A stretch of DNA of 64,000 nt from Flagellimonas pacifica (GTDB lineage Bacteria; Bacteroidota; Bacteroidia; Flavobacteriales; Flavobacteriaceae), in the NCBI RefSeq assembly GCF_900215465.1, contig NZ_OBEH01000002.1:804937-868936 (forward strand), given 5' to 3'. A program made the translations under genes and the position numbers. Below the pieces are notes generated by a model that ran no database searches, had not been told where the DNA came from, and saw only the letters and a list, made by a program, of their open reading frames with translations. Positions 1-64,000 of this stretch are shown piece after piece. Position 1 is the stretch's first letter. Each line of letters opens with the position of its first letter.

Positions 1-1
1 A

Positions 2-1837
2 AAAATACCTTCGGATGCCATGGAAGTTATTTTGAACGGTGGCAAAGATAGTTTTGAAGTCGATTCCAAAACCTTGGGAGTAAAACGGCAATATAAAATT
101 GATTACGAGGGGATTTCCAACTTCATTAAAACCCAGTTTGATGAAGCCAATTCCACCTCCATAAAACGATGGGCAAAAGAGTATATGGACAAGGTCTCTT
201 GCCCCAATTGTGAAGGGGCAAGACTCGGAAAGGAATCCCTCTATTTTAAAATTGGTGAGAAAAACATAGCAGAATTGGCCCAATTGGATATTGCTGAGCT
301 GGCCACATTCTTTTATGAACTTCAGGATAATCTTGAGGGCAATCAAAAGAAAATTGCAGAAGAAATTGTCAAGGAAATTAAGACACGAATTCAATTTTTA
401 TTGGATGTGGGACTGGATTATCTATCCCTGAACCGAAGCTCAAAATCATTGTCCGGAGGGGAAGCGCAACGTATTAGACTGGCTACACAAATTGGGTCTC
501 AGCTGGTTGGGGTGCTTTATATTTTGGATGAGCCCAGCATTGGATTACACCAACGTGACAATGAACGTCTGATTAATTCCTTGGTATCACTTCGTGATAT
601 TGGAAACTCTGTAATTGTAGTCGAACATGATAGGGACATGATTGAGCATGCGGATTATGTAATTGATATTGGCCCCAAAGCAGGAAGGCATGGTGGGGAA
701 ATAATTTCCGAAGGAAAACCTGAAGATTTAAAGCAATATCATACCCTTACTGCTGAATACATAACTGGTGAAAGGGAAATCCCCGTTCCGCAAAACCGAA
801 GAAAAGGAACTGGAAAGAAAATAGTGCTTTCTGGATGTACAGGAAATAATTTAAAGAACGTTACGTCAGAATTTCCATTAGGAAAACTTATTGGGGTTAC
901 AGGAGTATCTGGCAGTGGAAAATCTACCCTGATTAATGAAACCCTCTACCCTATCATGAATGCCCACTACTTTAATGGGGTCAAAAAACCTATGCCCTAT
1001 AAAAAGATAACAGGACTACAACATATTGACAAAGTGATTGATATCAATCAATCACCCATAGGTCGAACTCCACGCTCCAACCCTGCAACCTATACCGGTA
1101 CTTTTAGCGAAATCAGGGCGTTATTTGCTAAAACCACCGAAGCGACCATTAGAGGTTATAAACCAGGAAGGTTCAGTTTTAATGTGGCTGGGGGAAGGTG
1201 TGAAACATGTCAAGGAGGAGGCCTTAAAGTCATTGAAATGAACTTTTTGCCAGATGTATATGTAGAATGTGAAACCTGTAACGGAAAACGTTTTAATAGG
1301 GAGACCTTGGAAATACGATACAAAGGAAAATCCATTGCCGATGTTTTGGAAATGACCATTAATGAAGCCGTGGATTTCTTTGAGAACATTCCCAAAATCC
1401 ATAGAAAACTTAAAACCATCAAAGATGTTGGCTTGGGCTATATTTCCCTTGGGCAACAGTCCACTACCTTATCTGGAGGGGAAGCACAGCGTGTAAAATT
1501 GGCTACGGAACTTTCCAAAAGGGATACCGGGAATACATTTTACATTCTAGATGAACCCACAACGGGACTACATTTTGAAGACATTAGGGTGCTTATGGAA
1601 GTTTTAAACCAATTGGTAGACAAAGGAAATACTATTTTGGTCATAGAACATAATATGGACGTTATTAAAATGATGGACCATATCATTGATATTGGGTACG
1701 AGGGTGGCCGTGGTGGTGGAATGATCGTTGCCAAGGGAACCCCAGAAGAAGTAGCAAAAGACAATAAAAGTTATACAGCCAAGTTTTTGAAGAAGGAGTT
1801 GGACATTTCCAAGCGCAAGATTGCGCCTGCGATTTAA
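2..1837 (+). CDS. uvrA: UvrABC excinuclease subunit A, C-terminal part (5' end outside window)
   Basis: ATPase and DNA-damage sensor of nucleotide excision repair; it acts as a dimer that loads UvrB at lesions. The reading frame is open from base 2, before the first in-window ATG at 20, and the residues there fit the interior of UvrA, so the gene begins upstream. About 611 of the usual ~940 residues are present. Visible landmarks are the first ABC signature LSGGEAQRIRLAT near visible residue 150, a second Walker A GVSGSGKS near 301, a zinc finger made of two CETC motifs (near 400 and 20 residues later), and the second signature LSGGEAQRVKLAT near 490. The stop lies 14 bases before the next gene on the same strand, so the two may be co-transcribed. 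Confidence 0.97.
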   Translation, partial: KIPSDAMEVILNGGKDSFEVDSKTLGVKRQYKIDYEGISNFIKTQFDEANSTSIKRWAKEYMDKVSCPNCEGARLGKESLYFKIGEKNIAELAQLDIAELATFFYELQDNLEGNQKKIAEEIVKEIKTRIQFLLDVGLDYLSLNRSSKSLSGGEAQRIRLATQIGSQLVGVLYILDEPSIGLHQRDNERLINSLVSLRDIGNSVIVVEHDRDMIEHADYVIDIGPKAGRHGGEIISEGKPEDLKQYHTLTAEYITGEREIPVPQNRRKGTGKKIVLSGCTGNNLKNVTSEFPLGKLIGVTGVSGSGKSTLINETLYPIMNAHYFNGVKKPMPYKKITGLQHIDKVIDINQSPIGRTPRSNPATYTGTFSEIRALFAKTTEATIRGYKPGRFSFNVAGGRCETCQGGGLKVIEMNFLPDVYVECETCNGKRFNRETLEIRYKGKSIADVLEMTINEAVDFFENIPKIHRKLKTIKDVGLGYISLGQQSTTLSGGEAQRVKLATELSKRDTGNTFYILDEPTTGLHFEDIRVLMEVLNQLVDKGNTILVIEHNMDVIKMMDHIIDIGYEGGRGGGMIVAKGTPEEVAKDNKSYTAKFLKKELDISKRKIAPAI

Positions 1838-1851
1838 TATAAAATATTCAT

Positions 1852-2538
1852 ATGCGAAAAGAACAACATCACAAGGGATGGAATGAAATAAAGACAAACG
1901 ACTCATGGGCCATATTCAAAATTATGGGTGAGTTTGTCAGTGGATTTGAAAAAATGAGTGCCATTGGTCCTTGTGTTTCAATTTTTGGTTCTGCTCGGAC
2001 AAAACCAGGGGAAGCTTATTATGAACTTTCCGTAAAAGTGGCCAAAAGAGTTGCAGAAGCTGGCTATGGCATTATTACCGGAGGTGGCCCCGGAATTATG
2101 GAAGCGGGTAACAAAGGTGCTAATTTGGCCGGTGGTACATCCGTTGGACTTAATATTGACCTTCCCTTTGAACAACATGACAACCCATATATTGACGATG
2201 ACAAGAGTTTGGATTTTGATTATTTTTTTGTTCGAAAAGTAATGTTTGTTAAATATTCACAAGGGTTTGTAGTGATGCCTGGCGGATTTGGCACTTTGGA
2301 TGAACTTTTTGAAGCTATCACTCTAATTCAGACCAATAAAATTCACACATTCCCAATCATTCTTGTAGGGTCAGAATTTTGGAGCGGACTTTTTGATTGG
2401 ATAAAAAATACAATGTTAGAGGCTGGTAACATAAGCCCGAAGGATTTGGACCTCATTAAAATTGTAGATACCGAAGAAGAGGTGGTCCAAATCATTGACG
2501 CATTTTACAAAGGACGTAACCTTAGTCCTAATTTCTAA
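1852..2538 (+). CDS. TIGR00730 / LOG family Rossmann-fold protein
   Basis: Member of the LOG ('lysine decarboxylase-like') family, whose characterised members are cytokinin riboside 5'-monophosphate phosphoribohydrolases, i.e. nucleotide N-glycosidases. The family nucleotide-binding features are present: GGGPGIMEA near residues 76-84 and PGGFGTLDE near 143-151. At 228 residues it has the usual length. The ATG is 14 bases after uvrA, so it may be transcribed with it. In bacteria that make no cytokinins the true substrate is often unknown, so only the family call is firm. Confidence 0.9.
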   Translation: MRKEQHHKGWNEIKTNDSWAIFKIMGEFVSGFEKMSAIGPCVSIFGSARTKPGEAYYELSVKVAKRVAEAGYGIITGGGPGIMEAGNKGANLAGGTSVGLNIDLPFEQHDNPYIDDDKSLDFDYFFVRKVMFVKYSQGFVVMPGGFGTLDELFEAITLIQTNKIHTFPIILVGSEFWSGLFDWIKNTMLEAGNISPKDLDLIKIVDTEEEVVQIIDAFYKGRNLSPNF

Positions 2539-2549
2539 ACCCACAAACT

Positions 2550-5387
2550 TTGGTTATCAAATATTTCATTCAACGGATTGCATTCCTATTTTGTTTCTTT
2601 CTATGTCACCTAGCAATAAGTCAACATAGAAACGAAATCAATGCCACCTTGGATGATACGACCAAGGAAATACAGATAACGCAAAAATTTACTTATAACA
2701 ATACTTCGGATGATGGCCTTTCCGTTCTCTATTTTAATGATTGGAACCATGCATATGCCAATAAAAATACGGCCTTAGCAAAACGTTTTGCAGAAGAATT
2801 CAAGCGTAGTTTGCATTTGGCAAAAGACAAAGAAAGAGGCAGTACCAACTTAATAAGTATTGTTGATGATGCATATACTGGTTTAAGTTGGGATCGAATT
2901 GGAAACAGGGATATCATTAGGATTGATTTAGCAAGTATTTTGGACCCAGGACAGTCCATTCAACTTTTTTTGACCTATAAGATCAGACTTCCCAATAGCA
3001 AGTTTACATCCTATGGGTTTAATCCCTTTGGTGAATACTATTTAAAAAATTGGTACTTGACCCCTGCTGTATACGATGGGGAATGGAGGCTCTATGACAA
3101 TATGAATTTAGATGACCTGTTCACTGATGTCACCAAAACAACCATTAACTTCACTTATCCAGAAAAACTTTTTTTATCAACCAATTTTAGCGACTCTGGA
3201 AACACTAGTTTTCCTGGTGGACAACATGTACAATTGAATGGTGAAAATCGAAAAAATTGTGAAATCATATTGAGTAAAACCAAAAGATTCACCAAACATG
3301 TTACAAGGTTCCTCACGGTTACCACAGATATGGAATCCAATAAGTATGATGTAGCTTCCCAAGGCATCTCCATCAGCAAGATTGTTCAATTTTTAAGTGA
3401 GAATCTAGGCGGTTATCCACACTATAACCTTATGGTCAGTGAGCTTGACTATAATAAAAGCCCCTTATATGGTATTAGCCAGCTTCCTTCTTTTATAAGA
3501 CCATATGAGGCACAGTTCCAGTTTGAAATGAAGTTTCTAAAAACAGCACTTCAAAGTTTCCTAAAGGAAACCCTGTTTTTAGATCCAAGAAGAGAGCGCT
3601 GGGTAAAAGATGCCATAGAAAATTATCTTATGATAAAGTATGTGGAAGAATATTACCCTAACCAAAAACTTGCAGGTAAGCTATCAAGGCTTTGGGGGTT
3701 TAAAAGTTTTCATTTGGCTAAAATGGACTTTAATGAACAATATGCACTGTTAAGCATGCTTTCTGCCCGTAAAAATATAGATCAGGCGTTGACTACACCC
3801 AACGATTCACTTATAAAATTCAATGAAAAAATCGCCAATCGGTATAAAGCCGGATTGGGTATGTCCTATTTATCTGAATATCTGGGCACGAAGAAAATAG
3901 ATAGCAGCATCTTATCATTTTATAAAACCCATAGCCTAAAGCCAAATGTAACAGCTCTGGATTTTAGAAAAACCATAGAACAATTTGCAGATAAAGAAAT
4001 TGATTGGTTCTTTGATGAATATGTTTCAACCAGGAAAAAGATAGACTATAAAATTAAGAGGATAGATAAAACTGAAGATTCGATCACTTTTGTCATAAAA
4101 AACAAAAGAGGTACAAAAGTGCCTATTTCCCTGTTTGGTCTTAAAAAAGATTCTGTTGTTTCTAAATACTGGTTTACTGGTATAGATACTTCCAGAACGT
4201 TTACCATTCCTAGAAACAATGAAGATCGACTGGTATTAAATTACGATCAAAAAATCCCCGAGTTCAACCAAAGGGATAATTGGAAGACCTTAAATGGTTT
4301 CTTTTCAAGTAACAAAAAATTGAAGTTTCAATTTTTCAAGGATACAGAGGACCCTGATTACAATCAGATTTTCTACGTTCCTGTTGCAAATTTCAACGTC
4401 TATGACGGTGTTACCCCTGGACTTAGGATTTATAATAAAACATTCCTAGAGAGACCGTTTCAGTACGATTTCTCTCCTACCTACTCCTTTCTAGAAAAGA
4501 CACTTGTCGGCAGGGCCAGTTTCCGGTATAGAAAGTACCATGGGAAAAGTGGTCTTTACGTTTCCAATTATTCTTTTTCTGGATCCACCTCGCATTTTCA
4601 GGTTAATTCCCGTTTTGCTACTTTGACGCCGGCCATAAGTTTTGGCTGGAGACCAGATGATTTAATCTCAAATAGAAGACAATCGCTACTAGTTAGATAT
4701 AGAAGTGTTTTCAGGGATATTGATGAAAACATTATGGGTGAAATAGATACAGAACCAGATTACGGAGTTCTAAATGTAAGATTTAGGGATATAGATAACA
4801 ATATCTTAAATTATACATCTTGGTTTTTGGATGCTCAGCATTCAAGTGATTTCACCAAATTGGCTTTTGAACTGGAATATAGAAAACTTTTTGAAAGCAA
4901 TAGACAATTAAATCTACGCTTTTATGCAGGCAAGTTTTTAAGGAACAAAACCGAATCTGATTTTTTCAGTTTTGCCTTGGACAGACCTACAGATTATATG
5001 TTCGATCTAAACTACTTAGGAAGGTCTGAAAACTCAGGAATATATAGCCAACAGATTATAATAGCTGAAGGAGGTTTCAAATCCAGGTTAGAAAATCCAT
5101 TTGCAAACGATTGGATTGCCACAACAAATGCCAGTGCCAATATATGGAGATGGATAGAAGCCTATGGCGATTTAGGCTATATTAAAAGTAAAAGACAAGA
5201 TCCACGATTTGTATATGATTCGGGTATTAGATTAAATCTTGTTACCGATTACTTCGAACTTTATTTTCCCGTATATTCCAACAGAGGGTGGGAAATTGCC
5301 CAACCTGATTATGGACAACGCATACGCTTTATAGTGACCATAAGTCCTAGAACACTCATTGGGCTCTTTACCAGAAAATGGTTTTAG
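2550..5387 (+). CDS. M1-like (gluzincin-fold) secreted protein with barrel-like C-terminus; zinc motif missing
   Basis: A 945-residue protein beginning at a TTG, with a hydrophobic signal peptide (FLFCFFLCHLAIS) in the first 25 residues. Residues ~30-500 follow the layout of M1 aminopeptidases: an N-terminal beta domain and then a helical domain with a WVKDAIENYL segment that resembles the 'W-x-x-EGFATY' part of the M1 site. No HExxH motif exists anywhere in the protein, so zinc peptidase activity is doubtful. From about residue 600 on it is rich in alternating aromatic and polar strands, ending in aromatic FTRKWF, as expected for an outer-membrane barrel; this part is inferred. It starts 11 bases after the LOG gene and is probably in the same transcription unit. 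It could be a surface scaffold or a non-catalytic homologue. Confidence 0.65.
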   Translation: MVIKYFIQRIAFLFCFFLCHLAISQHRNEINATLDDTTKEIQITQKFTYNNTSDDGLSVLYFNDWNHAYANKNTALAKRFAEEFKRSLHLAKDKERGSTNLISIVDDAYTGLSWDRIGNRDIIRIDLASILDPGQSIQLFLTYKIRLPNSKFTSYGFNPFGEYYLKNWYLTPAVYDGEWRLYDNMNLDDLFTDVTKTTINFTYPEKLFLSTNFSDSGNTSFPGGQHVQLNGENRKNCEIILSKTKRFTKHVTRFLTVTTDMESNKYDVASQGISISKIVQFLSENLGGYPHYNLMVSELDYNKSPLYGISQLPSFIRPYEAQFQFEMKFLKTALQSFLKETLFLDPRRERWVKDAIENYLMIKYVEEYYPNQKLAGKLSRLWGFKSFHLAKMDFNEQYALLSMLSARKNIDQALTTPNDSLIKFNEKIANRYKAGLGMSYLSEYLGTKKIDSSILSFYKTHSLKPNVTALDFRKTIEQFADKEIDWFFDEYVSTRKKIDYKIKRIDKTEDSITFVIKNKRGTKVPISLFGLKKDSVVSKYWFTGIDTSRTFTIPRNNEDRLVLNYDQKIPEFNQRDNWKTLNGFFSSNKKLKFQFFKDTEDPDYNQIFYVPVANFNVYDGVTPGLRIYNKTFLERPFQYDFSPTYSFLEKTLVGRASFRYRKYHGKSGLYVSNYSFSGSTSHFQVNSRFATLTPAISFGWRPDDLISNRRQSLLVRYRSVFRDIDENIMGEIDTEPDYGVLNVRFRDIDNNILNYTSWFLDAQHSSDFTKLAFELEYRKLFESNRQLNLRFYAGKFLRNKTESDFFSFALDRPTDYMFDLNYLGRSENSGIYSQQIIIAEGGFKSRLENPFANDWIATTNASANIWRWIEAYGDLGYIKSKRQDPRFVYDSGIRLNLVTDYFELYFPVYSNRGWEIAQPDYGQRIRFIVTISPRTLIGLFTRKWF

Positions 5388-5408
5388 TTTGATATATTCT
5401 TAAAAAAA

Positions 5409-5454
5409 AGGTGTTTAAAAGCAACGATTTTAAAAAATAACCCCTCAAACACCT
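5409..5454 (+). terminator. Possible terminator after the M1-like gene
   Basis: Arms AGGTGTTT (5409-5416) and AAACACCT (5447-5454) are perfect inverted repeats followed by CTTTTATT. The 30-base AT-rich loop is long for an intrinsic terminator, so this is tentative. Confidence 0.35.
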
Positions 5455-5492
5455 CTTTTATTATCAAATTATCACTTTTACAATCATTTTTG

Positions 5493-5526
5493 TTGTTGCC
5501 AATTTGAATGCATTTTCGTAATTTCG
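5493..5526 (+). promoter_or_regulatory. Candidate Bacteroidota promoter for the E1 dehydrogenase gene
   Basis: TTG at 5493-5495 and TAATTTCG at 5519-5526, 23 bases apart, resemble the Bacteroidota -33 TTTG / -7 TAnnTTTG pair. The start codon follows 20 bases after the -7 element. Pattern match only. Confidence 0.4.
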
Positions 5527-5545
5527 CAAAAATCTTCAATAGCCC

Positions 5546-7957
5546 ATGAAGCCAGATTCAAGAACTAGCAACGATATTTCTTTTGATGATTTCCAATCTC
5601 AAATCCTTCAGGATTACAAGATTGCGGTTACCAGCAGGGAATGTAGTTTATTGGGAAGAAGGGAAGTACTGTCAGGAAAAGCCAAGTTCGGAATTTTTGG
5701 AGACGGTAAGGAACTTCCTCAATTGGCAATGGCCAGAGCTTTTCAAGATGGGGATTTTAGAAGTGGTTACTACAGGGACCAGACTTTTATGATGGCCCTT
5801 GGATATTTAAGTCCCAAGGAGTTTTTTCATGGACTATATGCCACTACCGACTTGAAAAAGGAACCCATGAGCGCAGGGAGGCAAATGGGCGGGCATTTTG
5901 TTACCCATAGTTTGAATGAGGATGGCACATGGAAAGATTTGACCAAACAAAAAAACAGCAGTGCGGATATTTCATGTACAGCTGGTCAAATGCCACGCTT
6001 ACTTGGATTAGCACAAGCTTCTAAAATATATAGGAATTTAACGGATATAAATCAAACAAACTTTTCCAACAATGGAAACGAGGTTGCTTGGGGCACTATT
6101 GGCAATGCAAGTACCAGTGAAGGGCATTTTTTTGAAACATTAAATGCCGCTGGGGTAATGCAAGTACCCATGGTTATGTGCGTTTGGGATGATGCCTATG
6201 GAATTTCAGTCCCTGCTGAATTTCATACCACAAAAGGAGACATTTCAGAGGTCTTAAAGGGATTGCAAAGAGATGAAAATGGAGAGGGTTTTGAAATCTT
6301 AAAAGTAAAAGGATGGGATTATACTGCACTTATCCATGCTTTTGAGAATGCCTCGGATATAGCTAGAGAAAACCATGTTCCCGTACTTATTCATGTAACA
6401 GAGCTAACGCAGCCCCAGGGGCATTCAACTTCTGGTTCTCATGAGCGTTACAAGTCTGAAGAGCGTCTGGAGTGGGAAAGAGAAAATGATTGTAACAAAC
6501 GCTTTCGAGAATGGGTTCTTGAAAACAAAATCGTTACAGAACAGGAGTTAAAGAGCATAGAACGGGAGATAAAACAAAATGTGCGAGCTTCTAAGAAAGA
6601 AGCTTGGTCAGAATTCCTAAAACCTCATTTAAGTGCTAAAAAGCAACTTGTGCAGTTACTGGAAAATGTTGCCAGCAAAAGCCCAAACCGCACATTCATT
6701 TCTAAGATAAAAAATGACCTTATTGCCATAGAAGAGCCCTTAAAAAAAGATTTGGCCTCGAAGTCCAGAAAGGCTCTACGCTATCTGATTGGTGAAACAA
6801 CGCATGAAAAAGTATTGCTTCTGCAATGGATCAAGGATTTTGTATCAACCACTCAACCCAAGTTTAGTTCACATCTTTATAGTCAGCATTCCGATAAAGC
6901 TACTGGAATTCAAGCTTTAAAGCCTTCATACAGTGACAATGGTGAGCAAGTAGACGGAAGAATTATTTTACGGGATAATTTTGATGCACTTTTCAATAAG
7001 TATCCCCAGGCTATGATTTTTGGAGAAGATACCGGAAACATTGGTGATGTTAACCAAGGATTGGAAGGATTACAAAAGAAATATGGTGCTCTTAGAATTG
7101 CCGATACCGGAATACGGGAAGCCACTATTGTTGGGCAGGGAATTGGACTTGCCCATAGAGGGTTAAGACCTATTGCAGAAATACAATACTTGGATTATAT
7201 CCTTTATGGACTGCAAACTTTAAGTGATGACTTGGCAACACTGTTATATCGTTCCGTAGGAAAACAAAAAGCGCCGCTCATTATAAGAACCAGAGGACAT
7301 AGGTTAGAAGGCATCTGGCATTCAGGCTCTCCTATGGGTGGGTTGATTCATTTGTTAAGAGGTATGTACATTCTTGTTCCTCGAAATATGACACAAGCTG
7401 CGGGTTTTTATAACACTCTAATGAAAAGTGATGAACCGGCATTGGTAATTGAAAGCCTTAATGGCTATAGACTCAAAGAAAAGAAACCGGATAATTTAGG
7501 CGAGTTTTGTACCCCAATTGGAAAAGTAGAAGTCATGAAAAAAGGAAGTGATATTACACTACTTTCTTATGGATCTACTCTTCGAATAGTAGAAAAGGTG
7601 GCAAATGAGTTAATTGAGGTGGGAATTGATGCAGAAGTATTGGATGCACAAACCCTTCTTCCCTTTGATCTTGAACATGATGTAGTAAAGAGTCTTAAAA
7701 AGACCAATAGGCTTCTCATTATTGATGAAGATGTTCCTGGAGGGTGCTCAGCCTATCTTTTACAAGAAATCATTGAAAAACAAGGTGGTTATCAATTCTT
7801 GGACAGTGCCCCACAAACGCTAACAGCAAAAGCTCACCGTCCGGCTTATGCATCGGATGGAGATTATTTTTCCAAGCCTAATGCCGAGGATATCTTTGAA
7901 AAGGTCTATGAAATAATGCACGAGAGCAATCCTGAAGAATACCCAACACTCAAATAA
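5546..7957 (+). CDS. Fused alpha/beta E1 component of a 2-oxoacid dehydrogenase complex
   Basis: Thiamine-diphosphate-dependent decarboxylase of a 2-oxoacid (probably branched-chain 2-oxoacid) dehydrogenase complex, with both subunits in one 803-residue chain. Residues ~1-420 are the alpha half, with the ThDP loop near 185-218. The beta half runs from about 460 to the end and includes FGEDTGNIGDVNQG and AEIQYLDY. In the ThDP motif the canonical GDG...NN reads GNA...DD, which I believe is usual for the fused Bacteroidota form. No E2 or E3 genes are adjacent, so the complex is assembled from dispersed genes. Pyruvate or 2-oxoglutarate cannot be excluded as substrate. The gene ends in a strong bidirectional terminator. 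Confidence 0.88.
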   Translation: MKPDSRTSNDISFDDFQSQILQDYKIAVTSRECSLLGRREVLSGKAKFGIFGDGKELPQLAMARAFQDGDFRSGYYRDQTFMMALGYLSPKEFFHGLYATTDLKKEPMSAGRQMGGHFVTHSLNEDGTWKDLTKQKNSSADISCTAGQMPRLLGLAQASKIYRNLTDINQTNFSNNGNEVAWGTIGNASTSEGHFFETLNAAGVMQVPMVMCVWDDAYGISVPAEFHTTKGDISEVLKGLQRDENGEGFEILKVKGWDYTALIHAFENASDIARENHVPVLIHVTELTQPQGHSTSGSHERYKSEERLEWERENDCNKRFREWVLENKIVTEQELKSIEREIKQNVRASKKEAWSEFLKPHLSAKKQLVQLLENVASKSPNRTFISKIKNDLIAIEEPLKKDLASKSRKALRYLIGETTHEKVLLLQWIKDFVSTTQPKFSSHLYSQHSDKATGIQALKPSYSDNGEQVDGRIILRDNFDALFNKYPQAMIFGEDTGNIGDVNQGLEGLQKKYGALRIADTGIREATIVGQGIGLAHRGLRPIAEIQYLDYILYGLQTLSDDLATLLYRSVGKQKAPLIIRTRGHRLEGIWHSGSPMGGLIHLLRGMYILVPRNMTQAAGFYNTLMKSDEPALVIESLNGYRLKEKKPDNLGEFCTPIGKVEVMKKGSDITLLSYGSTLRIVEKVANELIEVGIDAEVLDAQTLLPFDLEHDVVKSLKKTNRLLIIDEDVPGGCSAYLLQEIIEKQGGYQFLDSAPQTLTAKAHRPAYASDGDYFSKPNAEDIFEKVYEIMHESNPEEYPTLK

Positions 7958-7988
7958 AAAAGAAGCCCGCCAAAGCGGGCTTCTTTTT
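7957..7988. terminator. Bidirectional intrinsic terminator
   Basis: A 14-bp stem, AAAAAGAAGCCCGC / GCGGGCTTCTTTTT, with a CAAA loop, lies between the convergent E1 gene and the M16 gene. T-runs on both strands suit termination in both directions. Confidence 0.93.
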
Positions 7989-7989
7989 T

Positions 7990-10770
7990 TTAATTCTTTA
8001 ATTCAATCTCTGGTTCTTTAACTGCTGGAACTATCGGATTTCCATCTGCATCAATCTCAATAATATTATCAAAGCCAAGTTCATCCAATTTGGAAGCTAT
8101 TTTAGCCCTATCTCCAACCATGAACCAGTTGACAGCTTCTGGCTTTACTACTTTTTTACTTACAGTGCGTACATCGTCCAAGGAAAGGTTACGTACATCT
8201 TGATCATAAGTTTGGTAATAATCATCTGGTAAATCGTATCTGATCATGTTTCTAATGGAAGTATTGACTGAACTGTTGGTTTCCCACTGTCCAGGTAAAC
8301 TCAAAACTTGATTCGTTTTCACTTTGTCCAGCTCCTGTTGAGTAGCAGGTCGTGTAGATATGAATTCTGATATTTCCTTTCGGATTTCACTAACGGACTC
8401 CGAAGTTTTATCTGTTTGTACTGGAGCATAAACAATGAACGGCCTAACCTCTTTAGATCCCAAAACAAATCCGCCAGCGCCATACGACCAATGTTTATCT
8501 TCTCTCAAGTTCATATTGATTCTAGAAGTAAAATCTCCTCCAAGTATACTGACCATTTGCTCCAAGGCAACTTCGGAAACACCACCATATTTCTCGGTCA
8601 AGTGACCAGCAATGATAACCGATTGCTGAGACTCTGGTCTATTCATCAAATACAAAGTGTTTTTGCTATTTGATTTGGGCTCATTGAACGCAATTGTGGG
8701 CACATCCCCTTTTTTCCATTTCCCAAGAGTCTTTTGCAATTTGGATTTCAAATCATCCATCTCAATATCACCTGTCACTATTATGGTTGAATTGTTAGGT
8801 TTTACCCAAGTATTATAGTAACCAACCACATCGTCTCTTGTTAATTTCCCCACTGTGGCCTCATATCCTGTTCCTGTATATGGATTGCTATATGGATGGT
8901 CTTCACCGTATAAATACTTGTTCATGACACGCAATGCCATTGACACCGGCTGTGATTTTTCATTTTTTATATTGTTGATTTGCTCATTCTTTAAGCGATT
9001 AAACTCAGCCTCTGGGAAAATAGGATTAAGTACCACATCAGAAAACAACTCTAAGCTAGTACCAAAGCTCTGTTTTAAGGTTGTCATAAAAACATTGGAC
9101 TGGTCTTGGTTTGAAAACGTATTTAAACTAACCCCTAATAGCTCAGACTTTTCACTGATCTGGAGCGAATTTAGATTCTTTGTGCCCTCATCCATTAGAT
9201 TCATGGCAAGTTGTGCCGTTCCTGGACTACTTAAATAGTCGGTTTTATAACCAGCATTTACCACAAGATTCACAACTACAGTTGGAACCCCTGTGCGCTT
9301 TGCCAAAACAATATTCAATCCATTGGATAGCTGTGCTTTTTCTAAAATTGGAAACTTGGAGCTCTTTTGGGTTCCCAATTCAGGAAGCTTGGAACGGTCA
9401 ACGGTACTTTTCTGAACACTATATTCGGGGAAAGGATTGCAAACCAACACGTGCTTGCCTTTGGACAACCACTTGTTAGCTGTTTTCTTAAGGTCATCAA
9501 TTGTAGCATCTTCAACATACTTCAAAACCGTTTTATAATATGAAGCATCTCCAAAATAGGTTTGGTTTGATGCAAGTATATCAGAAACCCCTCCAAATCC
9601 ACCAATTCTTTCCAAACCTTTTATGAAGTTAGAAAAATAGGCGGCCTTTACCCTTGTCAGTTCGGCTTCAGTTGGCCCCTCAGCCAAAAACCTTCTGATT
9701 TCATCTTCAAATTGATTCCTAAGTTTGTCGGCGTCTTGCCCTGGCTTTACATTTAACCAAGTAATAAACCTACTGGCAATTTCACTGGAGGCTTGAAAAG
9801 AAACTGCTGCGCTTGCGGTTTGATCTTCATAAACAAATTTCTTATACAGCCTAGAGTTCTTTCCACTAGTCAATATGGCCGATATCAAATCAAAATGGAT
9901 GTCTTCTTTGTCTCCAAATTGTGGGGTGTTCCAACAAAACAACACCCTAGTCTCCGGTACTCTATCCTCATAGACTTGGTAAGTGTCAAAGTTGCGCTCA
10001 GGAATGTTTACTTCTTGTCGTTCAATGGTAGGGCCCGCTGGAATGTCCCCAAAATATTTCAAAACTTTCTTATAAACTTCATCTGGGTTTACATCACCTG
10101 CTACAGCTACAACAGCATTTGCAGCTCCATAATAAGACTTGAACCATTCATGAACATCTTCCAAAGAGGCGGCATTTAAATCCTCCATTTCCCCTATTAC
10201 AGTCCAAGAATATGGATGTCCCTTTGGATACATGGATTTTGTTAAATAATTCCATTGGTTACCATAAGGCTGATTTTCTCCTTGTCTTTTTTCGTTTTGG
10301 ACAACACCTCGTTGTTCATCCAATTTGGCATGATCAATGGCTCCCAATAAATGTCCCATTCGATCAGATTCCAGAAAGAGTACCTGGTCAAGCGCAGAAA
10401 TAGGCACATTCTGAAAGTAATTGGTCCGGTCTGAATTAGTAGTTCCATTCAAATCGGTGCCACCAATGCTCTCCAAGGCTTGAAAATAATCTTTGTTGTA
10501 GTTTTCACTTCCATTGAACATTAAATGTTCAAACAAATGCGCAAAACCACTCTTTCCAGGTTTTTCGTTTTTTGAGCCCACGTGATACCATACATTTACC
10601 GCTGCAATAGGTGCTTTATGGTCTTCATGTACCAATAATGTAAGTCCATTGGGCAAATTATAGTGTTTATAGGGTATTTCTATTTCACTTGCCTTAAATT
10701 GAAAATTCTGCGCCCTCTGAGTTTGCACACAGAAAAGAGCCATACTAATAAAAATGAAAAATCTTTTCAT
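7990..10770 (-). CDS. M16 family (pitrilysin-type) zinc metallopeptidase, two-domain, exported
   Basis: A 926-residue insulinase-like peptidase with an N-terminal signal peptide (FFIFISMALFCVQTQ), so probably periplasmic or outer-membrane associated. The inverted zinc motif HxxEH is HLFEH at residues 78-82, with the third ligand probably E160 in RGVVQNE. The chain repeats the M16 fold: an active N-terminal half and an inactive C-terminal half starting near residue 490 that lacks HxxEH but keeps the R/Y-type substrate region. Such proteins degrade peptides imported through the envelope. It is monocistronic, bounded by the shared terminator downstream and a 227-base divergent gap upstream. Confidence 0.93.
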   Translation of the reverse strand: MKRFFIFISMALFCVQTQRAQNFQFKASEIEIPYKHYNLPNGLTLLVHEDHKAPIAAVNVWYHVGSKNEKPGKSGFAHLFEHLMFNGSENYNKDYFQALESIGGTDLNGTTNSDRTNYFQNVPISALDQVLFLESDRMGHLLGAIDHAKLDEQRGVVQNEKRQGENQPYGNQWNYLTKSMYPKGHPYSWTVIGEMEDLNAASLEDVHEWFKSYYGAANAVVAVAGDVNPDEVYKKVLKYFGDIPAGPTIERQEVNIPERNFDTYQVYEDRVPETRVLFCWNTPQFGDKEDIHFDLISAILTSGKNSRLYKKFVYEDQTASAAVSFQASSEIASRFITWLNVKPGQDADKLRNQFEDEIRRFLAEGPTEAELTRVKAAYFSNFIKGLERIGGFGGVSDILASNQTYFGDASYYKTVLKYVEDATIDDLKKTANKWLSKGKHVLVCNPFPEYSVQKSTVDRSKLPELGTQKSSKFPILEKAQLSNGLNIVLAKRTGVPTVVVNLVVNAGYKTDYLSSPGTAQLAMNLMDEGTKNLNSLQISEKSELLGVSLNTFSNQDQSNVFMTTLKQSFGTSLELFSDVVLNPIFPEAEFNRLKNEQINNIKNEKSQPVSMALRVMNKYLYGEDHPYSNPYTGTGYEATVGKLTRDDVVGYYNTWVKPNNSTIIVTGDIEMDDLKSKLQKTLGKWKKGDVPTIAFNEPKSNSKNTLYLMNRPESQQSVIIAGHLTEKYGGVSEVALEQMVSILGGDFTSRINMNLREDKHWSYGAGGFVLGSKEVRPFIVYAPVQTDKTSESVSEIRKEISEFISTRPATQQELDKVKTNQVLSLPGQWETNSSVNTSIRNMIRYDLPDDYYQTYDQDVRNLSLDDVRTVSKKVVKPEAVNWFMVGDRAKIASKLDELGFDNIIEIDADGNPIVPAVKEPEIELKN

Positions 10771-10997
10771 GACTGTAATTTTTGGATTATTTGATTGATA
10801 ATATTAAGTGTGAAACAAGGTAATAATAAGTTTTAGTTTTCCCAAGCATTTGCATTTATCTGTTTATGAGAACAGTAAAGATTTAAAAAGAAATATATTA
10901 CAAGTAAAAAGGTTTATCCCCAGACTAATTTTAATGGCAATTTTTCCTGTTATTAGCAACATAATTTATACTTTCACAAAAAGTAAATTTCCCCTTA

Positions 10998-11375
10998 ATG
11001 AAAAATAATACCCTAATCCATTTGGGACTGGCCCTTCTCAGAATTATCCCGTCTGCATTTATGCTAACTCATGGGCTTCATAAATTTCAGAAGTTAATAG
11101 GCGGCAATACCGAATTTCCAAATCCTTTGGGAATAGGGCAAGCTCCATCTCTTTTCTTAGCAGTAATTGGCGAATTTCTTTGCCCAATCCTAATAATCAT
11201 TGGGTTTAAAACACGTTTGGCGGCTATTCCTACAGCAATAACAATGCTGGTTGCAGCCTTACTGTTCCATGGTGCAGACCCGTTTGGCAAAAAAGAGTTG
11301 CCTTTGCTTTACGCTACAATATTTATTGTAATCTTTCTTTTGGGTCCCGGTAAATACAGTGTGGATAAAAAATAG
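10998..11375 (+). CDS. DoxX family membrane protein
   Basis: A small integral membrane protein of 125 residues with about four predicted transmembrane helices. It carries the DoxX-like pattern 'LALLRIIPSAFMLTHGLHKFQKL' in part (residues ~10-30) and GEFLCPILIIIGFKTR near residue 60. Family members are linked to quinone- or redox-related functions, but this one's role is unknown. It starts after a 227-base gap shared with the divergent M16 gene and converges on holA, with only five bases between the stops. Confidence 0.85.
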   Translation: MKNNTLIHLGLALLRIIPSAFMLTHGLHKFQKLIGGNTEFPNPLGIGQAPSLFLAVIGEFLCPILIIIGFKTRLAAIPTAITMLVAALLFHGADPFGKKELPLLYATIFIVIFLLGPGKYSVDKK

Positions 11376-11380
11376 TGTGC

Positions 11381-12382
11381 TTAGAGTACTTTTGTAAGCA
11401 ACTCTTTAAGCAAGTCTGCTTGAGGCATATTATTCGCTCCAACACCTTTACTTTTCAAATCCAATTGGCGTAAGTTGGAAATTATGGTGCTGACTCTTTT
11501 CATAGGATAGTTTTTGGCAGCAATGGTAAATTCATTCACAAAATATGGATTAACTCCTAAGACTTTTGCTACGTTGCCCGGCGAATGGTCTTTAAGTCCA
11601 TGATACTGGAGTAACTGTGTGAAAAAAGTATTTAAAAGAGTAATGGTAACCACGAAAGGGTTGTCCTTTGGGTTTTGAGAAAAATAATCGATGATACGAG
11701 TAGTTTTTCGCACATTTCGCTCCCCTATTGCCTTTTTCAGTTCAAAATTGTTGAAATCTTTACTTATACCTATATGTTGTTCTATATGGTCCGGGGTAAT
11801 CTCCGTAGTTGAAGGCACCATCAACCTTAACTTATCCAGCTCATTATTTATTTTACTCAAATCTGTACCCAGAAATTCCACCAGTAACATACAAGCTTTG
11901 GGAGAAATCTTATATTTTTTCCCACTCAAAGTTCTTCTTATCCATTCCGATACCTGATTTTCATACAACTTCTTACTTTCAAAAAGTTCCCCAGTTTTTT
12001 GAATGGACTTGTATAGCTTTTTCCGTTTGTCCAGTTTTTTATATTTATAACAGATAACCAATATGGTGGATGGCTGAGGATTCTCTGCATAAGAAGTGAA
12101 ACTCTCAATATTTCGGGAAAGATGTTGCGCCTCTTTTACTATGACCACTTGGTGCTCTGCCATCATGGGAAACCTTTTGGCATTAGCAATTACATCATCA
12201 ACACTAGTTTCTTTTCCATACAAAACCATTTGATTGAAACCTTTTTCATCCTCGGTCAACACATTATCTGCTATATACTTAGAAATCTTGTCAATATAAT
12301 AGGGTTCATCTCCCATTAAAAAATAAATAGGCTTTGGAGTCCCTTGTTTTATGTTGCCCACTATTTCTTTTACTCTGTCCAT
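11381..12382 (-). CDS. holA: DNA polymerase III subunit delta
   Basis: Clamp-loader subunit that opens the beta sliding clamp. The 333-residue length and the pattern PIYFLMGDEPYYIDKIS near residue 20, NxLDKL near residue 185 and the C-terminal helical DLLKELL tail match HolA. The delta subunit has an AAA+-like fold but no catalytic Walker A, as expected. The ATG is only 26 bases from the divergent HsdR-N-domain gene, so their promoters must overlap each other or the coding ends. This divergent pair is, as far as I recall, common in Bacteroidota. Confidence 0.93.
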   Translation of the reverse strand: MDRVKEIVGNIKQGTPKPIYFLMGDEPYYIDKISKYIADNVLTEDEKGFNQMVLYGKETSVDDVIANAKRFPMMAEHQVVIVKEAQHLSRNIESFTSYAENPQPSTILVICYKYKKLDKRKKLYKSIQKTGELFESKKLYENQVSEWIRRTLSGKKYKISPKACMLLVEFLGTDLSKINNELDKLRLMVPSTTEITPDHIEQHIGISKDFNNFELKKAIGERNVRKTTRIIDYFSQNPKDNPFVVTITLLNTFFTQLLQYHGLKDHSPGNVAKVLGVNPYFVNEFTIAAKNYPMKRVSTIISNLRQLDLKSKGVGANNMPQADLLKELLTKVL

Positions 12383-12408
12383 TCAGAAAAAATCATCAAA
12401 TTTGTCCA

Positions 12409-12855
12409 ATGCAACCATTGAACTTCCCCAAGTATCAGTTTAGAATCAAAAGTAGCGAAAATAGGCTCTATATTTTTGATGTAATCCGTAAAAAGTTTGT
12501 GTTGCTTCAACCTGAGGAATGGGTGCGTCAACACGTGGTCCATTTTTTAATCTTTACCAAAAAGTACCCAAAGAGCTTGATCAACGTAGAAAAACAACTG
12601 AATGTGAACAACTTAAAAAAACGTTATGATGTTGTTGTCTTCAAATCCAATGGAACTATTGATGTTTTGGCAGAATGCAAAGCACCGGAAATAAAAATCA
12701 ATCAATCAACTTTTGACCAAATATCCCAGTACAATCTCAATTTAAAGGCCGACCATCTTATGGTGACCAACGGATTGGAACATTATTACTGTAAAATGGA
12801 CTTTGAGCACGAAAAATATATGTTTTTGAAGGAAATTCCTGATTTTAGCCGTTAA
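12409..12855 (+). CDS. Stand-alone type I restriction HsdR N-terminal-domain protein (PD-(D/E)XK fold)
   Basis: A 148-residue protein. The ATG at 12409 is preferred over the longer open frame from 12334, because upstream residues would overlap holA antisense and have no family character. The nuclease core is recognisable: D74 in KKRYDVVVF and the E-x-K pair E89/K91 in LAECKAP, followed by a QISQYN helix typical of HsdR-N. No HsdM, HsdS or helicase domain is nearby, so it is not a working type I system. It may be a repair or housekeeping nuclease. It is followed 12 bases later by a glycosyltransferase gene on the same strand. Confidence 0.85.
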   Translation: MQPLNFPKYQFRIKSSENRLYIFDVIRKKFVLLQPEEWVRQHVVHFLIFTKKYPKSLINVEKQLNVNNLKKRYDVVVFKSNGTIDVLAECKAPEIKINQSTFDQISQYNLNLKADHLMVTNGLEHYYCKMDFEHEKYMFLKEIPDFSR

Positions 12856-12867
12856 TTTGCTCCCGTT

Positions 12868-13869
12868 TTGAAAGTCGCCATAGTCATATTGAACTGGAAC
12901 GGTAGAGCTTTATTGGAAAGGTTCCTTCCTTCGGTAATTGCATATTCGCAAGGAGCCAATATCTATGTTGTTGACAACGCAAGTTCTGATGATTCGGTAA
13001 ATTTTTTAAAGAACGAATATCCACAGATAGGTGTGATTCAGAATACAACAAACGGTGGCTTCGCCAAAGGATACAACGACGGATTACAACACATAGATGC
13101 GGATATTTACTGCCTTTTAAATTCGGATGTTGAAGTAACACCAAATTGGTTGAATCCTATTTTGGGCACTTTTAACAACATTTCGGAAGCAGCAATTATC
13201 CAACCAAAAATTCTTGATCTTAATCGTAAAGAATATTTTGAATATGCCGGTGCGGCTGGTGGATTCATTGATAAGCTAGGGTATCCATTCTGTAGAGGGA
13301 GGATATTCCAAGCATTGGAAAAAGATGAAGGGCAGTATGATGACACCAAAGAAGTGTTTTGGGCCACAGGTGCCTGTATGTTCATCAAAAAAGATGTTTT
13401 TAACTTGTTAAACGGGTTTGATGAGGACTATTTTGCACATCAAGAAGAGATTGATCTATGCTGGAGGGCAAAAAATAACGGTCATAAAGTTTATTATGTA
13501 GGTAATAGCAAAATTTACCACATGGGAGGATCCACACTTAAAAACATGGACCCAAAAAAGACCTTTCTTAATTTCAGGAACTCTCTCTACTCCATTACCA
13601 AGAATCTACCTGGCAAAAGAGCATTTACAATTGTCTTTTTACGTCTACTTTTGGATGGTATAGCAGCCATGCGTTTTATTTTTCAATTTAAATTCAATCA
13701 TTGCATAGCTATTCTGCGTGCACATCTGAGTTTTTATGTTAACTTTAGAAAGCTGTACAAAAAGCGGGAAAAAGCTAATTTTTTATTAAAGTACTATTCA
13801 ACAACATCCATTGTTTGGTCACATTTCGTACATCAAGTAAAGAATTTTAACATTTTAGTAAAAGATTAA
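12868..13869 (+). CDS. Glycosyltransferase family 2 protein
   Basis: A GT-A-fold sugar transferase of 333 residues, read from a TTG start. Near the N-terminus VILNWNGRALLERFL is followed by VVDNASSDDS (nucleotide-sugar binding) and the metal-binding NSDVEV at residues 85-90. The segment FAHQEEIDLCWRAKNNG, near residue 195, is the catalytic-region signature of the rhamnosyl/GlcNAc-type WcaE-like subgroup. The C-terminal part has basic and aromatic stretches that may contact the membrane. The acceptor is unknown; a role in lipid-linked or surface glycan assembly is inferred. Confidence 0.88.
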   Translation: MKVAIVILNWNGRALLERFLPSVIAYSQGANIYVVDNASSDDSVNFLKNEYPQIGVIQNTTNGGFAKGYNDGLQHIDADIYCLLNSDVEVTPNWLNPILGTFNNISEAAIIQPKILDLNRKEYFEYAGAAGGFIDKLGYPFCRGRIFQALEKDEGQYDDTKEVFWATGACMFIKKDVFNLLNGFDEDYFAHQEEIDLCWRAKNNGHKVYYVGNSKIYHMGGSTLKNMDPKKTFLNFRNSLYSITKNLPGKRAFTIVFLRLLLDGIAAMRFIFQFKFNHCIAILRAHLSFYVNFRKLYKKREKANFLLKYYSTTSIVWSHFVHQVKNFNILVKD

Positions 13870-13902
13870 CGATGCCTAAATAGTCCAATTTTGCTTTTTA
13901 CC

Positions 13903-13910
13903 TAATTTTG
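13903..13910 (+). promoter_or_regulatory. Candidate -7 element upstream of the OmpA lipoprotein gene
   Basis: TAATTTTG matches the Bacteroidota -7 consensus TAnnTTTG exactly and lies 57 bases before the ATG. I found no convincing -33 TTTG at the expected spacing. Confidence 0.4.
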
Positions 13911-13966
13911 GCAGAGAATTTGTGCATCAAGATATCTGAAAATCTATAAATTATATAATCAAAACC

Positions 13967-14842
13967 ATGAAAAAAGTTTTCCTAGGAACATTATCAATGG
14001 CAATTTTATTGTCCTCTTGTGTATCGCAAAAAAAATATGCTGATTTAGAAGCAAAACAACAAGAAACCCAAGATCTTTTGAATTCAGCAACGGTTAAATT
14101 AAATGACTGCTTGGAAGAAAAAGCTACGGCTTCATCTAGATTAAAAACCCTTGAAGATCAAAACGCTTTCTTGAAAGCCAACAATCAAGAATTGATCAAC
14201 AACATGGGTAATTTGACTACACTAACCACCAAAGGTGCTGAAAACCTTGAGAAATCTTTGGAAAGTTTACGTGAAAAAGACCTTACCATTAGAAAATTAC
14301 AAGATGCCGTAACTAGAAGAGATTCTGTTAACCTTGCGCTGGTACAAAGTCTTAAAGGAGTTCTTGGCAACTTGGATGACGAAGACATTGAAGTAAGTGT
14401 AGAAAAAGGTGTGGTATACGTATCTATTTCTGATAAATTATTGTTCCGAAGTGGAAGTTATAACATTACAAGCGCAGCCAGAAACGTTCTTGGTAAAGTT
14501 GCCAAAGTGGTAAACAACAAACCAGATTTTGAATTCTTGGTTGAAGGACATACTGATAATGTTCCTTATAAAGGTAGTGGGGCTCTTGTTGATAACTGGG
14601 ATTTAAGTGCAAAACGTGCTACATCTATTGTTAGAACATTACAGAACGATTTCAATGTAGATCCTAAACGTATGACAGCAGCTGGAAGAAGTTATTACAT
14701 TCCTGTGGCATCCAATGATACCGCTGCTGATAGAGCTAGGAACAGAAGGACCAGAATTGTTGTTCTTCCAAAAATCGATCAATTCTACAGCATGATTGAA
14801 GAAGGTATGAAAGATCCTGCCATTGGTGGGTCAGGTAACTAA
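13967..14842 (+). CDS. OmpA family peptidoglycan-associated lipoprotein with coiled-coil stalk
   Basis: A 291-residue outer-membrane lipoprotein. The signal ends in a lipobox LLSSC with Cys18. Residues ~25-140 are heptad-rich and predicted coiled coil. The C-terminal OmpA domain (about 150-285) contains FLVEGHTDNVPYKG and the NRRTRIVV segment, whose Asp and Arg bind diaminopimelate in this family. It therefore probably tethers the outer membrane to peptidoglycan. It stands alone between its own candidate promoter and a terminator. A degenerate relative is encoded at 21485. Confidence 0.93.
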   Translation: MKKVFLGTLSMAILLSSCVSQKKYADLEAKQQETQDLLNSATVKLNDCLEEKATASSRLKTLEDQNAFLKANNQELINNMGNLTTLTTKGAENLEKSLESLREKDLTIRKLQDAVTRRDSVNLALVQSLKGVLGNLDDEDIEVSVEKGVVYVSISDKLLFRSGSYNITSAARNVLGKVAKVVNNKPDFEFLVEGHTDNVPYKGSGALVDNWDLSAKRATSIVRTLQNDFNVDPKRMTAAGRSYYIPVASNDTAADRARNRRTRIVVLPKIDQFYSMIEEGMKDPAIGGSGN

Positions 14843-14863
14843 CAATTACCGCTCTCAAGAAAC

Positions 14864-14889
14864 AAGAACGGCCCAAATGGGCCGTTCTT
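14864..14889. terminator. Bidirectional intrinsic terminator
   Basis: AAGAACGGCCC / GGGCCGTTCTT, an 11-bp stem with a four-base loop and T-rich tails on both sides, lies between the convergent OmpA and tsaC genes. Confidence 0.9.
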
Positions 14890-14893
14890 TGTT

Positions 14894-15514
14894 TTAGAAA
14901 ATATCCAAACTTCCTTTACCCTCTCTCACAACCTCAGGATATCCTTCAGATAAGTCAACAACCGTTGAAGCTACGTTTCCACCATATCCTCCATCAATGA
15001 CCACATCTACTAAATTCTGCCACTTCTCATAAATAAGCTCAGGGTCTGTGGTATACTCCAAAACATCATCTTCATCACGGATAGAGGTAGAAACAATAGG
15101 ATTGCCCAATTCGGCGACCAATGCTTGTACAATAGCATTGTCCGGCACCCGTATCCCCACTGTTTTCTTTTTTTTGAAATCTTTTGGAAGGTTATTATTT
15201 CCAGGAAGAATAAAAGTATATGGTCCCGGTAAGGCCCTTTTTAATATTTTAAAAGTAGAAGTATCTATTTGACGAACAAAATCGGAAAGGTTACTCAAAT
15301 CCGCACAGACAAATGACCAATTGGACTTTTCCAATTTTATTCCTTTGATTCGTGCAATTCTTTGAAGTGCTTTTGAATTGGTAATATCACAACCCAAACC
15401 ATAAACCGTATCTGTTGGATAAATGACGAGCCCTCCCGCTCTTAACACATTCACAATTTTCTCAATCTGCCTAGGGTTTGGATTTTCCTCAAAAAGTTTT
15501 ATGAGTTCGGCCAT
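14894..15514 (-). CDS. L-threonylcarbamoyladenylate synthase (Sua5/YciO/YrdC family)
   Basis: Makes threonylcarbamoyl-AMP from threonine, bicarbonate and ATP for the t6A modification of ANN-decoding tRNAs. I chose the ATG at 15514 (206 residues); a TTG two codons upstream (15520) is possible but adds nothing conserved. The YrdC core is clear: GGLVIYPTDTVYGLGCD near residue 30, SIRDEDDV in the C-terminal half, and the KRALPGPYTFIL segment. The protein lacks the Sua5 C-terminal extension, so it is the short YciO/TsaC type; YciO paralogues may have another role. Confidence 0.9.
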   Translation of the reverse strand: MAELIKLFEENPNPRQIEKIVNVLRAGGLVIYPTDTVYGLGCDITNSKALQRIARIKGIKLEKSNWSFVCADLSNLSDFVRQIDTSTFKILKRALPGPYTFILPGNNNLPKDFKKKKTVGIRVPDNAIVQALVAELGNPIVSTSIRDEDDVLEYTTDPELIYEKWQNLVDVVIDGGYGGNVASTVVDLSEGYPEVVREGKGSLDIF

Positions 15515-15577
15515 AAACAATTTTCATTTAATACAAAGTAACGAAGATTATAGCCAATCCTTAGACAACTTTAACTA

Positions 15578-17908
15578 CTAGACCTCCAAGACCTCCAACT
15601 TAGCAAATCGGAGCAGTAGTTTCTTTATATCTCCTCTTTCAAACTGGATTTCAGCTTTCCTGTCGTTGCCTATCCCTTCAATTTTAAGTACTTTCCCTTT
15701 TCCAAATCGGGTGTGGTTTACCAAAGAACCTTCTACCAGACTTGGGTCTACCTTATTTGTGTTATTGGTGGGGGAAGAAATCTCAGGTTTCAACTTCCTA
15801 AGCTTTCTCAACTGATTTTCATTGGGCTTTTGAACACTTGGTGGTGTCCCATTCTTAGGTTTTGCCTGTCTAAGTCTACTTTTGTCCACCTCTCCAAAAA
15901 TGTCCGCATCAATCATAGATTTATAGCGATATCCATCATTTACAGGGGTAAGGTTTTCAACATATTGTTCCTCTATCTCTTCCAAAAAGCGACTTGGTTC
16001 AGCATCTATAAGTTTTCCCCAACGATACCTGTTTTGGGTATAAGTGAGGTAGGCTTGCTTTTCTGCCCTTGTAAGTGCCACATAAAACAATCTACGCTCC
16101 TCTTCCAATTCACTTCGGGTGTTCATACTCATGGCCGAAGGAAACAAATCTTCCTCCATACCCACTATATACACATGAGGAAACTCCAATCCTTTTGCCA
16201 AGTGAATAGTCATTAAAGCCACTCGGTCATCATCACCGGTATCTTTGTCCATATCCGTTGCAAGGGCCACATCTTCCAAAAACTCTGTAAGACTACCTGT
16301 GGCATCAGCCAATTCCTTTTGTCCCTCAACAAAATCCTTGATACCATTTAAAAGTTCTTCAATATTCTCCATGCGGGCAATGCCTTCAGGCGTACCGTCT
16401 TTTTTGAACTCTAAAAGCAACCCTGTCTTCTTGGCAACATGTTCGGCGAGTGCAAAAGCATCCGACCCTTCATTCATAATCTGAAAACTCTTGACCATGG
16501 TCACAAAATCTTGAAGTTTTCGTGTAGTACCTGCGTTAATTTTCAACTGGAGTTTCTCCAAGTGCTCCATTACTTCAAAAATGGAACGACCATAATGATT
16601 GGCCGCAACCACCAACTTGTCAATCGTGGTCTGCCCAATACCTCTTGCAGGAAAATTGATGATTCGCTTTAGAGCTTCCTCATCTTTTGGGTTGATGACC
16701 ATCCGTAAATAAGCCAACACATCTTTGATCTCTTTACGCTGATAAAAAGAAAGTCCGCCATAAATCCGATACGGAATATCCCTTTTACGCAATGCATCTT
16801 CAATTGCCCTGGATTGCGAGTTAGTTCTGTACAACACCGCAAACTCGCCATTTTGCAACTGTTGTTGCATCTTATTTTCAAAAATGGAACTAGCAACATA
16901 TCTGCCCTCCTCAGCATCAGTAATACTGCGGTGGATTTTTATCTTGTTTCCCTCATCATTTGAGGTCCAAACCACTTTTTCCAACTGATTTTTATTCTTA
17001 GCGATGATAGAGTTGGCCGCATTTACTATATTCTTTGTGGAGCGATAGTTCTGTTCCAATCGGTACATACCTACATTATCATAATCCCGTTGAAAATTGA
17101 GGATATTGCTAATATTGGCTCCACGAAATGAATAAATACTTTGCGCATCATCTCCCACTACGCAAATATTTTGATACCGGTCCGAAAGTGCTTTTACAAT
17201 CAGATATTGTGAATGATTGGTATCCTGATACTCATCCACCAAAATATACCGGAACCTATCCTGATATTTTGCCAACACCTCTGGAAAACGGGTCAATAAC
17301 TCATTGGTACGCAACAAAAGATCATCAAAATCCATTGCCCCAGCCTTAAAACAACGATCCACATAGTTCTGATAAATCTCGCCAAGTCGAGGTCTTTTGG
17401 CCATGGCATCAGCTTCCACAAGTTCAGGGTTCTGGAAATAAGCCTTTACAGTGATCAAACTGTTCTTGTAAGATGATATTCTGTTTTGAATCTGTTTGTA
17501 CTTATAAATGTCCTTGTCCAACCCCATCTCCTTAATAATGGCAGCAATCAAACGTTGCGAATCCTGGGTGTCGTAGATGGTAAAATTGCTTGGGTAACCT
17601 AATTTATCACCATCAAAACGCAATAACTTGGCAAAAACTGAATGAAAAGTTCCCATCCACAGATTCTTGGCCTCAGAATTTCCAACAATAGTGGCAATAC
17701 GCTTTTTCATTTCGCGCGCAGCCTTATTGGTAAAGGTCAATGCCAGAATATTAAAAGAGTCAACCCCTTGCCCCATCAAATGGGCTATCCTATATGTTAA
17801 CACACGGGTTTTTCCAGAGCCTGCACCAGCAATTACCATCAAAGGGCCATCTTTATGCAGCACAGGAGCCCGTTGGGCGTCGTTCAATTCATCCAAAAAA
17901 CTACTCAA
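15578..17908 (-). CDS. UvrD/PcrA-type superfamily 1A DNA helicase
   Basis: ATP-dependent 3'-5' helicase used in excision repair and conflict resolution. It is read from a TTG start, since no ATG precedes the first motif. Motif I GAGSGKT is at residues 28-34, the Walker B DEYQDTN near 226, motif III/IV LEQNYRST near 280, and motif VI VALTRAEKQ near 605. The ~775-residue length matches PcrA. The C-terminal ~60 residues (NHTRFGKGKVLKIEG...) form the Tudor-like RNA-polymerase-interacting domain. The sequence between motifs IV and VI is intact, with no frameshift. Confidence 0.95.
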   Translation of the reverse strand: MSSFLDELNDAQRAPVLHKDGPLMVIAGAGSGKTRVLTYRIAHLMGQGVDSFNILALTFTNKAAREMKKRIATIVGNSEAKNLWMGTFHSVFAKLLRFDGDKLGYPSNFTIYDTQDSQRLIAAIIKEMGLDKDIYKYKQIQNRISSYKNSLITVKAYFQNPELVEADAMAKRPRLGEIYQNYVDRCFKAGAMDFDDLLLRTNELLTRFPEVLAKYQDRFRYILVDEYQDTNHSQYLIVKALSDRYQNICVVGDDAQSIYSFRGANISNILNFQRDYDNVGMYRLEQNYRSTKNIVNAANSIIAKNKNQLEKVVWTSNDEGNKIKIHRSITDAEEGRYVASSIFENKMQQQLQNGEFAVLYRTNSQSRAIEDALRKRDIPYRIYGGLSFYQRKEIKDVLAYLRMVINPKDEEALKRIINFPARGIGQTTIDKLVVAANHYGRSIFEVMEHLEKLQLKINAGTTRKLQDFVTMVKSFQIMNEGSDAFALAEHVAKKTGLLLEFKKDGTPEGIARMENIEELLNGIKDFVEGQKELADATGSLTEFLEDVALATDMDKDTGDDDRVALMTIHLAKGLEFPHVYIVGMEEDLFPSAMSMNTRSELEEERRLFYVALTRAEKQAYLTYTQNRYRWGKLIDAEPSRFLEEIEEQYVENLTPVNDGYRYKSMIDADIFGEVDKSRLRQAKPKNGTPPSVQKPNENQLRKLRKLKPEISSPTNNTNKVDPSLVEGSLVNHTRFGKGKVLKIEGIGNDRKAEIQFERGDIKKLLLRFAKLEVLEV

Positions 17909-18039
17909 ACCTTTAGGTGTTTTTAAAAGTAGATGTGAAATTAGCCAATAATGATATCATGCTAAAATGATCCTGTTAATACTTATAAACACAGAACAAG
18001 TTTAATCTGAATTGAATATATTTAGGAAATCAAAAAAAT

Positions 18040-18585
18040 ATGGCAAAACCTTTACATTTATTCCTGTTTTTCTTCACCCTTTGTTTCAACTATATTATAT
18101 TTTCCCAAAATCCAAAAGCAGGCCCCGTCATTGCAGATTTTGGCAAGGTTCATAAAATAGACAATCCAGATTTCAAAACCAATGTCAATTCAGATTTCAA
18201 AGTGGTTTTTGATATTACGAACAGTCCAGAATCCCACATAGAAATCAATAAAACCATTGAAACGGCAGCACGTTTTTTAAATATGCATGCACAAAGCGGT
18301 GTTCCGGAATCACAATTGAAAGTTGCCTTGGTCGTACACAATAAAGCTTCAAAAGATATCATTCAAAATAAAGTATACCAAAACAGGTACGGGGTGCCAA
18401 ACCCCAATTACAATATGGTCAAAGAATTGATGAATGCCGGGGTTGAGGTTATTTTATGTGGTCAATCATCCAAATCACGAGATTTTCCAAAAGAAGAACT
18501 TATCCCCGGGGTCAAAATTTCCCTTTCCGCTATGACCGCACTCATTCAATTGCAAAACGAAGGTTATCAACTTATAAAATTCTAA
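18040..18585 (+). CDS. Exported DsrE/DsrF-like protein
   Basis: A 181-residue protein with a signal peptide (LFLFFFTLCFNYIIFS) in the first 24 residues, so periplasmic. Residues ~55-180 fit the DsrE/F-like fold: VVFDITNSPES near the start of the fold, a helix ETAARFLNMHAQSG, and a conserved Cys in ILCGQSSKSRDF. DsrE proteins handle sulfur-transfer intermediates, but exported Bacteroidota members have no proven function. It is 11 bases upstream of the M20D gene, so probably an operon. Confidence 0.8.
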   Translation: MAKPLHLFLFFFTLCFNYIIFSQNPKAGPVIADFGKVHKIDNPDFKTNVNSDFKVVFDITNSPESHIEINKTIETAARFLNMHAQSGVPESQLKVALVVHNKASKDIIQNKVYQNRYGVPNPNYNMVKELMNAGVEVILCGQSSKSRDFPKEELIPGVKISLSAMTALIQLQNEGYQLIKF

Positions 18586-18596
18586 ACTAAAAACAC

Positions 18597-19871
18597 ATGC
18601 GCAAAACACTAACATTTACGCTACTCCTAATCAGTCTGTCATTTTGGGCTCAAGACCACAACCTGAAAAAAGATTATTCCTCTGTTGAAAACAAGGTAAT
18701 AGAATGGCGACGGGATTTCCATCAAAACCCAGAACTCAGTAATCGGGAGTTCAAAACTGCCGAAAAAATTGCCAAACATCTAAAATCCTTAGGAATTGAC
18801 GTACAAACCGGAGTGGCGCATACAGGTGTCGTAGGACTGCTAAAAGGTAATCAACCCGGTAAGGTAGTTGCTCTTCGAGCAGATATTGATGCGCTACCGG
18901 TAACCGAGCGCAACGACCTTCCTTTTAAATCTGAACTAAAATCTACGTTTTTGGGTAAAGAGGTTGGAGTAATGCACGCTTGTGGACATGACACGCATAC
19001 CGCAATTCTAATGGGTGTTGCCGAAGTGCTTTCCAAAAACAAGGATAAAATCAAAGGAACGGTAAAATTCATCTTCCAACCTGCAGAGGAAGGCGCACCT
19101 CCAGGTGAAGAAGGTGGTGCTTTGCTAATGGTAAAGGAAGGTGTCCTTTCCAATCCAGATGTTGATGCCATCTTTGGTCTTCATATTAATTCGCAGACCC
19201 CAGTGGGAACCATCAAATACAAACCAGGGGGAAGTATGGCCGCAGCGCAGCGCTTTGTTATCAATGTAAAAGGAAAACAAACGCACGGTTCTCAACCTTG
19301 GGGTGGTGTTGACCCCATTTTGATCAGTGCAAAAATCATTGATGGGTTACAGACAATCATAAGTAGAGAAACAGAATTGACTAATGAAGCAGCTGTAATC
19401 ACTGTGGGTAAAATTACCAGTGGTGTACGGTTCAACATTATTCCAGAAAGTGCAGAATTGATAGGAACCATCCGCACTCTGGATTACGATATGCAAAAAC
19501 ACATCAACAAACGTATGGAAGAAATGGTGCCTGCCATTGCCCAAGCTTATGGAGGTGATGCCACTATCGATATCAAGAGCTCTACTTCCATTACTTTCAA
19601 TGATTTAGAACTAACTCCTAAAATGGTTCCCACCCTTCAAAGGGTGGCTGGCACGGAAAATGTTGTGGTCCACAAAGCCATTACCGGCGCAGAAGATTTT
19701 AGTTATTTTCAAGAAAAAGTTCCTGGGCTGTATTTCTTTTTAGGCGGAATGACCCCCGGAAATACAGAATCGTTTCCACACCATACCCCAGACTTTAAAA
19801 TTGATGACAGCGGACTGCTCTTGGGTGTGAAAGCAATGACAGAGTTGACATTGGATTATTTGAATATGTAA
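18597..19871 (+). CDS. M20D family amidohydrolase / N-acyl amino acid hydrolase, exported
   Basis: A 424-residue di-metal hydrolase related to HipO, AbgB and IAA-amino acid hydrolases, with a signal peptide ending near WAQ (residue ~19). Metal-binding features are MHACGHDTH (Cys129, His131 and the following His), the catalytic glutamate in QPAEEG near 164, and a later H in GLHINS. The dimerisation or lid domain is at ~195-310. It would cleave amide-linked acyl groups from amino acids in the periplasm; the natural substrate is unknown. The following gene starts one base after its stop. Confidence 0.92.
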   Translation: MRKTLTFTLLLISLSFWAQDHNLKKDYSSVENKVIEWRRDFHQNPELSNREFKTAEKIAKHLKSLGIDVQTGVAHTGVVGLLKGNQPGKVVALRADIDALPVTERNDLPFKSELKSTFLGKEVGVMHACGHDTHTAILMGVAEVLSKNKDKIKGTVKFIFQPAEEGAPPGEEGGALLMVKEGVLSNPDVDAIFGLHINSQTPVGTIKYKPGGSMAAAQRFVINVKGKQTHGSQPWGGVDPILISAKIIDGLQTIISRETELTNEAAVITVGKITSGVRFNIIPESAELIGTIRTLDYDMQKHINKRMEEMVPAIAQAYGGDATIDIKSSTSITFNDLELTPKMVPTLQRVAGTENVVVHKAITGAEDFSYFQEKVPGLYFFLGGMTPGNTESFPHHTPDFKIDDSGLLLGVKAMTELTLDYLNM

Positions 19872-19872
19872 G

Positions 19873-21447
19873 ATGGAAATAGTATTGGATTTTCTAGGAT
19901 CGATTTCTTGGTGGGTCTGGGTTCTGGTTTTTTTGGCTCTAGTGGCTATTCGTGATATATTCTTTCAAAAATCACATACCATTAGTCACAACTTTCCAAT
20001 TGTTGGACACCTTAGGTATTGGTTGGAGAGTATTGGTCCGGAAATGCGACAGTATTTTGTAGCCAATAATCGCGAAGAGCTTCCATTCAATCGAATTGAG
20101 AGAGGTTGGATATATGCTTCGGCCAAAAAGGAAAACAATTACGAAGGATTTGGTACGGATCGAGATATTTATGCACACCAACACATCTTTGTAAAGAATG
20201 CAATGATTGGATATCAGGTACCCGAAAACCACCCCAACAAACAAAATCCATATTTCTTGCCTTGTGCCAAAGTAATTGGGGCATACAACAAGCGTAAAAA
20301 ACCTTATCGACCTGCCTCTGTGATCAACGTGTCTGCCATGAGTTTTGGTTCGCTCTCTGCTGCGGCAGTCAAATCCATGAATAAAGGTGTTGAAAAGAGC
20401 CATGCTTATCACAATACTGGAGAAGGAGGACTTTCCCCCTATCACAAACAAGGTGGTGATGTCATTTTTCATTTTGGAACAGGATATTTTGGAGTGCGAT
20501 CCAGAGAGGGCAATTTTTCTATGGAGAAAATGAAGATTCTAGTTGATGAGAATCCATGTATCAAAGCTATTGAAATCAAACTTTCACAAGGAGCAAAACC
20601 AGGTAAGGGAGGTGTGCTTCCTGGTGCCAAGATTTCTCCTGAAATAGCTAAAATAAGAGGAGTTGAAGTTGGTAAGGATGTTCTCTCCCCTGCTACACAT
20701 AAAGCTTTCAATTCCATTCCTGAGCTCTTACACCTTATTGAAGACATCGCCAATCAAACAGGGCTACCGGTCGGAATTAAAGCAGCAATCGGGAAATTAA
20801 CGCAATGGGAAGAGCTCGCAGATTTGATGAAAAAATCTGGAAAGGGTCCTGATTTCATTACAATTGATGGTGGTGAAGGTGGTACAGGTGCGGCCCCGCC
20901 CAGTTTTGCAGATCATGTTTCTTTGCCTTGGGTCTACGGTTTCTCATCGGTATACAAAATATTTAAAGAAAGGGCACTTGCCGAGCGTATTGTTTTTATA
21001 GGGAGCGGAAAATTGGGATTTCCCGCAAAGGCTGCAATGGCTTTTGCCATGGGAGTTGACTGTATCAATGTAGCCCGCGAGGCCATGATGAGTATTGGTT
21101 GTATTCAGGCCCAAGTTTGTCATACCAACAGATGTCCTGCGGGAGTGGCCACGCAGAGTAAGTGGTTACAAAAAGGTATCAGTGTTCCTTTAAAATCTGA
21201 CCGTTTGGCTCAATATTTCAAAACATTTAGAAAGGAATTTTTGGAAATTACTCATGCTGCTGGTTACGAACATCCTTGTCAATTTAGCATGAATGATATA
21301 CAAGTCAATGTAGATGATGACTACCTTAGCAGTGACCTAGAATCAGTATATGGTTATTGCAAAAATGAAGTCCCATTCAGTTCAATGCAAGAACTTTACG
21401 ATTGCGTCTATTTGGGTAGTAAAACAACTTCCAAAAAAACACCCTAA
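19873..21447 (+). CDS. FMN-binding GltB-like glutamate synthase family protein, membrane-anchored
   Basis: A 524-residue protein with the FMN/glutamate synthase central domain. An N-terminal hydrophobic segment (WVWVLVFLALVAI) probably anchors it. Residues ~150-460 form a TIM barrel with GEGGLSPYHKQGG, IDGGEGGTGAAP and the iron-sulfur motif C-x5-C-x4-C near residue 409, as in the 3Fe-4S site of glutamate synthase. It lacks the glutamine amidotransferase domain, so it is not a stand-alone glutamate synthase. Its substrate is unknown. It is almost contiguous with the M20D gene. Confidence 0.85.
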   Translation: MEIVLDFLGSISWWVWVLVFLALVAIRDIFFQKSHTISHNFPIVGHLRYWLESIGPEMRQYFVANNREELPFNRIERGWIYASAKKENNYEGFGTDRDIYAHQHIFVKNAMIGYQVPENHPNKQNPYFLPCAKVIGAYNKRKKPYRPASVINVSAMSFGSLSAAAVKSMNKGVEKSHAYHNTGEGGLSPYHKQGGDVIFHFGTGYFGVRSREGNFSMEKMKILVDENPCIKAIEIKLSQGAKPGKGGVLPGAKISPEIAKIRGVEVGKDVLSPATHKAFNSIPELLHLIEDIANQTGLPVGIKAAIGKLTQWEELADLMKKSGKGPDFITIDGGEGGTGAAPPSFADHVSLPWVYGFSSVYKIFKERALAERIVFIGSGKLGFPAKAAMAFAMGVDCINVAREAMMSIGCIQAQVCHTNRCPAGVATQSKWLQKGISVPLKSDRLAQYFKTFRKEFLEITHAAGYEHPCQFSMNDIQVNVDDDYLSSDLESVYGYCKNEVPFSSMQELYDCVYLGSKTTSKKTP

Positions 21448-21452
21448 TTTTG
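21445..21452 (+). promoter_or_regulatory. Candidate -7 element before the degenerate OmpA-like gene
   Basis: TAATTTTG overlaps the stop of the preceding gene, 33 bases before the next ATG, and matches TAnnTTTG. There is no clear -33 element. Confidence 0.35.
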
Positions 21453-21484
21453 ATTTGAAATAATAGACCAAATATTACTTACTT

Positions 21485-22258
21485 ATGAAAAGAAAATTAC
21501 CAATAATCCTATGCTTGATTCTAACAACGGTAGGGTTTTCACAGAAGAAAAGTGAGCTATTCGCTCAAATCGATGATTTGAAGACCAATATTAAAAGTGT
21601 AGAGCAGGAACTGGCGGAAACTAAACGTAAAGTTTCATCTAGTAAGGCCAAAGCGGAAACCCTTGAAATTGAAAATGTAAGTTTAAGAGATGCCAACGCT
21701 ACGCTTTTAAAGAATCTGAGCAGTTTTTCTGAGCTTTCTAAAAAGAATAGTGAAAATGTAAACAAAACCTTGGCCGCCTTAAGTCGCAAAGAAAAACAGT
21801 TGAGTGTTTTGAACGAAATGATAGCATCCAATGATTCCACTGCAATTGTATTGTTGTCCAAGGTTAAACAAACCTTGGGAGAAGGTGCCAATGCCGATGT
21901 TAATGAGGGAGCAATTGTAATATCGAATAGTATCACCAATTTATTTGGTTCCGATACTTCAACTGATTTAACCGATGAAGGTAAAACTTGGTTAGCTAAT
22001 GTGGCCAAAGTGATTATTGCCAATCCCACACTCAAAACTCAAATTGAGGGGTTGAACATCACGGGAGAGTTTGCCGTAACACTGGACCAAACCGCATCTG
22101 TTTCCAAAGAACTGATAGGAGCCTTACAAGTTCCGGCTGATGCCATTGGGATTTCTGTAAAAGACGGAAACTTTAAGGAAGGGGTTGCAATTAGATTACA
22201 ACCAGACCATAAAGGATTTTACGACAGGGCCAAAGAGCGTTTGACCAAAGGGCAATAA
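21485..22258 (+). CDS. Exported coiled-coil protein with degenerate OmpA-like C-terminus
   Basis: A 257-residue protein with a signal peptide ending near VGFSQ but no lipobox Cys. Residues ~25-115 are a heptad-rich coiled coil similar in layout to the lipoprotein at 13967. The next part (DVNEGAIVISNSITNLFGSDT...) aligns by eye with its OmpA domain: VEKGVVYVSISDKLLFRSGS there, EGAIVISNSITNLFGSDTST here. The diagnostic HTDN and NRRTR residues are absent, so peptidoglycan binding through the usual Asp/Arg pair is unlikely. It looks like a diverged paralogue. The following 129 bases hold a hairpin and no start codon of note. Confidence 0.7.
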   Translation: MKRKLPIILCLILTTVGFSQKKSELFAQIDDLKTNIKSVEQELAETKRKVSSSKAKAETLEIENVSLRDANATLLKNLSSFSELSKKNSENVNKTLAALSRKEKQLSVLNEMIASNDSTAIVLLSKVKQTLGEGANADVNEGAIVISNSITNLFGSDTSTDLTDEGKTWLANVAKVIIANPTLKTQIEGLNITGEFAVTLDQTASVSKELIGALQVPADAIGISVKDGNFKEGVAIRLQPDHKGFYDRAKERLTKGQ

Positions 22259-22354
22259 AAAATCACCTTAGTACGACTAGGCAATGAAAGTGTGTTGGTT
22301 GTTACATCCAAGTTGTTGGTCGATTTAAATGAAAAAAGGGAATTGATTGCGCTA

Positions 22355-22383
22355 TCTTGATTTCTTCTAAAAGAAAATCAAGA
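22355..22383 (+). promoter_or_regulatory. Hairpin directly upstream of the GH92 start
   Basis: TCTTGATTTCTT and AAGAAAATCAAGA form a near-perfect stem, with one bulged A and loop CTAA. It ends four bases before the ATG at 22388. It may affect translation initiation or be a terminator for the upstream gene; no T-run follows. Confidence 0.4.
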
Positions 22384-22387
22384 CTTC

Positions 22388-24664
22388 ATGGCCTCTTTAT
22401 TTAAAAAATCCCTTTTTACAGGGACGATTATTATTTGTGCTTTGTCATGCTCGCAAGAGCAAAAAAGTCCCAAACAGCAAATTGACCCCTTAAATTATGT
22501 TGACCCTTTTATTGGAACAGGTTTTCATGGCCACACCTTCCCTGGTCCTGTTTTACCGCATGGAATGGTACAATTGGGCCCAGATACACGCCTAAATGGC
22601 TGGGATGCTTCCAGTGGATACCATTATAGCGATAGTACTATTTATGGTTTTTCCCATACCCATTTAAGCGGAACGGGTATTGGAGATATGGGTGATATTC
22701 TGGTATTACCCTTCACTGAAGAAAAAGAGAACAAACCAATTGCCACTTTTAAAAAATCAAACGAACATGCTGAGGTCGGTCTTTATACTGTCAAGTTTGA
22801 TAATTATCAGGTCGAAGCTAAATTGACCGCAACAAAACGGGCGGGCATGCACCAATACAGTTATGATCCGTCCACTAAAAAAAAGTTATTGTTGGATTTG
22901 GGCCACATATTACAACAGACTTGGGGGCATAGCAATACCTTAAACCAGCTTGAAATTGTAAATGATAGCACCATAAGAGGTCTAAAACAGTCACAAGGTT
23001 GGGCCTATGATCATAAGGTCTATTTCTATGCCAAGTTTTCCAGTTCTTTTGCTGTGGAAGAAATTGTGGTAGATAGTATTATGGTGAATACCGAATTGAC
23101 CGAGCACGAGGGAAGAAATATTCACACCGTTCTTAATTTTCCTTCTCTCAAGAACGATCAGTCCTTGATGCTAAAAGTGGGGATATCAGCAGTGGACTTG
23201 ATGGGAGCGGAAAACAACCTGAAAACTGAAATCTCCCATTGGAATTTTGACAAGGTAGTATCGGATGCTAAAGAAAAATGGAAAAATGAATTGGGTCGAA
23301 TCAAGGTAGTAACCAGCAATGAAAAAGTACTCACTACATTTTATACGTCGCTATACCACAGTATGATCGCACCCATGTTGTATCAAGATGTGGATGGTAG
23401 ATATAGGGGCATCGATAAAAAAATACACAAAACTAAAGAAGGAGAGGTTAACTATACGGTATATTCGTTATGGGATACGTTTAGGGCACTTCATCCTTTG
23501 ATGACCATAATTGACGAACCCAAATCTATTGAATATGTCAACAATCTGCTGTCCAAGTATGAACAAGGTGGCCTATTGCCCAAATGGCCTTTGGCTTCAA
23601 ACTATACTGGCACCATGGTGGGTTATCCTGCCGTTGCCAACATTGCCGATGCCTTGTCAAAAAAATTACCGGGTATTGATTCCCAATTAGCGCTTAAGGC
23701 TTCAATTACCAGCAGTTCTTACCTTCCAGAATTGATAGCGGATGAAGCAGAACCCCGAAAAAAAAGAGTGATGTCGGAACACAACAAGTATATCAATGAA
23801 GGCGCCCATATTCCTTCCGATAAGATTACCGGCTCTATTTCCTATGGCTTGGAAAATGCCTATTATGATTGGTGTATTTCTCAAATTGCATCATTTGCCA
23901 ATAACGATTCCATTTCAAAGGAATTTCAACAACGAGCGTTGGCCTATCGACAATATTTTGATTCAGAAACAGGCTTTATGCGAGGAAGAAATGCGGATGG
24001 TTCCTGGAGAGAACCGTTCAATCCAAAACATTCGGATCATGAACATTCCGATTACATTGAAGGCAATGCCTGGCAATGGAATTGGTTTGTACCTCATGAC
24101 ATTGAAGGTTTTGCCCAATTGTACGGAGGCTACGATTCTTTCACCATGAAAATGGACAGTCTTTTTTCAACTTCTTCTGAAATTGAAGGTGATAATGCTA
24201 GTGGAGATATTACTGGGCTTATAGGACAATACGCCCATGGCAACGAGCCAAGCCATCATATTTCGCATATGTACACCTATGCAGGCCAAGCATGGAAAAC
24301 ACAGAAGTTGGTGGACCAAATTCTAAAAGAATTCTACACCACGGAACCTGATGGCATTATTGGGAATGAGGATTGTGGTCAGATGTCGGCTTGGTACATC
24401 TTAAATGCTATGGGTTTCTATCAGGTAACCCCTGGCAAGCCAGAATATGTAATAGGAAGGCCGTTATTCGATAAAGTTGAGATTCCTTTAGGAAGCGGCA
24501 AAACCTTCTCCATCATTACATATAATAACTCGTCAGAAAACAAATATGTGCAATCAGCACAACTAAATGGGAAAGAATTGGATGAGCTGTTCTTTACCCA
24601 TGATGACATTAAGAAAGGCAGTACATTGGAGATTACAATGGGAAATCGACCTAAAAAACAATGA
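22388..24664 (+). CDS. GH92 family alpha-mannosidase, lipoprotein
   Basis: A 758-residue lipoprotein (signal followed by LSCSQ, lipidated Cys ~20) of glycoside hydrolase family 92, calcium-dependent exo-alpha-mannosidases (mostly alpha-1,2). Family features are DPFIGTGFHGHTFPGP near the N-terminus, EGNAWQWNWFVPHD (catalytic region), GNEPSHHISHMY and GNEDCGQMSAW near 650. It would trim mannose from N- or O-glycans or yeast-type mannan at the cell surface. No SusC/SusD pair or other CAZyme is adjacent, so it is not in an obvious polysaccharide utilisation locus. The extent is full length, with no truncation. Confidence 0.93.
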   Translation: MASLFKKSLFTGTIIICALSCSQEQKSPKQQIDPLNYVDPFIGTGFHGHTFPGPVLPHGMVQLGPDTRLNGWDASSGYHYSDSTIYGFSHTHLSGTGIGDMGDILVLPFTEEKENKPIATFKKSNEHAEVGLYTVKFDNYQVEAKLTATKRAGMHQYSYDPSTKKKLLLDLGHILQQTWGHSNTLNQLEIVNDSTIRGLKQSQGWAYDHKVYFYAKFSSSFAVEEIVVDSIMVNTELTEHEGRNIHTVLNFPSLKNDQSLMLKVGISAVDLMGAENNLKTEISHWNFDKVVSDAKEKWKNELGRIKVVTSNEKVLTTFYTSLYHSMIAPMLYQDVDGRYRGIDKKIHKTKEGEVNYTVYSLWDTFRALHPLMTIIDEPKSIEYVNNLLSKYEQGGLLPKWPLASNYTGTMVGYPAVANIADALSKKLPGIDSQLALKASITSSSYLPELIADEAEPRKKRVMSEHNKYINEGAHIPSDKITGSISYGLENAYYDWCISQIASFANNDSISKEFQQRALAYRQYFDSETGFMRGRNADGSWREPFNPKHSDHEHSDYIEGNAWQWNWFVPHDIEGFAQLYGGYDSFTMKMDSLFSTSSEIEGDNASGDITGLIGQYAHGNEPSHHISHMYTYAGQAWKTQKLVDQILKEFYTTEPDGIIGNEDCGQMSAWYILNAMGFYQVTPGKPEYVIGRPLFDKVEIPLGSGKTFSIITYNNSSENKYVQSAQLNGKELDELFFTHDDIKKGSTLEITMGNRPKKQ

Positions 24665-24737
24665 TGTTTTACTTAGGGATACTTTTTGTTCTTTTCGTCC
24701 GTTTTAGATTTTATAAAATCCAAAAACAAACCATCCT

Positions 24738-25256
24738 ATGACCGGAGATCAGATTTTTCAGCTTTTTGCTTATTTATTACCTGCTGTTGTTACCGGAGCG
24801 GTAGCCTTTTACTTCTTCAGATTGCATACTAGAAATGAAGATGGTCGAAGACGTTTTTTATTACATAAAGATTCACAAAAAGATACACTGCCCATCAGAT
24901 TGCAAGCCTATGAAAGAATGGTGCTCTTCTTGGAGAGAATCTCCATCAATAGTTTAGTAGTTAGGGTGGCTCCCAAAGGAAAGGACAAAAGTGCTTATGA
25001 AAATCTACTCATCAAACAAGTGGAAACCGAATTTGAACACAATCTTTCCCAACAAATTTATATGTCAGAAGAATGCTGGAACATTATCAAGGCAGCTAAA
25101 AATGCTACCATCCAAATTATTCGTTCTGCAGGTATGAGCGAAACGGACTCTCCAGATAAATTACGGGAAGATATCCTTAACCAAACCATGGAAAAACAAT
25201 CACCATCAACTACTGCCTTGGCATTTGTAAAAAAGGAAGTAGGCGAATTATGGTAA
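24738..25256 (+). CDS. DUF7935 family membrane protein
   Basis: A Bacteroidota-specific protein of unknown function, 172 residues. It has one N-terminal transmembrane helix (FQLFAYLLPAVVTGAVAFYFF) and a helical soluble part. Its conserved core LPIRLQAYERMVLFLERIS and the EFEHNLSQQIY segment are what I recall for the family. The stop is three bases from the convergent patatin gene. I see no catalytic motif. Confidence 0.8.
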   Translation: MTGDQIFQLFAYLLPAVVTGAVAFYFFRLHTRNEDGRRRFLLHKDSQKDTLPIRLQAYERMVLFLERISINSLVVRVAPKGKDKSAYENLLIKQVETEFEHNLSQQIYMSEECWNIIKAAKNATIQIIRSAGMSETDSPDKLREDILNQTMEKQSPSTTALAFVKKEVGELW

Positions 25257-25259
25257 TAT

Positions 25260-26174
25260 TTAATCTGTGTGGTCTGGTGCTATTGGACTAGTTTCCTCAT
25301 TTTTGTTTTTAGCATACAGATAGCCTCTTTTCCACCATCTTGTCATTCGTTCTTTGTTAAAAACCAATGAGTTTGTAGTTAAAATTGTTGGTGTGTAATA
25401 AAAATTGATGATAGCATCATTTTGATTGGCAACAAGCTTACCAATTCTTACATTTTGGTTTTCAATCCTATCCAAAACAAAACTAAAAATGGTGGTTATC
25501 AATTCAAAAGGATTTCTGGCCGGCATACGGTTCAAGTAATTCACTTCGGTGTGAAGCACCACTACATCAATTTCGGTTGCTCCTCGTTTTACAGCTTCTT
25601 CTATGGGCACAAGGCTTCCCAACCCTCCATCTGCATATTCACATCCATTTCGCCTTACCAAACTCATAAATGGCGCGTAGTTGGAAGAAATCCAAATCCA
25701 ATCGCAAAATTCATCATATGTACAATCGTTTATCGACTTATACTCTACCTGATTCAAAGAGAGGTTAGAAACCGTGACCACAATATCTTTAGCACCTTGC
25801 TTTAACTCTTTAAATTCTTCTGGAGTTATAGAGTTACGGATAAGTTTACGAAGGTTTTCACTTTCCCCAAAGGTTTTTTTACCTCGGATAAAATTTTTGA
25901 CCACATTCCAATGATTTATGGCAATAGTTTCTACCCCATGCTTCTTTTTGACCAAGAACGGACAGTTGTTGAATATACTGTCCTGATTGACCGAGGAATA
26001 AATCTGTTTGATCTTGTCAAGCTTATTCAATGCTAAATGCGAAATTAGAAGACTCCCTGTGGAGGTCCCCACAAACAAATCGTATTCATGCTTCGCTTCC
26101 TGAATTAGGAACTGAGCAACCCCACCAGCAAATGCCCCCTTGCTTCCACCTCCAGAAATAACCAATGCCCTCAT
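25260..26174 (-). CDS. Patatin-like phospholipase family protein
   Basis: Predicted lipid acyl hydrolase of 304 residues using a Ser-Asp dyad. The oxyanion loop is GGGSKGAF near residue 8, the nucleophile Ser38 lies in GTSTG (36-40), and the Asp is in the DGG motif near residue 182. No signal peptide or membrane segment is obvious, so probably cytoplasmic. Its ATG overlaps the stop of the upstream M1 gene by four bases, so the two are translationally coupled. Confidence 0.92.
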   Translation of the reverse strand: MRALVISGGGSKGAFAGGVAQFLIQEAKHEYDLFVGTSTGSLLISHLALNKLDKIKQIYSSVNQDSIFNNCPFLVKKKHGVETIAINHWNVVKNFIRGKKTFGESENLRKLIRNSITPEEFKELKQGAKDIVVTVSNLSLNQVEYKSINDCTYDEFCDWIWISSNYAPFMSLVRRNGCEYADGGLGSLVPIEEAVKRGATEIDVVVLHTEVNYLNRMPARNPFELITTIFSFVLDRIENQNVRIGKLVANQNDAIINFYYTPTILTTNSLVFNKERMTRWWKRGYLYAKNKNEETSPIAPDHTD

Positions 26175-28285
26175 TTTCCAAAAGTTTTATCAATATATTT
26201 TTGCTGTTCCAAACTTAAGGTTGGATAAATGTTTTTAAGCCTTTCCTTATTCTCTTCTTCCTTCCAAAACTCTTTGAGCATTTTTCGACATGATTTTTTA
26301 AAATGCCAAACATGGTGGTTGCAAGCTTTAATCAAGTTTTTTACAGTTTCATCATTAAAGGCCCCAATGCTTTTAAGGTATTGAAATGCTAACAAACGTA
26401 CCTCAAAATGATGCTCAGTGCTCGTATAGTCACTTAACTCTTTAAAAAAATCTGGTTTAGATATGATTTGATATTCCGGTGTGACCAAAGCCAAAGTCAA
26501 CCATAATAAACGAACATTTTTGTTGGGTAGTCCAATGATTTTAGCTGTTTTGTTCAAATAGATATTTCGTTGTTCGGGGAAATCTGTCCATAATCTATAT
26601 AATGCCGATTCAATGGTTTTGTAACTTTCATCCATCAATAGATTTTCAAATGCCGTTTGAATATCAGCGGAAACTTTTTCCAATGAAAAAGCCACTGCTT
26701 GACGCACCTTAAGGCTTTCATTGTTTAATATGCTTTTTATGAATTCTGCAGATAATTCATTTCCATAGTCTAAAAGTACTTGGTGTTTTAATCTATCCGA
26801 TATCAACATGCCCCATTTTTTTTTTAATATAGATTCAGCCAAAGCGGTCATATCCCCAATGCTATCTTTTATCTCAAAATATTCATTGATGGATTTGTTT
26901 TTCTTAATCAGAAAAGTCTTCACTGCTTCAAACGGAAACTCAGATTCCTGCAACCATGCTTCCTCAAAATCCATAAGCTTCATTCCCGAAGCTTTTTCCA
27001 TTTCCCATATAAAATCTGAAATGGTAACGTTCTGGTAAGCATATTTAGTCAAATAGTTCTGTATTCCTTGCTTAAAATTGGAATCCCCTACCCTTTCTCT
27101 TAACATCACCAATGCCCAAGCTCCTTTTTCATAAAAAGTAAGACTTCCGGCACCGGAGTCTATCAACGCCTCTCCATTTCCTTCTCCAGAAAAGTTGTCC
27201 AATGCCCAAGCCGTTTCTAACAAACGCCAGTAAAAATAATCTTCTCCAAAAATGTCCTTTTCAGCTAAATATGCATAATAGGTGGCAAATCCTTCGTGCA
27301 ACCAATGGTGTTTCCCACCTTGTTCGGTCACTAGGTTTCCAAACCACTGATGGGCCATTTCATGGGCATTTACGTTGACAAAGTTCTTGTCCATGAATGC
27401 CGTTGAGTCCACCACAAAAGTGTTGGAGAAAATGGTGGCGCCGGTATTCTCCATTCCAGCATATAAAAAATCATGAACTGGCACCTGCTTATAGTTTTGC
27501 CAGGGGTACGGCACCCCGATTTCATTTTCCAAAAAATTAAAGATTTCTTTGGTATAGCGATAGGTGGGTTCGACTTTTAAGCTATCCTTGGGTTCGTAAT
27601 ATAATTCAACGGAAATACCAGATGTTGATTGAATTGTTTTCTTGTCAAAATTGCCAATGGCAAAACCTACCAAATAACTGCTCATGGGTTGTTCCATATC
27701 AAATTTCCATAAGAACGCGTGAGATTCAGGCAAGGTATCTTTTGCCATAAGCCTACCATTTGAAACAACAGTATAGTTTTCATCTAAGATAAAATTCAAA
27801 TCAAACTCTATCTTATCATTCATATCATCCAAACTAGGCAGCCAATGGCTTGTGTATTTGCCTTGGCCTTGGGTCCAAACTTGCTCATTTCCCATAATTG
27901 TATCATCCCATCCTGAAAAGTAGACCGTTTGGCTTGGGGTTGCTCTGTATTCAAAACGTAAAGTATAGGCTGCCCCTTTTTCAAACTTCCCTTTAATAAT
28001 TAGTTTATCCTTTTTTACAAACGGATCTATCTTAACATCCAAACTTTTATGAGTTCGGTATTTGGACATTCTTATTTTGTTAAAAGACATGTCATGTGCA
28101 TCCAAAAAAATGGAATCCACATTTTTTAAAGGCCAAAACTGAACACTATATCTTCCTGAAATTTTCTTTTCATTAGGTTGAATATAAATATCTGCTCCAC
28201 AGAATTTAAAATCCACATCATCTTGGATTTGAGCACTTAAAAGCTTAAGTGATAGGAAAAAAATAAGTGTGAGGCCAAGCTTCAT
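26171..28285 (-). CDS. M1 family aminopeptidase, exported
   Basis: A 704-residue zinc aminopeptidase with a signal peptide (LTLIFFLSLKLLSA). The catalytic motif HEMAHQWFGN lies near residue 307, followed 18 residues later by the third ligand in W-L-HEGFATYY. The exopeptidase motif of the family is represented by GMENTGATIF near residue 270 (GxMEN). The C-terminal ~200 residues form the ERAP-like helical repeat domain. It removes N-terminal residues from peptides in the periplasm. The upstream M1-like protein at 2550 lacks these residues. This gene is divergent from recG; the ATG lies 46 bases from recG's chosen start. Confidence 0.95.
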   Translation of the reverse strand: MKLGLTLIFFLSLKLLSAQIQDDVDFKFCGADIYIQPNEKKISGRYSVQFWPLKNVDSIFLDAHDMSFNKIRMSKYRTHKSLDVKIDPFVKKDKLIIKGKFEKGAAYTLRFEYRATPSQTVYFSGWDDTIMGNEQVWTQGQGKYTSHWLPSLDDMNDKIEFDLNFILDENYTVVSNGRLMAKDTLPESHAFLWKFDMEQPMSSYLVGFAIGNFDKKTIQSTSGISVELYYEPKDSLKVEPTYRYTKEIFNFLENEIGVPYPWQNYKQVPVHDFLYAGMENTGATIFSNTFVVDSTAFMDKNFVNVNAHEMAHQWFGNLVTEQGGKHHWLHEGFATYYAYLAEKDIFGEDYFYWRLLETAWALDNFSGEGNGEALIDSGAGSLTFYEKGAWALVMLRERVGDSNFKQGIQNYLTKYAYQNVTISDFIWEMEKASGMKLMDFEEAWLQESEFPFEAVKTFLIKKNKSINEYFEIKDSIGDMTALAESILKKKWGMLISDRLKHQVLLDYGNELSAEFIKSILNNESLKVRQAVAFSLEKVSADIQTAFENLLMDESYKTIESALYRLWTDFPEQRNIYLNKTAKIIGLPNKNVRLLWLTLALVTPEYQIISKPDFFKELSDYTSTEHHFEVRLLAFQYLKSIGAFNDETVKNLIKACNHHVWHFKKSCRKMLKEFWKEEENKERLKNIYPTLSLEQQKYIDKTFGK

Positions 28286-28331
28286 ATTGGGGATGTATCA
28301 AAAGTCCTTCCAAATTACATATTTTAGTTCG

Positions 28332-30437
28332 ATGAATCCCAATTTTCTACAAACTCCTATTCCGTATCTAAAAGGTGTTGGTCCAAACCGGGCTGAAACC
28401 TTGCGAACAGAATTGGGAATAGAAAGCTATCGGGATTTATTGCATCTATTTCCCAATCGCTATCTGGACAAGACCCAATATTATAAAATAATCCAATTAC
28501 AACCCAGTGGAGCCGATGTACAGATAGTGGGTAAAATTGTTCATCTTAAAACCTTGGAGCAAAAACGGGGAAAACGTTTGGTCGCTTCTTTTGTTGATGA
28601 CACGGGACAAATGGAATTAGTCTGGTTTCGTGGGCACAAATGGATCAGGGAAAACCTAAAATTGAACGAACCCTACGTGGTATTCGGTAGAACGGCCCGT
28701 TACGGAAACACTTTTTCCATGCCGCATCCGGAGATGGAACTGCTGTCAGAACATCAGCAAGGCTTAAAAGTTGCCATGCAGCCCATTTATCCTTCCACCG
28801 AAAAATTGAGTACCAAGGGCATTACCAACCGGGTAATCAGTAAAATGGTGCAACAGTTATTTTTGGATTGCAAAGGAAAATTTCCTGAATCATTAGCACC
28901 ATCTATAATTGAAGAATTGCGTTTGATTTCAAAAAGCGAGGCTCTTTTCAATATCCATTTCCCAAAAAATCAGGAGTTATTGGCCAAAGCTCAGTTCCGG
29001 TTAAAGTTTGAAGAACTGTTTTTTGTGCAATTGCAACTGATTTCAAAAAAAATACTTCGTAAGCATAAAATTAAAGGACTACGATTTGATCAAGTGGGTG
29101 ATAATTTCAATACCTTTTTTAGCGAACACCTTCCTTTTGAATTGACCAATGCCCAAAAAAGGGTCATTAAGGAAATTAGAAAAGATATGGGCAGTAATGC
29201 TCAAATGAATCGATTACTTCAAGGGGATGTAGGTTCTGGAAAAACCATTGTAGCTCTTTTGTGTATGCTTTTGGCTGCGGACAATGGGTTTCAAAGTTGT
29301 TTGGTAGCGCCCACGGAAATATTAGCTCAACAACATTATAATGGCTTAAAGGAATTGTTGGGCAAAATGGATGTGAAAATTGCCCTTCTGACCGGTTCAA
29401 CCAAAAAATCTGAACGAACCCTATTACATAATCAGCTAGAAAATGGTAATCTCAATATTTTAGTCGGAACACATGCTGTTCTTGAGGACAAGGTGCAGTT
29501 TAAAAATCTGGGATTGGCCATTATTGATGAGCAACATCGGTTTGGGGTGGCCCAACGTTCCAAACTATGGCACAAAAATGAAATTCCTCCACACATTTTG
29601 GTCATGACCGCTACGCCTATTCCAAGAACCTTGGCAATGAGTCTGTATGGAGATTTGGATATTTCCGTAATTGATGAGCTTCCTCCCGGGCGAAAACCCA
29701 TTAAAACTGTACATCGATTTGACAGCAATAGGTTGAAGGTTTTTCAATTCATCAAAGATGAAATCAAAAAAGGAAGGCAAATTTATATTGTTTATCCGCT
29801 GATCAAAGAATCCGAAGCTTTAGATTATAAAGATTTGATGGATGGTTATGAGAGTATTGCCCGTGATTTTCCCAAGTCAGACTATCAAATCTCCATTGTA
29901 CACGGTAAGATGAAACCGGCTGACAAGGATTACGAAATGGAACGTTTTGTAAAAGGTGAGACCCAAATTATGGTGGCAACAACCGTTATTGAAGTGGGCG
30001 TAAATGTGCCCAATGCGTCTGTGATGATCATTGAAAGTGCAGAACGTTTTGGTCTCTCTCAATTACACCAGCTACGCGGACGTGTTGGAAGAGGTGCAGA
30101 ACAGAGTTTCTGTATCTTAATGACCAGCCATAAATTATCTGAGGATGCCAAAACACGCTTGCAGACCATGGTTCGCACCAATGATGGCTTTGAAATTGCA
30201 GAAGTGGATTTAAAACTTCGCGGACCTGGGGATTTAATGGGAACGCAACAAAGCGGATTGCTCAACCTGAAGATTGCGGACATTGTAAAGGACAATCAAA
30301 TATTAAAAACGGCGCGATATCACGCCTTGCAACTGCTAAAAAATGACCCAAGATTGGAAAAAGAAGAAAACAAATACATCTTGATAGCCTATACCAAAAT
30401 GATGCAACAGTCCAATATCTGGAATTACATCAGCTAA
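28332..30437 (+). CDS. recG: ATP-dependent DNA helicase RecG
   Basis: Branch-migration helicase that regresses stalled forks. The ATG at 28332 (701 residues) is chosen because MNPNFLQTPIPYLKGVGP begins the conserved N-terminal wedge domain; a longer in-frame start at 28269 would overlap the divergent gene. Walker A GDVGSGKT lies near residues 298-305, the DEQHR box near 398, and QLRGRVGRGAEQS is the motif VI region near 580. Length and layout are normal. Confidence 0.96.
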   Translation: MNPNFLQTPIPYLKGVGPNRAETLRTELGIESYRDLLHLFPNRYLDKTQYYKIIQLQPSGADVQIVGKIVHLKTLEQKRGKRLVASFVDDTGQMELVWFRGHKWIRENLKLNEPYVVFGRTARYGNTFSMPHPEMELLSEHQQGLKVAMQPIYPSTEKLSTKGITNRVISKMVQQLFLDCKGKFPESLAPSIIEELRLISKSEALFNIHFPKNQELLAKAQFRLKFEELFFVQLQLISKKILRKHKIKGLRFDQVGDNFNTFFSEHLPFELTNAQKRVIKEIRKDMGSNAQMNRLLQGDVGSGKTIVALLCMLLAADNGFQSCLVAPTEILAQQHYNGLKELLGKMDVKIALLTGSTKKSERTLLHNQLENGNLNILVGTHAVLEDKVQFKNLGLAIIDEQHRFGVAQRSKLWHKNEIPPHILVMTATPIPRTLAMSLYGDLDISVIDELPPGRKPIKTVHRFDSNRLKVFQFIKDEIKKGRQIYIVYPLIKESEALDYKDLMDGYESIARDFPKSDYQISIVHGKMKPADKDYEMERFVKGETQIMVATTVIEVGVNVPNASVMIIESAERFGLSQLHQLRGRVGRGAEQSFCILMTSHKLSEDAKTRLQTMVRTNDGFEIAEVDLKLRGPGDLMGTQQSGLLNLKIADIVKDNQILKTARYHALQLLKNDPRLEKEENKYILIAYTKMMQQSNIWNYIS

Positions 30438-30464
30438 TCATTGGACATCTATCAAAAACAAGAA

Positions 30465-30482
30465 GCCCGGTAAAAACCGGGC
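30465..30482 (-). terminator. Intrinsic terminator for the DUF2911 gene
   Basis: GCCCGG / CCGGGC stem with a six-base loop. In the minus direction a T-rich tail (CTTCTTGTTTTTG) follows, so it should end transcription of the convergent DUF2911 gene; the plus-direction tail is weak. Confidence 0.85.
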
Positions 30483-30509
30483 CTCCAAAACTTCTGGTAT
30501 TAGTATTGG

Positions 30510-31622
30510 TTAATTGATTGCTTCTCCTTTTTCGGCCTTCGCCAAGTTAGCCGCCACCCTATCTTTATTTACTTGGGCTGGAGCATTCTCCATGGCAATC
30601 TTTAAATGTTTTACGGTGGATTTATTATCACCTAGTGCAGAGTAACCTCTGGCCAAACCATAATGCACGGGCCATGTACCTTTATGGTTTTTGGCGTTCC
30701 ACTTAAAGATTTCCAAGGCTTTAGAGACTTTTCCTTGCCCAATAAGTTGTCTGCCATAACCGTGTACTTGGAAAACGGTTCCTAGGGGCAATGCTTCTTC
30801 CATCAAAGCTTCTGCTTCAGTAGTTTTCCCCTGTTTTGCCAAAATCTGGGATTTTATGCTCAGGTTGTTGAAGTTCTTTTGGCTAAAGAATTGTCCAGCA
30901 ATTGCGGCATCAATCCAACCAAGAGCTTCGTCCAGATCACCTCCATTATTCAAGGCAAAGTTTGCCGCCTGCTCCCAGGTCTGACGATTAAATCCAGGAT
31001 TGGTCTGTAGTTTTTGACGAATTTCTGCCAATACATTATTGGTTACATCAACTTCAACTTTAAATGGAATCTGCTTTTTTTCCCAGTTTAATGCAACTAC
31101 AGCAGAAGTGGCATCAACGTCGTTAAAAGTAAACAAAAGCTGTTCCACATGACCAATCTCCTTCGTTTCCACATCTACACGCAAAGCATCCTCACTAGGC
31201 TCATAAAAATAACTTCCCCACGCACCATGGTTCTTTGAAAAAATCACGGTTGCAGTGTTATCTTCATTCACGATCATATGCAGTCCGTATTTTCCAGCTG
31301 GCAATGTTTTACCACCAATAGTTAGGTCATGAGAAGTTTTAAACATCGTGTTCTCATTCGCACCAGCTCTCCATGGAGATTCTTTGGCCGTACCAAATCC
31401 AAGATTGTTCATGCCATATGGCACCAAAGCACCCCATATTTCTCTTTCATTTACACTGGGTCTAGAGTAAATAACGGAAACGTCTGTAGTTCCAATTCGC
31501 TGGGAAACTTTTGCCTTCTGACTACCTTGGGGCAAGAAAGTAAGTTGTGCAAACGTGCTGTTGGAAATACAAAAAATCGCAATTAAAATCATGGCCGAAA
31601 TGGCCGAGTAACTTTTTTTCAT
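30510..31622 (-). CDS. DUF2911 domain protein with TPR-like C-terminus, exported
   Basis: A 370-residue exported protein; signal peptide MILIAIFCISNSTFA near the N-terminus. Residues ~35-190 are DUF2911, with SRPSVNEREIWG, PWRAGANENT and LPAGKYGLHM. The C-terminal ~160 residues form TPR-like helical hairpins (e.g. ALFLEAL-type pattern around ILAKQGKTTEAEALMEEA). The function is unknown; TPRs suggest protein partners. Promoter sequences must lie in the 409-base gap shared with leuC. Confidence 0.9.
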   Translation of the reverse strand: MKKSYSAISAMILIAIFCISNSTFAQLTFLPQGSQKAKVSQRIGTTDVSVIYSRPSVNEREIWGALVPYGMNNLGFGTAKESPWRAGANENTMFKTSHDLTIGGKTLPAGKYGLHMIVNEDNTATVIFSKNHGAWGSYFYEPSEDALRVDVETKEIGHVEQLLFTFNDVDATSAVVALNWEKKQIPFKVEVDVTNNVLAEIRQKLQTNPGFNRQTWEQAANFALNNGGDLDEALGWIDAAIAGQFFSQKNFNNLSIKSQILAKQGKTTEAEALMEEALPLGTVFQVHGYGRQLIGQGKVSKALEIFKWNAKNHKGTWPVHYGLARGYSALGDNKSTVKHLKIAMENAPAQVNKDRVAANLAKAEKGEAIN

Positions 31623-32031
31623 TTGTTCGTTTTAGATGAGTTAATGAATAAACTTTTAGGTCGTTCCCTCTAAAGTAGTCAGCGTGTTGCTTTAATTCCG
31701 TTACAGCAATGTTAAAATAAAATGAAGTGCGTTAAAACATCCCTGAACGACCTTAATTAACTAGGAACCAACACTTAAAAACAGGTGAGTGCATTTATTG
31801 GTATTATTGGCACATTTTAGGATTCTCAAAAATGACCCATTAAGGCAATCTTAAGGTTTTTGATGTTTCCAAGAAACGAATTAGTTTTTAGGTTAAACTT
31901 ATTTTTAATAGAAAGCCAGCTTTTGGTTAGTTGAAAAACATGTCTTGAACATCGTAATTTTTACCTTAAGATGGCCACAGTTTTTATTTCATACTTTAAA
32001 TTTACCAGCTTATAAATTATTGAACGTAACG
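31623..32031. other. 409-base divergent gap between DUF2911 and leuC
   Basis: Holds the starts of two divergent transcripts. A perfect 9-bp inverted repeat AGGTCGTTC (31658-31666) / GAACGACCT (31745-31753), separated by 78 bases, may be a pair of operator half-sites. A short open frame at 31785-31820 contains three Ile codons but has no terminator after it. I see no RNA gene. Confidence 0.5.
31931..31962 (+). promoter_or_regulatory. Candidate promoter of the leu operon
   Basis: TTG (31931-31933) and TAATTTTT (31955-31962) are spaced 21 bases apart, close to the Bacteroidota -33/-7 arrangement. The leuC ATG follows about 70 bases later. Confidence 0.35.
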
Positions 32032-33441
32032 ATGAGTAAAACACTATTTGATAAGGTTTGGGATTCGCATGTGGTGCAACAAATAGAGAATGGTCCCGAT
32101 GTACTTTTTATTGATAGACATTTAGTGCACGAAGTAACAAGTCCGGTAGCTTTTCTGGGTTTAAAAAATAGAGATATAAAAGTGTTGTATCCTGAGCGCA
32201 CTTTTGCGACTGCGGATCACAACACACCTACACGTAACCAACATTTGCCTGTTAAGGATAAGCTTTCTGCCAACCAATTAAAAGCACTGGAAGAAAATTC
32301 CAAAGCCCATAACATTCCCTATTGGGGTCTTGGGCATGAGAAAAATGGAATTGTACATGTAATTGGACCTGAGAATGGGATAACGGTTCCCGGGGCAACT
32401 ATTGTTTGTGGAGATTCTCATACTTCCACTCATGGAGCTTTTGGAGCCATAGCTTTCGGAATTGGGACCAGTGAGGTAGAAATGGTGCTATCCACCCAAT
32501 GCATCATGCAGCCAAAACCAAAAAGCATGCGTATCAATGTTAATGGGAAGCTGAACAAAGCAGTTACTCCAAAAGACGTTGCGCTTTTTATCATTTCCAA
32601 ATTAACAACATCAGGAGCCACAGGCTATTTTGTGGAATATGCCGGTGACGTTTTTAGAGATATGTCTATGGAAGGCCGAATGACCGTGTGTAACCTGAGT
32701 ATTGAAATGGGTGCCCGTGGTGGTATGATCGCTCCGGATGAAAAAACATTTGACTACGTAGAAGGGAAAGAATATGCACCTAAAGGTGCCGATTGGAATA
32801 AAGCCACGGAATACTGGCAGACATTATATTCTGATGATGATGCCACTTTTGATAAAGAAATCAATTTTGATGCTTCCGAAATTGAGCCTATGATCACCTA
32901 CGGAACCAATCCGGGCATGGGTATGGGTATCAGCAATGATATTCCAATGGCAGAAGCAGTTGAAGGAGGTATGGCCACCTATAAAAAATCATTAAACTAT
33001 ATGGCTTTTGCAGAAGGTGATGCCATGATCGGAAAGCCAATTGACTTTGTATTCTTGGGTAGTTGTACCAATGGTAGGATTGAAGATTTCAGGGCATTTG
33101 CTTCGATAATAAAAGGAAGAAAAAAAGCCGATAATGTTACCGCATGGTTGGTTCCTGGCTCACATCGCGTGGAAGAAGCCATTAAAGAAGAAGGTATTTT
33201 GGACATTCTGAACACCGCTGGTTTTGAATTGAGGGAGCCTGGATGCTCTGCATGCTTGGCCATGAACGATGATAAGATTCCTGCAGGAAAATACGCTGTA
33301 AGCACCTCTAACCGAAACTTTGAAGGAAGACAAGGTCCTGGATCCCGTACCCTATTGGCAAGTCCTTTGGTAGCTGCTGCCGCTGCGGTAACCGGAAAAG
33401 TAACCGATCCCAGGGAATTAATGGAAGAAGTTCTCGCATAA
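32032..33441 (+). CDS. leuC: 3-isopropylmalate dehydratase large subunit
   Basis: Together with LeuD, isomerises 2- to 3-isopropylmalate (and citramalate to methylmalate) with a 4Fe-4S cluster. The ATG at 32032 is chosen (469 residues); the longer open frame from 31945 runs through a region without conserved sequence. Cluster cysteines are in LGSCTNGR (near 344) and in [11 protein letters not shown] (near 404 and 407). [17 protein letters not shown] near residue 50 is also typical. It is first gene of the leuCD-synthase-leuB operon. Confidence 0.97.
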
Positions 33442-33515
33442 TTTTTTAAACAGATTTCAGCTATCAGAGCTCAGAAAACTGACCGCTGATAACTGATAAC
33501 TTAAAACTGAATAAC
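33442..33515. repeat. leuC-leuD spacer with TGATAACTGATAA-type repeat
   Basis: The 74-base spacer contains TGATAACTGATAA (33487-33499) plus imperfect CTGA/TAAC units and ends CTGAATAAC before the leuD ATG. The same core recurs in the spacer before leuB (35755-35767). Confidence 0.7.
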
Positions 33516-34112
33516 ATGGCATACGATAAATTCAACATACTAAAAAGTTCAGCGGTTCCATTACCTATTGAAAATGTGGATACCGATCAGATCATACCCG
33601 CTAGATTCTTAAAAGCTACAGAGCGTAAAGGTTTTGGTGATAACTTGTTCCGTGACTGGAGGTACAACTCAGATGATACCCCAAAAGAACACTTTGTGCT
33701 CAACAATCCCATTTATAGTGGTAAAATATTGGTTGGTGGTAAAAACTTTGGTTCCGGTTCCTCTCGTGAACATGCAGCCTGGGCAGTTTATGATTATGGT
33801 TTTCGATGTGTGGTTTCCAGTTTCTTTGCTGACATCTTCAGAAACAATTGTTTGAACATAGGTGTTCTTCCAGTACAAGTAAGCCCAGAGTTTTTGGATA
33901 AAATCTTTAAGGCTATTGAAAGTAACCCAGAAACCGAATTGGAAATTAACCTTCCGGAGCAGACCATTACCATTTTGGAATCAGGAGAAAGTGAAAGCTT
34001 TGCTATCAATGATTACAAAAAAGAGAACATGCTCAATGGATTTGATGATATTGACTATCTGTTGAACATCAAAAACAATATTGAAGAATTCGCACAGAAC
34101 ACCCCTTTATAA
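33516..34112 (+). CDS. leuD: 3-isopropylmalate dehydratase small subunit
   Basis: Swivelling small subunit of the isomerase, 198 residues. IENVDTDQIIPARFLK near residue 17, GGKNFGSGSSREHAAW (the substrate-binding loop near 72) and the conserved FFADIFRNNCLNIGVLP segment are all present. The start follows the repeat-bearing spacer after leuC; the stop precedes the next gene's ATG by 34 bases. It should act only together with LeuC. Confidence 0.97.
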   Translation: MAYDKFNILKSSAVPLPIENVDTDQIIPARFLKATERKGFGDNLFRDWRYNSDDTPKEHFVLNNPIYSGKILVGGKNFGSGSSREHAAWAVYDYGFRCVVSSFFADIFRNNCLNIGVLPVQVSPEFLDKIFKAIESNPETELEINLPEQTITILESGESESFAINDYKKENMLNGFDDIDYLLNIKNNIEEFAQNTPL

Positions 34113-34146
34113 AACCATTCAAGCCTCTCAACCCAGCCATTTGAAA

Positions 34147-35664
34147 ATGAAAAAAAGGACTGTTGAAATCATGGATACCACCCTTAGGGATGGTGAACAG
34201 ACCTCCGGAGTGTCATTCTCCGCTTCGGAAAAGCTCACTTTGGCCAAATTGCTGTTGGAGGAATTGAAGGTAGATCGCATTGAAGTAGCCTCGGCTAGAG
34301 TGTCTGATGGGGAATTTGAAGCGGTTAAAAATATTACGGATTGGGCAGAAACCGAAGGTTTTATTTCCAATGTTGAGGTATTGACCTTTGTAGATGGTGG
34401 AGTTTCGCTCGATTGGATGGAGCAGGCAGGTGCCAAAGTGCAAAACTTGTTGACCAAGGGTTCGTTAAACCATTTGACTCATCAACTCAAAAAAACTCCT
34501 GAGCAACATTTTAAAGATATTGAAACCGTGGTGACAAAAGCATCGGCTTTGGGGATTTCCACCAATGTTTATCTGGAGGATTGGAGCAATGGCATGCGAA
34601 ATTCACCGGAATACGTGTTCCAATACTTGGATTTCCTGGTCACTTTGCCCGTAAAACGCATTTTATTGCCAGATACACTTGGTGTATTGACCCATCAGGA
34701 AACTTTTGAGTTTCTGCACCAGATTGTTGAACGGTATCCCGATGCCCATTTCGATTTTCATGGGCATAATGACTACGACCTAAGCGTTGCCAATGTCATG
34801 GAAGCACTAAAGGCAGGAATCCACGGACTTCATCTAACCATAAACGGTATGGGAGAACGTGCGGGGAACGCACCTTTGGCCAGTGTAGTTGCCGTAATAA
34901 ATGATTTTTTACCAGAAATTTCTATTGGCGTCAAGGAATCTTCACTCTTTAAGGTGAGCAAATTGGTCTCTGCCTTTACCGGTTTTGGTATTCCCGCCAA
35001 TAAACCAATTGTAGGAGATAATGTTTTTACACAAACTGCTGGAATACATGCAGATGGAGATAGCAAGAAGAATCTTTACTTCAACGACTTATTACCCGAG
35101 CGTTTTGGCAGAAAACGCAAATATGCTCTAGGTAAAACCTCAGGTAAGGCCAATATCCAAAAGAATCTTCAGGAGTTGGGACTGACCCTGAATGACGAAG
35201 AGCTTAAAAAAGTAACAGAGCGTATCATCGAACTTGGAGATAAAAAGGAAAGGGTCACCAAAGAGGATCTTCCGTATATCATTTCTGATGTATTGGATAG
35301 CGAACTGTACCAACAACGTGTATTTGTGAAATCTTATGTGCTCACCCATTCCAAAGGATTAAAGCCCTCCACTACCCTTTCCATTGAGATTGATGGAAAA
35401 TCATATGAAGAGAATGCCCAAGGTGATGGACAGTTTGATGCCTTTATCAACGCATTGCGAAAAGTATATCAAAAAGAGAACAGGGAATTGCCCAAATTGG
35501 TAGATTATGCGGTGCGAATCCCTCCGGGAAGTAATTCTGATGCCCTTTGTGAGACCATAATCACTTGGCAGACCAAGGACAAGGATTTTACTACCCGAGG
35601 ACTGGATTCAGATCAGACCGTATCTGCCATAAAAGCAACCGAAAAAATGCTCAACCTTGTTTAA
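34147..35664 (+). CDS. DRE-TIM synthase in the LeuA position, similar to (R)-citramalate synthase
   Basis: A 505-residue acetyl-CoA-dependent Claisen condensing enzyme: catalytic barrel (about 1-325) and C-terminal regulatory (LeuA_dimer-type) domain (about 370-505). Catalytic features are TLRDGEQT near residue 12, the metal-binding HGHND near 208, and the GERAGN loop. The substrate region reads VYLEDWSNG, where the leucine enzyme usually has FSPEDA or FSCEDA. From memory this pattern resembles the citramalate synthase of Leptospira. It may thus use pyruvate (isoleucine route), 2-oxoisovalerate (leucine) or both. ATG 34147 is chosen; a TTG two codons earlier is possible. Position between leuD and leuB supports function with both. 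Confidence 0.8.
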   Translation: MKKRTVEIMDTTLRDGEQTSGVSFSASEKLTLAKLLLEELKVDRIEVASARVSDGEFEAVKNITDWAETEGFISNVEVLTFVDGGVSLDWMEQAGAKVQNLLTKGSLNHLTHQLKKTPEQHFKDIETVVTKASALGISTNVYLEDWSNGMRNSPEYVFQYLDFLVTLPVKRILLPDTLGVLTHQETFEFLHQIVERYPDAHFDFHGHNDYDLSVANVMEALKAGIHGLHLTINGMGERAGNAPLASVVAVINDFLPEISIGVKESSLFKVSKLVSAFTGFGIPANKPIVGDNVFTQTAGIHADGDSKKNLYFNDLLPERFGRKRKYALGKTSGKANIQKNLQELGLTLNDEELKKVTERIIELGDKKERVTKEDLPYIISDVLDSELYQQRVFVKSYVLTHSKGLKPSTTLSIEIDGKSYEENAQGDGQFDAFINALRKVYQKENRELPKLVDYAVRIPPGSNSDALCETIITWQTKDKDFTTRGLDSDQTVSAIKATEKMLNLV

Positions 35665-35781
35665 AATTCAATGTGCAATGACCAATAAACAATGAGCAAC
35701 CAACAAACCCCATTCACCTTAACCTTTCATCCTGCGCACACAACAACTTATAATTGATAACTGATAATTGACCACTGAATA
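35665..35781. repeat. Spacer before leuB with short direct repeats
   Basis: Includes ACCAATAAACAATGAGCAACCAAC-like CAAT units and TGATAACTGATAA (35755-35767), the same core as in the leuC-leuD spacer, and ends CTGAATA before the leuB ATG. Confidence 0.65.
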
Positions 35782-36837
35782 ATGAAATTAAATATAGCCC
35801 TTTTAGCCGGAGACGGAATTGGACCAGAAGTAATAGATCAAGCCGTAAAAGTATCTGACGCAGTTGCAAAAAAGTTCAACCATGAAATTAATTGGACACC
35901 TGCCTTGACAGGCGCTGCCGCCATTGATGCCGTTGGAGAGCCTTACCCGGACGAAACACACGAAGTTTGCGCCAAAGCTGATGCCGTATTGTTTGGCGCT
36001 ATCGGTCACCCACGTTTTGACAATGATCCATCTGCCAAGGTACGTCCAGAACAAGGTCTGCTGAAAATGCGCCAAAAACTGGGTCTTTTTGCCAATGTGC
36101 GCCCAACCTTTACCTTTCCATCATTGGTGGACAAATCACCTTTAAAAAGAGAACGTATTGAAGGTACTGATCTAATTATTCTGCGTGAGCTAACCGGAGG
36201 CGTGTATTTTGGTGAACGCGGAAGAAAAGATAACGGGAACACCGCATTTGACACCATGACCTACCAACGCTTTGAAATTGAGCGTTTGGCCCGCAAAGGA
36301 TTTGAAATGGCCCTAAAGCGAGGTAAGAAATTGTGCTGTGTGGACAAAGCCAATGTCTTGGAGGCTTCACGACTTTGGCGTGAGACCGTACAGGCTATGG
36401 AAAAGGAATACCCAGATGTGGAAGTATCGTACGAATTTGTTGATGCCGTTGCCATGAGATTGATTCAATGGCCCAAAGGATATGATGTTATTATTACCGC
36501 TAATCTTTTCGGTGATATTTTAACTGATGAAGCTTCCGTTATATCGGGCTCCATGGGATTGATGCCATCTTCTTCTCTTGGTAGTGATGTTTCTTTGTAT
36601 GAACCTATCCATGGATCATACCCTCAAGCAGCTGGAAAGGACATTGCCAATCCTCTGGCAACCGTATTGTCTGCGGCAATGTTATTTGAAGATTTCAACT
36701 TAAAAGAAGAAGCTGAAGCCATTAGGGCAGTGGTAAACAAATCACTTGCCGAAGGTGTGGTCACCGAAGACCTTTCCGAAGGAAGCAAAGCTTACAAAAC
36801 CAGTGAGGTTGGTGATTGGTTGGCAGTCAACATCTAA
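35782..36837 (+). CDS. leuB: 3-isopropylmalate dehydrogenase
   Basis: NAD-dependent oxidative decarboxylase of the leucine pathway; it can also act on 3-methylmalate in the citramalate route. The chain has 351 residues. Recognisable parts are LLAGDGIGPEV near residue 8, the substrate loop LRELTGGVYFGERGR near 133, VDAVAMRLIQWP (metal-binding Asp) near 215, and EPIHGSYPQAAGKDIANP near 275. It ends in a bidirectional terminator. Confidence 0.97.
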   Translation: MKLNIALLAGDGIGPEVIDQAVKVSDAVAKKFNHEINWTPALTGAAAIDAVGEPYPDETHEVCAKADAVLFGAIGHPRFDNDPSAKVRPEQGLLKMRQKLGLFANVRPTFTFPSLVDKSPLKRERIEGTDLIILRELTGGVYFGERGRKDNGNTAFDTMTYQRFEIERLARKGFEMALKRGKKLCCVDKANVLEASRLWRETVQAMEKEYPDVEVSYEFVDAVAMRLIQWPKGYDVIITANLFGDILTDEASVISGSMGLMPSSSLGSDVSLYEPIHGSYPQAAGKDIANPLATVLSAAMLFEDFNLKEEAEAIRAVVNKSLAEGVVTEDLSEGSKAYKTSEVGDWLAVNI

Positions 36838-36857
36838 TTTCATTTAAATATAGTAAG

Positions 36858-36886
36858 AAAAATGGCCTCCAATGGAGGCCATTTTT
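36858..36886. terminator. Bidirectional terminator between leuB and gapN-like gene
   Basis: AAAAATGGCCTCC / GGAGGCCATTTTT, a 13-bp stem with a three-base loop and T-runs in both directions, lies between convergent genes. Confidence 0.93.
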
Positions 36887-36926
36887 CTATCTAGTAAACA
36901 GCACTAGTTTGAACTTATCAAAAAAG

Positions 36927-38516
36927 CTACAAAATATAATCCGTGCCCAAAAAATTGCTCACTTTGGCTTCTAACAACTGTTCAATGGTTTCATTGTTCA
37001 AATCATTGTCCTTAAAGGCTACAAAAGTCCGTATAGAAAATGATCGTAAAGCATCATGCACACTCAAAGTGGATTGGGCGGAGTCTTTTCTACCCGTAAA
37101 TGGATACACATCTGGTCCACGTTGGCAAGAACTGTTCAGGTTTACCCTGCATACCAAATTTGCAAGCGTATCAATAAGTGGGGATAAGGTATACACATCC
37201 TTACCAAACAAGCTCACCTGTTGTCCGTAATTGGATGCTGCCATATCATCCAATGGTTCTTCAATATCTTTAAATGAAACTACAGGTATTACAGGTCCAA
37301 ATTGCTCCTCTTGGTAAACCCTCATATCTTTAGATACGGGATACAACACCGCTGGCCAGATGAAATTATCAGATGGCTCCCCTCCTTTTTTGTTATACAC
37401 TTTAGCTCCCTTTTCTTTGGCATCATCCAACAATTCTTGAATGTACGCCGGTTTTCCAGGTTCAGGAAGCGGGGTCAACTGGGCACTTTCATCCCATGGG
37501 TTACCAAATTTTAAAGTATCAACCACTGCCGAGAATCGTTTCAGGAACTCGTCCTTGACATCCTCATGCACATAAATGACTTTAAGTGCAGTGCAACGCT
37601 GTCCGTTGAAGGACAATGTTCCCGAAATACATTCCTTGATGGTCAAATCCAAATCTGCATCAGGAAGAATAATTGCAGGATTTTTAGCTTCTAACCCTAA
37701 AACCAATCTTAATCTATTACTTTTTGGATGCTGGTCCTGTAAAGCATTGGCAGATTTACTGTTTCCAATTAATGCCAACACATCTACCCTACCAGTTTTC
37801 ATGATGGGTGCAGCCACGGCCCTCCCTCGTCCAAACAATATATTTACCACTCCTTTGGGAAAACTGCTCTGAAACGCCTCTAAAAGTGGAGTAATTAATA
37901 GTACACCGTGTTTTGCCGGTTTAAAAATGGCCGTGTTCCCCATAATCAATGCAGGAATCAGCAAAGCAAAAGTCTCATTCAATGGGTAATTATAGGGCCC
38001 CAAGCAAAGCACCACACCTAAAGGCCCTCTTCTTATATGGGCATAAACCCCATCATGCTTCTGGAATTTGGCAGAATCACGATCCAATTGCTTATAATCC
38101 TCAATGGTATCGTAAATATATTCAACGGTACGGTCAAATTCCTTTCTAGAGTCTGGTAATGACTTTCCAATCTCCCACATCAATAATTTGACCACTTCTT
38201 CCCGTTTCCCCTCCATTTTTTTAACGAAAGATTCCATACATTCAATACGGTCCTTTACTTTCATGGTGGGCCAAACCCCTTGTCCTTGAGCATAAGCGTG
38301 AGTGGCGGCATCCAATGCCTCCATAGCTTCTGGCTCACCCATATCTGGAATACTTCCCAGTACGGTATGCGCATAAGTATCAGTTGATGATATGGTAGAA
38401 ATTACTTCGGAATTCTTTCCTTTCCATTCGCGAAGTTCCCCATCAACCAAATAAGTGGTTTGGTGGATTCGCTCTTTTACTTGAAACTCTTCTGGTATGG
38501 TAATTGTCTTTTGCAT
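36927..38516 (-). CDS. NADP-dependent non-phosphorylating glyceraldehyde-3-phosphate dehydrogenase-like aldehyde dehydrogenase (GapN type)
   Basis: Aldehyde dehydrogenase of 529 residues. The ATG at 38516 is chosen because the conserved start ([11 protein letters not shown]) follows it; a hydrophobic 30-residue upstream extension from 38606 is not expected in this family. The nucleophile Cys is in NGQRCTALK near residue 306 and the general base Glu in LGLEAKNPA near 271. [19 protein letters not shown] near 490 is typical of the GapN group in my memory. It would give NADPH and 3-phosphoglycerate in glycolysis. Other aldehydes are possible. It converges on leuB. Confidence 0.8.
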
Positions 38517-38770
38517 GAGCCTATTTTTTTGGATTGATATTTTATCAAAGCCGATATTAAACAGCAAAACTAACACAAAAAAGCTTGAAAAACCCTTTAT
38601 TTTCAAAGGTTTACCAACGCAAACGTTTTAGTAGGGCCTTTATAAAAAATGTTAGTGAATTTGTGATATGGGTAGCACCAAGGTTTCTTCTTCAAAAAAG
38701 AAAAAGCATTTAAAATACCCGTAAAAAATATTAAAAAGCAGAACAAATCTTACCCTCAAACAATAAAAAA

Positions 38771-40036
38771 TCAAACCAAATATTGAAAGAGATCAGGTTT
38801 ATCGTTTAAATAGTCCCCATAGAAGTTGTTTGTTTTCATTCTCTGGATAAGAGGTTCCAAGTCTTTGGAAGATTTTAGTTCTATTCCTACCACTGCAGGT
38901 GCATTTTCCCTGCTTGATTTTTTGGAATATTCAAAATGGGTGATATCGTCGTTTGGACCCAAAATATCGGCCACAAATTCTTTTAAGGCCCCAGGGCGCT
39001 GTGGGAAACGGATAATAAAATAGTGCTTTAGATTGCCATATAGCAAAGCACGTTCTTTGATTTCAGCAGTTCTAGTAATATCGTTATTGCTCCCGCTAAC
39101 TATACAGACTATATTTTTCCCTTTTATTTCCTCCGCAAAATCATCCAACGTAGCTGTAGTCAATGCACCGGCAGGTTCCACAACAATAGCATCTCTATTA
39201 TACAGCTCTAAAATAGTTTGACATACCTTTCCTTCGGGAACGGTCACCATTTTGTGCAGGTTATCCCTACAGATGGGAAAGGTGTATTTTCCAACTTTCT
39301 GCACGGCAGCTCCATCAATGAACTTATCAATTTGTGAAAGCTGCACTAACTCTCCTTTTTCAATGGAAGTTTTCATGGAGGGTGCTCCAGCAGGCTCAAC
39401 ACCTATAATTTTTGTCTTTGGTGACAAAGCCTTGAAAGTGGCGCAAAGTCCAGAAGCCAAACCTCCTCCTCCTACTGCAACAAAGATGTAATCAATTGAG
39501 TCTTTTGCCTGTTCTAACAACTCCAAACCAATCGTTGCCTGACCTTCAATGGTTTTGGGGTCATCAAAAGGATGGACAAAGGTCTTCTCCTCCTGTTTGC
39601 AATGTATTTCCGCAGCTTTTTGGGAATCATCAAATGTATCGCCTTCCAAGATTATCTGCACCCAATCCCCTCCAAACATTTTAGTTTGGTCTATCTTTTG
39701 TCTAGGTGTCACCACGGGCATATAAATAGTGCCCTGTACCTTTAAATGGTTGCATGCAAAGGCTACACCTTGAGCATGGTTGCCAGCACTGGCACAGATT
39801 ACTCCTTTTTGCAGTTCTTCCTTGGCAAGCGAACTGATTTTATTGAACGCTCCGCGAATTTTATAGCTACGGACACGGTGCAAATCTTCTCTTTTTAAAA
39901 AAATGTTGGCTCCGTATTGCTTAGAATAGCGGATATTTTGCTGCATCGGTGTTTGGTCGGCTATTAGTTTAATAGTCTCTGCAGCCTTATAAATATCCGC
40001 TATTTCTGGAAAATATGTTATCGCTGTCCCTTTCAT
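38771..40036 (-). CDS. ilvA: Threonine ammonia-lyase
   Basis: PLP enzyme that deaminates threonine to 2-oxobutanoate, the committed step of isoleucine synthesis. PLP Lys59 lies in SYKIRGAF; the phosphate-binding loop is GGGGLASG near 180. At 421 residues it is shorter than the 514-residue E. coli enzyme, with a single C-terminal ACT-like domain (after ~330, FIIRFPQRPGALKEFV). It is last in the ilv operon, 28 bases after ilvC. With a citramalate-type synthase nearby, two isoleucine routes may coexist. Confidence 0.95.
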   Translation of the reverse strand: MKGTAITYFPEIADIYKAAETIKLIADQTPMQQNIRYSKQYGANIFLKREDLHRVRSYKIRGAFNKISSLAKEELQKGVICASAGNHAQGVAFACNHLKVQGTIYMPVVTPRQKIDQTKMFGGDWVQIILEGDTFDDSQKAAEIHCKQEEKTFVHPFDDPKTIEGQATIGLELLEQAKDSIDYIFVAVGGGGLASGLCATFKALSPKTKIIGVEPAGAPSMKTSIEKGELVQLSQIDKFIDGAAVQKVGKYTFPICRDNLHKMVTVPEGKVCQTILELYNRDAIVVEPAGALTTATLDDFAEEIKGKNIVCIVSGSNNDITRTAEIKERALLYGNLKHYFIIRFPQRPGALKEFVADILGPNDDITHFEYSKKSSRENAPAVVGIELKSSKDLEPLIQRMKTNNFYGDYLNDKPDLFQYLV

Positions 40037-40064
40037 AAGGTACTATCAGCGGTGTTTACCTCTT

Positions 40065-41540
40065 TTATACAATTGGTTTCATGGCAGTCATGGACTCACG
40101 TAACCTTGCTCCAACAACTTCAACAGGGTGCTCGCGCAATGCCTTGTTTATTGCAATAAGTTTTACATTGTCCACACCATTATCTCCTCCTTCGCCATAA
40201 TGCTTTCCAATAATGTCAGTATCCACTGTTTTCATGAAATCCGTTAACAAAGGTTTACATGCATGGTCAAACAAATAACAACCGTATTCTGCCGTATCTG
40301 AAATCACACGGTTCATTTCAAAAAGTTTCTTTCTAGCAATGGTATTTGCAATCAATGGTGTTTCATGCAAAGATTCGTAGTAAGCAGATTCCCCAATGAT
40401 TCCTGATTCGGTCATGGTCTCATAGGCCAACTCAACACCTGATTTTACCATAGCCACCATCAATACACCATTATCGTAGAATTCTTGTTCAGAAATCTCG
40501 TCACTTCCGGCCGGAGTCTTTTCAAAAGCAGTTTCACCAGTAGCTGATCTCCAATCCAAAAGGTTTTTGTCACCATTGGCCCAATCTTCCATCATTGTTT
40601 TAGAAAAATGTCCGCTCATGATGTCATCCATATGCTTTTGGAACAAGGGACGCATGATGTCTTTCAATTCTTCAGCCAATTCAAATGCCTGAATTTTTGC
40701 CGGATTGGACAATCTGTCCATCATATTGGTTATTCCACCATGCTTTAGTCCTTCTGTAATGGTTTCCCATCCATATTGAATCAATTTGGAAGCATATCCA
40801 GCATCTATTCCTTTTTCCAGCATTTTATCAAAACATAGGATAGATCCTGTTTGTAAAAGTCCACATAAAATGGTTTGTTCCCCCATTAAATCGGACTTTA
40901 CTTCTGCAACAAAAGATGATTCCAATACTCCTGCTTTATGCCCTCCTGTACCAGCGGCATAAGCTTTGGCTTGCTCCAAACCTTTACCTTCCGGGTCATT
41001 TTCCGGATGCACAGCAATAAGCGTAGGCACACCAAAACCTCTTTTATATTCTTCACGTACTTCAGAACCTGGGCTTTTGGGAGCAACCATGATTACCGTT
41101 AAGTCCTCACGTACCTGCATACCTTCTTCCACAATATTGAATCCATGGGAATAGGACAACGTAGCTCCTTTTTTCATCAAAGGCATTACGGTACTCACCA
41201 CATTTGTGTGCTGCTTATCTGGAGTTAGGTTGATTACCAAATCGGCTGTTGGAATCAACTCTTCGTAGGTGCCTACTGTGAAATTGTTCTCCTTGGCATT
41301 TTTATAGGACTGCCTTTGTTCTTTTATAGCAGCTTCACGAAGGGCATAAGAGATGTCCAAACCAGAATCTCTCATATTAAGACCTTGGTTAAGCCCCTGA
41401 GCTCCACATCCCACAATTACAATTTTTTTCCCTTTTAATGCAGTTACACCATCCGTAAATTCGCTGGCATCCATAAACCTGCACTTTCCCAATTGTTCCA
41501 ACTTATCACGTAGTGATAGTGTATTAAAATAATTTGTCAT
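40065..41540 (-). CDS. ilvC: Ketol-acid reductoisomerase, class II
   Basis: NADPH-dependent isomeroreductase that acts on acetolactate and acetohydroxybutyrate. At 491 residues it is the long class II form, also found in enterobacteria and plants. The NADPH loop [10 protein letters not shown] lies near residue 47, followed by the substrate-domain motifs [13 protein letters not shown] (metal-binding Asp and Glu) near 215 and the duplicated C-terminal helical domain. It stops 28 bases before ilvA and starts 27 bases after ilvN, in a single operon. Confidence 0.97.
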
Positions 41541-41567
41541 TTTCAGTTTTTGATTTGTGCTATTATT

Positions 41568-42095
41568 TTATTGATTTTGAAATTCTTCCAATATTTCGGT
41601 GATAGGCATTCTGGCTTTACTAACTGCAATTCTACCTGAACGTACAAATTGCATGATTCCATATGGTTCCAAAGCATCGTGCATTTCATCAACCTCATGT
41701 CTGCGCCCTGTCTTGGCCAAAACAAAAAAGTCTCGAGCCACGGTAACAATCTGTGAATTGCTCTCTTTTATGATATTCTGGATTTGACGTTCATCAAAAA
41801 GAAGATCGGATGCAATTTTGAACAATGCAGATTCCTGATAGATTGTTTCATCATCTACATGGTAAAAAGCTCTTATTACTTCAATCTGTTTCTCTATTTG
41901 ACCCACAATCTTTCTAGTACTATCCTCCGTCATGAAAACCACAATTGTGAATTTAGAAATACCTTCTATTTCTGATTTGGAGACATTTAAACTCTCTATA
42001 TTAATATGTCTTTTTAAAAATATTCCAGATATTCTATTTAATAATCCAACATTATTTTCTGAATAAACCGATATGGTATACCACTGTTTTTCCAT
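41568..42095 (-). CDS. ilvN: Acetolactate synthase small (regulatory) subunit
   Basis: ACT-domain subunit that confers valine feedback inhibition on IlvB. The start is taken at ATG 42095 (175 residues), as MEKQWYTISVYSENNVGLLNRISGIF is the ACT domain's first strand and helix. A second ACT-like region follows from about residue 85. The ATG lies one base beyond the stop of the methyltransferase gene, which separates it from ilvB; in most bacteria ilvB and ilvN are adjacent. Confidence 0.94.
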   Translation of the reverse strand: MEKQWYTISVYSENNVGLLNRISGIFLKRHINIESLNVSKSEIEGISKFTIVVFMTEDSTRKIVGQIEKQIEVIRAFYHVDDETIYQESALFKIASDLLFDERQIQNIIKESNSQIVTVARDFFVLAKTGRRHEVDEMHDALEPYGIMQFVRSGRIAVSKARMPITEILEEFQNQ

Positions 42096-42096
42096 A

Positions 42097-42678
42097 TTAT
42101 TTTGTTTTGACAGCAACTATGATTCCTGTTGACCAGTCCATTTTTGTGATTGTAAAATCCTTCTTTGTTTCTAAAATTTCAATAAGCTCATTAGCTTTTT
42201 GCTCGTGACCTTCAGGCCAATTTGGTTGCTTGATCATATCATCGATTACATAGAACCCTCCCACATTAAGCAATTTCAAGGTTTTGTCTAAAAGACTGTA
42301 CTTTCCAGGCCAGGCATCAGCAAAAATCAAATCAAATTTATTACCATTATACTTCGGCAACCATTTTTCACCATCCTCGCAAATCAATTGAAGTCTTTTT
42401 TCTTCTCCGAAAAACTCTTTTGCTATTTGTATAAGTTCTTGGTCATTATCAATGCTAATAATGCTAGAGTTTTTGTCCATCCCTTCTAGCATCCAAGCCA
42501 ATGAAAGACCTATTCCCGTTCCCAACTCCAAAAAATTTCCTTCCGGTTTAGAGGCTACGAGTGTTTTTAAAAATGTCCCAATGTACAAATCAGAAGGCAT
42601 GGTAAAACCAATTTCCTCTGACTTGCAACGCAATTGTGGATACATTTTGGGAGCATCCAAGATATTTGCCTGATTCAT
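42097..42678 (-). CDS. Class I SAM-dependent methyltransferase, in the ilv operon
   Basis: A 193-residue Rossmann-fold methyltransferase of the O-methyltransferase (MTF_24-like) type. The SAM loop is FLELGTGIGLSLAW near residue 50, acidic SIIDND-type residue near 75 (IISIDNDQEL), and LIFADAWPGK near 115 as motif for the active site. It lacks a signal peptide. It is packed with one-base gaps on both sides between ilvB and ilvN, so it is translated as part of the operon. Its substrate is unknown. Nothing in the sequence links it to branched-chain synthesis except position. Confidence 0.8.
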   Translation of the reverse strand: MNQANILDAPKMYPQLRCKSEEIGFTMPSDLYIGTFLKTLVASKPEGNFLELGTGIGLSLAWMLEGMDKNSSIISIDNDQELIQIAKEFFGEEKRLQLICEDGEKWLPKYNGNKFDLIFADAWPGKYSLLDKTLKLLNVGGFYVIDDMIKQPNWPEGHEQKANELIEILETKKDFTITKMDWSTGIIVAVKTK

Positions 42679-42679
42679 C

Positions 42680-44413
42680 TTATTTTAATCTGATATCAGA
42701 TACAGAGGCTCCCGATGGAATCATTGGGAACACATTATCTTCTTTCTCTACCCTTACTTCCAAAAAGTATGGGTCTTTGGATGCTATCATCTCGTTAACC
42801 GCATCTACAAGCTCAGAACGTTCAACAACTCTTCGTGATTTAATATGATAGCCTTCGGCTATTTTAACAAAATCTGGGTTGGTCATTACCGTTGAAGCAT
42901 AACGACTCTCAAAGAACAATTCTTGCCATTGACGTACCATTCCCAAATGTTCATTATTGAGTACCACAATTTTAACAGGAACGTTGTGCTGAAAGATGAC
43001 TCCAAGTTCCTGAATCGTCATCTGATAACCACCGTCTCCAATTATCGCCACTACTTCTCGCTCCATGGCCCCCATCTTGGCACCAATAGCAGCTGGTAGT
43101 GCAAATCCCATGGTTCCCAATCCACCAGAAGTAATATTACTTTTGGTTTGCTTGAACTTAGCATATCTACAGGCCATCATTTGGTGTTGGCCAACATCAC
43201 TTACAATTACGGCTTTATGCCCAGAAGCTAAATTGATTTGCTCTATCACTTCAGGCATGGTAAGTCCTTCCTTTGTTGGTTTCAAGCTATTCTTTATTAC
43301 GGCTTCATATTCGATTTCATATTTTTTATCGAATTCCGCCCTCCACTCCTTATGCTCGTTATCATTAATCAGCGGCAACAATAGTTTTAAGGTCTCCTTT
43401 GCATTACCCAAAACAGCCAAATCTGCTGGTACATTCTTGTTGACTTCCGCAGGGTCTATTTCAAAATGGATGACTTTTGCTTGCTTGGCATAAGTATCCA
43501 AACTGCCTGTAACCCTGTCATCAAAACGCATACCTATTGCAATGAGCAAATCACATTCATTGGTCAACACATTGGGAGCATAATTACCATGCATTCCAAC
43601 CATCCCGACATTAAGAGGGTGGTCAGTGTCCATTGCCGAAAGGCCTAAAATTGTCCATGCAGCAGGTATTCCCGCTTTTTCTACCAAAGCTTTAAGTTGT
43701 GCTTCGGCTTCACCTAAAATAACACCTTGACCAAAAACAATATATGGTTTTTTAGCGCTGTTAATCATGTCAGCAGCAGTCTCAATAGCCTTCACATCCG
43801 GCTTTGGAACAGGTTTGTAACTTCTTACCCCTGTACATTTTTCGTATACAAAGTCCAACTCATCAAATTGAGCATTCTTAGTGATATCCACCAATACTGG
43901 TCCTGGCCTTCCCGACCTTGCAATATAGAATGCCTTTGCCATGATTTCTGGAATTTCGCTGGCCTTTGTTATCTGGTAATTCCATTTGGTTACCGGAGTG
44001 GAAATTCCAACAATATCAGTTTCCTGAAAGGCATCCGACCCCAATAAGTGTCTTGGAACTTGTCCAGTAATACATACCATTGGCGTAGAATCAATCTGAG
44101 CATCTGCAATTCCTGTAACCAAATTTGTGGCACCCGGCCCTGAAGTTGCCATTGCCACTCCAACTTTTCCACTTACTCTTGCATAACCTTGAGCAGCATG
44201 GGTGGCGCCTTGTTCATGTCTTGCCAAAATATGCGTTAACTTATCCTGAAACTTGTAAAGTTCATCATAAACGGGCATAATTGCTCCTCCAGGATAACCA
44301 TATATAAGGTCGACTCCTTCTGCTAGCAAACAATGTATAATAGCTTCAGCCCCGCTAATTTTCATAGCGGATTTTTTAATTGTTCCTGTCTTTTTTTCTT
44401 TTAGTGTTTCCAT
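42680..44413 (-). CDS. ilvB: Acetolactate synthase large (catalytic) subunit
   Basis: ThDP/FAD enzyme that joins pyruvate to pyruvate or 2-oxobutanoate. The ATG at 44413 is preferred to an upstream TTG at 44431 (577 residues). ThDP activation Glu is in GYPGGAIMPVYDEL...HEQGA near residues 37-60, the FAD-region RFDDRVTG near 288, and the ThDP-Mg loop GDGGYQMTIQEL...NNEHLGMVRQWQ near 450. Complete length; first-step enzyme downstream of ilvD. Confidence 0.97.
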   Translation of the reverse strand: METLKEKKTGTIKKSAMKISGAEAIIHCLLAEGVDLIYGYPGGAIMPVYDELYKFQDKLTHILARHEQGATHAAQGYARVSGKVGVAMATSGPGATNLVTGIADAQIDSTPMVCITGQVPRHLLGSDAFQETDIVGISTPVTKWNYQITKASEIPEIMAKAFYIARSGRPGPVLVDITKNAQFDELDFVYEKCTGVRSYKPVPKPDVKAIETAADMINSAKKPYIVFGQGVILGEAEAQLKALVEKAGIPAAWTILGLSAMDTDHPLNVGMVGMHGNYAPNVLTNECDLLIAIGMRFDDRVTGSLDTYAKQAKVIHFEIDPAEVNKNVPADLAVLGNAKETLKLLLPLINDNEHKEWRAEFDKKYEIEYEAVIKNSLKPTKEGLTMPEVIEQINLASGHKAVIVSDVGQHQMMACRYAKFKQTKSNITSGGLGTMGFALPAAIGAKMGAMEREVVAIIGDGGYQMTIQELGVIFQHNVPVKIVVLNNEHLGMVRQWQELFFESRYASTVMTNPDFVKIAEGYHIKSRRVVERSELVDAVNEMIASKDPYFLEVRVEKEDNVFPMIPSGASVSDIRLK

Positions 44414-44482
44414 AAGACTCACCCCATTCAATTTCGACTAAATTGATAGTTTAGGGATTTTATAATTAAATATTTCCTATTT

Positions 44483-46159
44483 CTAAAATTCATCAGTAAC
44501 ACAACCTTGAGCTGCCGATGAAACTGATCTTGCGTATTTATACAGTACTCCCTTTTTGAATTTCAATTCAGGTTGAACCCATGCAGCCTTTCTTACTTCT
44601 AATTCTTCATCAGATACGTTAACATTAATAGTATTTGTTTCAGCATCGATGGTAATAATATCACCATCTTCAACTAAACCAATTACTCCTCCTTCTTGTG
44701 CTTCTGGTGATATATGCCCAACCACAAAACCATGTGTTCCTCCAGAAAAACGACCATCTGTAATCAATGCAACCTCTTTACCTAAACCAGCTCCCATTAT
44801 AGCTGCTGTTGGTTTAAGCATTTCTGGCATTCCAGGACCTCCTTTTGGTCCTTCATAACGGATTACCACTACGTCTCCTTTTTTTACCAGACCGGTTCTT
44901 ATCCCGTCATTTGCATCATATTCACTATTAAATACCTTTGCGGTTCCTTTAAATAATAGTCCTTCTTTACCAGTAATCTTAGCAACAGAACCATTTTGGG
45001 CCAAGTTACCGTACAACATACGTAGGTGACCTGTTTCTTTTATAGGATTATCCAAAGACCTGATCACATCTTGGTTATCTTCTAAATCTGGAACATCTTT
45101 AAGGTTTTCGGCCAATGTTTTTCCAGTCACGGTCAAGCAATCTCCATGTAGTAATCCATTTTGCAACAGATATTTTAGAACCGCTGGTGTTCCTCCTACC
45201 CTATGCACATCTTCCATCAAATATTTACCACTTGGTTTTAAATCGGCAATAAATGGAGTAGTATCACTTATATGTTGAAAATCTTGTAGGGTAAATTCAA
45301 TATCCGCAGCACGTGCTATAGCCAAAAAGTGAAGTACAGCATTTGTAGAGCCTCCCATTATTGTAACTAAACGAATAGCATTTTCCAAGGATTTTCTTGT
45401 GACAATATCCAACGGTTTTATATTGTGCTCTAAAAGATAGCGCATCTGCTTTCCTGCAGCAATACACTCTTTCTCCTTATCTGAACCGATAGCCGGATTA
45501 GAAGAGTTATAAGGCAAGGACATTCCCAATGCTTCTATAGCGGATGCCATGGTATTAGCCGTGTACATTCCACCACAGGCACCAGCTCCGGGAATAGACT
45601 TCTTAATTATACTTTTAAACTCACCTTCTTCCATGGTGCCAGCCACCTTCTCCCCCCACGCTTCAAAAGCAGAGACAATATCTAATTTTCTGGTATTATG
45701 GCAACCTGAAGCGATTGTACCTCCGTAAATCAAGATAGCAGGTCTGTTTAGACGAATCATGGCCATTAATGCTCCTGGCATGTTTTTATCACAACCTACA
45801 ACAGTGACAAGGGCATCGTAAGACATCCCCTGAACAACAGTTTCCATGGAGTCTGCAATGATATCTCGAGAAGGCAAAGAAAATCTCATACCTGGTGTTC
45901 CCATAGAGATTCCATCACTAACTCCAATAGTATTAAAGATTAAACCAACTGTTTCTTTAGAGTTTACCCCTTCCTTAACCAGTTTGGCCAAATCATTTAA
46001 ATGCATATTACAAGGGTTGCCCTCGTATCCAGTACTGGCAATACCAACCAATGGTTTGTTAAAATCTTCGTCTTTAAATCCAATTCCATATAACATGGCT
46101 TGTGCAGCCGGCTGCGTAGGGTCTTGTGTTACATTTTTACTATACTTGTTCAATTCCAT
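44483..46159 (-). CDS. ilvD: Dihydroxy-acid dehydratase
   Basis: Iron-sulfur dehydratase of isoleucine and valine synthesis, 558 residues. Cluster-ligand cysteines are in GNPCNMH (near 48), VGCDKNMPG (near 117) and [12 protein letters not shown] (near 190). The C-terminal [10 protein letters not shown] loop is intact. It is the first structural gene of the ilvD-ilvB-MTase-ilvN-ilvC-ilvA operon. The transcript should carry the attenuator described at 46353-46466, and perhaps a shorter form from the -7 element at 46209-46216. Confidence 0.97.
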
Positions 46160-46208
46160 TAATACATTTCTTTCAAATCCCTAATTCCTTTGAATTTACT
46201 CTAGTATT

Positions 46209-46216
46209 CAAAGATA
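46209..46216 (-). promoter_or_regulatory. Candidate second -7 element for ilvD, downstream of the attenuator
   Basis: On the minus strand TATCTTTG, an exact TAnnTTTG match, lies about 50 bases before the ilvD ATG. A transcript from here would bypass the attenuator. No -33 TTTG is found at the standard spacing. Confidence 0.4.
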
Positions 46217-46241
46217 GATGTTTCAAAATCTCAATAATTTT

Positions 46242-46257
46242 AACAGTTAACACTGTT
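46242..46257. promoter_or_regulatory. Operator-like dyad upstream of ilvD
   Basis: AACAGT-TAAC-ACTGTT is a perfect 6-bp inverted repeat with a four-base spacer, 25 bases upstream of the second -7 element and thus over the -33 position. It may bind a regulator. Confidence 0.4.
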
Positions 46258-46352
46258 CTAAATTCATTTAAAATATAATACACTTATACATCTGTTTATC
46301 AATTAATTATGTCATTTTAAAATACCATATTCATTTAACTTTTATACTCAAT

Positions 46353-46389
46353 AAAAAAAGCCTGTATCGATTTTTGATACAGGCTTTTT
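46353..46389 (-). terminator. Attenuator terminator of the ilv leader
   Basis: On the minus strand AAAAAGCCTGTATC and GATACAGGCTTTTT form a 14-bp stem with loop AAAAATC, followed by further Ts (seven in all). It lies 193 bases before ilvD, inside its leader rather than after a gene, which marks it as an attenuator. Confidence 0.85.
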
Positions 46390-46404
46390 CATATAATAGT
46401 GCGT

Positions 46405-46411
46405 CTGTATC
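46405..46411 (-). promoter_or_regulatory. Antiterminator segment of the ilv leader
   Basis: GATACAG just after the leader stop (8 bp with the preceding T) is complementary to CTGTATC in the 5' arm of the terminator (46382-46376 on the minus strand). It duplicates the sequence of the terminator's 3' arm, so the two compete. Just before it, ATTCCA/TGGAAT (46427-46412) can form the protecting 1:2 hairpin. Confidence 0.7.
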
Positions 46412-46466
46412 ATTCCAGTTTTGGAATAATAATGACCACGCTATTAATTAGGTTTTGTGTTTTCAC
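46410..46466 (-). CDS. ilv operon leader peptide (attenuation)
   Basis: An 18-codon frame starting with GTG at 46466, right after an in-frame stop two codons upstream, encodes MKTQNLINSVVIIIPKLE. Eight of 18 residues are Leu, Ile or Val, with the run VVIII (GTG GTC ATT ATT ATT) just before Pro-Lys-Leu-Glu and the TGA. The stop overlaps the antiterminator segment, and a strong terminator follows. This is the arrangement of a ribosome-mediated attenuator: shortage of Ile, Val or Leu charged tRNA would stall the ribosome and let transcription enter ilvD. The start codon and expression are not proven. Confidence 0.75.
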   Translation of the reverse strand: MKTQNLINSVVIIIPKLE

Positions 46467-46478
46467 AGTTCAATGGTA

Positions 46479-46488
46479 CAAAAAATTA
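46479..46488 (-). promoter_or_regulatory. Candidate -7 region of the ilv leader transcript
   Basis: TAATTTTTTG on the minus strand lies about a dozen bases before the leader peptide GTG and resembles TAnnTTTG with extra Ts. The -33 box is not convincing. Transcription from here would give a very short 5' end before the leader peptide. Confidence 0.35.
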
Positions 46489-46524
46489 TTTTAACAGCAA
46501 ACTGGTTTGAATATCTTTAACCCC

Positions 46525-47253
46525 ATGGAGAAAAAAGTTACCGAAGCAATACGGTATAGACGTTCTGTTCGAATATACAAAGTAGATGCTCCAATTGAAG
46601 TCCAGAAAGTGGAGCAATGTATTAAAAATGCTGTTTTGGCGCCTACCAGCAGTAACCTGCAACTTTGGGAGTTTTACCATATTACCCAAAAAGAAGTTTT
46701 AAACAAATTGGCAGATGCCTGTTTGGGACAAAAGGCTGCAAAAACTGCCCACCAAATGGTTGTTGTGGTTGCTAGAAAAGATTTATGGAGAAGAAGGGCA
46801 AATGCAAACCTTGAGTTTTTAAATACAACCTTTGGCAATAAGCCTAAAGAAGAATACAGCACTGCGGAAAAGTTTGCTATAAATTATTATAAGAAGCTTA
46901 TGCCTACAATTTACTCTGACTTTCTTGGTGTTCTGGGGTGGTTGAAATATTATGTTTTTCAAATTATTGGAGTTTTTAAACCAACCTACCGCCAAGTTAG
47001 ACAATCGGATATGCGCATTGTTGCACATAAAAGTGCAGCGCTAGCTGCCCAGAACTTCATGATAAGCATGGCGGCCATAGGATACGACACATGTCCAATG
47101 GAGGGGCATGACTCTTTGAGGGTAAAGAAAGTACTTGGTTTGCCTCGTAGTTCAGAAATCAACATGGTCATTGGTTGTGGCATCCGAGAAGAACAAGGTG
47201 TTTATGGTCCCCGCTTTAGGGTTCCCTTTAAAGAGGTTTACAAAAGATTATAA
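46525..47253 (+). CDS. Nitroreductase family protein
   Basis: FMN-dependent oxidoreductase of 242 residues. The ATG at 46525 is chosen, since the frame from TTG 46507 adds only six unconserved residues. Typical features are the FMN-binding YRRSVRIYK near residue 11, APTSSNLQLWEF near 40, and the GYDTCPMEGHD...VIGCGIREEQGVYGPR C-terminal segment. An insert of ~60 residues (near 95-155, with a hydrophobic helix FLGVLGWLKYYVFQIIGVFK) is longer than in minimal nitroreductases. Substrate unknown. Its stop overlaps the convergent pxpC gene by six bases. Confidence 0.9.
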   Translation: MEKKVTEAIRYRRSVRIYKVDAPIEVQKVEQCIKNAVLAPTSSNLQLWEFYHITQKEVLNKLADACLGQKAAKTAHQMVVVVARKDLWRRRANANLEFLNTTFGNKPKEEYSTAEKFAINYYKKLMPTIYSDFLGVLGWLKYYVFQIIGVFKPTYRQVRQSDMRIVAHKSAALAAQNFMISMAAIGYDTCPMEGHDSLRVKKVLGLPRSSEINMVIGCGIREEQGVYGPRFRVPFKEVYKRL

Positions 47254-48087
47254 TAGTTTAAAGGTCAAGGAATCCCCAAACTTTTTTTGTGCCAACATAC
47301 AGATCGAAGCCTTGGAAAGTTGCAATATTCTGGGATACCCTCCTGTGGTCTGCCCGTCTTTCATTAAAACAATCAATCTTCCAGCTGGTGTCAACTGCAA
47401 GGTTCCGGGTATTGTTCCTGAGGTAAGCATGGAATGTTTATGTCCAGCTATCAGTTCTGACAGTTGATAAGCCATACGGTTGTTTGCCTTTGACACAGTA
47501 AAGATTTTGGAAAACAATTGGGCGAGTTGCCTATCTGACAAAAGTGAATACTCGGGACCTTTGAATACCTCTATATAATCCTGTTCAAAATGGTTTTCCA
47601 TCTTAATTTCGGAAAGGAGTGAATCAAAGGAATTGGTTTCATCGTATTCAATTTCATCTCCGTTCTTAAGGCACTTCTCCTGCGTAATGGGGAAATATTG
47701 AGAGTGACTTCCTAAAACTTTTGGGGTTTTAAAGCCTCCCTTGATGGCCAAATAACTTCTGAATCCATTTTCCAATCGACCGTAGGATAGGATATCTCCT
47801 TTTTCAACTTTGATCACCTGATAATTTTCAATGGGTTTGTTGTTCAGTGTTGGGGAAAGATAAGCTCCAGATAGACAGATGTATGTGGATGAATCAAATT
47901 GTAAGGTAGGGCCTGTCATTGTAATCTCCATTACCGCGGCATTTGGTTCATTCTCTAAAAGTTTATTTGCATTTTTTACAGAAACATCATCCATGGCACC
48001 AGAGACAGGAACTCCAATGTCCCTATAACCAAAACGCCCCAAATCTTGGATGGTCACAAAAAAACCAGATTTGAGGATCTTAAGCAT
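47248..48087 (-). CDS. pxpC: 5-oxoprolinase subunit PxpC (biotin-dependent carboxyltransferase-like)
   Basis: KipA-like subunit of the ATP-dependent 5-oxoprolinase that converts 5-oxoproline to glutamate. The 279-residue length, GRFGYRDIGVPVSGAMD near residue 18 and GRLIVLMKDGQTTGGYPRI near 235 match the family. The ATG overlaps pxpB by eight bases. It acts with PxpA and PxpB, encoded immediately upstream. Confidence 0.93.
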   Translation of the reverse strand: MLKILKSGFFVTIQDLGRFGYRDIGVPVSGAMDDVSVKNANKLLENEPNAAVMEITMTGPTLQFDSSTYICLSGAYLSPTLNNKPIENYQVIKVEKGDILSYGRLENGFRSYLAIKGGFKTPKVLGSHSQYFPITQEKCLKNGDEIEYDETNSFDSLLSEIKMENHFEQDYIEVFKGPEYSLLSDRQLAQLFSKIFTVSKANNRMAYQLSELIAGHKHSMLTSGTIPGTLQLTPAGRLIVLMKDGQTTGGYPRILQLSKASICMLAQKKFGDSLTFKLL

Positions 48088-48814
48088 TTAATCTAATTTT
48101 TTCCAGTTTGTAAATGCCCACTTCACATTCAATCTTACGCAAATCGTACTCAGCACGAGATATTTTATAGAATTGTATTCTGTCCCCAACATTCGCAAAG
48201 CATGGTTTTTTCAAACTTGGATCAAAAATTGGGATTGGACAGCTTCCAATAATGTTCCACCCTCCAGGTGAATCTTGCGGATAGATTCCGGTTTGTTTCC
48301 CCGCAAGCCCTACAGAGCCTTTGGCTACGGATAACCGTGGTTCCTTTCGCCTAGGAATTTCCAACGCTTCGGGAAGTCCTCCCAAATACATGAATCCTGG
48401 CAAAAAACCTATTCCATAAACCACATATTCAAATGAAGTATGTAGTTCAATCAGTTTTTCTTTAGACAGTTTTAAAGACTTACATGTTTCCTCTAAGTCA
48501 ATTCCAAAATCAAGATTATAGCAAACTGGAATACGCCATAAACACTGCTTAGGTTTTTTTTCAAATTGTTTATTTGAGGAATAACAGTTGGTGATTATTT
48601 TTTTAATCTCTTCGTGGTCAATTTCTTCGTAATAATTGACCATTGTTAATGAATTGTATGCTGCAGACATTTCCCAACCTGGCAGATTCAGTTCCTTAAA
48701 ACTATCAATAAATTGAAGGATATCTTTTAATATGGATTCGTCCACGGTATTGGGCCATTCCACTAGAACTGCGTTCTGACCATATGGTTTAATACTGATA
48801 GGGTAACTTTTCAC
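48080..48814 (-). CDS. pxpB: 5-oxoprolinase subunit PxpB (KipI-like)
   Basis: KipI-type subunit, 244 residues, from a GTG that overlaps the pxpA stop (GTGA). The core is the pattern VYGIGFLPGFMYLGGLPEALEIPRR near residue 140 and VGLAGKQTGIYPQDSPGGW near 175. In characterised systems it forms a complex with PxpC. Gene order and overlaps show a single translational unit. Confidence 0.93.
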   Translation of the reverse strand: MKSYPISIKPYGQNAVLVEWPNTVDESILKDILQFIDSFKELNLPGWEMSAAYNSLTMVNYYEEIDHEEIKKIITNCYSSNKQFEKKPKQCLWRIPVCYNLDFGIDLEETCKSLKLSKEKLIELHTSFEYVVYGIGFLPGFMYLGGLPEALEIPRRKEPRLSVAKGSVGLAGKQTGIYPQDSPGGWNIIGSCPIPIFDPSLKKPCFANVGDRIQFYKISRAEYDLRKIECEVGIYKLEKIRLNA

Positions 48815-49554
48815 TTTTCTAGTTGAACCTTATGGTTGGGTAATTCTTTTGAAAGATACATCAATATTTTCAATGCTGATGGTGTATCACCATGAATACA
48901 TATTGTTTCTAACCGTATCGCTATCCTCTTGCCCTTGACCGAAATTACATTGTTCTCTTTGATCATTGGCAAAATATGATTCAAAACTTTTTCGGGCTCT
49001 TGGATCAAGGAATTATCCATTTTCCGAGATACCAAACTTAGGTCATCATTGTAATTTCTATCACCAAATGCTTCAAGCCTAATTTTAAAACCTAAATTAT
49101 TGGCTATTCCCGAAACCATCGATTTATGGGGTACATATATTGGAACTGTGTCTTTGTACTCTTTAATCGCATCCAAATAGACCAAGGCCAACTCTTTATC
49201 TTTAGCTATTTGGTTGTACAATGCTCCATGTGCTTTTATATGGTGGAACTGACCATGCTCTTTTTCAAGGATTTTTTTAAAAGTTGATACTTGGTCAATA
49301 ATGCTTTGCTTAAGTTCTGAATTAGAAATATTCATCACTTCCCTGCCAAAATTCACTCTATCTGGGTATGAGGGATGTGCCCCTATCTTCACATTATGAT
49401 TTTTTGCCAGTTTGATTATCTCAGAAATGCTATCAATATCTCCGGCATGCCCTCCGCAGGCAATATTGCACGAACTTATTAGGGGAAAAAGGTCTGCTTC
49501 GTTGCCTATGCCCTCTCCTACATCACAATTGATATCGATAGTCCAATTTTCCAT
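48811..49554 (-). CDS. pxpA: 5-oxoprolinase subunit PxpA (LamB/YcsF family)
   Basis: A 247-residue TIM-barrel-like subunit. DINCDVGEG near the start, CNIACGGHAGD near residue 30, KIGAHPSYPDR near 57 and the C-terminal ICIHGD segment are family hallmarks. It starts at ATG 49554 and its gene abuts the transporter gene upstream with no gap. PxpABC would salvage 5-oxoproline formed from glutamine or glutathione. Confidence 0.95.
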   Translation of the reverse strand: MENWTIDINCDVGEGIGNEADLFPLISSCNIACGGHAGDIDSISEIIKLAKNHNVKIGAHPSYPDRVNFGREVMNISNSELKQSIIDQVSTFKKILEKEHGQFHHIKAHGALYNQIAKDKELALVYLDAIKEYKDTVPIYVPHKSMVSGIANNLGFKIRLEAFGDRNYNDDLSLVSRKMDNSLIQEPEKVLNHILPMIKENNVISVKGKRIAIRLETICIHGDTPSALKILMYLSKELPNHKVQLEK

Positions 49555-50751
49555 TTAGAACAGGCCTATTACTTTTAGGATACTTTTTGTTCCCAAAAAA
49601 ATGGTGAATCCAACAATTATAAACCCCAGCACATTTTGAAAAAGTGTATTTCTATGGGTGCCCATTACCCTCTTTTTGTTCACTATCCAAAGTAATAGTA
49701 TTGCCATTACCGGGAGGAGTATTCCATTGGCCACCTGTGCAAATTGAATCACCTCAATAGGTTTAAAGTTAAAGGATAGCGATAGTACTCCAAAAAACAA
49801 TACTATAAACCACACTAACCTAAATTTCCGGTTTTTCATATCATCATTCCAACCAAAACAGCTACTGGCAACATAAGCTGCGGCCAAAGGCGCCGTAATG
49901 GCCGAGGTAATTCCAGCAGCTAAAAGACCAATTCCCATGAAATAAATAGCTGCTTTTCCAAATAAAGGTTCCAAGCCTTTTGCCATATCCATGGCATTGG
50001 TGATATTTTCAATTGGAGCTGCAGATGCTGTAATTAAAATAGCAACAGAAACTAATCCGCCTAACCCTATAGAGGTTATGGTATCCCATTTAACATTGGT
50101 AAGCTCATCTTTTGACTTCCATTTTTCTTTGGCAAGTGAGGCATGTAAGAATAGATTATAAGGTACCACAGTAGTACCTATAAGTGCAACAACTGTTAAT
50201 AGGCCTCCTTCTGGCAAACTTGGAACAAACATCCCTTTTGCAATTTCACCCCATGATGGTTTTGTGATAATGGCACTGACCACAAAACAAACACCCATGG
50301 TCGCAACCAAACCAATAAATACTTTTTCCAAAGTCTTATAACTGCTAAACCATAGGAGTAAAAAAGCAAAACATCCTATTAGTAAGGGATAGAATGGTGA
50401 TAATGCACCTTGACCGAACAAACCTTCAAGGCCTAAGGTGGCACCGCTAATATTACCGGCCTCATAAGCAGCATTACCCACCAAAATTGCGCCTAAAACT
50501 ATTATAATGACCAGTTTTTTTATCCAATCTACCTTAAGTTCTTTCTTAATGACATCAACCAGTCCGCTTTGCGAAACAACTCCAATTCTTCCAGCCATTT
50601 CCTGAAGTATGATGGTTGCCAAAATTGATAATAAAACTGCCCAAATAAGTGTGTATCCAAAATGAACTCCTGCGAGGGTACAGACCGCTATTGTTCCCGG
50701 CCCTACAAATGCCGCTGCAACTAAAACTCCTGGGCCAATCTTTTTAAACAT
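49555..50751 (-). CDS. NRAMP-family membrane protein without canonical metal ligands
   Basis: About 11 transmembrane helices in 398 residues, with ATG 50751 chosen over a TTG two codons earlier. Alignment with NRAMP is clear by eye: the TM1 region FVGPGTIAVCTLAGVHFGY corresponds to the DPGN helix, and TM6 GTTVVPYNLFLHASL to MPHNLFLHSSL. The metal-binding DPGN reads GPGT (residues 17-20) and MPHN reads VPYN (196-199), so the Asp, Asn and Met ligands are missing. Manganese or iron transport is therefore unlikely. Being first in an operon with pxpABC suggests 5-oxoproline or a similar organic substrate; this is inference. Confidence 0.85.
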   Translation of the reverse strand: MFKKIGPGVLVAAAFVGPGTIAVCTLAGVHFGYTLIWAVLLSILATIILQEMAGRIGVVSQSGLVDVIKKELKVDWIKKLVIIIVLGAILVGNAAYEAGNISGATLGLEGLFGQGALSPFYPLLIGCFAFLLLWFSSYKTLEKVFIGLVATMGVCFVVSAIITKPSWGEIAKGMFVPSLPEGGLLTVVALIGTTVVPYNLFLHASLAKEKWKSKDELTNVKWDTITSIGLGGLVSVAILITASAAPIENITNAMDMAKGLEPLFGKAAIYFMGIGLLAAGITSAITAPLAAAYVASSCFGWNDDMKNRKFRLVWFIVLFFGVLSLSFNFKPIEVIQFAQVANGILLPVMAILLLWIVNKKRVMGTHRNTLFQNVLGFIIVGFTIFLGTKSILKVIGLF

Positions 50752-50931
50752 GTTCAAGGTTGTTTTCTGTGCTTCAAATTAAAAGTATTTCCATCAAATA
50801 ATGCATTTCATCCAAAAAAATGCATTTCGTCTAAAAATGGGATGTCATACATCGACATTTTATACGAATATTTAAAAGTGGTAGTTATAATAGTCCCAAA
50901 TCGTATAATTGACCAAACTTGACCATTACTT

Positions 50932-51375
50932 ATGACATGTAAGGACTGTGATAAAAGTATCGGGTATAAACAGCACAAAGAATCTATGGATTCTTTAGGC
51001 ATTGAGCTCTGCGAGCGACACACCCGACTTATTAAGAAGATTATCCTAAACAATAATACTCCTATAGAAGCCGTGCAACTGTTCTATGCTCTAAAGGAAG
51101 CAGGTGCACATCCCATGCTGGAATGGTGGGACGGAAAAAAATCTGTGGATATTGCCATCTCTAGGGTAAAGCTGAATATTGAAATTGATAAAGATTACAA
51201 TATGATTACCCATGAACAAGCCATAAATGATCTTGAGGAAGCAATGCATTCCTTTAAAAATGGCTTTACAACCATAAGAATACCTCATTTAGCTGTGAAG
51301 TACTATTTGGATGATACCGTTCAAAATATATTAGGAATAATTTCTGGATTAAAAGCTAATATCAAGGCTATCTAA
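50932..51375 (+). CDS. Hypothetical protein: zinc-ribbon-like N-terminus and DUF559/PD-(D/E)XK-like C-terminus
   Basis: I do not recognise a named family. The 147-residue protein begins MTCKDCDKS with C-x2-C and has C-x2-H at 27-30 (ELCERHT), as in a treble-clef zinc site. Residues ~50-140 resemble the DUF559/Vsr-type nuclease fold: KKSVDIAISRVKLNIEIDKDY has the Asp and E-x-D pair near 68-80 expected for a PD-(D/E)XK core, followed by helices and a final strand TTIRIPH. The stop overlaps the convergent cupin-like gene by four bases. Function unknown. Confidence 0.6.
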   Translation: MTCKDCDKSIGYKQHKESMDSLGIELCERHTRLIKKIILNNNTPIEAVQLFYALKEAGAHPMLEWWDGKKSVDIAISRVKLNIEIDKDYNMITHEQAINDLEEAMHSFKNGFTTIRIPHLAVKYYLDDTVQNILGIISGLKANIKAI

Positions 51376-51782
51376 TCTGAAAATAAAAGTTGCTTGCCAA
51401 CTTGGCTCTCTTTATATTCAAGTATATTGATTATAATAGGGTCTTCTCCAATATTTTCTAAATCGTTGGTGAGGTTTTTTCCTTTTAACTCGCAATACTC
51501 GGTATCTCCCGGGTCTAGCTTGATCATATTTATTTTGCCATTCCCATGACGGGTCAAGGCCAGACCTCCTGTAGTGCAAACCCAGCTGTAGTTAGTATTA
51601 AGATGCCTGAATGGGATGCGTTCCCCCGGATCAAGGTATAAATCCCAGAGTTTTACACTCTCGTTTTCAAATATTAACTTTCCTCCGAGGGATTGGGTTA
51701 TTTCTTGGTGAAGCAACTCATCTATCTTATCTTGTTCCCATGGGTCAAAATTCCCAACAGGATTCAGTTCAACACATTGCAT
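51372..51782 (-). CDS. Small cupin-like protein
   Basis: ATG at 51782 gives 136 residues; a TTG at 51812 would add ten. The centre has the beta-barrel cupin look: LWDLYLDPGERIPFRHLNTNYSWVCTTGG followed by IKLDPGDTEYCEL near residue 100. One His in the first motif is present (FRH) but the full HxH...E metal set is not. The role is unknown; no neighbours give a pathway. Confidence 0.6.
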   Translation of the reverse strand: MQCVELNPVGNFDPWEQDKIDELLHQEITQSLGGKLIFENESVKLWDLYLDPGERIPFRHLNTNYSWVCTTGGLALTRHGNGKINMIKLDPGDTEYCELKGKNLTNDLENIGEDPIIINILEYKESQVGKQLLFSD

Positions 51783-51950
51783 ACAGTAAGTTTTTTCTGA
51801 AAATGGGCGCAAAAATACAAATAAAAGTTATTTTAAATACATGTTAATCAGATATTTAACTTGATTTTTGCATTTTTATAATAATTCAATTCGGTTTTTA
51901 AGAATTTAGCTACAAAAACCTTAAAATAGTATTTTATAAGAACCATTATA

Positions 51951-53486
51951 TTACCCTAACCATCCTTCCCTATCCAGACTCCGGTATTGTATGGCCTCGG
52001 AAATATGGTTACTGGATATACTTTCCACAGCTTCTAAATCTGCAATAGTCCTGGCAACCTTTAAAATTCTGTCATAGGCTCTAGCGGATAGGTTTAGTCG
52101 TTCCATAGCATTCTTGATCAGTTCTTTTGAAAAATCATCTAGAAGACAAAACTCCCTTATCTGTTTGGTATTCATTTGTGCATTATAATGCACATTTTCA
52201 AGTACGGTAAATCTTTTTGTTTGGATATCCCTAGCTACACCAACCCTTTTTCGTATTTCTAAACTACTTTCCCCCTTTCTTTCCTCCGAAAGTTTTTCAA
52301 AAGGCACTGGTGTTACTTCAATGTGAATGTCAATTCTATCCAACAGGGGGCCAGAGATTTTGCTTAAATAACGTTGCATCTCATTTGGCGAAGAGGTCAC
52401 CGGAGCATCTGGGTCATTGAAATATCCTCCAGGACTTGGGTTCATGCTGGCCACCAACATAAAACTACTAGGATAGGTAACCGTGAATTTGGCCCTTGCA
52501 ATAGTAACTTCCCTATCTTCCATAGGTTGTCGCATAACCTCCAATACCCTACGTTCAAATTCGGGAAGTTCATCTAAAAAAAGTACTCCATTGTGCGCCA
52601 AGGAAATTTCACCTGGTTGGGGATAGCTTCCTCCACCCACAAGTGCCGCAGAACTTATGGTATGGTGGGGATTTCTAAAAGGACGTTGATTCATTAATCC
52701 CATATTCTTTATGGTTCCTACCACACTATGAATCTTAGTTGTTTCCAAAGCTTCATGCAAGGTCATGGGTGGCAAAATAGAAGGCAATCGTTTGGCTAGC
52801 ATCGTTTTTCCAGCTCCCGGTGGACCAATCAAAATAATATTATGCCCTCCAGCAGCTGCAATCTCCATGCAACGTTTTATACTTTCCTGACCTTTTACAT
52901 CAGCAAAATCAAAATCCGGCAAGCTGAGTTCATTATAGAATTCCTCTCTAGTATTTACCACAGTTTGTTCCAAAGACTTTCCTTTATCAAAATAGTCTAT
53001 GACCTCCTCAATGTTCTGCACGCCATAAACTTTTAGGTTTGAAACCACTGCGGCCTCCCTTGCGTTTTCGTTGGGTAGAATAAATCCTTTAAAACCTTCT
53101 TCTTGAGCTTTTATGGCAATAGGCAATGCTCCTTTTATGGGTTGTAGGCTTCCATCCAAAGAAAGCTCGCCCATAATCATATAGTCTTCAATGCTTTCAG
53201 ATTTAATTTGGTTTGAAGCCGTCAATATCCCCAAAGCAAGTGTTAAATCGTATGCCGAGCCTTCTTTCCGAAGGTCTGCAGGGGCCATATTTATAGTAAT
53301 TTTCTTCCCTGGAATTTTATAGCCATTATTTTGGAGTGCTGCAGCAATGCGATAATTGCTTTCTTTAATAGCATTATCCGGTAACCCAACCAAATGATAA
53401 CCTATTCCTTTATCTACGTTAACTTCAACGACAATGGTTTGGGCCTCTACCCCAAAAACAGCACCGCCATAAACTTTTATAAGCAT
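51951..53486 (-). CDS. comM: YifB/ComM family AAA+ ATPase with Lon-like N-domain
   Basis: A 511-residue protein related to ComM, a helicase that aids integration of single-stranded DNA during natural transformation; the family is also found in non-competent bacteria. Residues ~1-170 are the Lon-like domain (VDKGIGYHLVGLPDNAIKES). The AAA+ domain has Walker A GPPGAGKTML near 220 and Walker B LFLDELPEF near 300, with a Mg-chelatase-type C-terminal region. ATG 53486. It is monocistronic. Confidence 0.93.
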   Translation of the reverse strand: MLIKVYGGAVFGVEAQTIVVEVNVDKGIGYHLVGLPDNAIKESNYRIAAALQNNGYKIPGKKITINMAPADLRKEGSAYDLTLALGILTASNQIKSESIEDYMIMGELSLDGSLQPIKGALPIAIKAQEEGFKGFILPNENAREAAVVSNLKVYGVQNIEEVIDYFDKGKSLEQTVVNTREEFYNELSLPDFDFADVKGQESIKRCMEIAAAGGHNIILIGPPGAGKTMLAKRLPSILPPMTLHEALETTKIHSVVGTIKNMGLMNQRPFRNPHHTISSAALVGGGSYPQPGEISLAHNGVLFLDELPEFERRVLEVMRQPMEDREVTIARAKFTVTYPSSFMLVASMNPSPGGYFNDPDAPVTSSPNEMQRYLSKISGPLLDRIDIHIEVTPVPFEKLSEERKGESSLEIRKRVGVARDIQTKRFTVLENVHYNAQMNTKQIREFCLLDDFSKELIKNAMERLNLSARAYDRILKVARTIADLEAVESISSNHISEAIQYRSLDREGWLG

Positions 53487-53638
53487 ATGATAGCTGATTT
53501 ATCCAAAATGTTTTGAGGTAAGAAACTATAGTGGAATATTCGATAACTGGATTCCAAAAGTATAATTATTTCATAAACATCCAAAAACTAAATTTTGATT
53601 TGTATTTTTTATTATTATTGTAAGTATTAACCTACTTT

Positions 53639-54349
53639 ATGAAGATTGTAATTGTTGAAAAGGACCCTAAGTTCTTAAATAGATTAACAAAACTCTTAAA
53701 GAAAGTTTTGCGAAATCCTGATACAATCAAGTTTGCATCAACCGTAGATAGCGCAATCATTCTATTGAAAAATTTTAATCCAGATATTGTATTTATGTGT
53801 TTTTCACTTAAAGACGGTGATGCATTTGATATCTTGAGAAAAGTACCTCATTTGAACTGCAATTTTTTCTTCACCAGCGGTTTCAATGGCAATATGCAAA
53901 CATCACCTGAAAACTTTTCAATGTCATTCTTATTAAGACCTTTTACCCAGGAAAAAATCCTTGCAATCATTAATAGCAAAAAAAATGCTTCTCCAGATTT
54001 AGAATATCCCATATCAACATACAATATTGATAGAAAATTTCTTGTACCAACAGGAAGCGCGCACGTTGCGATTAATACAGAAGAAGTCATTAAATGTGTG
54101 GCTGATGGCAATTACACCTGCTTCTACCTGAAAGACAAGAAACATTTAGTGAACTACCCAATAAAGTATTATGATTCTTTGCTTCACAATAAGGGCTTTT
54201 TTAGAATCAACAGATCTATTTTAATAAACATTGGTCATATAACCGCTATATATAAAAAGGAAGCTGTTTTACTATCTACCAATGAAAAGATTATGGTTTC
54301 GCGTAGAAATAGAAAGAAACTAAAGAAACTTATTGACCATTTATCTTAG
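53639..54349 (+). CDS. LytTR-domain regulator with receiver-like domain lacking the phospho-Asp
   Basis: A 236-residue protein. Residues 1-~118 follow a CheY-like receiver, but where the phospho-accepting Asp should be (PDIVFLD pattern) it reads VFMCF with Cys54; the usual Lys near residue 100 is Arg (LLRPF). Residues ~135-236 are a LytTR DNA-binding domain (ILVNIGHITAIYKKEAVLLSTNEKIMVSRR pattern). It may work without phosphorylation or respond to redox or another signal. No histidine kinase is adjacent. It lies directly upstream of the double-glycine peptide locus. Confidence 0.88.
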   Translation: MKIVIVEKDPKFLNRLTKLLKKVLRNPDTIKFASTVDSAIILLKNFNPDIVFMCFSLKDGDAFDILRKVPHLNCNFFFTSGFNGNMQTSPENFSMSFLLRPFTQEKILAIINSKKNASPDLEYPISTYNIDRKFLVPTGSAHVAINTEEVIKCVADGNYTCFYLKDKKHLVNYPIKYYDSLLHNKGFFRINRSILINIGHITAIYKKEAVLLSTNEKIMVSRRNRKKLKKLIDHLS

Positions 54350-54389
54350 CATTATACCGTTTATTCATAAAGTAGTCTTATTCCTACAT

Positions 54390-54397
54390 TATATTTG
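54390..54397 (+). promoter_or_regulatory. Candidate -7 element upstream of the peptide locus
   Basis: TATATTTG matches TAnnTTTG exactly, 130 bases upstream of the C39-like stub. No clear -33 box. Confidence 0.35.
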
Positions 54398-54525
54398 ACC
54401 GTTCAACATTTTCATATAGTATTCTATGGACTGAATATCTAACTTAGAATGGATTTATAGTTCCTACCAAGCCAACCTTTCATATTTATTAATGATTTGC
54501 ATAGTCACAAAACACTTGGGTCCTT

Positions 54526-54744
54526 ATGGATTTGAATTGGTATTTCCTATTAAAGAAATTCATGAAGAAGTTTAATTATGGAGTAAACCTTTATGAACTA
54601 GAGTTACAGTCATTAAACCTCCCTTCCTATCCTAGCCTACATTCCGTAACTGAACTATTCAATCGGTTTGATATAGAAAATATAGTACTGGAAGGACCAA
54701 AGACATTAAAACGGGTATCGGACATAAACCTTGAGTGTCCATAA
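54526..54744 (+). pseudogene. Truncated C39/VKOR-type N-terminal domain (stub)
   Basis: A 72-residue frame reading MDLNWYFLL...; residues ~30-65 (LPSYPSLHSVTELFNRFDIENI) match by memory the N-terminal module of C39-like peptidase domains linked to vitamin K epoxide reductase-type proteins ('HPNYPSLLSISDTLDFFGIENL'). The chain stops after SDINLECP, where the family normally continues, so the rest of the gene is missing. Whether the stub is expressed is unknown. A related gene fragment (DINLECP tail) is repeated at 55038-55064. Confidence 0.55.
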
Positions 54745-54754
54745 ATGTTCAAGG
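54720..54754 (+). repeat. 35-bp direct repeat, copy 1
   Basis: Starts GGACATAAACCTTGAG and contains TGTCC, so a GGACA-N11-TGTCC dyad is embedded. Copy 2 is at 55038-55072 with 31 of 35 bases identical by my count. Copy 1 overlaps the end of the C39-like stub, and the ATG of the first peptide follows 27 bases later. Confidence 0.85.
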
Positions 54755-54781
54755 CATACATTATCTTAAATTATTTTACTT

Positions 54782-54973
54782 ATGAAAAAATTAGCAAATC
54801 TTACGGGAGTCAAACTGCTTTCTAAAGCAGCTCAAAAAACAATTAATGGAGGAGGTTGCAATCCCTGTGCGGGAAAACCTCAAGGAGCAAAATGTTATGT
54901 TGGCTGTGATCCAGGCAACGTTGGTAGATGCGACATACTTGGCGGTGGGCCGCCATTCTGTGCTGCATTTTAA
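54782..54973 (+). CDS. Double-glycine leader peptide, six cysteines (peptide 1)
   Basis: A 63-residue peptide. The leader MKKLANLTGVKLLSKAAQKT ends INGG (Gly23-Gly24), the pattern of Bacteroidota double-glycine bacteriocin- or pheromone-like precursors processed by C39 peptidase transporters. The core of ~39 residues has six cysteines (26, 29, 38, 42, 50, 60) and is Gly/Pro-rich, suiting three disulfides or other modification. The ATG is 27 bases after repeat copy 1. No transporter or immunity gene is adjacent. Function unknown. Confidence 0.75.
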   Translation: MKKLANLTGVKLLSKAAQKTINGGGCNPCAGKPQGAKCYVGCDPGNVGRCDILGGGPPFCAAF

Positions 54974-55037
54974 TAACCCTTGAGAGGCTGTCTTACACTA
55001 TATAAATAAATTGTGCATGACTTCTATCTGGTAATGT

Positions 55038-55072
55038 GGACATAAACCTTGAGTGTCCTTAAAGTTTCAGGG
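55038..55072 (+). repeat. 35-bp direct repeat, copy 2
   Basis: Same element as at 54720-54754, lying 32 bases upstream of the second peptide's ATG. In one frame it again encodes DINLECP followed by a stop, like the end of the C39-like stub, so it may be the trace of a duplicated gene end. Confidence 0.85.
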
Positions 55073-55104
55073 TTATTTATATCATATTTCTAAAAAAGTC
55101 AAAA

Positions 55105-55287
55105 ATGAAAAAATTAATGAATCTTGATGGGATCAAAACCCTCAACAAAAAAGAACAGCAAAATATTCTTGGAGGTTCAGACAAATGTCAGCAACTATTT
55201 ATCTCTGCCAATTGTTGTCATCCTTGGTGGACAACCGTATGCGGTTTTCCTGGTGGTGGTTGTTCCAATGGTGTTTGTTATCTCTAA
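55105..55287 (+). CDS. Double-glycine leader peptide, six cysteines (peptide 2)
   Basis: A 60-residue paralogue of peptide 1. The leader MKKLMNLDGIKTLNKKEQQN ends ILGG (Gly23-Gly24), aligning residue for residue with peptide 1. The core of 36 residues has six cysteines (28, 37, 38, 46, 53, 58) including a Cys-Cys pair, with a different spacing from peptide 1. It ends CSNGVCYL. A 15-bp hairpin follows the stop. The shared leader but diverged core suggests diversification after duplication. Confidence 0.75.
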   Translation: MKKLMNLDGIKTLNKKEQQNILGGSDKCQQLFISANCCHPWWTTVCGFPGGGCSNGVCYL

Positions 55288-55302
55288 CAAAAAGTATTAA
55301 CC

Positions 55303-55338
55303 AATAGTAATGACCTCTATTCTGAGGTCATTACTATT
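55303..55338. terminator. Perfect hairpin after the peptide genes
   Basis: AATAGTAATGACCTC / GAGGTCATTACTATT, a 15-bp stem with loop TATTCT. There is no strong T-run after either arm, so it is only a possible terminator, or processing site, between the convergent peptide gene and the acylase. Confidence 0.5.
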
Positions 55339-55409
55339 CCATATACCATTAAATCAGAATAATTCTACTTTTACGTTAGTCTTAGCAACGGTTAAGCAAA
55401 CTCTGAATA

Positions 55410-57806
55410 TCAATCATGTGCTTTAAATATGAGCAAAGATTCACTGTTTTCCATTATTTCCTCTTTGTTCATCATCATTTTACGAAACTTTCCATTTACA
55501 AAAAGCTCTGCTTGGTCTTCATAATGTTTACTGAAAGGATTGCCAGATTGTCCAGTGGGGAGAATACTAATACTGTTCTCAACATCTGAAAAATCTATGA
55601 TGCGTCTGGTAGAAGGTCCGGAATTTACTTTGTAAAGACCTGTACTATCGTATGGGAATGCCATATTATTGATGACCTCCCTACTCCCTGGCACAGGATA
55701 TGGGCCAACATTAAAAAACTTTCGTAGCATTTCTACTTGACCTATGGGATGGCCATGTTCCAAGGTATGCACTTTCTCCCAAGTCCATTCGCTTGGATTC
55801 TTACCAAAATCGCTGACCAATGAGTTCCATGCATCAGCAAATGATTTTAGAACAATCTCATTTCGTGTTTCTATCTTATCTTTCGTAAGTATATTATCCC
55901 ACCATTTGCCCACATTCATTTTAGCACCCCAGGCAATATGTCTTTTGAGCAAGTGTGTTCCCATAAATTGGTTGAATTGCTCCTTGCCCAATTCATCTTC
56001 AAAAGTGTTTTTGAGCACAAAATACTCGCACCTGTGATAAAGCGTGGGACTAACATTATCCAAAGTATAGTTTCCATCCCAGTTTTTTAATGCATCAATC
56101 TGAATCAATTGTTCTTCTGACAATTGAGAAACATCCAAAAGCCTTATCAGTTCTGTTATTAGTACTGGATTAATGGACGAAGTGGCATCCAGTATCATTT
56201 CCGAAACAGATTCCCTGTCCCAATCATTTTTGGCATCCAACAGGCCCACAATTCTCCTTGCCCTATTTTCAGGTAAATAATACCCTGGGTACAACATTCC
56301 AGAAATAGAATCGGGTTGGTTGTTTGCAGAATACACATAATTCCATGGAGGATTAATAGCACTGGGGTTTTCTGAAAAATCCAAATAGCGTAAGGGCTCC
56401 TCTCTTCCTGTTTTTCCATTAAGGACAAACTTGGTAGAGATACTATCTGGCATCTGATATAGTTTGGCAGCTGCCCACCAGGCAACATTTCCAGCAGCAT
56501 CACCATACATGACATTTAACCCTGGAGCGTGAATCTTTGGTAAAGCATGCTCAAACTGCCTCAGGTTTTTTGCTTGACTGATTCCGTAAAGAGCATCCAT
56601 AACCTCGTTTTTAGGTTTGGTATAGACCCAAGACATGGCAATGGGCTCTTTGGTAGTAATTTGTTTGGCAATATTGTTGAGTACAGGACCGTGTCTTGTT
56701 TTTTTATAGGTAAAAGAAACGGCTTCTGCATCTTTAACTTTAATCTCTTTGTTGACATATACGTAATCCTCAAAACCATGTTCTGTGGCATACTTTGTAC
56801 TATCAGCAGGATTTGTTTCTTCCAGATAAAAATCTATATCGTCATTCTCAAACATCGTCAGGCCATAAGCCAAATTCCTATCGTGCGCAAGAACAGGAAA
56901 GGGAACTCCGGCAAAATGATATCCGTATTTTTCATAATTGGGAGTACTTATGTGGGCTTCATACCATACAGAAGGTTGCGCAAACCCAATATGTGGGTCA
57001 TTAGCCAAGATAACCTTACCACTTTTTGTCTTTTCGGGTGCAATTACCCAACTGTTGCTCCCTTCAAACTGAGGGACTGGGAGTTTATCCAACGCTTTGG
57101 TGACACTTGCTGTAATATCCGTTCCAATAGAATCAGCTTCAACATTCTTGTAGTTTTTAATCCAAACTGTTGAAGTATCCGAATGGATGGGAAACTCTCT
57201 TACATATTCCTCTCCAAGTTGATTCTTAATATTTGTTAGGAGTGGATCCGTTTTATGTGCCATTGCAAAACTGAATGCCATATAACCAATTGCATTATAA
57301 CTATCCTTAAGTGAAAAGGGTTCTTTTTTTAAACCCGTAAGATAGAACTCAATGGGTGTTGGGCCTTTTTCTATGAATTCATTGATTCCATCCAGATAAG
57401 CATTGGACAATTTCACCATTTCACTGTCCATATTCAATTCGGAAATGGTCTTTGAAGTATAATCATCTATACCCAGTGAAAGAAAGAATTTATCGGTTTC
57501 CAACAGATCTTTTCCAAAAACTTCTGAAAGTCTTCCGGTAGCAACCCTCCTTAGCAATTCCATTTGCCAAAGACGATCCTGGGCGTGAATATACCCTAAC
57601 GCGCGAAAAGCATCTGATTTATTCTGGGCATAAATATGTGGAACTCCATAAGTATCGTAAAAAACATTGACCTCACTTTCTAGTTTGGGCAGCATTTTTT
57701 TTCCTTCGTAATCTGGTTTAAGACTATTGAAAAATATTATGGAACCAATACATATAATGAACAACAGGCCGGTAAGTACTATAAGTACTTTCTTTAACTT
57801 CTTCAC
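55410..57806 (-). CDS. Penicillin acylase (Ntn-hydrolase) family protein
   Basis: A 798-residue exported Ntn-hydrolase, read from GTG, with an N-terminal hydrophobic segment (VLIVLTGLLFIICIGSIIFF). These proteins self-cleave in front of a Ser that becomes the nucleophile; the expected site is in EGSNSW, Ser near residue 249, followed by NDPHIGF. The oxyanion Asn lies in the YSANNQPD segment near residue 490. Family members hydrolyse acyl-homoserine lactones, penicillins or other N-acyl compounds, so the natural substrate is open. Downstream of it on the same strand nothing is linked. Confidence 0.93.
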   Translation of the reverse strand: MKKLKKVLIVLTGLLFIICIGSIIFFNSLKPDYEGKKMLPKLESEVNVFYDTYGVPHIYAQNKSDAFRALGYIHAQDRLWQMELLRRVATGRLSEVFGKDLLETDKFFLSLGIDDYTSKTISELNMDSEMVKLSNAYLDGINEFIEKGPTPIEFYLTGLKKEPFSLKDSYNAIGYMAFSFAMAHKTDPLLTNIKNQLGEEYVREFPIHSDTSTVWIKNYKNVEADSIGTDITASVTKALDKLPVPQFEGSNSWVIAPEKTKSGKVILANDPHIGFAQPSVWYEAHISTPNYEKYGYHFAGVPFPVLAHDRNLAYGLTMFENDDIDFYLEETNPADSTKYATEHGFEDYVYVNKEIKVKDAEAVSFTYKKTRHGPVLNNIAKQITTKEPIAMSWVYTKPKNEVMDALYGISQAKNLRQFEHALPKIHAPGLNVMYGDAAGNVAWWAAAKLYQMPDSISTKFVLNGKTGREEPLRYLDFSENPSAINPPWNYVYSANNQPDSISGMLYPGYYLPENRARRIVGLLDAKNDWDRESVSEMILDATSSINPVLITELIRLLDVSQLSEEQLIQIDALKNWDGNYTLDNVSPTLYHRCEYFVLKNTFEDELGKEQFNQFMGTHLLKRHIAWGAKMNVGKWWDNILTKDKIETRNEIVLKSFADAWNSLVSDFGKNPSEWTWEKVHTLEHGHPIGQVEMLRKFFNVGPYPVPGSREVINNMAFPYDSTGLYKVNSGPSTRRIIDFSDVENSISILPTGQSGNPFSKHYEDQAELFVNGKFRKMMMNKEEIMENSESLLIFKAHD

Positions 57807-57885
57807 GGGGTCTTTGGTTAAGTTAATTAGCTGAACTAAGTTAACTATTTTTCCAAGAAAGGAAAATTACTTGAAGAAAGTAGCG

Positions 57886-59865
57886 CTATTTATTCATGGA
57901 AAGATGATATTCTTCCAATCCAGATTTAAGCCATTCTTCATAAACATCGATGTCTACATATTGAACGGCATCATTTAGAATTTCCATGTTTGGTGAAAGA
58001 AGTACATAATAAGGTTGTGAAGCGGCATTAAAGTTAATAGTTTGGAAAGTGCCCCATTTTTGTCCGATGGTTTCAATAGCCTTTATTCTACCAGAATCAT
58101 ATTGGAAGTTGAATTTTTCAGAATCGGGAAGTTCCTTTCTGTCATCTACATATAAAGAAATAAGGACATATTCATCCTTAAGTAATGCATAGATTTTTGG
58201 GTCGCTCCAGACATTTTCCTCCATTTTCCTACAGTTAACGCAAGCCCACCCCGTAAAATCCAATAGAATGGGTTTGTTCACCTCTTGCGCATAGGCAACG
58301 CCTTCTTCAAAATCCTTAAAGCAATCCAATCCCAGTGGACAATCGCTTTCAGTTTCGGTTATGCTATAAAAATCCGGTGGAGGAAATCCACTTAACAATT
58401 TCAAACTGGTAAAGTTTAATAAGCCCAAAATCAGATAAATGCTAAAGGCTCCACTTAACAATCCAACAAGTTTTCTAGTTGAAGAAGGTTTCTGTTTTGG
58501 CCCATCATGCGGAAATCTGAAAACTCCAAAAAGATAAAGGGTGGTCAACACAAAAAGAATGATCCATATCCCCAAGAAAATCTCCCTTTTAAAAATACCC
58601 CAATTGCCCACCAAATCGGCATTGGAAAGGAATTTGAAAGCGAGTGCCAATTCCAAAAAACCCAAAACCACTTTTACGGTAGTCATCCAACCTCCGGATT
58701 TAGGCAAAGAGTTCAACCAAGTGGGAAATAATGCAAACAAAGCAAAAGGCAGAGCCAATGCAAAGCCAAAACCTACCATACCAGCCGAGAGGTTCGCGGC
58801 CACATTACCTTCGGCCAGGGTTGTGCTCCCCAACAATCCACCTAAAATAGGGCCTGTACATGAAAATGAAACAATAGCTAAGGTAAGTGCCATAAAAAAT
58901 ATGCCCAGTCCCCCTCCAACTTTAGAAGAAGCGGCATCCATTTTATTAGCCCATGAGCTAGGTAATGTCAACTCGTAGTACCCAAAAAAGGAAAAGGCAA
59001 AAAACACAAAAATGACAAAGAACAGCACATTCAACCAGATATTGGTTGCAATGGTATTCAGTATTTGTGAATCAACAGAATCAAAAACGTGGAAAGGTAA
59101 ACTCAACAAAAAGTATATGAGTACAATAAAAAATCCATACAATATGGCATTTATTATTCCTTTGGATTTTTGCTGAGACTGTTTTGTAAAAAAAGATACG
59201 GTAAGGGGAATCATTGGAAAAACACAAGGAGTCAATAGCGCAATCAACCCTCCCAAAAATCCCAATCCAAAAATCATCCACAGATTGGATTTGTCCTTGG
59301 CACCTTCTAACTCCCCTTGGTTTAGAAGCTCTTTGTTCTTTAAATCCAGTTTTAATGCCCCACTTAAAATCTTGCTGCGTTCATCCAATTTCTGTTCCGA
59401 TGCAACAAAAGCATTGCCATCCAAAGAAATTTGAAACAACTCATCTTTTGGAATACACACTTCTTTGCAAATCTGATAGAACAGGTTCACCGAAATCTGT
59501 TTGATATCAGGTTTTAGCAGTTTTATGCGCTGGGTAAAAATTGCTTCTTTTTTAAAGAAGGTCTCTTCAACCTCAAAGATATCGCTGTATTCCTTTATGG
59601 TTTCACTTTCTTCCGTTTTGCCAATCAGTTCATAGTCTTCACCTACCTTTTCAAAAGTAAACTCGCTTGGTAAAGAACCTCCTTCTGCGGTATATTGGGA
59701 GTATACGTGCCACCCTTCATGAATCTTTCCTTTAAAAACAAGCTCATACTCGATTTCTGATATTTTTTTTACCTCATGACTCCATAAAGCAGGGTCCTTT
59801 TCAGATTGACCTTGCAAAGTCACAGTGAACAAAAAAGTTCCTAAGAGTAGTAACAAATATCTCAT
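57886..59865 (-). CDS. DsbD-type protein-disulfide reductase
   Basis: A 659-residue transmembrane reductase that passes electrons from cytoplasmic thioredoxin to periplasmic proteins. After a signal peptide comes an alpha domain with CKEVCIP near residue 140. The middle has eight transmembrane helices with LTPCVFPMIPL and SFSCTGPILGG, the reactive Cys pair. The C-terminal thioredoxin-like domain has CVNC in WACVNCRKME near 543. The ATG overlaps tilS by four bases, so they are coupled. Confidence 0.93.
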   Translation of the reverse strand: MRYLLLLLGTFLFTVTLQGQSEKDPALWSHEVKKISEIEYELVFKGKIHEGWHVYSQYTAEGGSLPSEFTFEKVGEDYELIGKTEESETIKEYSDIFEVEETFFKKEAIFTQRIKLLKPDIKQISVNLFYQICKEVCIPKDELFQISLDGNAFVASEQKLDERSKILSGALKLDLKNKELLNQGELEGAKDKSNLWMIFGLGFLGGLIALLTPCVFPMIPLTVSFFTKQSQQKSKGIINAILYGFFIVLIYFLLSLPFHVFDSVDSQILNTIATNIWLNVLFFVIFVFFAFSFFGYYELTLPSSWANKMDAASSKVGGGLGIFFMALTLAIVSFSCTGPILGGLLGSTTLAEGNVAANLSAGMVGFGFALALPFALFALFPTWLNSLPKSGGWMTTVKVVLGFLELALAFKFLSNADLVGNWGIFKREIFLGIWIILFVLTTLYLFGVFRFPHDGPKQKPSSTRKLVGLLSGAFSIYLILGLLNFTSLKLLSGFPPPDFYSITETESDCPLGLDCFKDFEEGVAYAQEVNKPILLDFTGWACVNCRKMEENVWSDPKIYALLKDEYVLISLYVDDRKELPDSEKFNFQYDSGRIKAIETIGQKWGTFQTINFNAASQPYYVLLSPNMEILNDAVQYVDIDVYEEWLKSGLEEYHLSMNK

Positions 59866-61169
59866 ACAGATAGTGTGATTTTTAAAATGGTTTTGGTTGA
59901 ATCATCAACTTTAAAGCGTTCATCCAATCTCTTACCTATTACCCAGACAATATTGTTGCCCGAACATAACAACCATTGTTTTTCCTTTGATAAAACGTCC
60001 ATTTTTTCGTCCTTGAAAAACTTGGAAATCTTTTTCTTCCCTTGCATTCCAAAAGGATAAAAATAGTCGCCTTTTTCCCAATTCCTTAATATTAACGGAT
60101 AGTTTAACTTTTCCTTATCCAAAAAGATGGTGTTTTTTGACGTTTCACCTATGGTTTTCACTTCATCCATCTTCAAGGGAACAGGGGTTTCAACATTGCA
60201 TTTTTTTTCTGAAACAAAGTAGGTTTCCTTATTATCAAGTTCCATCTTGGACAAAATCAAATACTCCCTGTCTTTCAACAACCTATGTGTTTTTGAATGC
60301 ACTTCCTTTCCACTCATAGCTGTTAAAAGTTGTTTAACATCACCCCACTCAGTAAAACCATATGTATTAAAAAGCTGGTACAAATAGGCTTCCACTGGTT
60401 GTAATTCCCGCAAACGTTCAATATTTATCTCAAACCTATCCCCTTCTCTCTTGAATAAGCTCTTTTTAAGCGCTTCAATATGCTGTTCAACAATTGCACT
60501 TGTTTGATGTAAATATGTCTGAGTTTGTTTGAAATTTTCCAAAAAAGTAGGATGGAGTTCCTTCAGTTGCGGAACAATTTCCAATCGGATTTTATTACGG
60601 AGGTATTTATTATCCTGGTTACTACTGTCATCCCGCCATTTAATTTTTTCCTTTTGTGCATAGTCCAGAATCTCATTTCTGGAGAAGTTCAAAAGTAGAC
60701 GTATCACTTTATCATTTTGAGCAGGGATTCCGGAGAGACCATCCAGTCCTGTGCCTCTTGAAAGGTTTATCAGAAAAGTTTCCAAATTATCATCTGTATG
60801 ATGGGCAGTCAATATATAATCAAAACCTTTATCGTCCATTAGTTCATTAAACCAATGATAGCGAAGTTTCCTTGCCACCATTTGTACAGAACCTTTGCCA
60901 AGCTGAACCTGTTCTTGAGTGTTAAATGGCTTTACTTCAACTTCTGTTTTAAGTTCGTCAGCAAGGTTGCGGACAAATAGTTCATCCCCATCACTTTCTT
61001 CTCCCCTTAAATTAAAGTTGCAATGAGCCAATGTAACATCCAAATCAGACCATACTGATAAATGGGCAAGAACAACACTATCCAATCCACCGCTGCAAGC
61101 CAGCAACAATCGCTTTCCCATTAAGAAGGAAAAGTTGTTTTGAATATGTGTTTTGAAGCGTTCCAACAT
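59862..61169 (-). CDS. tilS: tRNA(Ile)-lysidine synthetase
   Basis: Attaches lysine to C34 of tRNA-Ile(CAU) so that it reads AUA. The PP-loop SGGLDS is at residues 26-31; LTAHHTDDNLETF near 115 and GLDGLSGIP near 145 are family features. The 435-residue length includes the C-terminal substrate-recognition domain, with KISKFFKDEKMD near 375. The ATG is at 61169. Confidence 0.95.
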   Translation of the reverse strand: MLERFKTHIQNNFSFLMGKRLLLACSGGLDSVVLAHLSVWSDLDVTLAHCNFNLRGEESDGDELFVRNLADELKTEVEVKPFNTQEQVQLGKGSVQMVARKLRYHWFNELMDDKGFDYILTAHHTDDNLETFLINLSRGTGLDGLSGIPAQNDKVIRLLLNFSRNEILDYAQKEKIKWRDDSSNQDNKYLRNKIRLEIVPQLKELHPTFLENFKQTQTYLHQTSAIVEQHIEALKKSLFKREGDRFEINIERLRELQPVEAYLYQLFNTYGFTEWGDVKQLLTAMSGKEVHSKTHRLLKDREYLILSKMELDNKETYFVSEKKCNVETPVPLKMDEVKTIGETSKNTIFLDKEKLNYPLILRNWEKGDYFYPFGMQGKKKISKFFKDEKMDVLSKEKQWLLCSGNNIVWVIGKRLDERFKVDDSTKTILKITLSV

Positions 61170-61190
61170 GTTGCAAAGTAACGATAAACA

Positions 61191-62492
61191 TTAGGTCCCT
61201 TCCAAAACGCTGCGCATAGCTTTTGCTTTGAGCAGACATTCTTGGTATTCTTTTTCAGGGTCCGATTTTGCCGTTATGGCCCCTCCCACGGAAAAAGAAA
61301 CATACTTTTTGGTAGCGTTATACAAAATACTGCGAATTACCACATTAAAATCAAAATTCCCTGAGGGGTCAAAATATCCCACTGCCCCACTGTAGAGTCC
61401 TCTCTTGGTTTCTTCAAGTTCTTCAATAATCTTCATGGCAGAGATTTTTGGAGCGCCTGTCATACTTCCCATGGGAAAAGTTTCCTTTATAATCTCTACT
61501 GGATTTTTATCCTTTGAAACTTTTGAAACTACGGTCGAAATCATTTGGTGAACCTGTTCAAACGTATACACTGCGCACAGTTCCTCAACTTCAACGCTTC
61601 CTTTTAGCGCGCTTTTGGAAAGATCATTCCTAACCAAATCGGTAATCATTATGTTTTCTGCTCTTTCCTTTTCATCATTTTCCAATCTCAATTTGTTCGC
61701 TTCATCTTCAGCAGTGGTTATCCCCCTGGGAGCTGTACCTTTTATTGGTTGAGAAATGACTGTTTGACCTAGTTTTTTTAAATAGCGTTCTGGCGAAGCA
61801 CACATTAAATATCTATCATCCAATCTCAGAAAGGTAGCAAACGGAGGTTTTGAAATTTCATTTAGATTCTTATACGTTTCCAAAGGGTTTATCTCAGTAT
61901 CCTCAGCATAAAACTCCTGACAAAAATTGGCCTCATAAATATCTCCTCGGTGAATATGTTCCAAAAATGTATTGGCTTTTTCAAAATAAGCATCTTTGTG
62001 AATACGTAATTTTATACGAACGGATTGATGTAACTTTGATTTCTCCTCTTCTAATTCTACAATCTTACATATTTTGGCAAAATCTTTCTCTATCTCGTGA
62101 GCAACATCTTCCAAATATAAAAAGTTGATTTCCTGACCTTTAATGGTAATTATCTTATCTGGTCGAAAAAAATGAACCTCAGGGAAACCAAGGCCATCAT
62201 AATTGTTGGAATTCAAATTTTCCAATTCATTTTTCAAATCATAACTAAGGTATCCAAAGAGCCAATCTTGTTTTTTATCGATAAAAAAATCCAATTCGTC
62301 GATGTTTTGGGCTCTAAAACTGGACTTATCGGTCTGTCCGGATATTGCTAAAATTGCATCAAAGGAACCATACAAGTCAACATGCCCATTACTGTCTAAC
62401 CAAACAATTTTGTGGTTTGGTTTTGACCACTCCAACAAAGCTTTTTTGAACTTTTGGATAGATTGTACAACAAAAGATTGGTGCTTGCGCAA
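61191..62492 (-). CDS. pabB: Anthranilate/aminodeoxychorismate synthase component I (PabB-like)
   Basis: Chorismate-utilising enzyme of 433 residues, probably making 4-amino-4-deoxychorismate for folate. A TTG start is used since no ATG lies before the conserved domain. Typical motifs: FLRLDDRYLMCASPERYL near 235, QPIKGTAPRG near 265, ENIMITDLVRNDLSK near 287, and FPMGSMTGAPKISAMKIIEE near 345. A PabA-type amidotransferase domain is absent and none is adjacent. Anthranilate synthase is the alternative; no trp genes are near. Confidence 0.88.
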   Translation of the reverse strand: MRKHQSFVVQSIQKFKKALLEWSKPNHKIVWLDSNGHVDLYGSFDAILAISGQTDKSSFRAQNIDELDFFIDKKQDWLFGYLSYDLKNELENLNSNNYDGLGFPEVHFFRPDKIITIKGQEINFLYLEDVAHEIEKDFAKICKIVELEEEKSKLHQSVRIKLRIHKDAYFEKANTFLEHIHRGDIYEANFCQEFYAEDTEINPLETYKNLNEISKPPFATFLRLDDRYLMCASPERYLKKLGQTVISQPIKGTAPRGITTAEDEANKLRLENDEKERAENIMITDLVRNDLSKSALKGSVEVEELCAVYTFEQVHQMISTVVSKVSKDKNPVEIIKETFPMGSMTGAPKISAMKIIEELEETKRGLYSGAVGYFDPSGNFDFNVVIRSILYNATKKYVSFSVGGAITAKSDPEKEYQECLLKAKAMRSVLEGT

Positions 62493-62498
62493 TAGCTA

Positions 62499-63032
62499 TT
62501 ACTTTAATGATTGTAAAAAGGTGTCCAAAGCCTCTTGATGTTGTTGGTTCAATGAAGCATCAGTTATACCTTTTTCATCAAAATTGTCATGGAACGACGG
62601 TAAAGAGAACTCGGAAACAATCTCTGCACCAAATCTTGGCAACATGTTCTTCACAACCTCCAATGCGCCAATTCCTCCTCTTTTTCCAGGGGAAGTAGAC
62701 ATCAACAACACTTTTTTATCTTCCAAAAACTTTCGTTCAATTCTAGACAACCAATCCAACACATTTTTAAAGTAAGCAGATGGGTTTCCATTATGTTCGC
62801 TTACAGAAAGTACTACGGCCTCAACTTTTCCTATATCATCCTTTAATTCAATCAAAGAATTGGAATATCCTTTCTCTCTTTCTTCATCCTCACTGAACAT
62901 GGGAAAAGGGTATCCGGCCATGTTGAGCAATCTAATTTCATGCTCTTCCGCCAGTGATGTTGTGTATTTAACCAACTTATAATTAATAGAAGTTGATGAG
63001 TTGCTTCCCGCAAATGCTAAAATTGTTGCCAT
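62499..63032 (-). CDS. NADPH-dependent FMN reductase-like flavodoxin-fold protein
   Basis: A 177-residue flavoprotein of the NAD(P)H:FMN/azoreductase group. The phosphate-binding GSNSSTSIN near residue 9, SVSEHNGNPSAYFKNVLDWLSR near 78 and TSPGKRGGIGALEV near 112 identify the family. It probably reduces FMN or quinones. It starts at ATG 63032 and stops six bases before pabB's start, so they may form a unit. Confidence 0.9.
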   Translation of the reverse strand: MATILAFAGSNSSTSINYKLVKYTTSLAEEHEIRLLNMAGYPFPMFSEDEEREKGYSNSLIELKDDIGKVEAVVLSVSEHNGNPSAYFKNVLDWLSRIERKFLEDKKVLLMSTSPGKRGGIGALEVVKNMLPRFGAEIVSEFSLPSFHDNFDEKGITDASLNQQHQEALDTFLQSLK

Positions 63033-63096
63033 ATCGTAAAAAAATGATTGTTTGGCTAAAATACCTCAATTGCGTAATACATGCGAGTATTTTGTC

Positions 63097-63104
63097 TAAT
63101 TTTG
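63097..63104 (+). promoter_or_regulatory. Candidate -7 element before the acyltransferase-like gene
   Basis: TAATTTTG, exact TAnnTTTG, with a TTG (63070-63072) 24 bases upstream, lies 56 bases before the ATG at 63161. Confidence 0.4.
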
Positions 63105-63160
63105 CCCTGCAAAACATCCAAACTTGTTGTAAGGCAAGTATATAGGATAATTATTTGCAA

Positions 63161-64000
63161 ATGGAAACCAAGACCAACAGATTATTCTTTATTGATGCCA
63201 TGCGTGCCTGGGCCATTTTAATGATGCTCCAAGGACATTTTATAGATGGCTTGTTAGATCCTATTTTTAGGGATAGGGAGAATATCGTCTTCAACATTTG
63301 GCTTTATTTCAGGGGTATTACCGCTCCTGTATTTTTTACCGTTTCAGGTTTTATTTTTACCTATTTATTGATTCGCGTTCCGCAAAAAGGTTTTGATAAT
63401 CCTAGAGTAAAAAAGGGTATTAAGCGAGGCCTGCAATTATTATTGATAGGGTATCTATTACGAATGAACCTTTTTGGATTTCTAAGCGGGAATATCTACG
63501 ATTCTTTTTATTTGGTTGATGTATTGCACTGCATTGGGCTCTCCATTTTGGCCTTGATCGGGGTTTATCTTTTGACCATTCAAAAAAAGAAATATCTTTT
63601 TCCATTGCTGCTTTTGAGCATTACAATACTGCTGTTCTTGTTTGAACCTTTATACAAACAATGGTCTTTTTCATTTTTACCAGATGCAATTGCCAATTAC
63701 TTTACTAAAGCAAATGGGTCCGTTTTCACTATAATTCCATGGTTGGGCTATGCAACATTGGGAGGTTTCTTCTCCATACTTTTTACCCAGTTTAAGAATT
63801 ACAGGTATTTGTATCCCGTTGCCATTACTTTGGCTTCTTTTGTTGGGTTTACCTTGATCTTATATTCTTCGGATGGGTTTGTATACCTTCACAAATTAAC
63901 CGGAATAGAGTTGTTCAAACTGATTGAAATGAACAACTATCTATTTATACGTTTAGGTGATGTTTTTGTGGTCTTTGCAGTTTTTATGTTGCTACGTCAA
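63161..64000 (+). CDS. DUF1624/HGSNAT-like multi-pass membrane protein (3' end outside window)
   Basis: An open frame of 280 codons from ATG 63161 to the window edge with no stop. It starts METKTNRLFFIDAMRAWAIL and has at least seven hydrophobic helices. The RLFFIDAMRAWAILMMLQGHF start and the FFTVSGFIFTYL helix are typical of the heparan-alpha-glucosaminide N-acetyltransferase catalytic-domain family (DUF1624), which moves acetyl groups across membranes. The C-terminal part is missing, so the call rests on the N-terminal half. Confidence 0.75.
   Translation, partial: METKTNRLFFIDAMRAWAILMMLQGHFIDGLLDPIFRDRENIVFNIWLYFRGITAPVFFTVSGFIFTYLLIRVPQKGFDNPRVKKGIKRGLQLLLIGYLLRMNLFGFLSGNIYDSFYLVDVLHCIGLSILALIGVYLLTIQKKKYLFPLLLLSITILLFLFEPLYKQWSFSFLPDAIANYFTKANGSVFTIIPWLGYATLGGFFSILFTQFKNYRYLYPVAITLASFVGFTLILYSSDGFVYLHKLTGIELFKLIEMNNYLFIRLGDVFVVFAVFMLLRQ

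Follow-up and report, generated by a model that had tools for sequence, protein, structure and literature searches.

Peptide Genes and Their Surroundings

Two short open reading frames, P1 (54782–54973, 63 residues) and P2 (55105–55287, 60 residues), are located on the forward strand of the 64 kb stretch of Flagellimonas pacifica DNA analyzed here, the whole of which is called the window. Each encodes a precursor with a 24-residue leader that ends in GG and matches the pattern MKKL..L.G.K.L.K..Q..I.GG, followed by a core with six cysteines, and both have the build of a short precursor with a predicted cleavable GG leader. These are the only ATG-initiated reading frames of 40–110 residues in the window in which an MK...GG leader is followed by at least four cysteines, and no frame of this type was found in 30 triplet-shuffled windows. 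The first-pass annotation of this DNA had described two GG precursors with matched leaders and six cysteines, and both reading frames, the leaders, and the cysteines were confirmed. It had also held that the pair has little sequence in common outside the leader, which is true for the proteins: comparison of the whole precursors within the one genome gave a weak match (E = 0.017 with P1 as the query and 0.008 with P2). With P1 as the query, one additional match was found in the genome (E = 1.05). Three features described below were overlooked in that annotation: the 21-nt repeat with its RNA pseudoknot, the regulator gene of LytTR type, and what remains of a VKOR gene.

The core of P2 follows the pattern C..CC.P.W..C..C.NG.C, which is kept in seven species from three genera, homologues having been found in six species other than this one. 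A lack of homologues in related strains had been named earlier as grounds for abandoning the proposal; this was checked, and homologues are present. For the core of P1, no convincing relative was found in the precursor set that was compared. A search of PDB sequences gave no match for P2 and only weak prothrombin and polyprotein fragments for P1 (best E = 0.13). AlphaFold2 was applied to P2 and one homologue with a mean pLDDT of 44.7, and the model was set aside. The P2-type cores of genomes G021 and G645 are 88% identical in amino acid sequence and the 70 nt of DNA upstream are 80% identical, whereas the leaders are of different types (39% amino acid identity); this one case suggests an exchange between leader and core. 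The almost identical P2-type cores with leaders of different types are those at loci L028 (7676–8000) and L206 (1490–1830), where an exchange of leaders at the GG boundary is possible.

The first gene of the block that contains P1 and P2 encodes a LytTR-type response regulator of 236 residues (53639–54349, forward strand; Pfam LytTR, 4.2e-17), for which Response_reg scores 20.4 bits, below the cutoff of 30.2. In an alignment, the receiver column that we take to be the phospho-acceptor aspartate holds C, S, S, and C in the window, G035, G024, and G076, respectively. The replacement by Cys or Ser is seen in the window and at loci L025, L026, and L073, and the aspartate is kept in the relatives at L194 and L027. 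Because a cysteine occupies this position, the regulator of the window may act without phosphorylation.

Between the regulator and P1 is the remnant of a VKOR-thioredoxin gene (54526–54744, forward strand), which comprises 72 codons of the N-terminal, C39-like part and the frame of which enters pseudoknot 1. Using tblastn, the remnant was found to be 62.7% identical to a 538-residue gene of the congener G035 (E = 1.5e-17) and 57.5% identical to a 539-residue gene of the congener G024 (E = 1.7e-18). It has no Pfam match of its own, and a BLASTP comparison of the 72 residues with the VKOR protein on contig C17 of the same genome and with an N-terminally cut VKOR frame gave no match; the similarity emerged only against the full-length congener genes. 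Recognizable VKOR sequence ends a few codons short of pseudoknot 1, which is intact.

The remnant has the same place in the gene order as the VKOR genes of the congeners. The order is LytTR, VKOR, peptide, exporter, peptide, and HlyD in G024; LytTR, VKOR, and peptide in G035; and LytTR, VKOR remnant, P1, and P2 in the window. The block in G076, which belongs to another genus, consists of LytTR and peptide only. The LytTR orthologue is directly followed by the VKOR gene in G035 and G024, and by the peptide gene in G076. The blocks of the window, G024, and G035 adjoin the same 511-residue gene, which is Mg-chelatase-like by Pfam in the window, and the window block is flanked by Mg-chelatase-like and penicillin-amidase genes. 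A DsbD-type thiol:disulfide interchange gene is located on the reverse strand (57886–59865), 2.6 kb downstream of the peptides. Judged by sequence and gene order, the P1/P2 locus is a reduced descendant of an operon made up of a LytTR gene, a C39-like-VKOR-thioredoxin gene, GG-peptide genes, and a C39 exporter gene, and P1 and P2 are not stray orphans.

Element Upstream of the Peptide Genes

The same 21-mer, GGACATAAACCTTGAGTGTCC, is located ahead of P1 (54720–54740) and ahead of P2 (55038–55058). By chance, 0.00 occurrences would be expected in the window; with up to three mismatches there are two copies in the entire 4.44 Mb genome, both in the window. The congeners G024, G035, and G017 carry the 21-mer exactly or with one or three mismatches, with a GG-peptide gene downstream. 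In this search at three mismatches, the backward control gave matches in 4 of 59 genomes, and the matches in G022 and G040 were discarded because chance matches arise at three mismatches.

At each copy, the sequence can be folded into an H-type pseudoknot of 35 nt on the forward strand. Stem S1 (6 bp) has the sequence GGACAY...RTGTCC, and CCTTGA in its loop pairs with TCARGG further downstream as stem S2 (6 bp). Pseudoknot 1 (54720–54754) has S1 at 54720–54725/54735–54740 and S2 at 54729–54734/54749–54754; pseudoknot 2 (55038–55072) has S1 at 55038–55043/55053–55058 and S2 at 55047–55052/55067–55072. Loop L1 is 3 nt (AAA in both), loop L3 is 8 nt, and 0 nt separate S2 from the second strand of S1. 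The start codon follows after about 27–32 nt at P1 and P2, and the stretch from S2 to the AUG is A/U-rich. A diverged copy, in which the letters of the stems differ, precedes the peptide gene that adjoins the C17 exporter gene of this genome. Searches against Rfam 15 with 54400–55400 of the window (E up to 10) and with six element loci (E up to 1) gave unrelated matches only. The top-ranked listings of the open literature contained no account of the pseudoknot or of a Flavobacteriaceae VKOR-C39 GG-peptide system, which leaves absence from print unproven. As far as found in Rfam 15 and the open literature, the pseudoknot is so far an uncatalogued RNA element.

Nine seeds were aligned first: pairing is seen in 97.2% of 107 cells, and both sides have changed in 5 of 12 pairs; when one strand is slid, pairing is at most 61.7%. 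A covariance model that contained stem 1 only, with stem 2 unmodelled, gave 97 matches from 61 sources, in which 96.6% of the cells pair and two-sided changes are found at 11 of the 12 pairs. The observed pairing was equaled by none of 500 shuffles, and slides gave 31.6–52.0%. For stem 2, 446 of 466 cells pair (95.7%) in 83 distinct non-seed rows (the 97 matches minus 9 seeds and 2 duplicates, with identical rows merged), compared with a shuffled mean of 81.8% and a maximum of 85.0%. All six standard pair types occur among these rows at the stem 2 pair formed by columns 28 and 63.

The first tree-based null was determined for the 65 distinct ungapped cores out of the 97 matches. Two pairs were individually significant, one per stem, and the exact pairs of the structure were 8 of the 11 top-ranked. 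With 146 cores, both partners were found to change on 20 branches for S1 and 14 branches for S2, compared with null maxima of 12 and 10, respectively, in 500 runs. The individually significant pairs were again one per stem (2 of 12), under a strict null and with a short alignment. Rows that came from a set of 178 further matches and from 14 loci were required to have at least five of the six S1 pairs, a selection that favors S1 and not S2. Two interleaved helices with compensatory changes define the H-type pseudoknot, and the alignments show both.

Genes That Follow the Element and Its Distribution

A GG-leader reading frame with an ATG start was found within 60 nt downstream of the pseudoknot in 206 of 219 evaluable contexts; the background at random positions in loci of at least 7 kb was 215 of 4000. 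The median distance from the end of the model to the ATG is 24 nt (interquartile range, 23–26). There were 222 distinct contexts in all, from the 97 matches and the best 150 of the 178 further matches with identical ones merged, and three of these run off the end of the locus. From the remaining 28 of the 178 matches, 25 were checked and a GG reading frame was found in 22 (L110 and L131 being one genome). Exactly six cysteines are present in 111 of the 206 cores and four in 46, and the number is even in 174. Three of the 13 contexts without a GG reading frame have near-GG leaders, and at least two more look like decayed GG peptides. At L085 (2459–2508), a complete pseudoknot is located 51 nt 5′ of a Peptidase_M56 (BlaR1-type) gene, not a GG peptide.

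Using the covariance model at E up to 0.1 and one genome per genus, 26 of the 199 genomes searched in the family gave matches, some of which are weak (best E of 0.03–0.07 in G237, G200, and G114). The 87 matches in the family include 20 in G117 (3.35 Mb), where they are spread around the chromosome from 53 to 3270 kb of contig C1. That genome also has three exporter/VKOR loci with identical C39 domain scores, which suggests a recent duplication. Within the genus, 13 of 71 genomes match (E up to 0.01); the matches in G654 and G028 are weak and no GG reading frame was read there, nor was one in G003. At E up to 0.001 with strict filters, matches were found in 5 of 395 genomes of the class (three of them in the family) and in 6 of 395 genomes of the phylum (four in the family). 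Outside the family, G519, G558, and G841 have one weak match each, with a GG reading frame downstream (L102, L101, and L223). A pattern that fixes parts of both stems was found at 80 or more loci in a scan of named genomes, with Tenacibaculum, Bizionia, Winogradskyella, Polaribacter, Lutibacter, and Aquimarina among the matches listed; a pattern scan of the IMG/VR viral contigs gave 0 matches.

Flanking Signals

Most copies of the pseudoknot have a palindrome (TTCGCGAA, CTCGCGAG, or CTTGCAAG) at positions −17 to −1, which is a candidate for a hairpin (P0) or a DNA site. The best pair of P0 is 86% paired, compared with 70% when shuffled, and the hairpin is missing at both window pseudoknots. 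As a conserved structure, P0 is a weakly supported candidate. No convincing flavobacterial −33/−7 promoter was found upstream of the pseudoknots. In the upstream contexts, neither TAnnTTTG nor TATAAT is enriched, and TAnnTTTC occurs 22 times, relative to a shuffled mean of 15.4 and a maximum of 22. A cluster of TTTG near −34 was considered as a promoter and rejected; by eye these letters look like the arms of upstream hairpins. A sigma-70 scan gave chance level, and a scan with a terminator consensus gave no site.

On the 3′ side of P2 there is a 15-bp hairpin (55303–55338, forward strand) without a long U-run, which is possibly the 3′ end or a stabilizer of the P1–P2 transcript. For 183 peptide cistrons, the 3′ hairpins have a mean MFE of −14.0, compared with −7.0 after shuffling. 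In 98 of the 183 the stem has 7 bp or more, and only 30 of those 98 have a U-run.

Export and Oxidation Genes

A C39 ABC exporter gene is absent from the 64 kb window, and the nearest on that contig is at C7:188 kb. The first-pass annotation had stated that there is no exporter nearby, and all three C39 matches of the genome are indeed outside the window. The genome search for C39 transporters that it proposed identified two exporters. The C39 proteins of the genome are these two exporter frames of 744–746 residues (C17 and C7:188 kb) and one VKOR-linked C39-like protein. On the reverse strand of contig C17, an operon consists of genes for HlyD (C17:36264–37562), the C39 exporter (C17:37569–39803), a six-cysteine peptide bearing the pseudoknot (C17:39848–40069), and VKOR (C17:40187–41782). 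The 531-residue VKOR protein combines the Pfam domains Peptidase_C39, VKOR, and Thioredoxin_4. The C39-like part is without the QxDCGPTC segment that is present in the C39 domain of the exporter and thus probably binds leaders rather than cutting them. The second exporter gene, at C7:188 kb (L007, 6686–14633), is beside an S8 protease gene and a gene that is HlyD-like by eye; split lanthipeptide dehydratase genes (Lant_dehydr_N and Lant_dehydr_C) are present there and the pseudoknot is absent.

P1 and P2 are most likely served by the C17 exporter, since its own precursor carries the pseudoknot and distant copies of the element are ordinary. As the window leaders differ in type from that of the C17 peptide, we infer this export in trans. 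The first-pass annotation had left a choice between a dedicated system elsewhere and an orphan cassette. Each alternative is right in part: VKOR gene and exporter have been lost locally, and the operon on C17 is intact.

Within the family, 64 of the 199 genomes encode a C39 domain, namely, 24 of the 26 with the element and 40 of the 173 without it (p = 8.8e-12). VKOR-type C39 frames (about 500–570 codons, classed by frame length and score) are found in 18 of the former and 6 of the latter (p = 9.6e-15). In a chosen set of element-positive genomes, C39 is present in 24 of 25. Among 92 sources of at least 7.5 kb, window included, an exporter was matched in 52, VKOR in 59, and at least one of the two in 74, counts that are no independent test because nearly all of these sources were selected for carrying the pseudoknot. 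Within 10 kb of the 87 family copies, an exporter C39 is near 46, only a VKOR-type frame is near 6, and neither is near 35, though contig ends may conceal some neighbors.

The first-pass proposal that P1 and P2 are exported, diversifying GG peptides of the disulfide type is supported as a prediction. The P2 core is conserved across the seven species, about 200 related precursors mostly have four or six cysteines, and the genes are linked to C39 exporters and VKOR-thioredoxin genes.

Discussion

In our judgment, P1 and P2 are probably secreted disulfide peptides of a shrinking LytTR/VKOR/exporter locus, with mRNAs that carry a cis-acting H-type pseudoknot and with export through the C17 system. 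The reading frames, the covarying pseudoknot, its strong link to cysteine-rich GG reading frames, the co-occurrence with C39 and VKOR genes, and the synteny were directly observed. From this comparative evidence, we read the pseudoknot as a putative cis-acting 5′-UTR element, by which scattered genes for secreted, disulfide-rich peptides would be united in one regulon. In the mechanism that we propose, P1 and P2 would exit through the C39 exporter and HlyD encoded on C17 with cleavage after GG, and the VKOR-thioredoxin protein would dock on the leaders through its C39-like domain and form the disulfides. The pseudoknot would act in cis on the RNA by protecting the peptide cistron or by gating translation. 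With a pseudoknot at its 5′ end and a hairpin at its 3′ end, a cistron could be protected in, or excised from, a longer transcript, and a translation gate would fit as well; the pseudoknot may alternatively be a riboswitch or a protein-binding site. The dispersed peptide genes would form one coregulated set, with a few exporters serving all. More tentatively, and with somewhat less than even confidence, we suggest that a new class of cis-regulatory RNA defines a peptide regulon of the Flavobacteriaceae, in which peptide synthesis is coupled to the VKOR/C39 machine and which genes join by acquiring a 5′-UTR-leader module. The coupling could be brought about by the pseudoknot alone or by a factor acting in trans.

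The reduced state of the locus might mean that P1 and P2 are a dying leftover and that the peptides are no longer produced. The local VKOR gene is truncated, the exporter is gone, the P0 hairpin has been lost at both window copies, and some copies of the pseudoknot elsewhere sit before decayed reading frames. We nevertheless regard this as unlikely: both reading frames, both leaders, both pseudoknots, and all 12 cysteines are intact, VKOR sequence is recognizable almost up to pseudoknot 1 and the pseudoknot is whole, and the 35 family copies more than 10 kb from any C39 match are in the same situation. It is also doubtful that P1 and P2 are the signals of a LytTR-controlled quorum circuit and not bacteriocins. 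Peptide pheromone systems of Gram-positive bacteria are built from a GG peptide, a C39 exporter, and a LytTR regulator, and the LytTR gene is adjoined by that of a His_kinase protein in G017 and of a TPR protein at L194. However, the window block has no kinase genes at its flanks, and as the window regulator, like those of three relatives, has another residue in place of the receiver aspartate, the pairing of a histidine kinase with a phosphorylatable LytTR protein is not found at the locus. The cores also diversify strongly, unlike a common signal.

A LytTR gene is located a short way 5′ of the element at four loci, those of the window, G035, G024, and G076, which could indicate that the element functions as DNA, either as a LytTR operator or as a site of recombination for the swapping of cores, for which the unlike leaders and similar UTR and cores of G021 and G645 suggest exchange. 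Against this reading, LytTR proteins bind direct repeats. Moreover, the two interleaved stems covary independently, and the distance to the ATG is almost fixed. LytTR matches 16 sources, nine of which are the window or surrounding loci, as opposed to 89 for VKOR and 86 for the exporter (tblastn with the window and loci L001–L195, many of which overlap). A role as DNA rather than RNA is therefore very improbable. Small-molecule riboswitches built as H-type pseudoknots are known, with SAM-V (PMC6061858) and the preQ1 family (PMC11625349) as examples, and the A residues in L1 and L3 of the element are near-invariant. Against such a function, loop 1 is just 3 nt, no expression platform is seen in the A/U-rich stretch before the AUG, the downstream genes encode peptides instead of a single metabolic pathway, and Rfam gave no match even at permissive E-values. 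We thus give the riboswitch only a small chance, and the reading of P1 and P2 as secreted peptides with a cis-acting RNA element is preferred.

Short secreted peptides with diverging cores are difficult to detect in sequence searches, and the pseudoknot provides a genome-wide flag for their genes, with up to 20 matches per genome and even far from exporters. Shine–Dalgarno sequences are hardly used in the phylum Bacteroidota. The element thus raises the question of why the mRNAs of secreted peptides need a pseudoknot about 27 nt 5′ of the start codon where such sequences are rare.

The SAM-II/SAM-V and preQ1 riboswitches are short H-type pseudoknots in 5′-UTRs. The element described here is like them in this respect and differs in the genes controlled, in the 3-nt loop 1, in having no visible expression platform, and in having no match in Rfam 15. 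The leaders of the peptides have a weak likeness to Pfam PF14406 Bacteroid_pep (P2, 13 bits; cutoff of 25) and to NCBIfam NF047798 leader_Chryseo (P1, 10.8 bits; cutoff of 23.5). As described in PMC6671954, the bacteroidetocins are GG-leader peptides of the Bacteroidota with even numbers of cysteines and indicated disulfides, and their region holds a thiol oxidoreductase gene together with a double-glycine-peptidase ABC transporter gene. The region of P1 and P2 does not have an oxidoreductase gene of this kind, as VKOR is present locally as a remnant and intact on C17. By the same description, bacteroidetocins have a 15-residue leader and a mature peptide of 42 residues with four cysteines, whereas P1 and P2 have 24-residue leaders and six cysteines, so that on this comparison by description they are outside the four-cysteine class (PMC6671954). 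The fusion of VKOR, thioredoxin, and a C39-like domain, the LytTR gene, the pseudoknot, and the remote position of the P1/P2 pair relative to its likely exporter are further differences from the bacteroidetocins as that source describes them (PMC6671954). They are nonetheless the nearest system found, and the peptide side of the P1/P2 system is therefore a variation on a described system.
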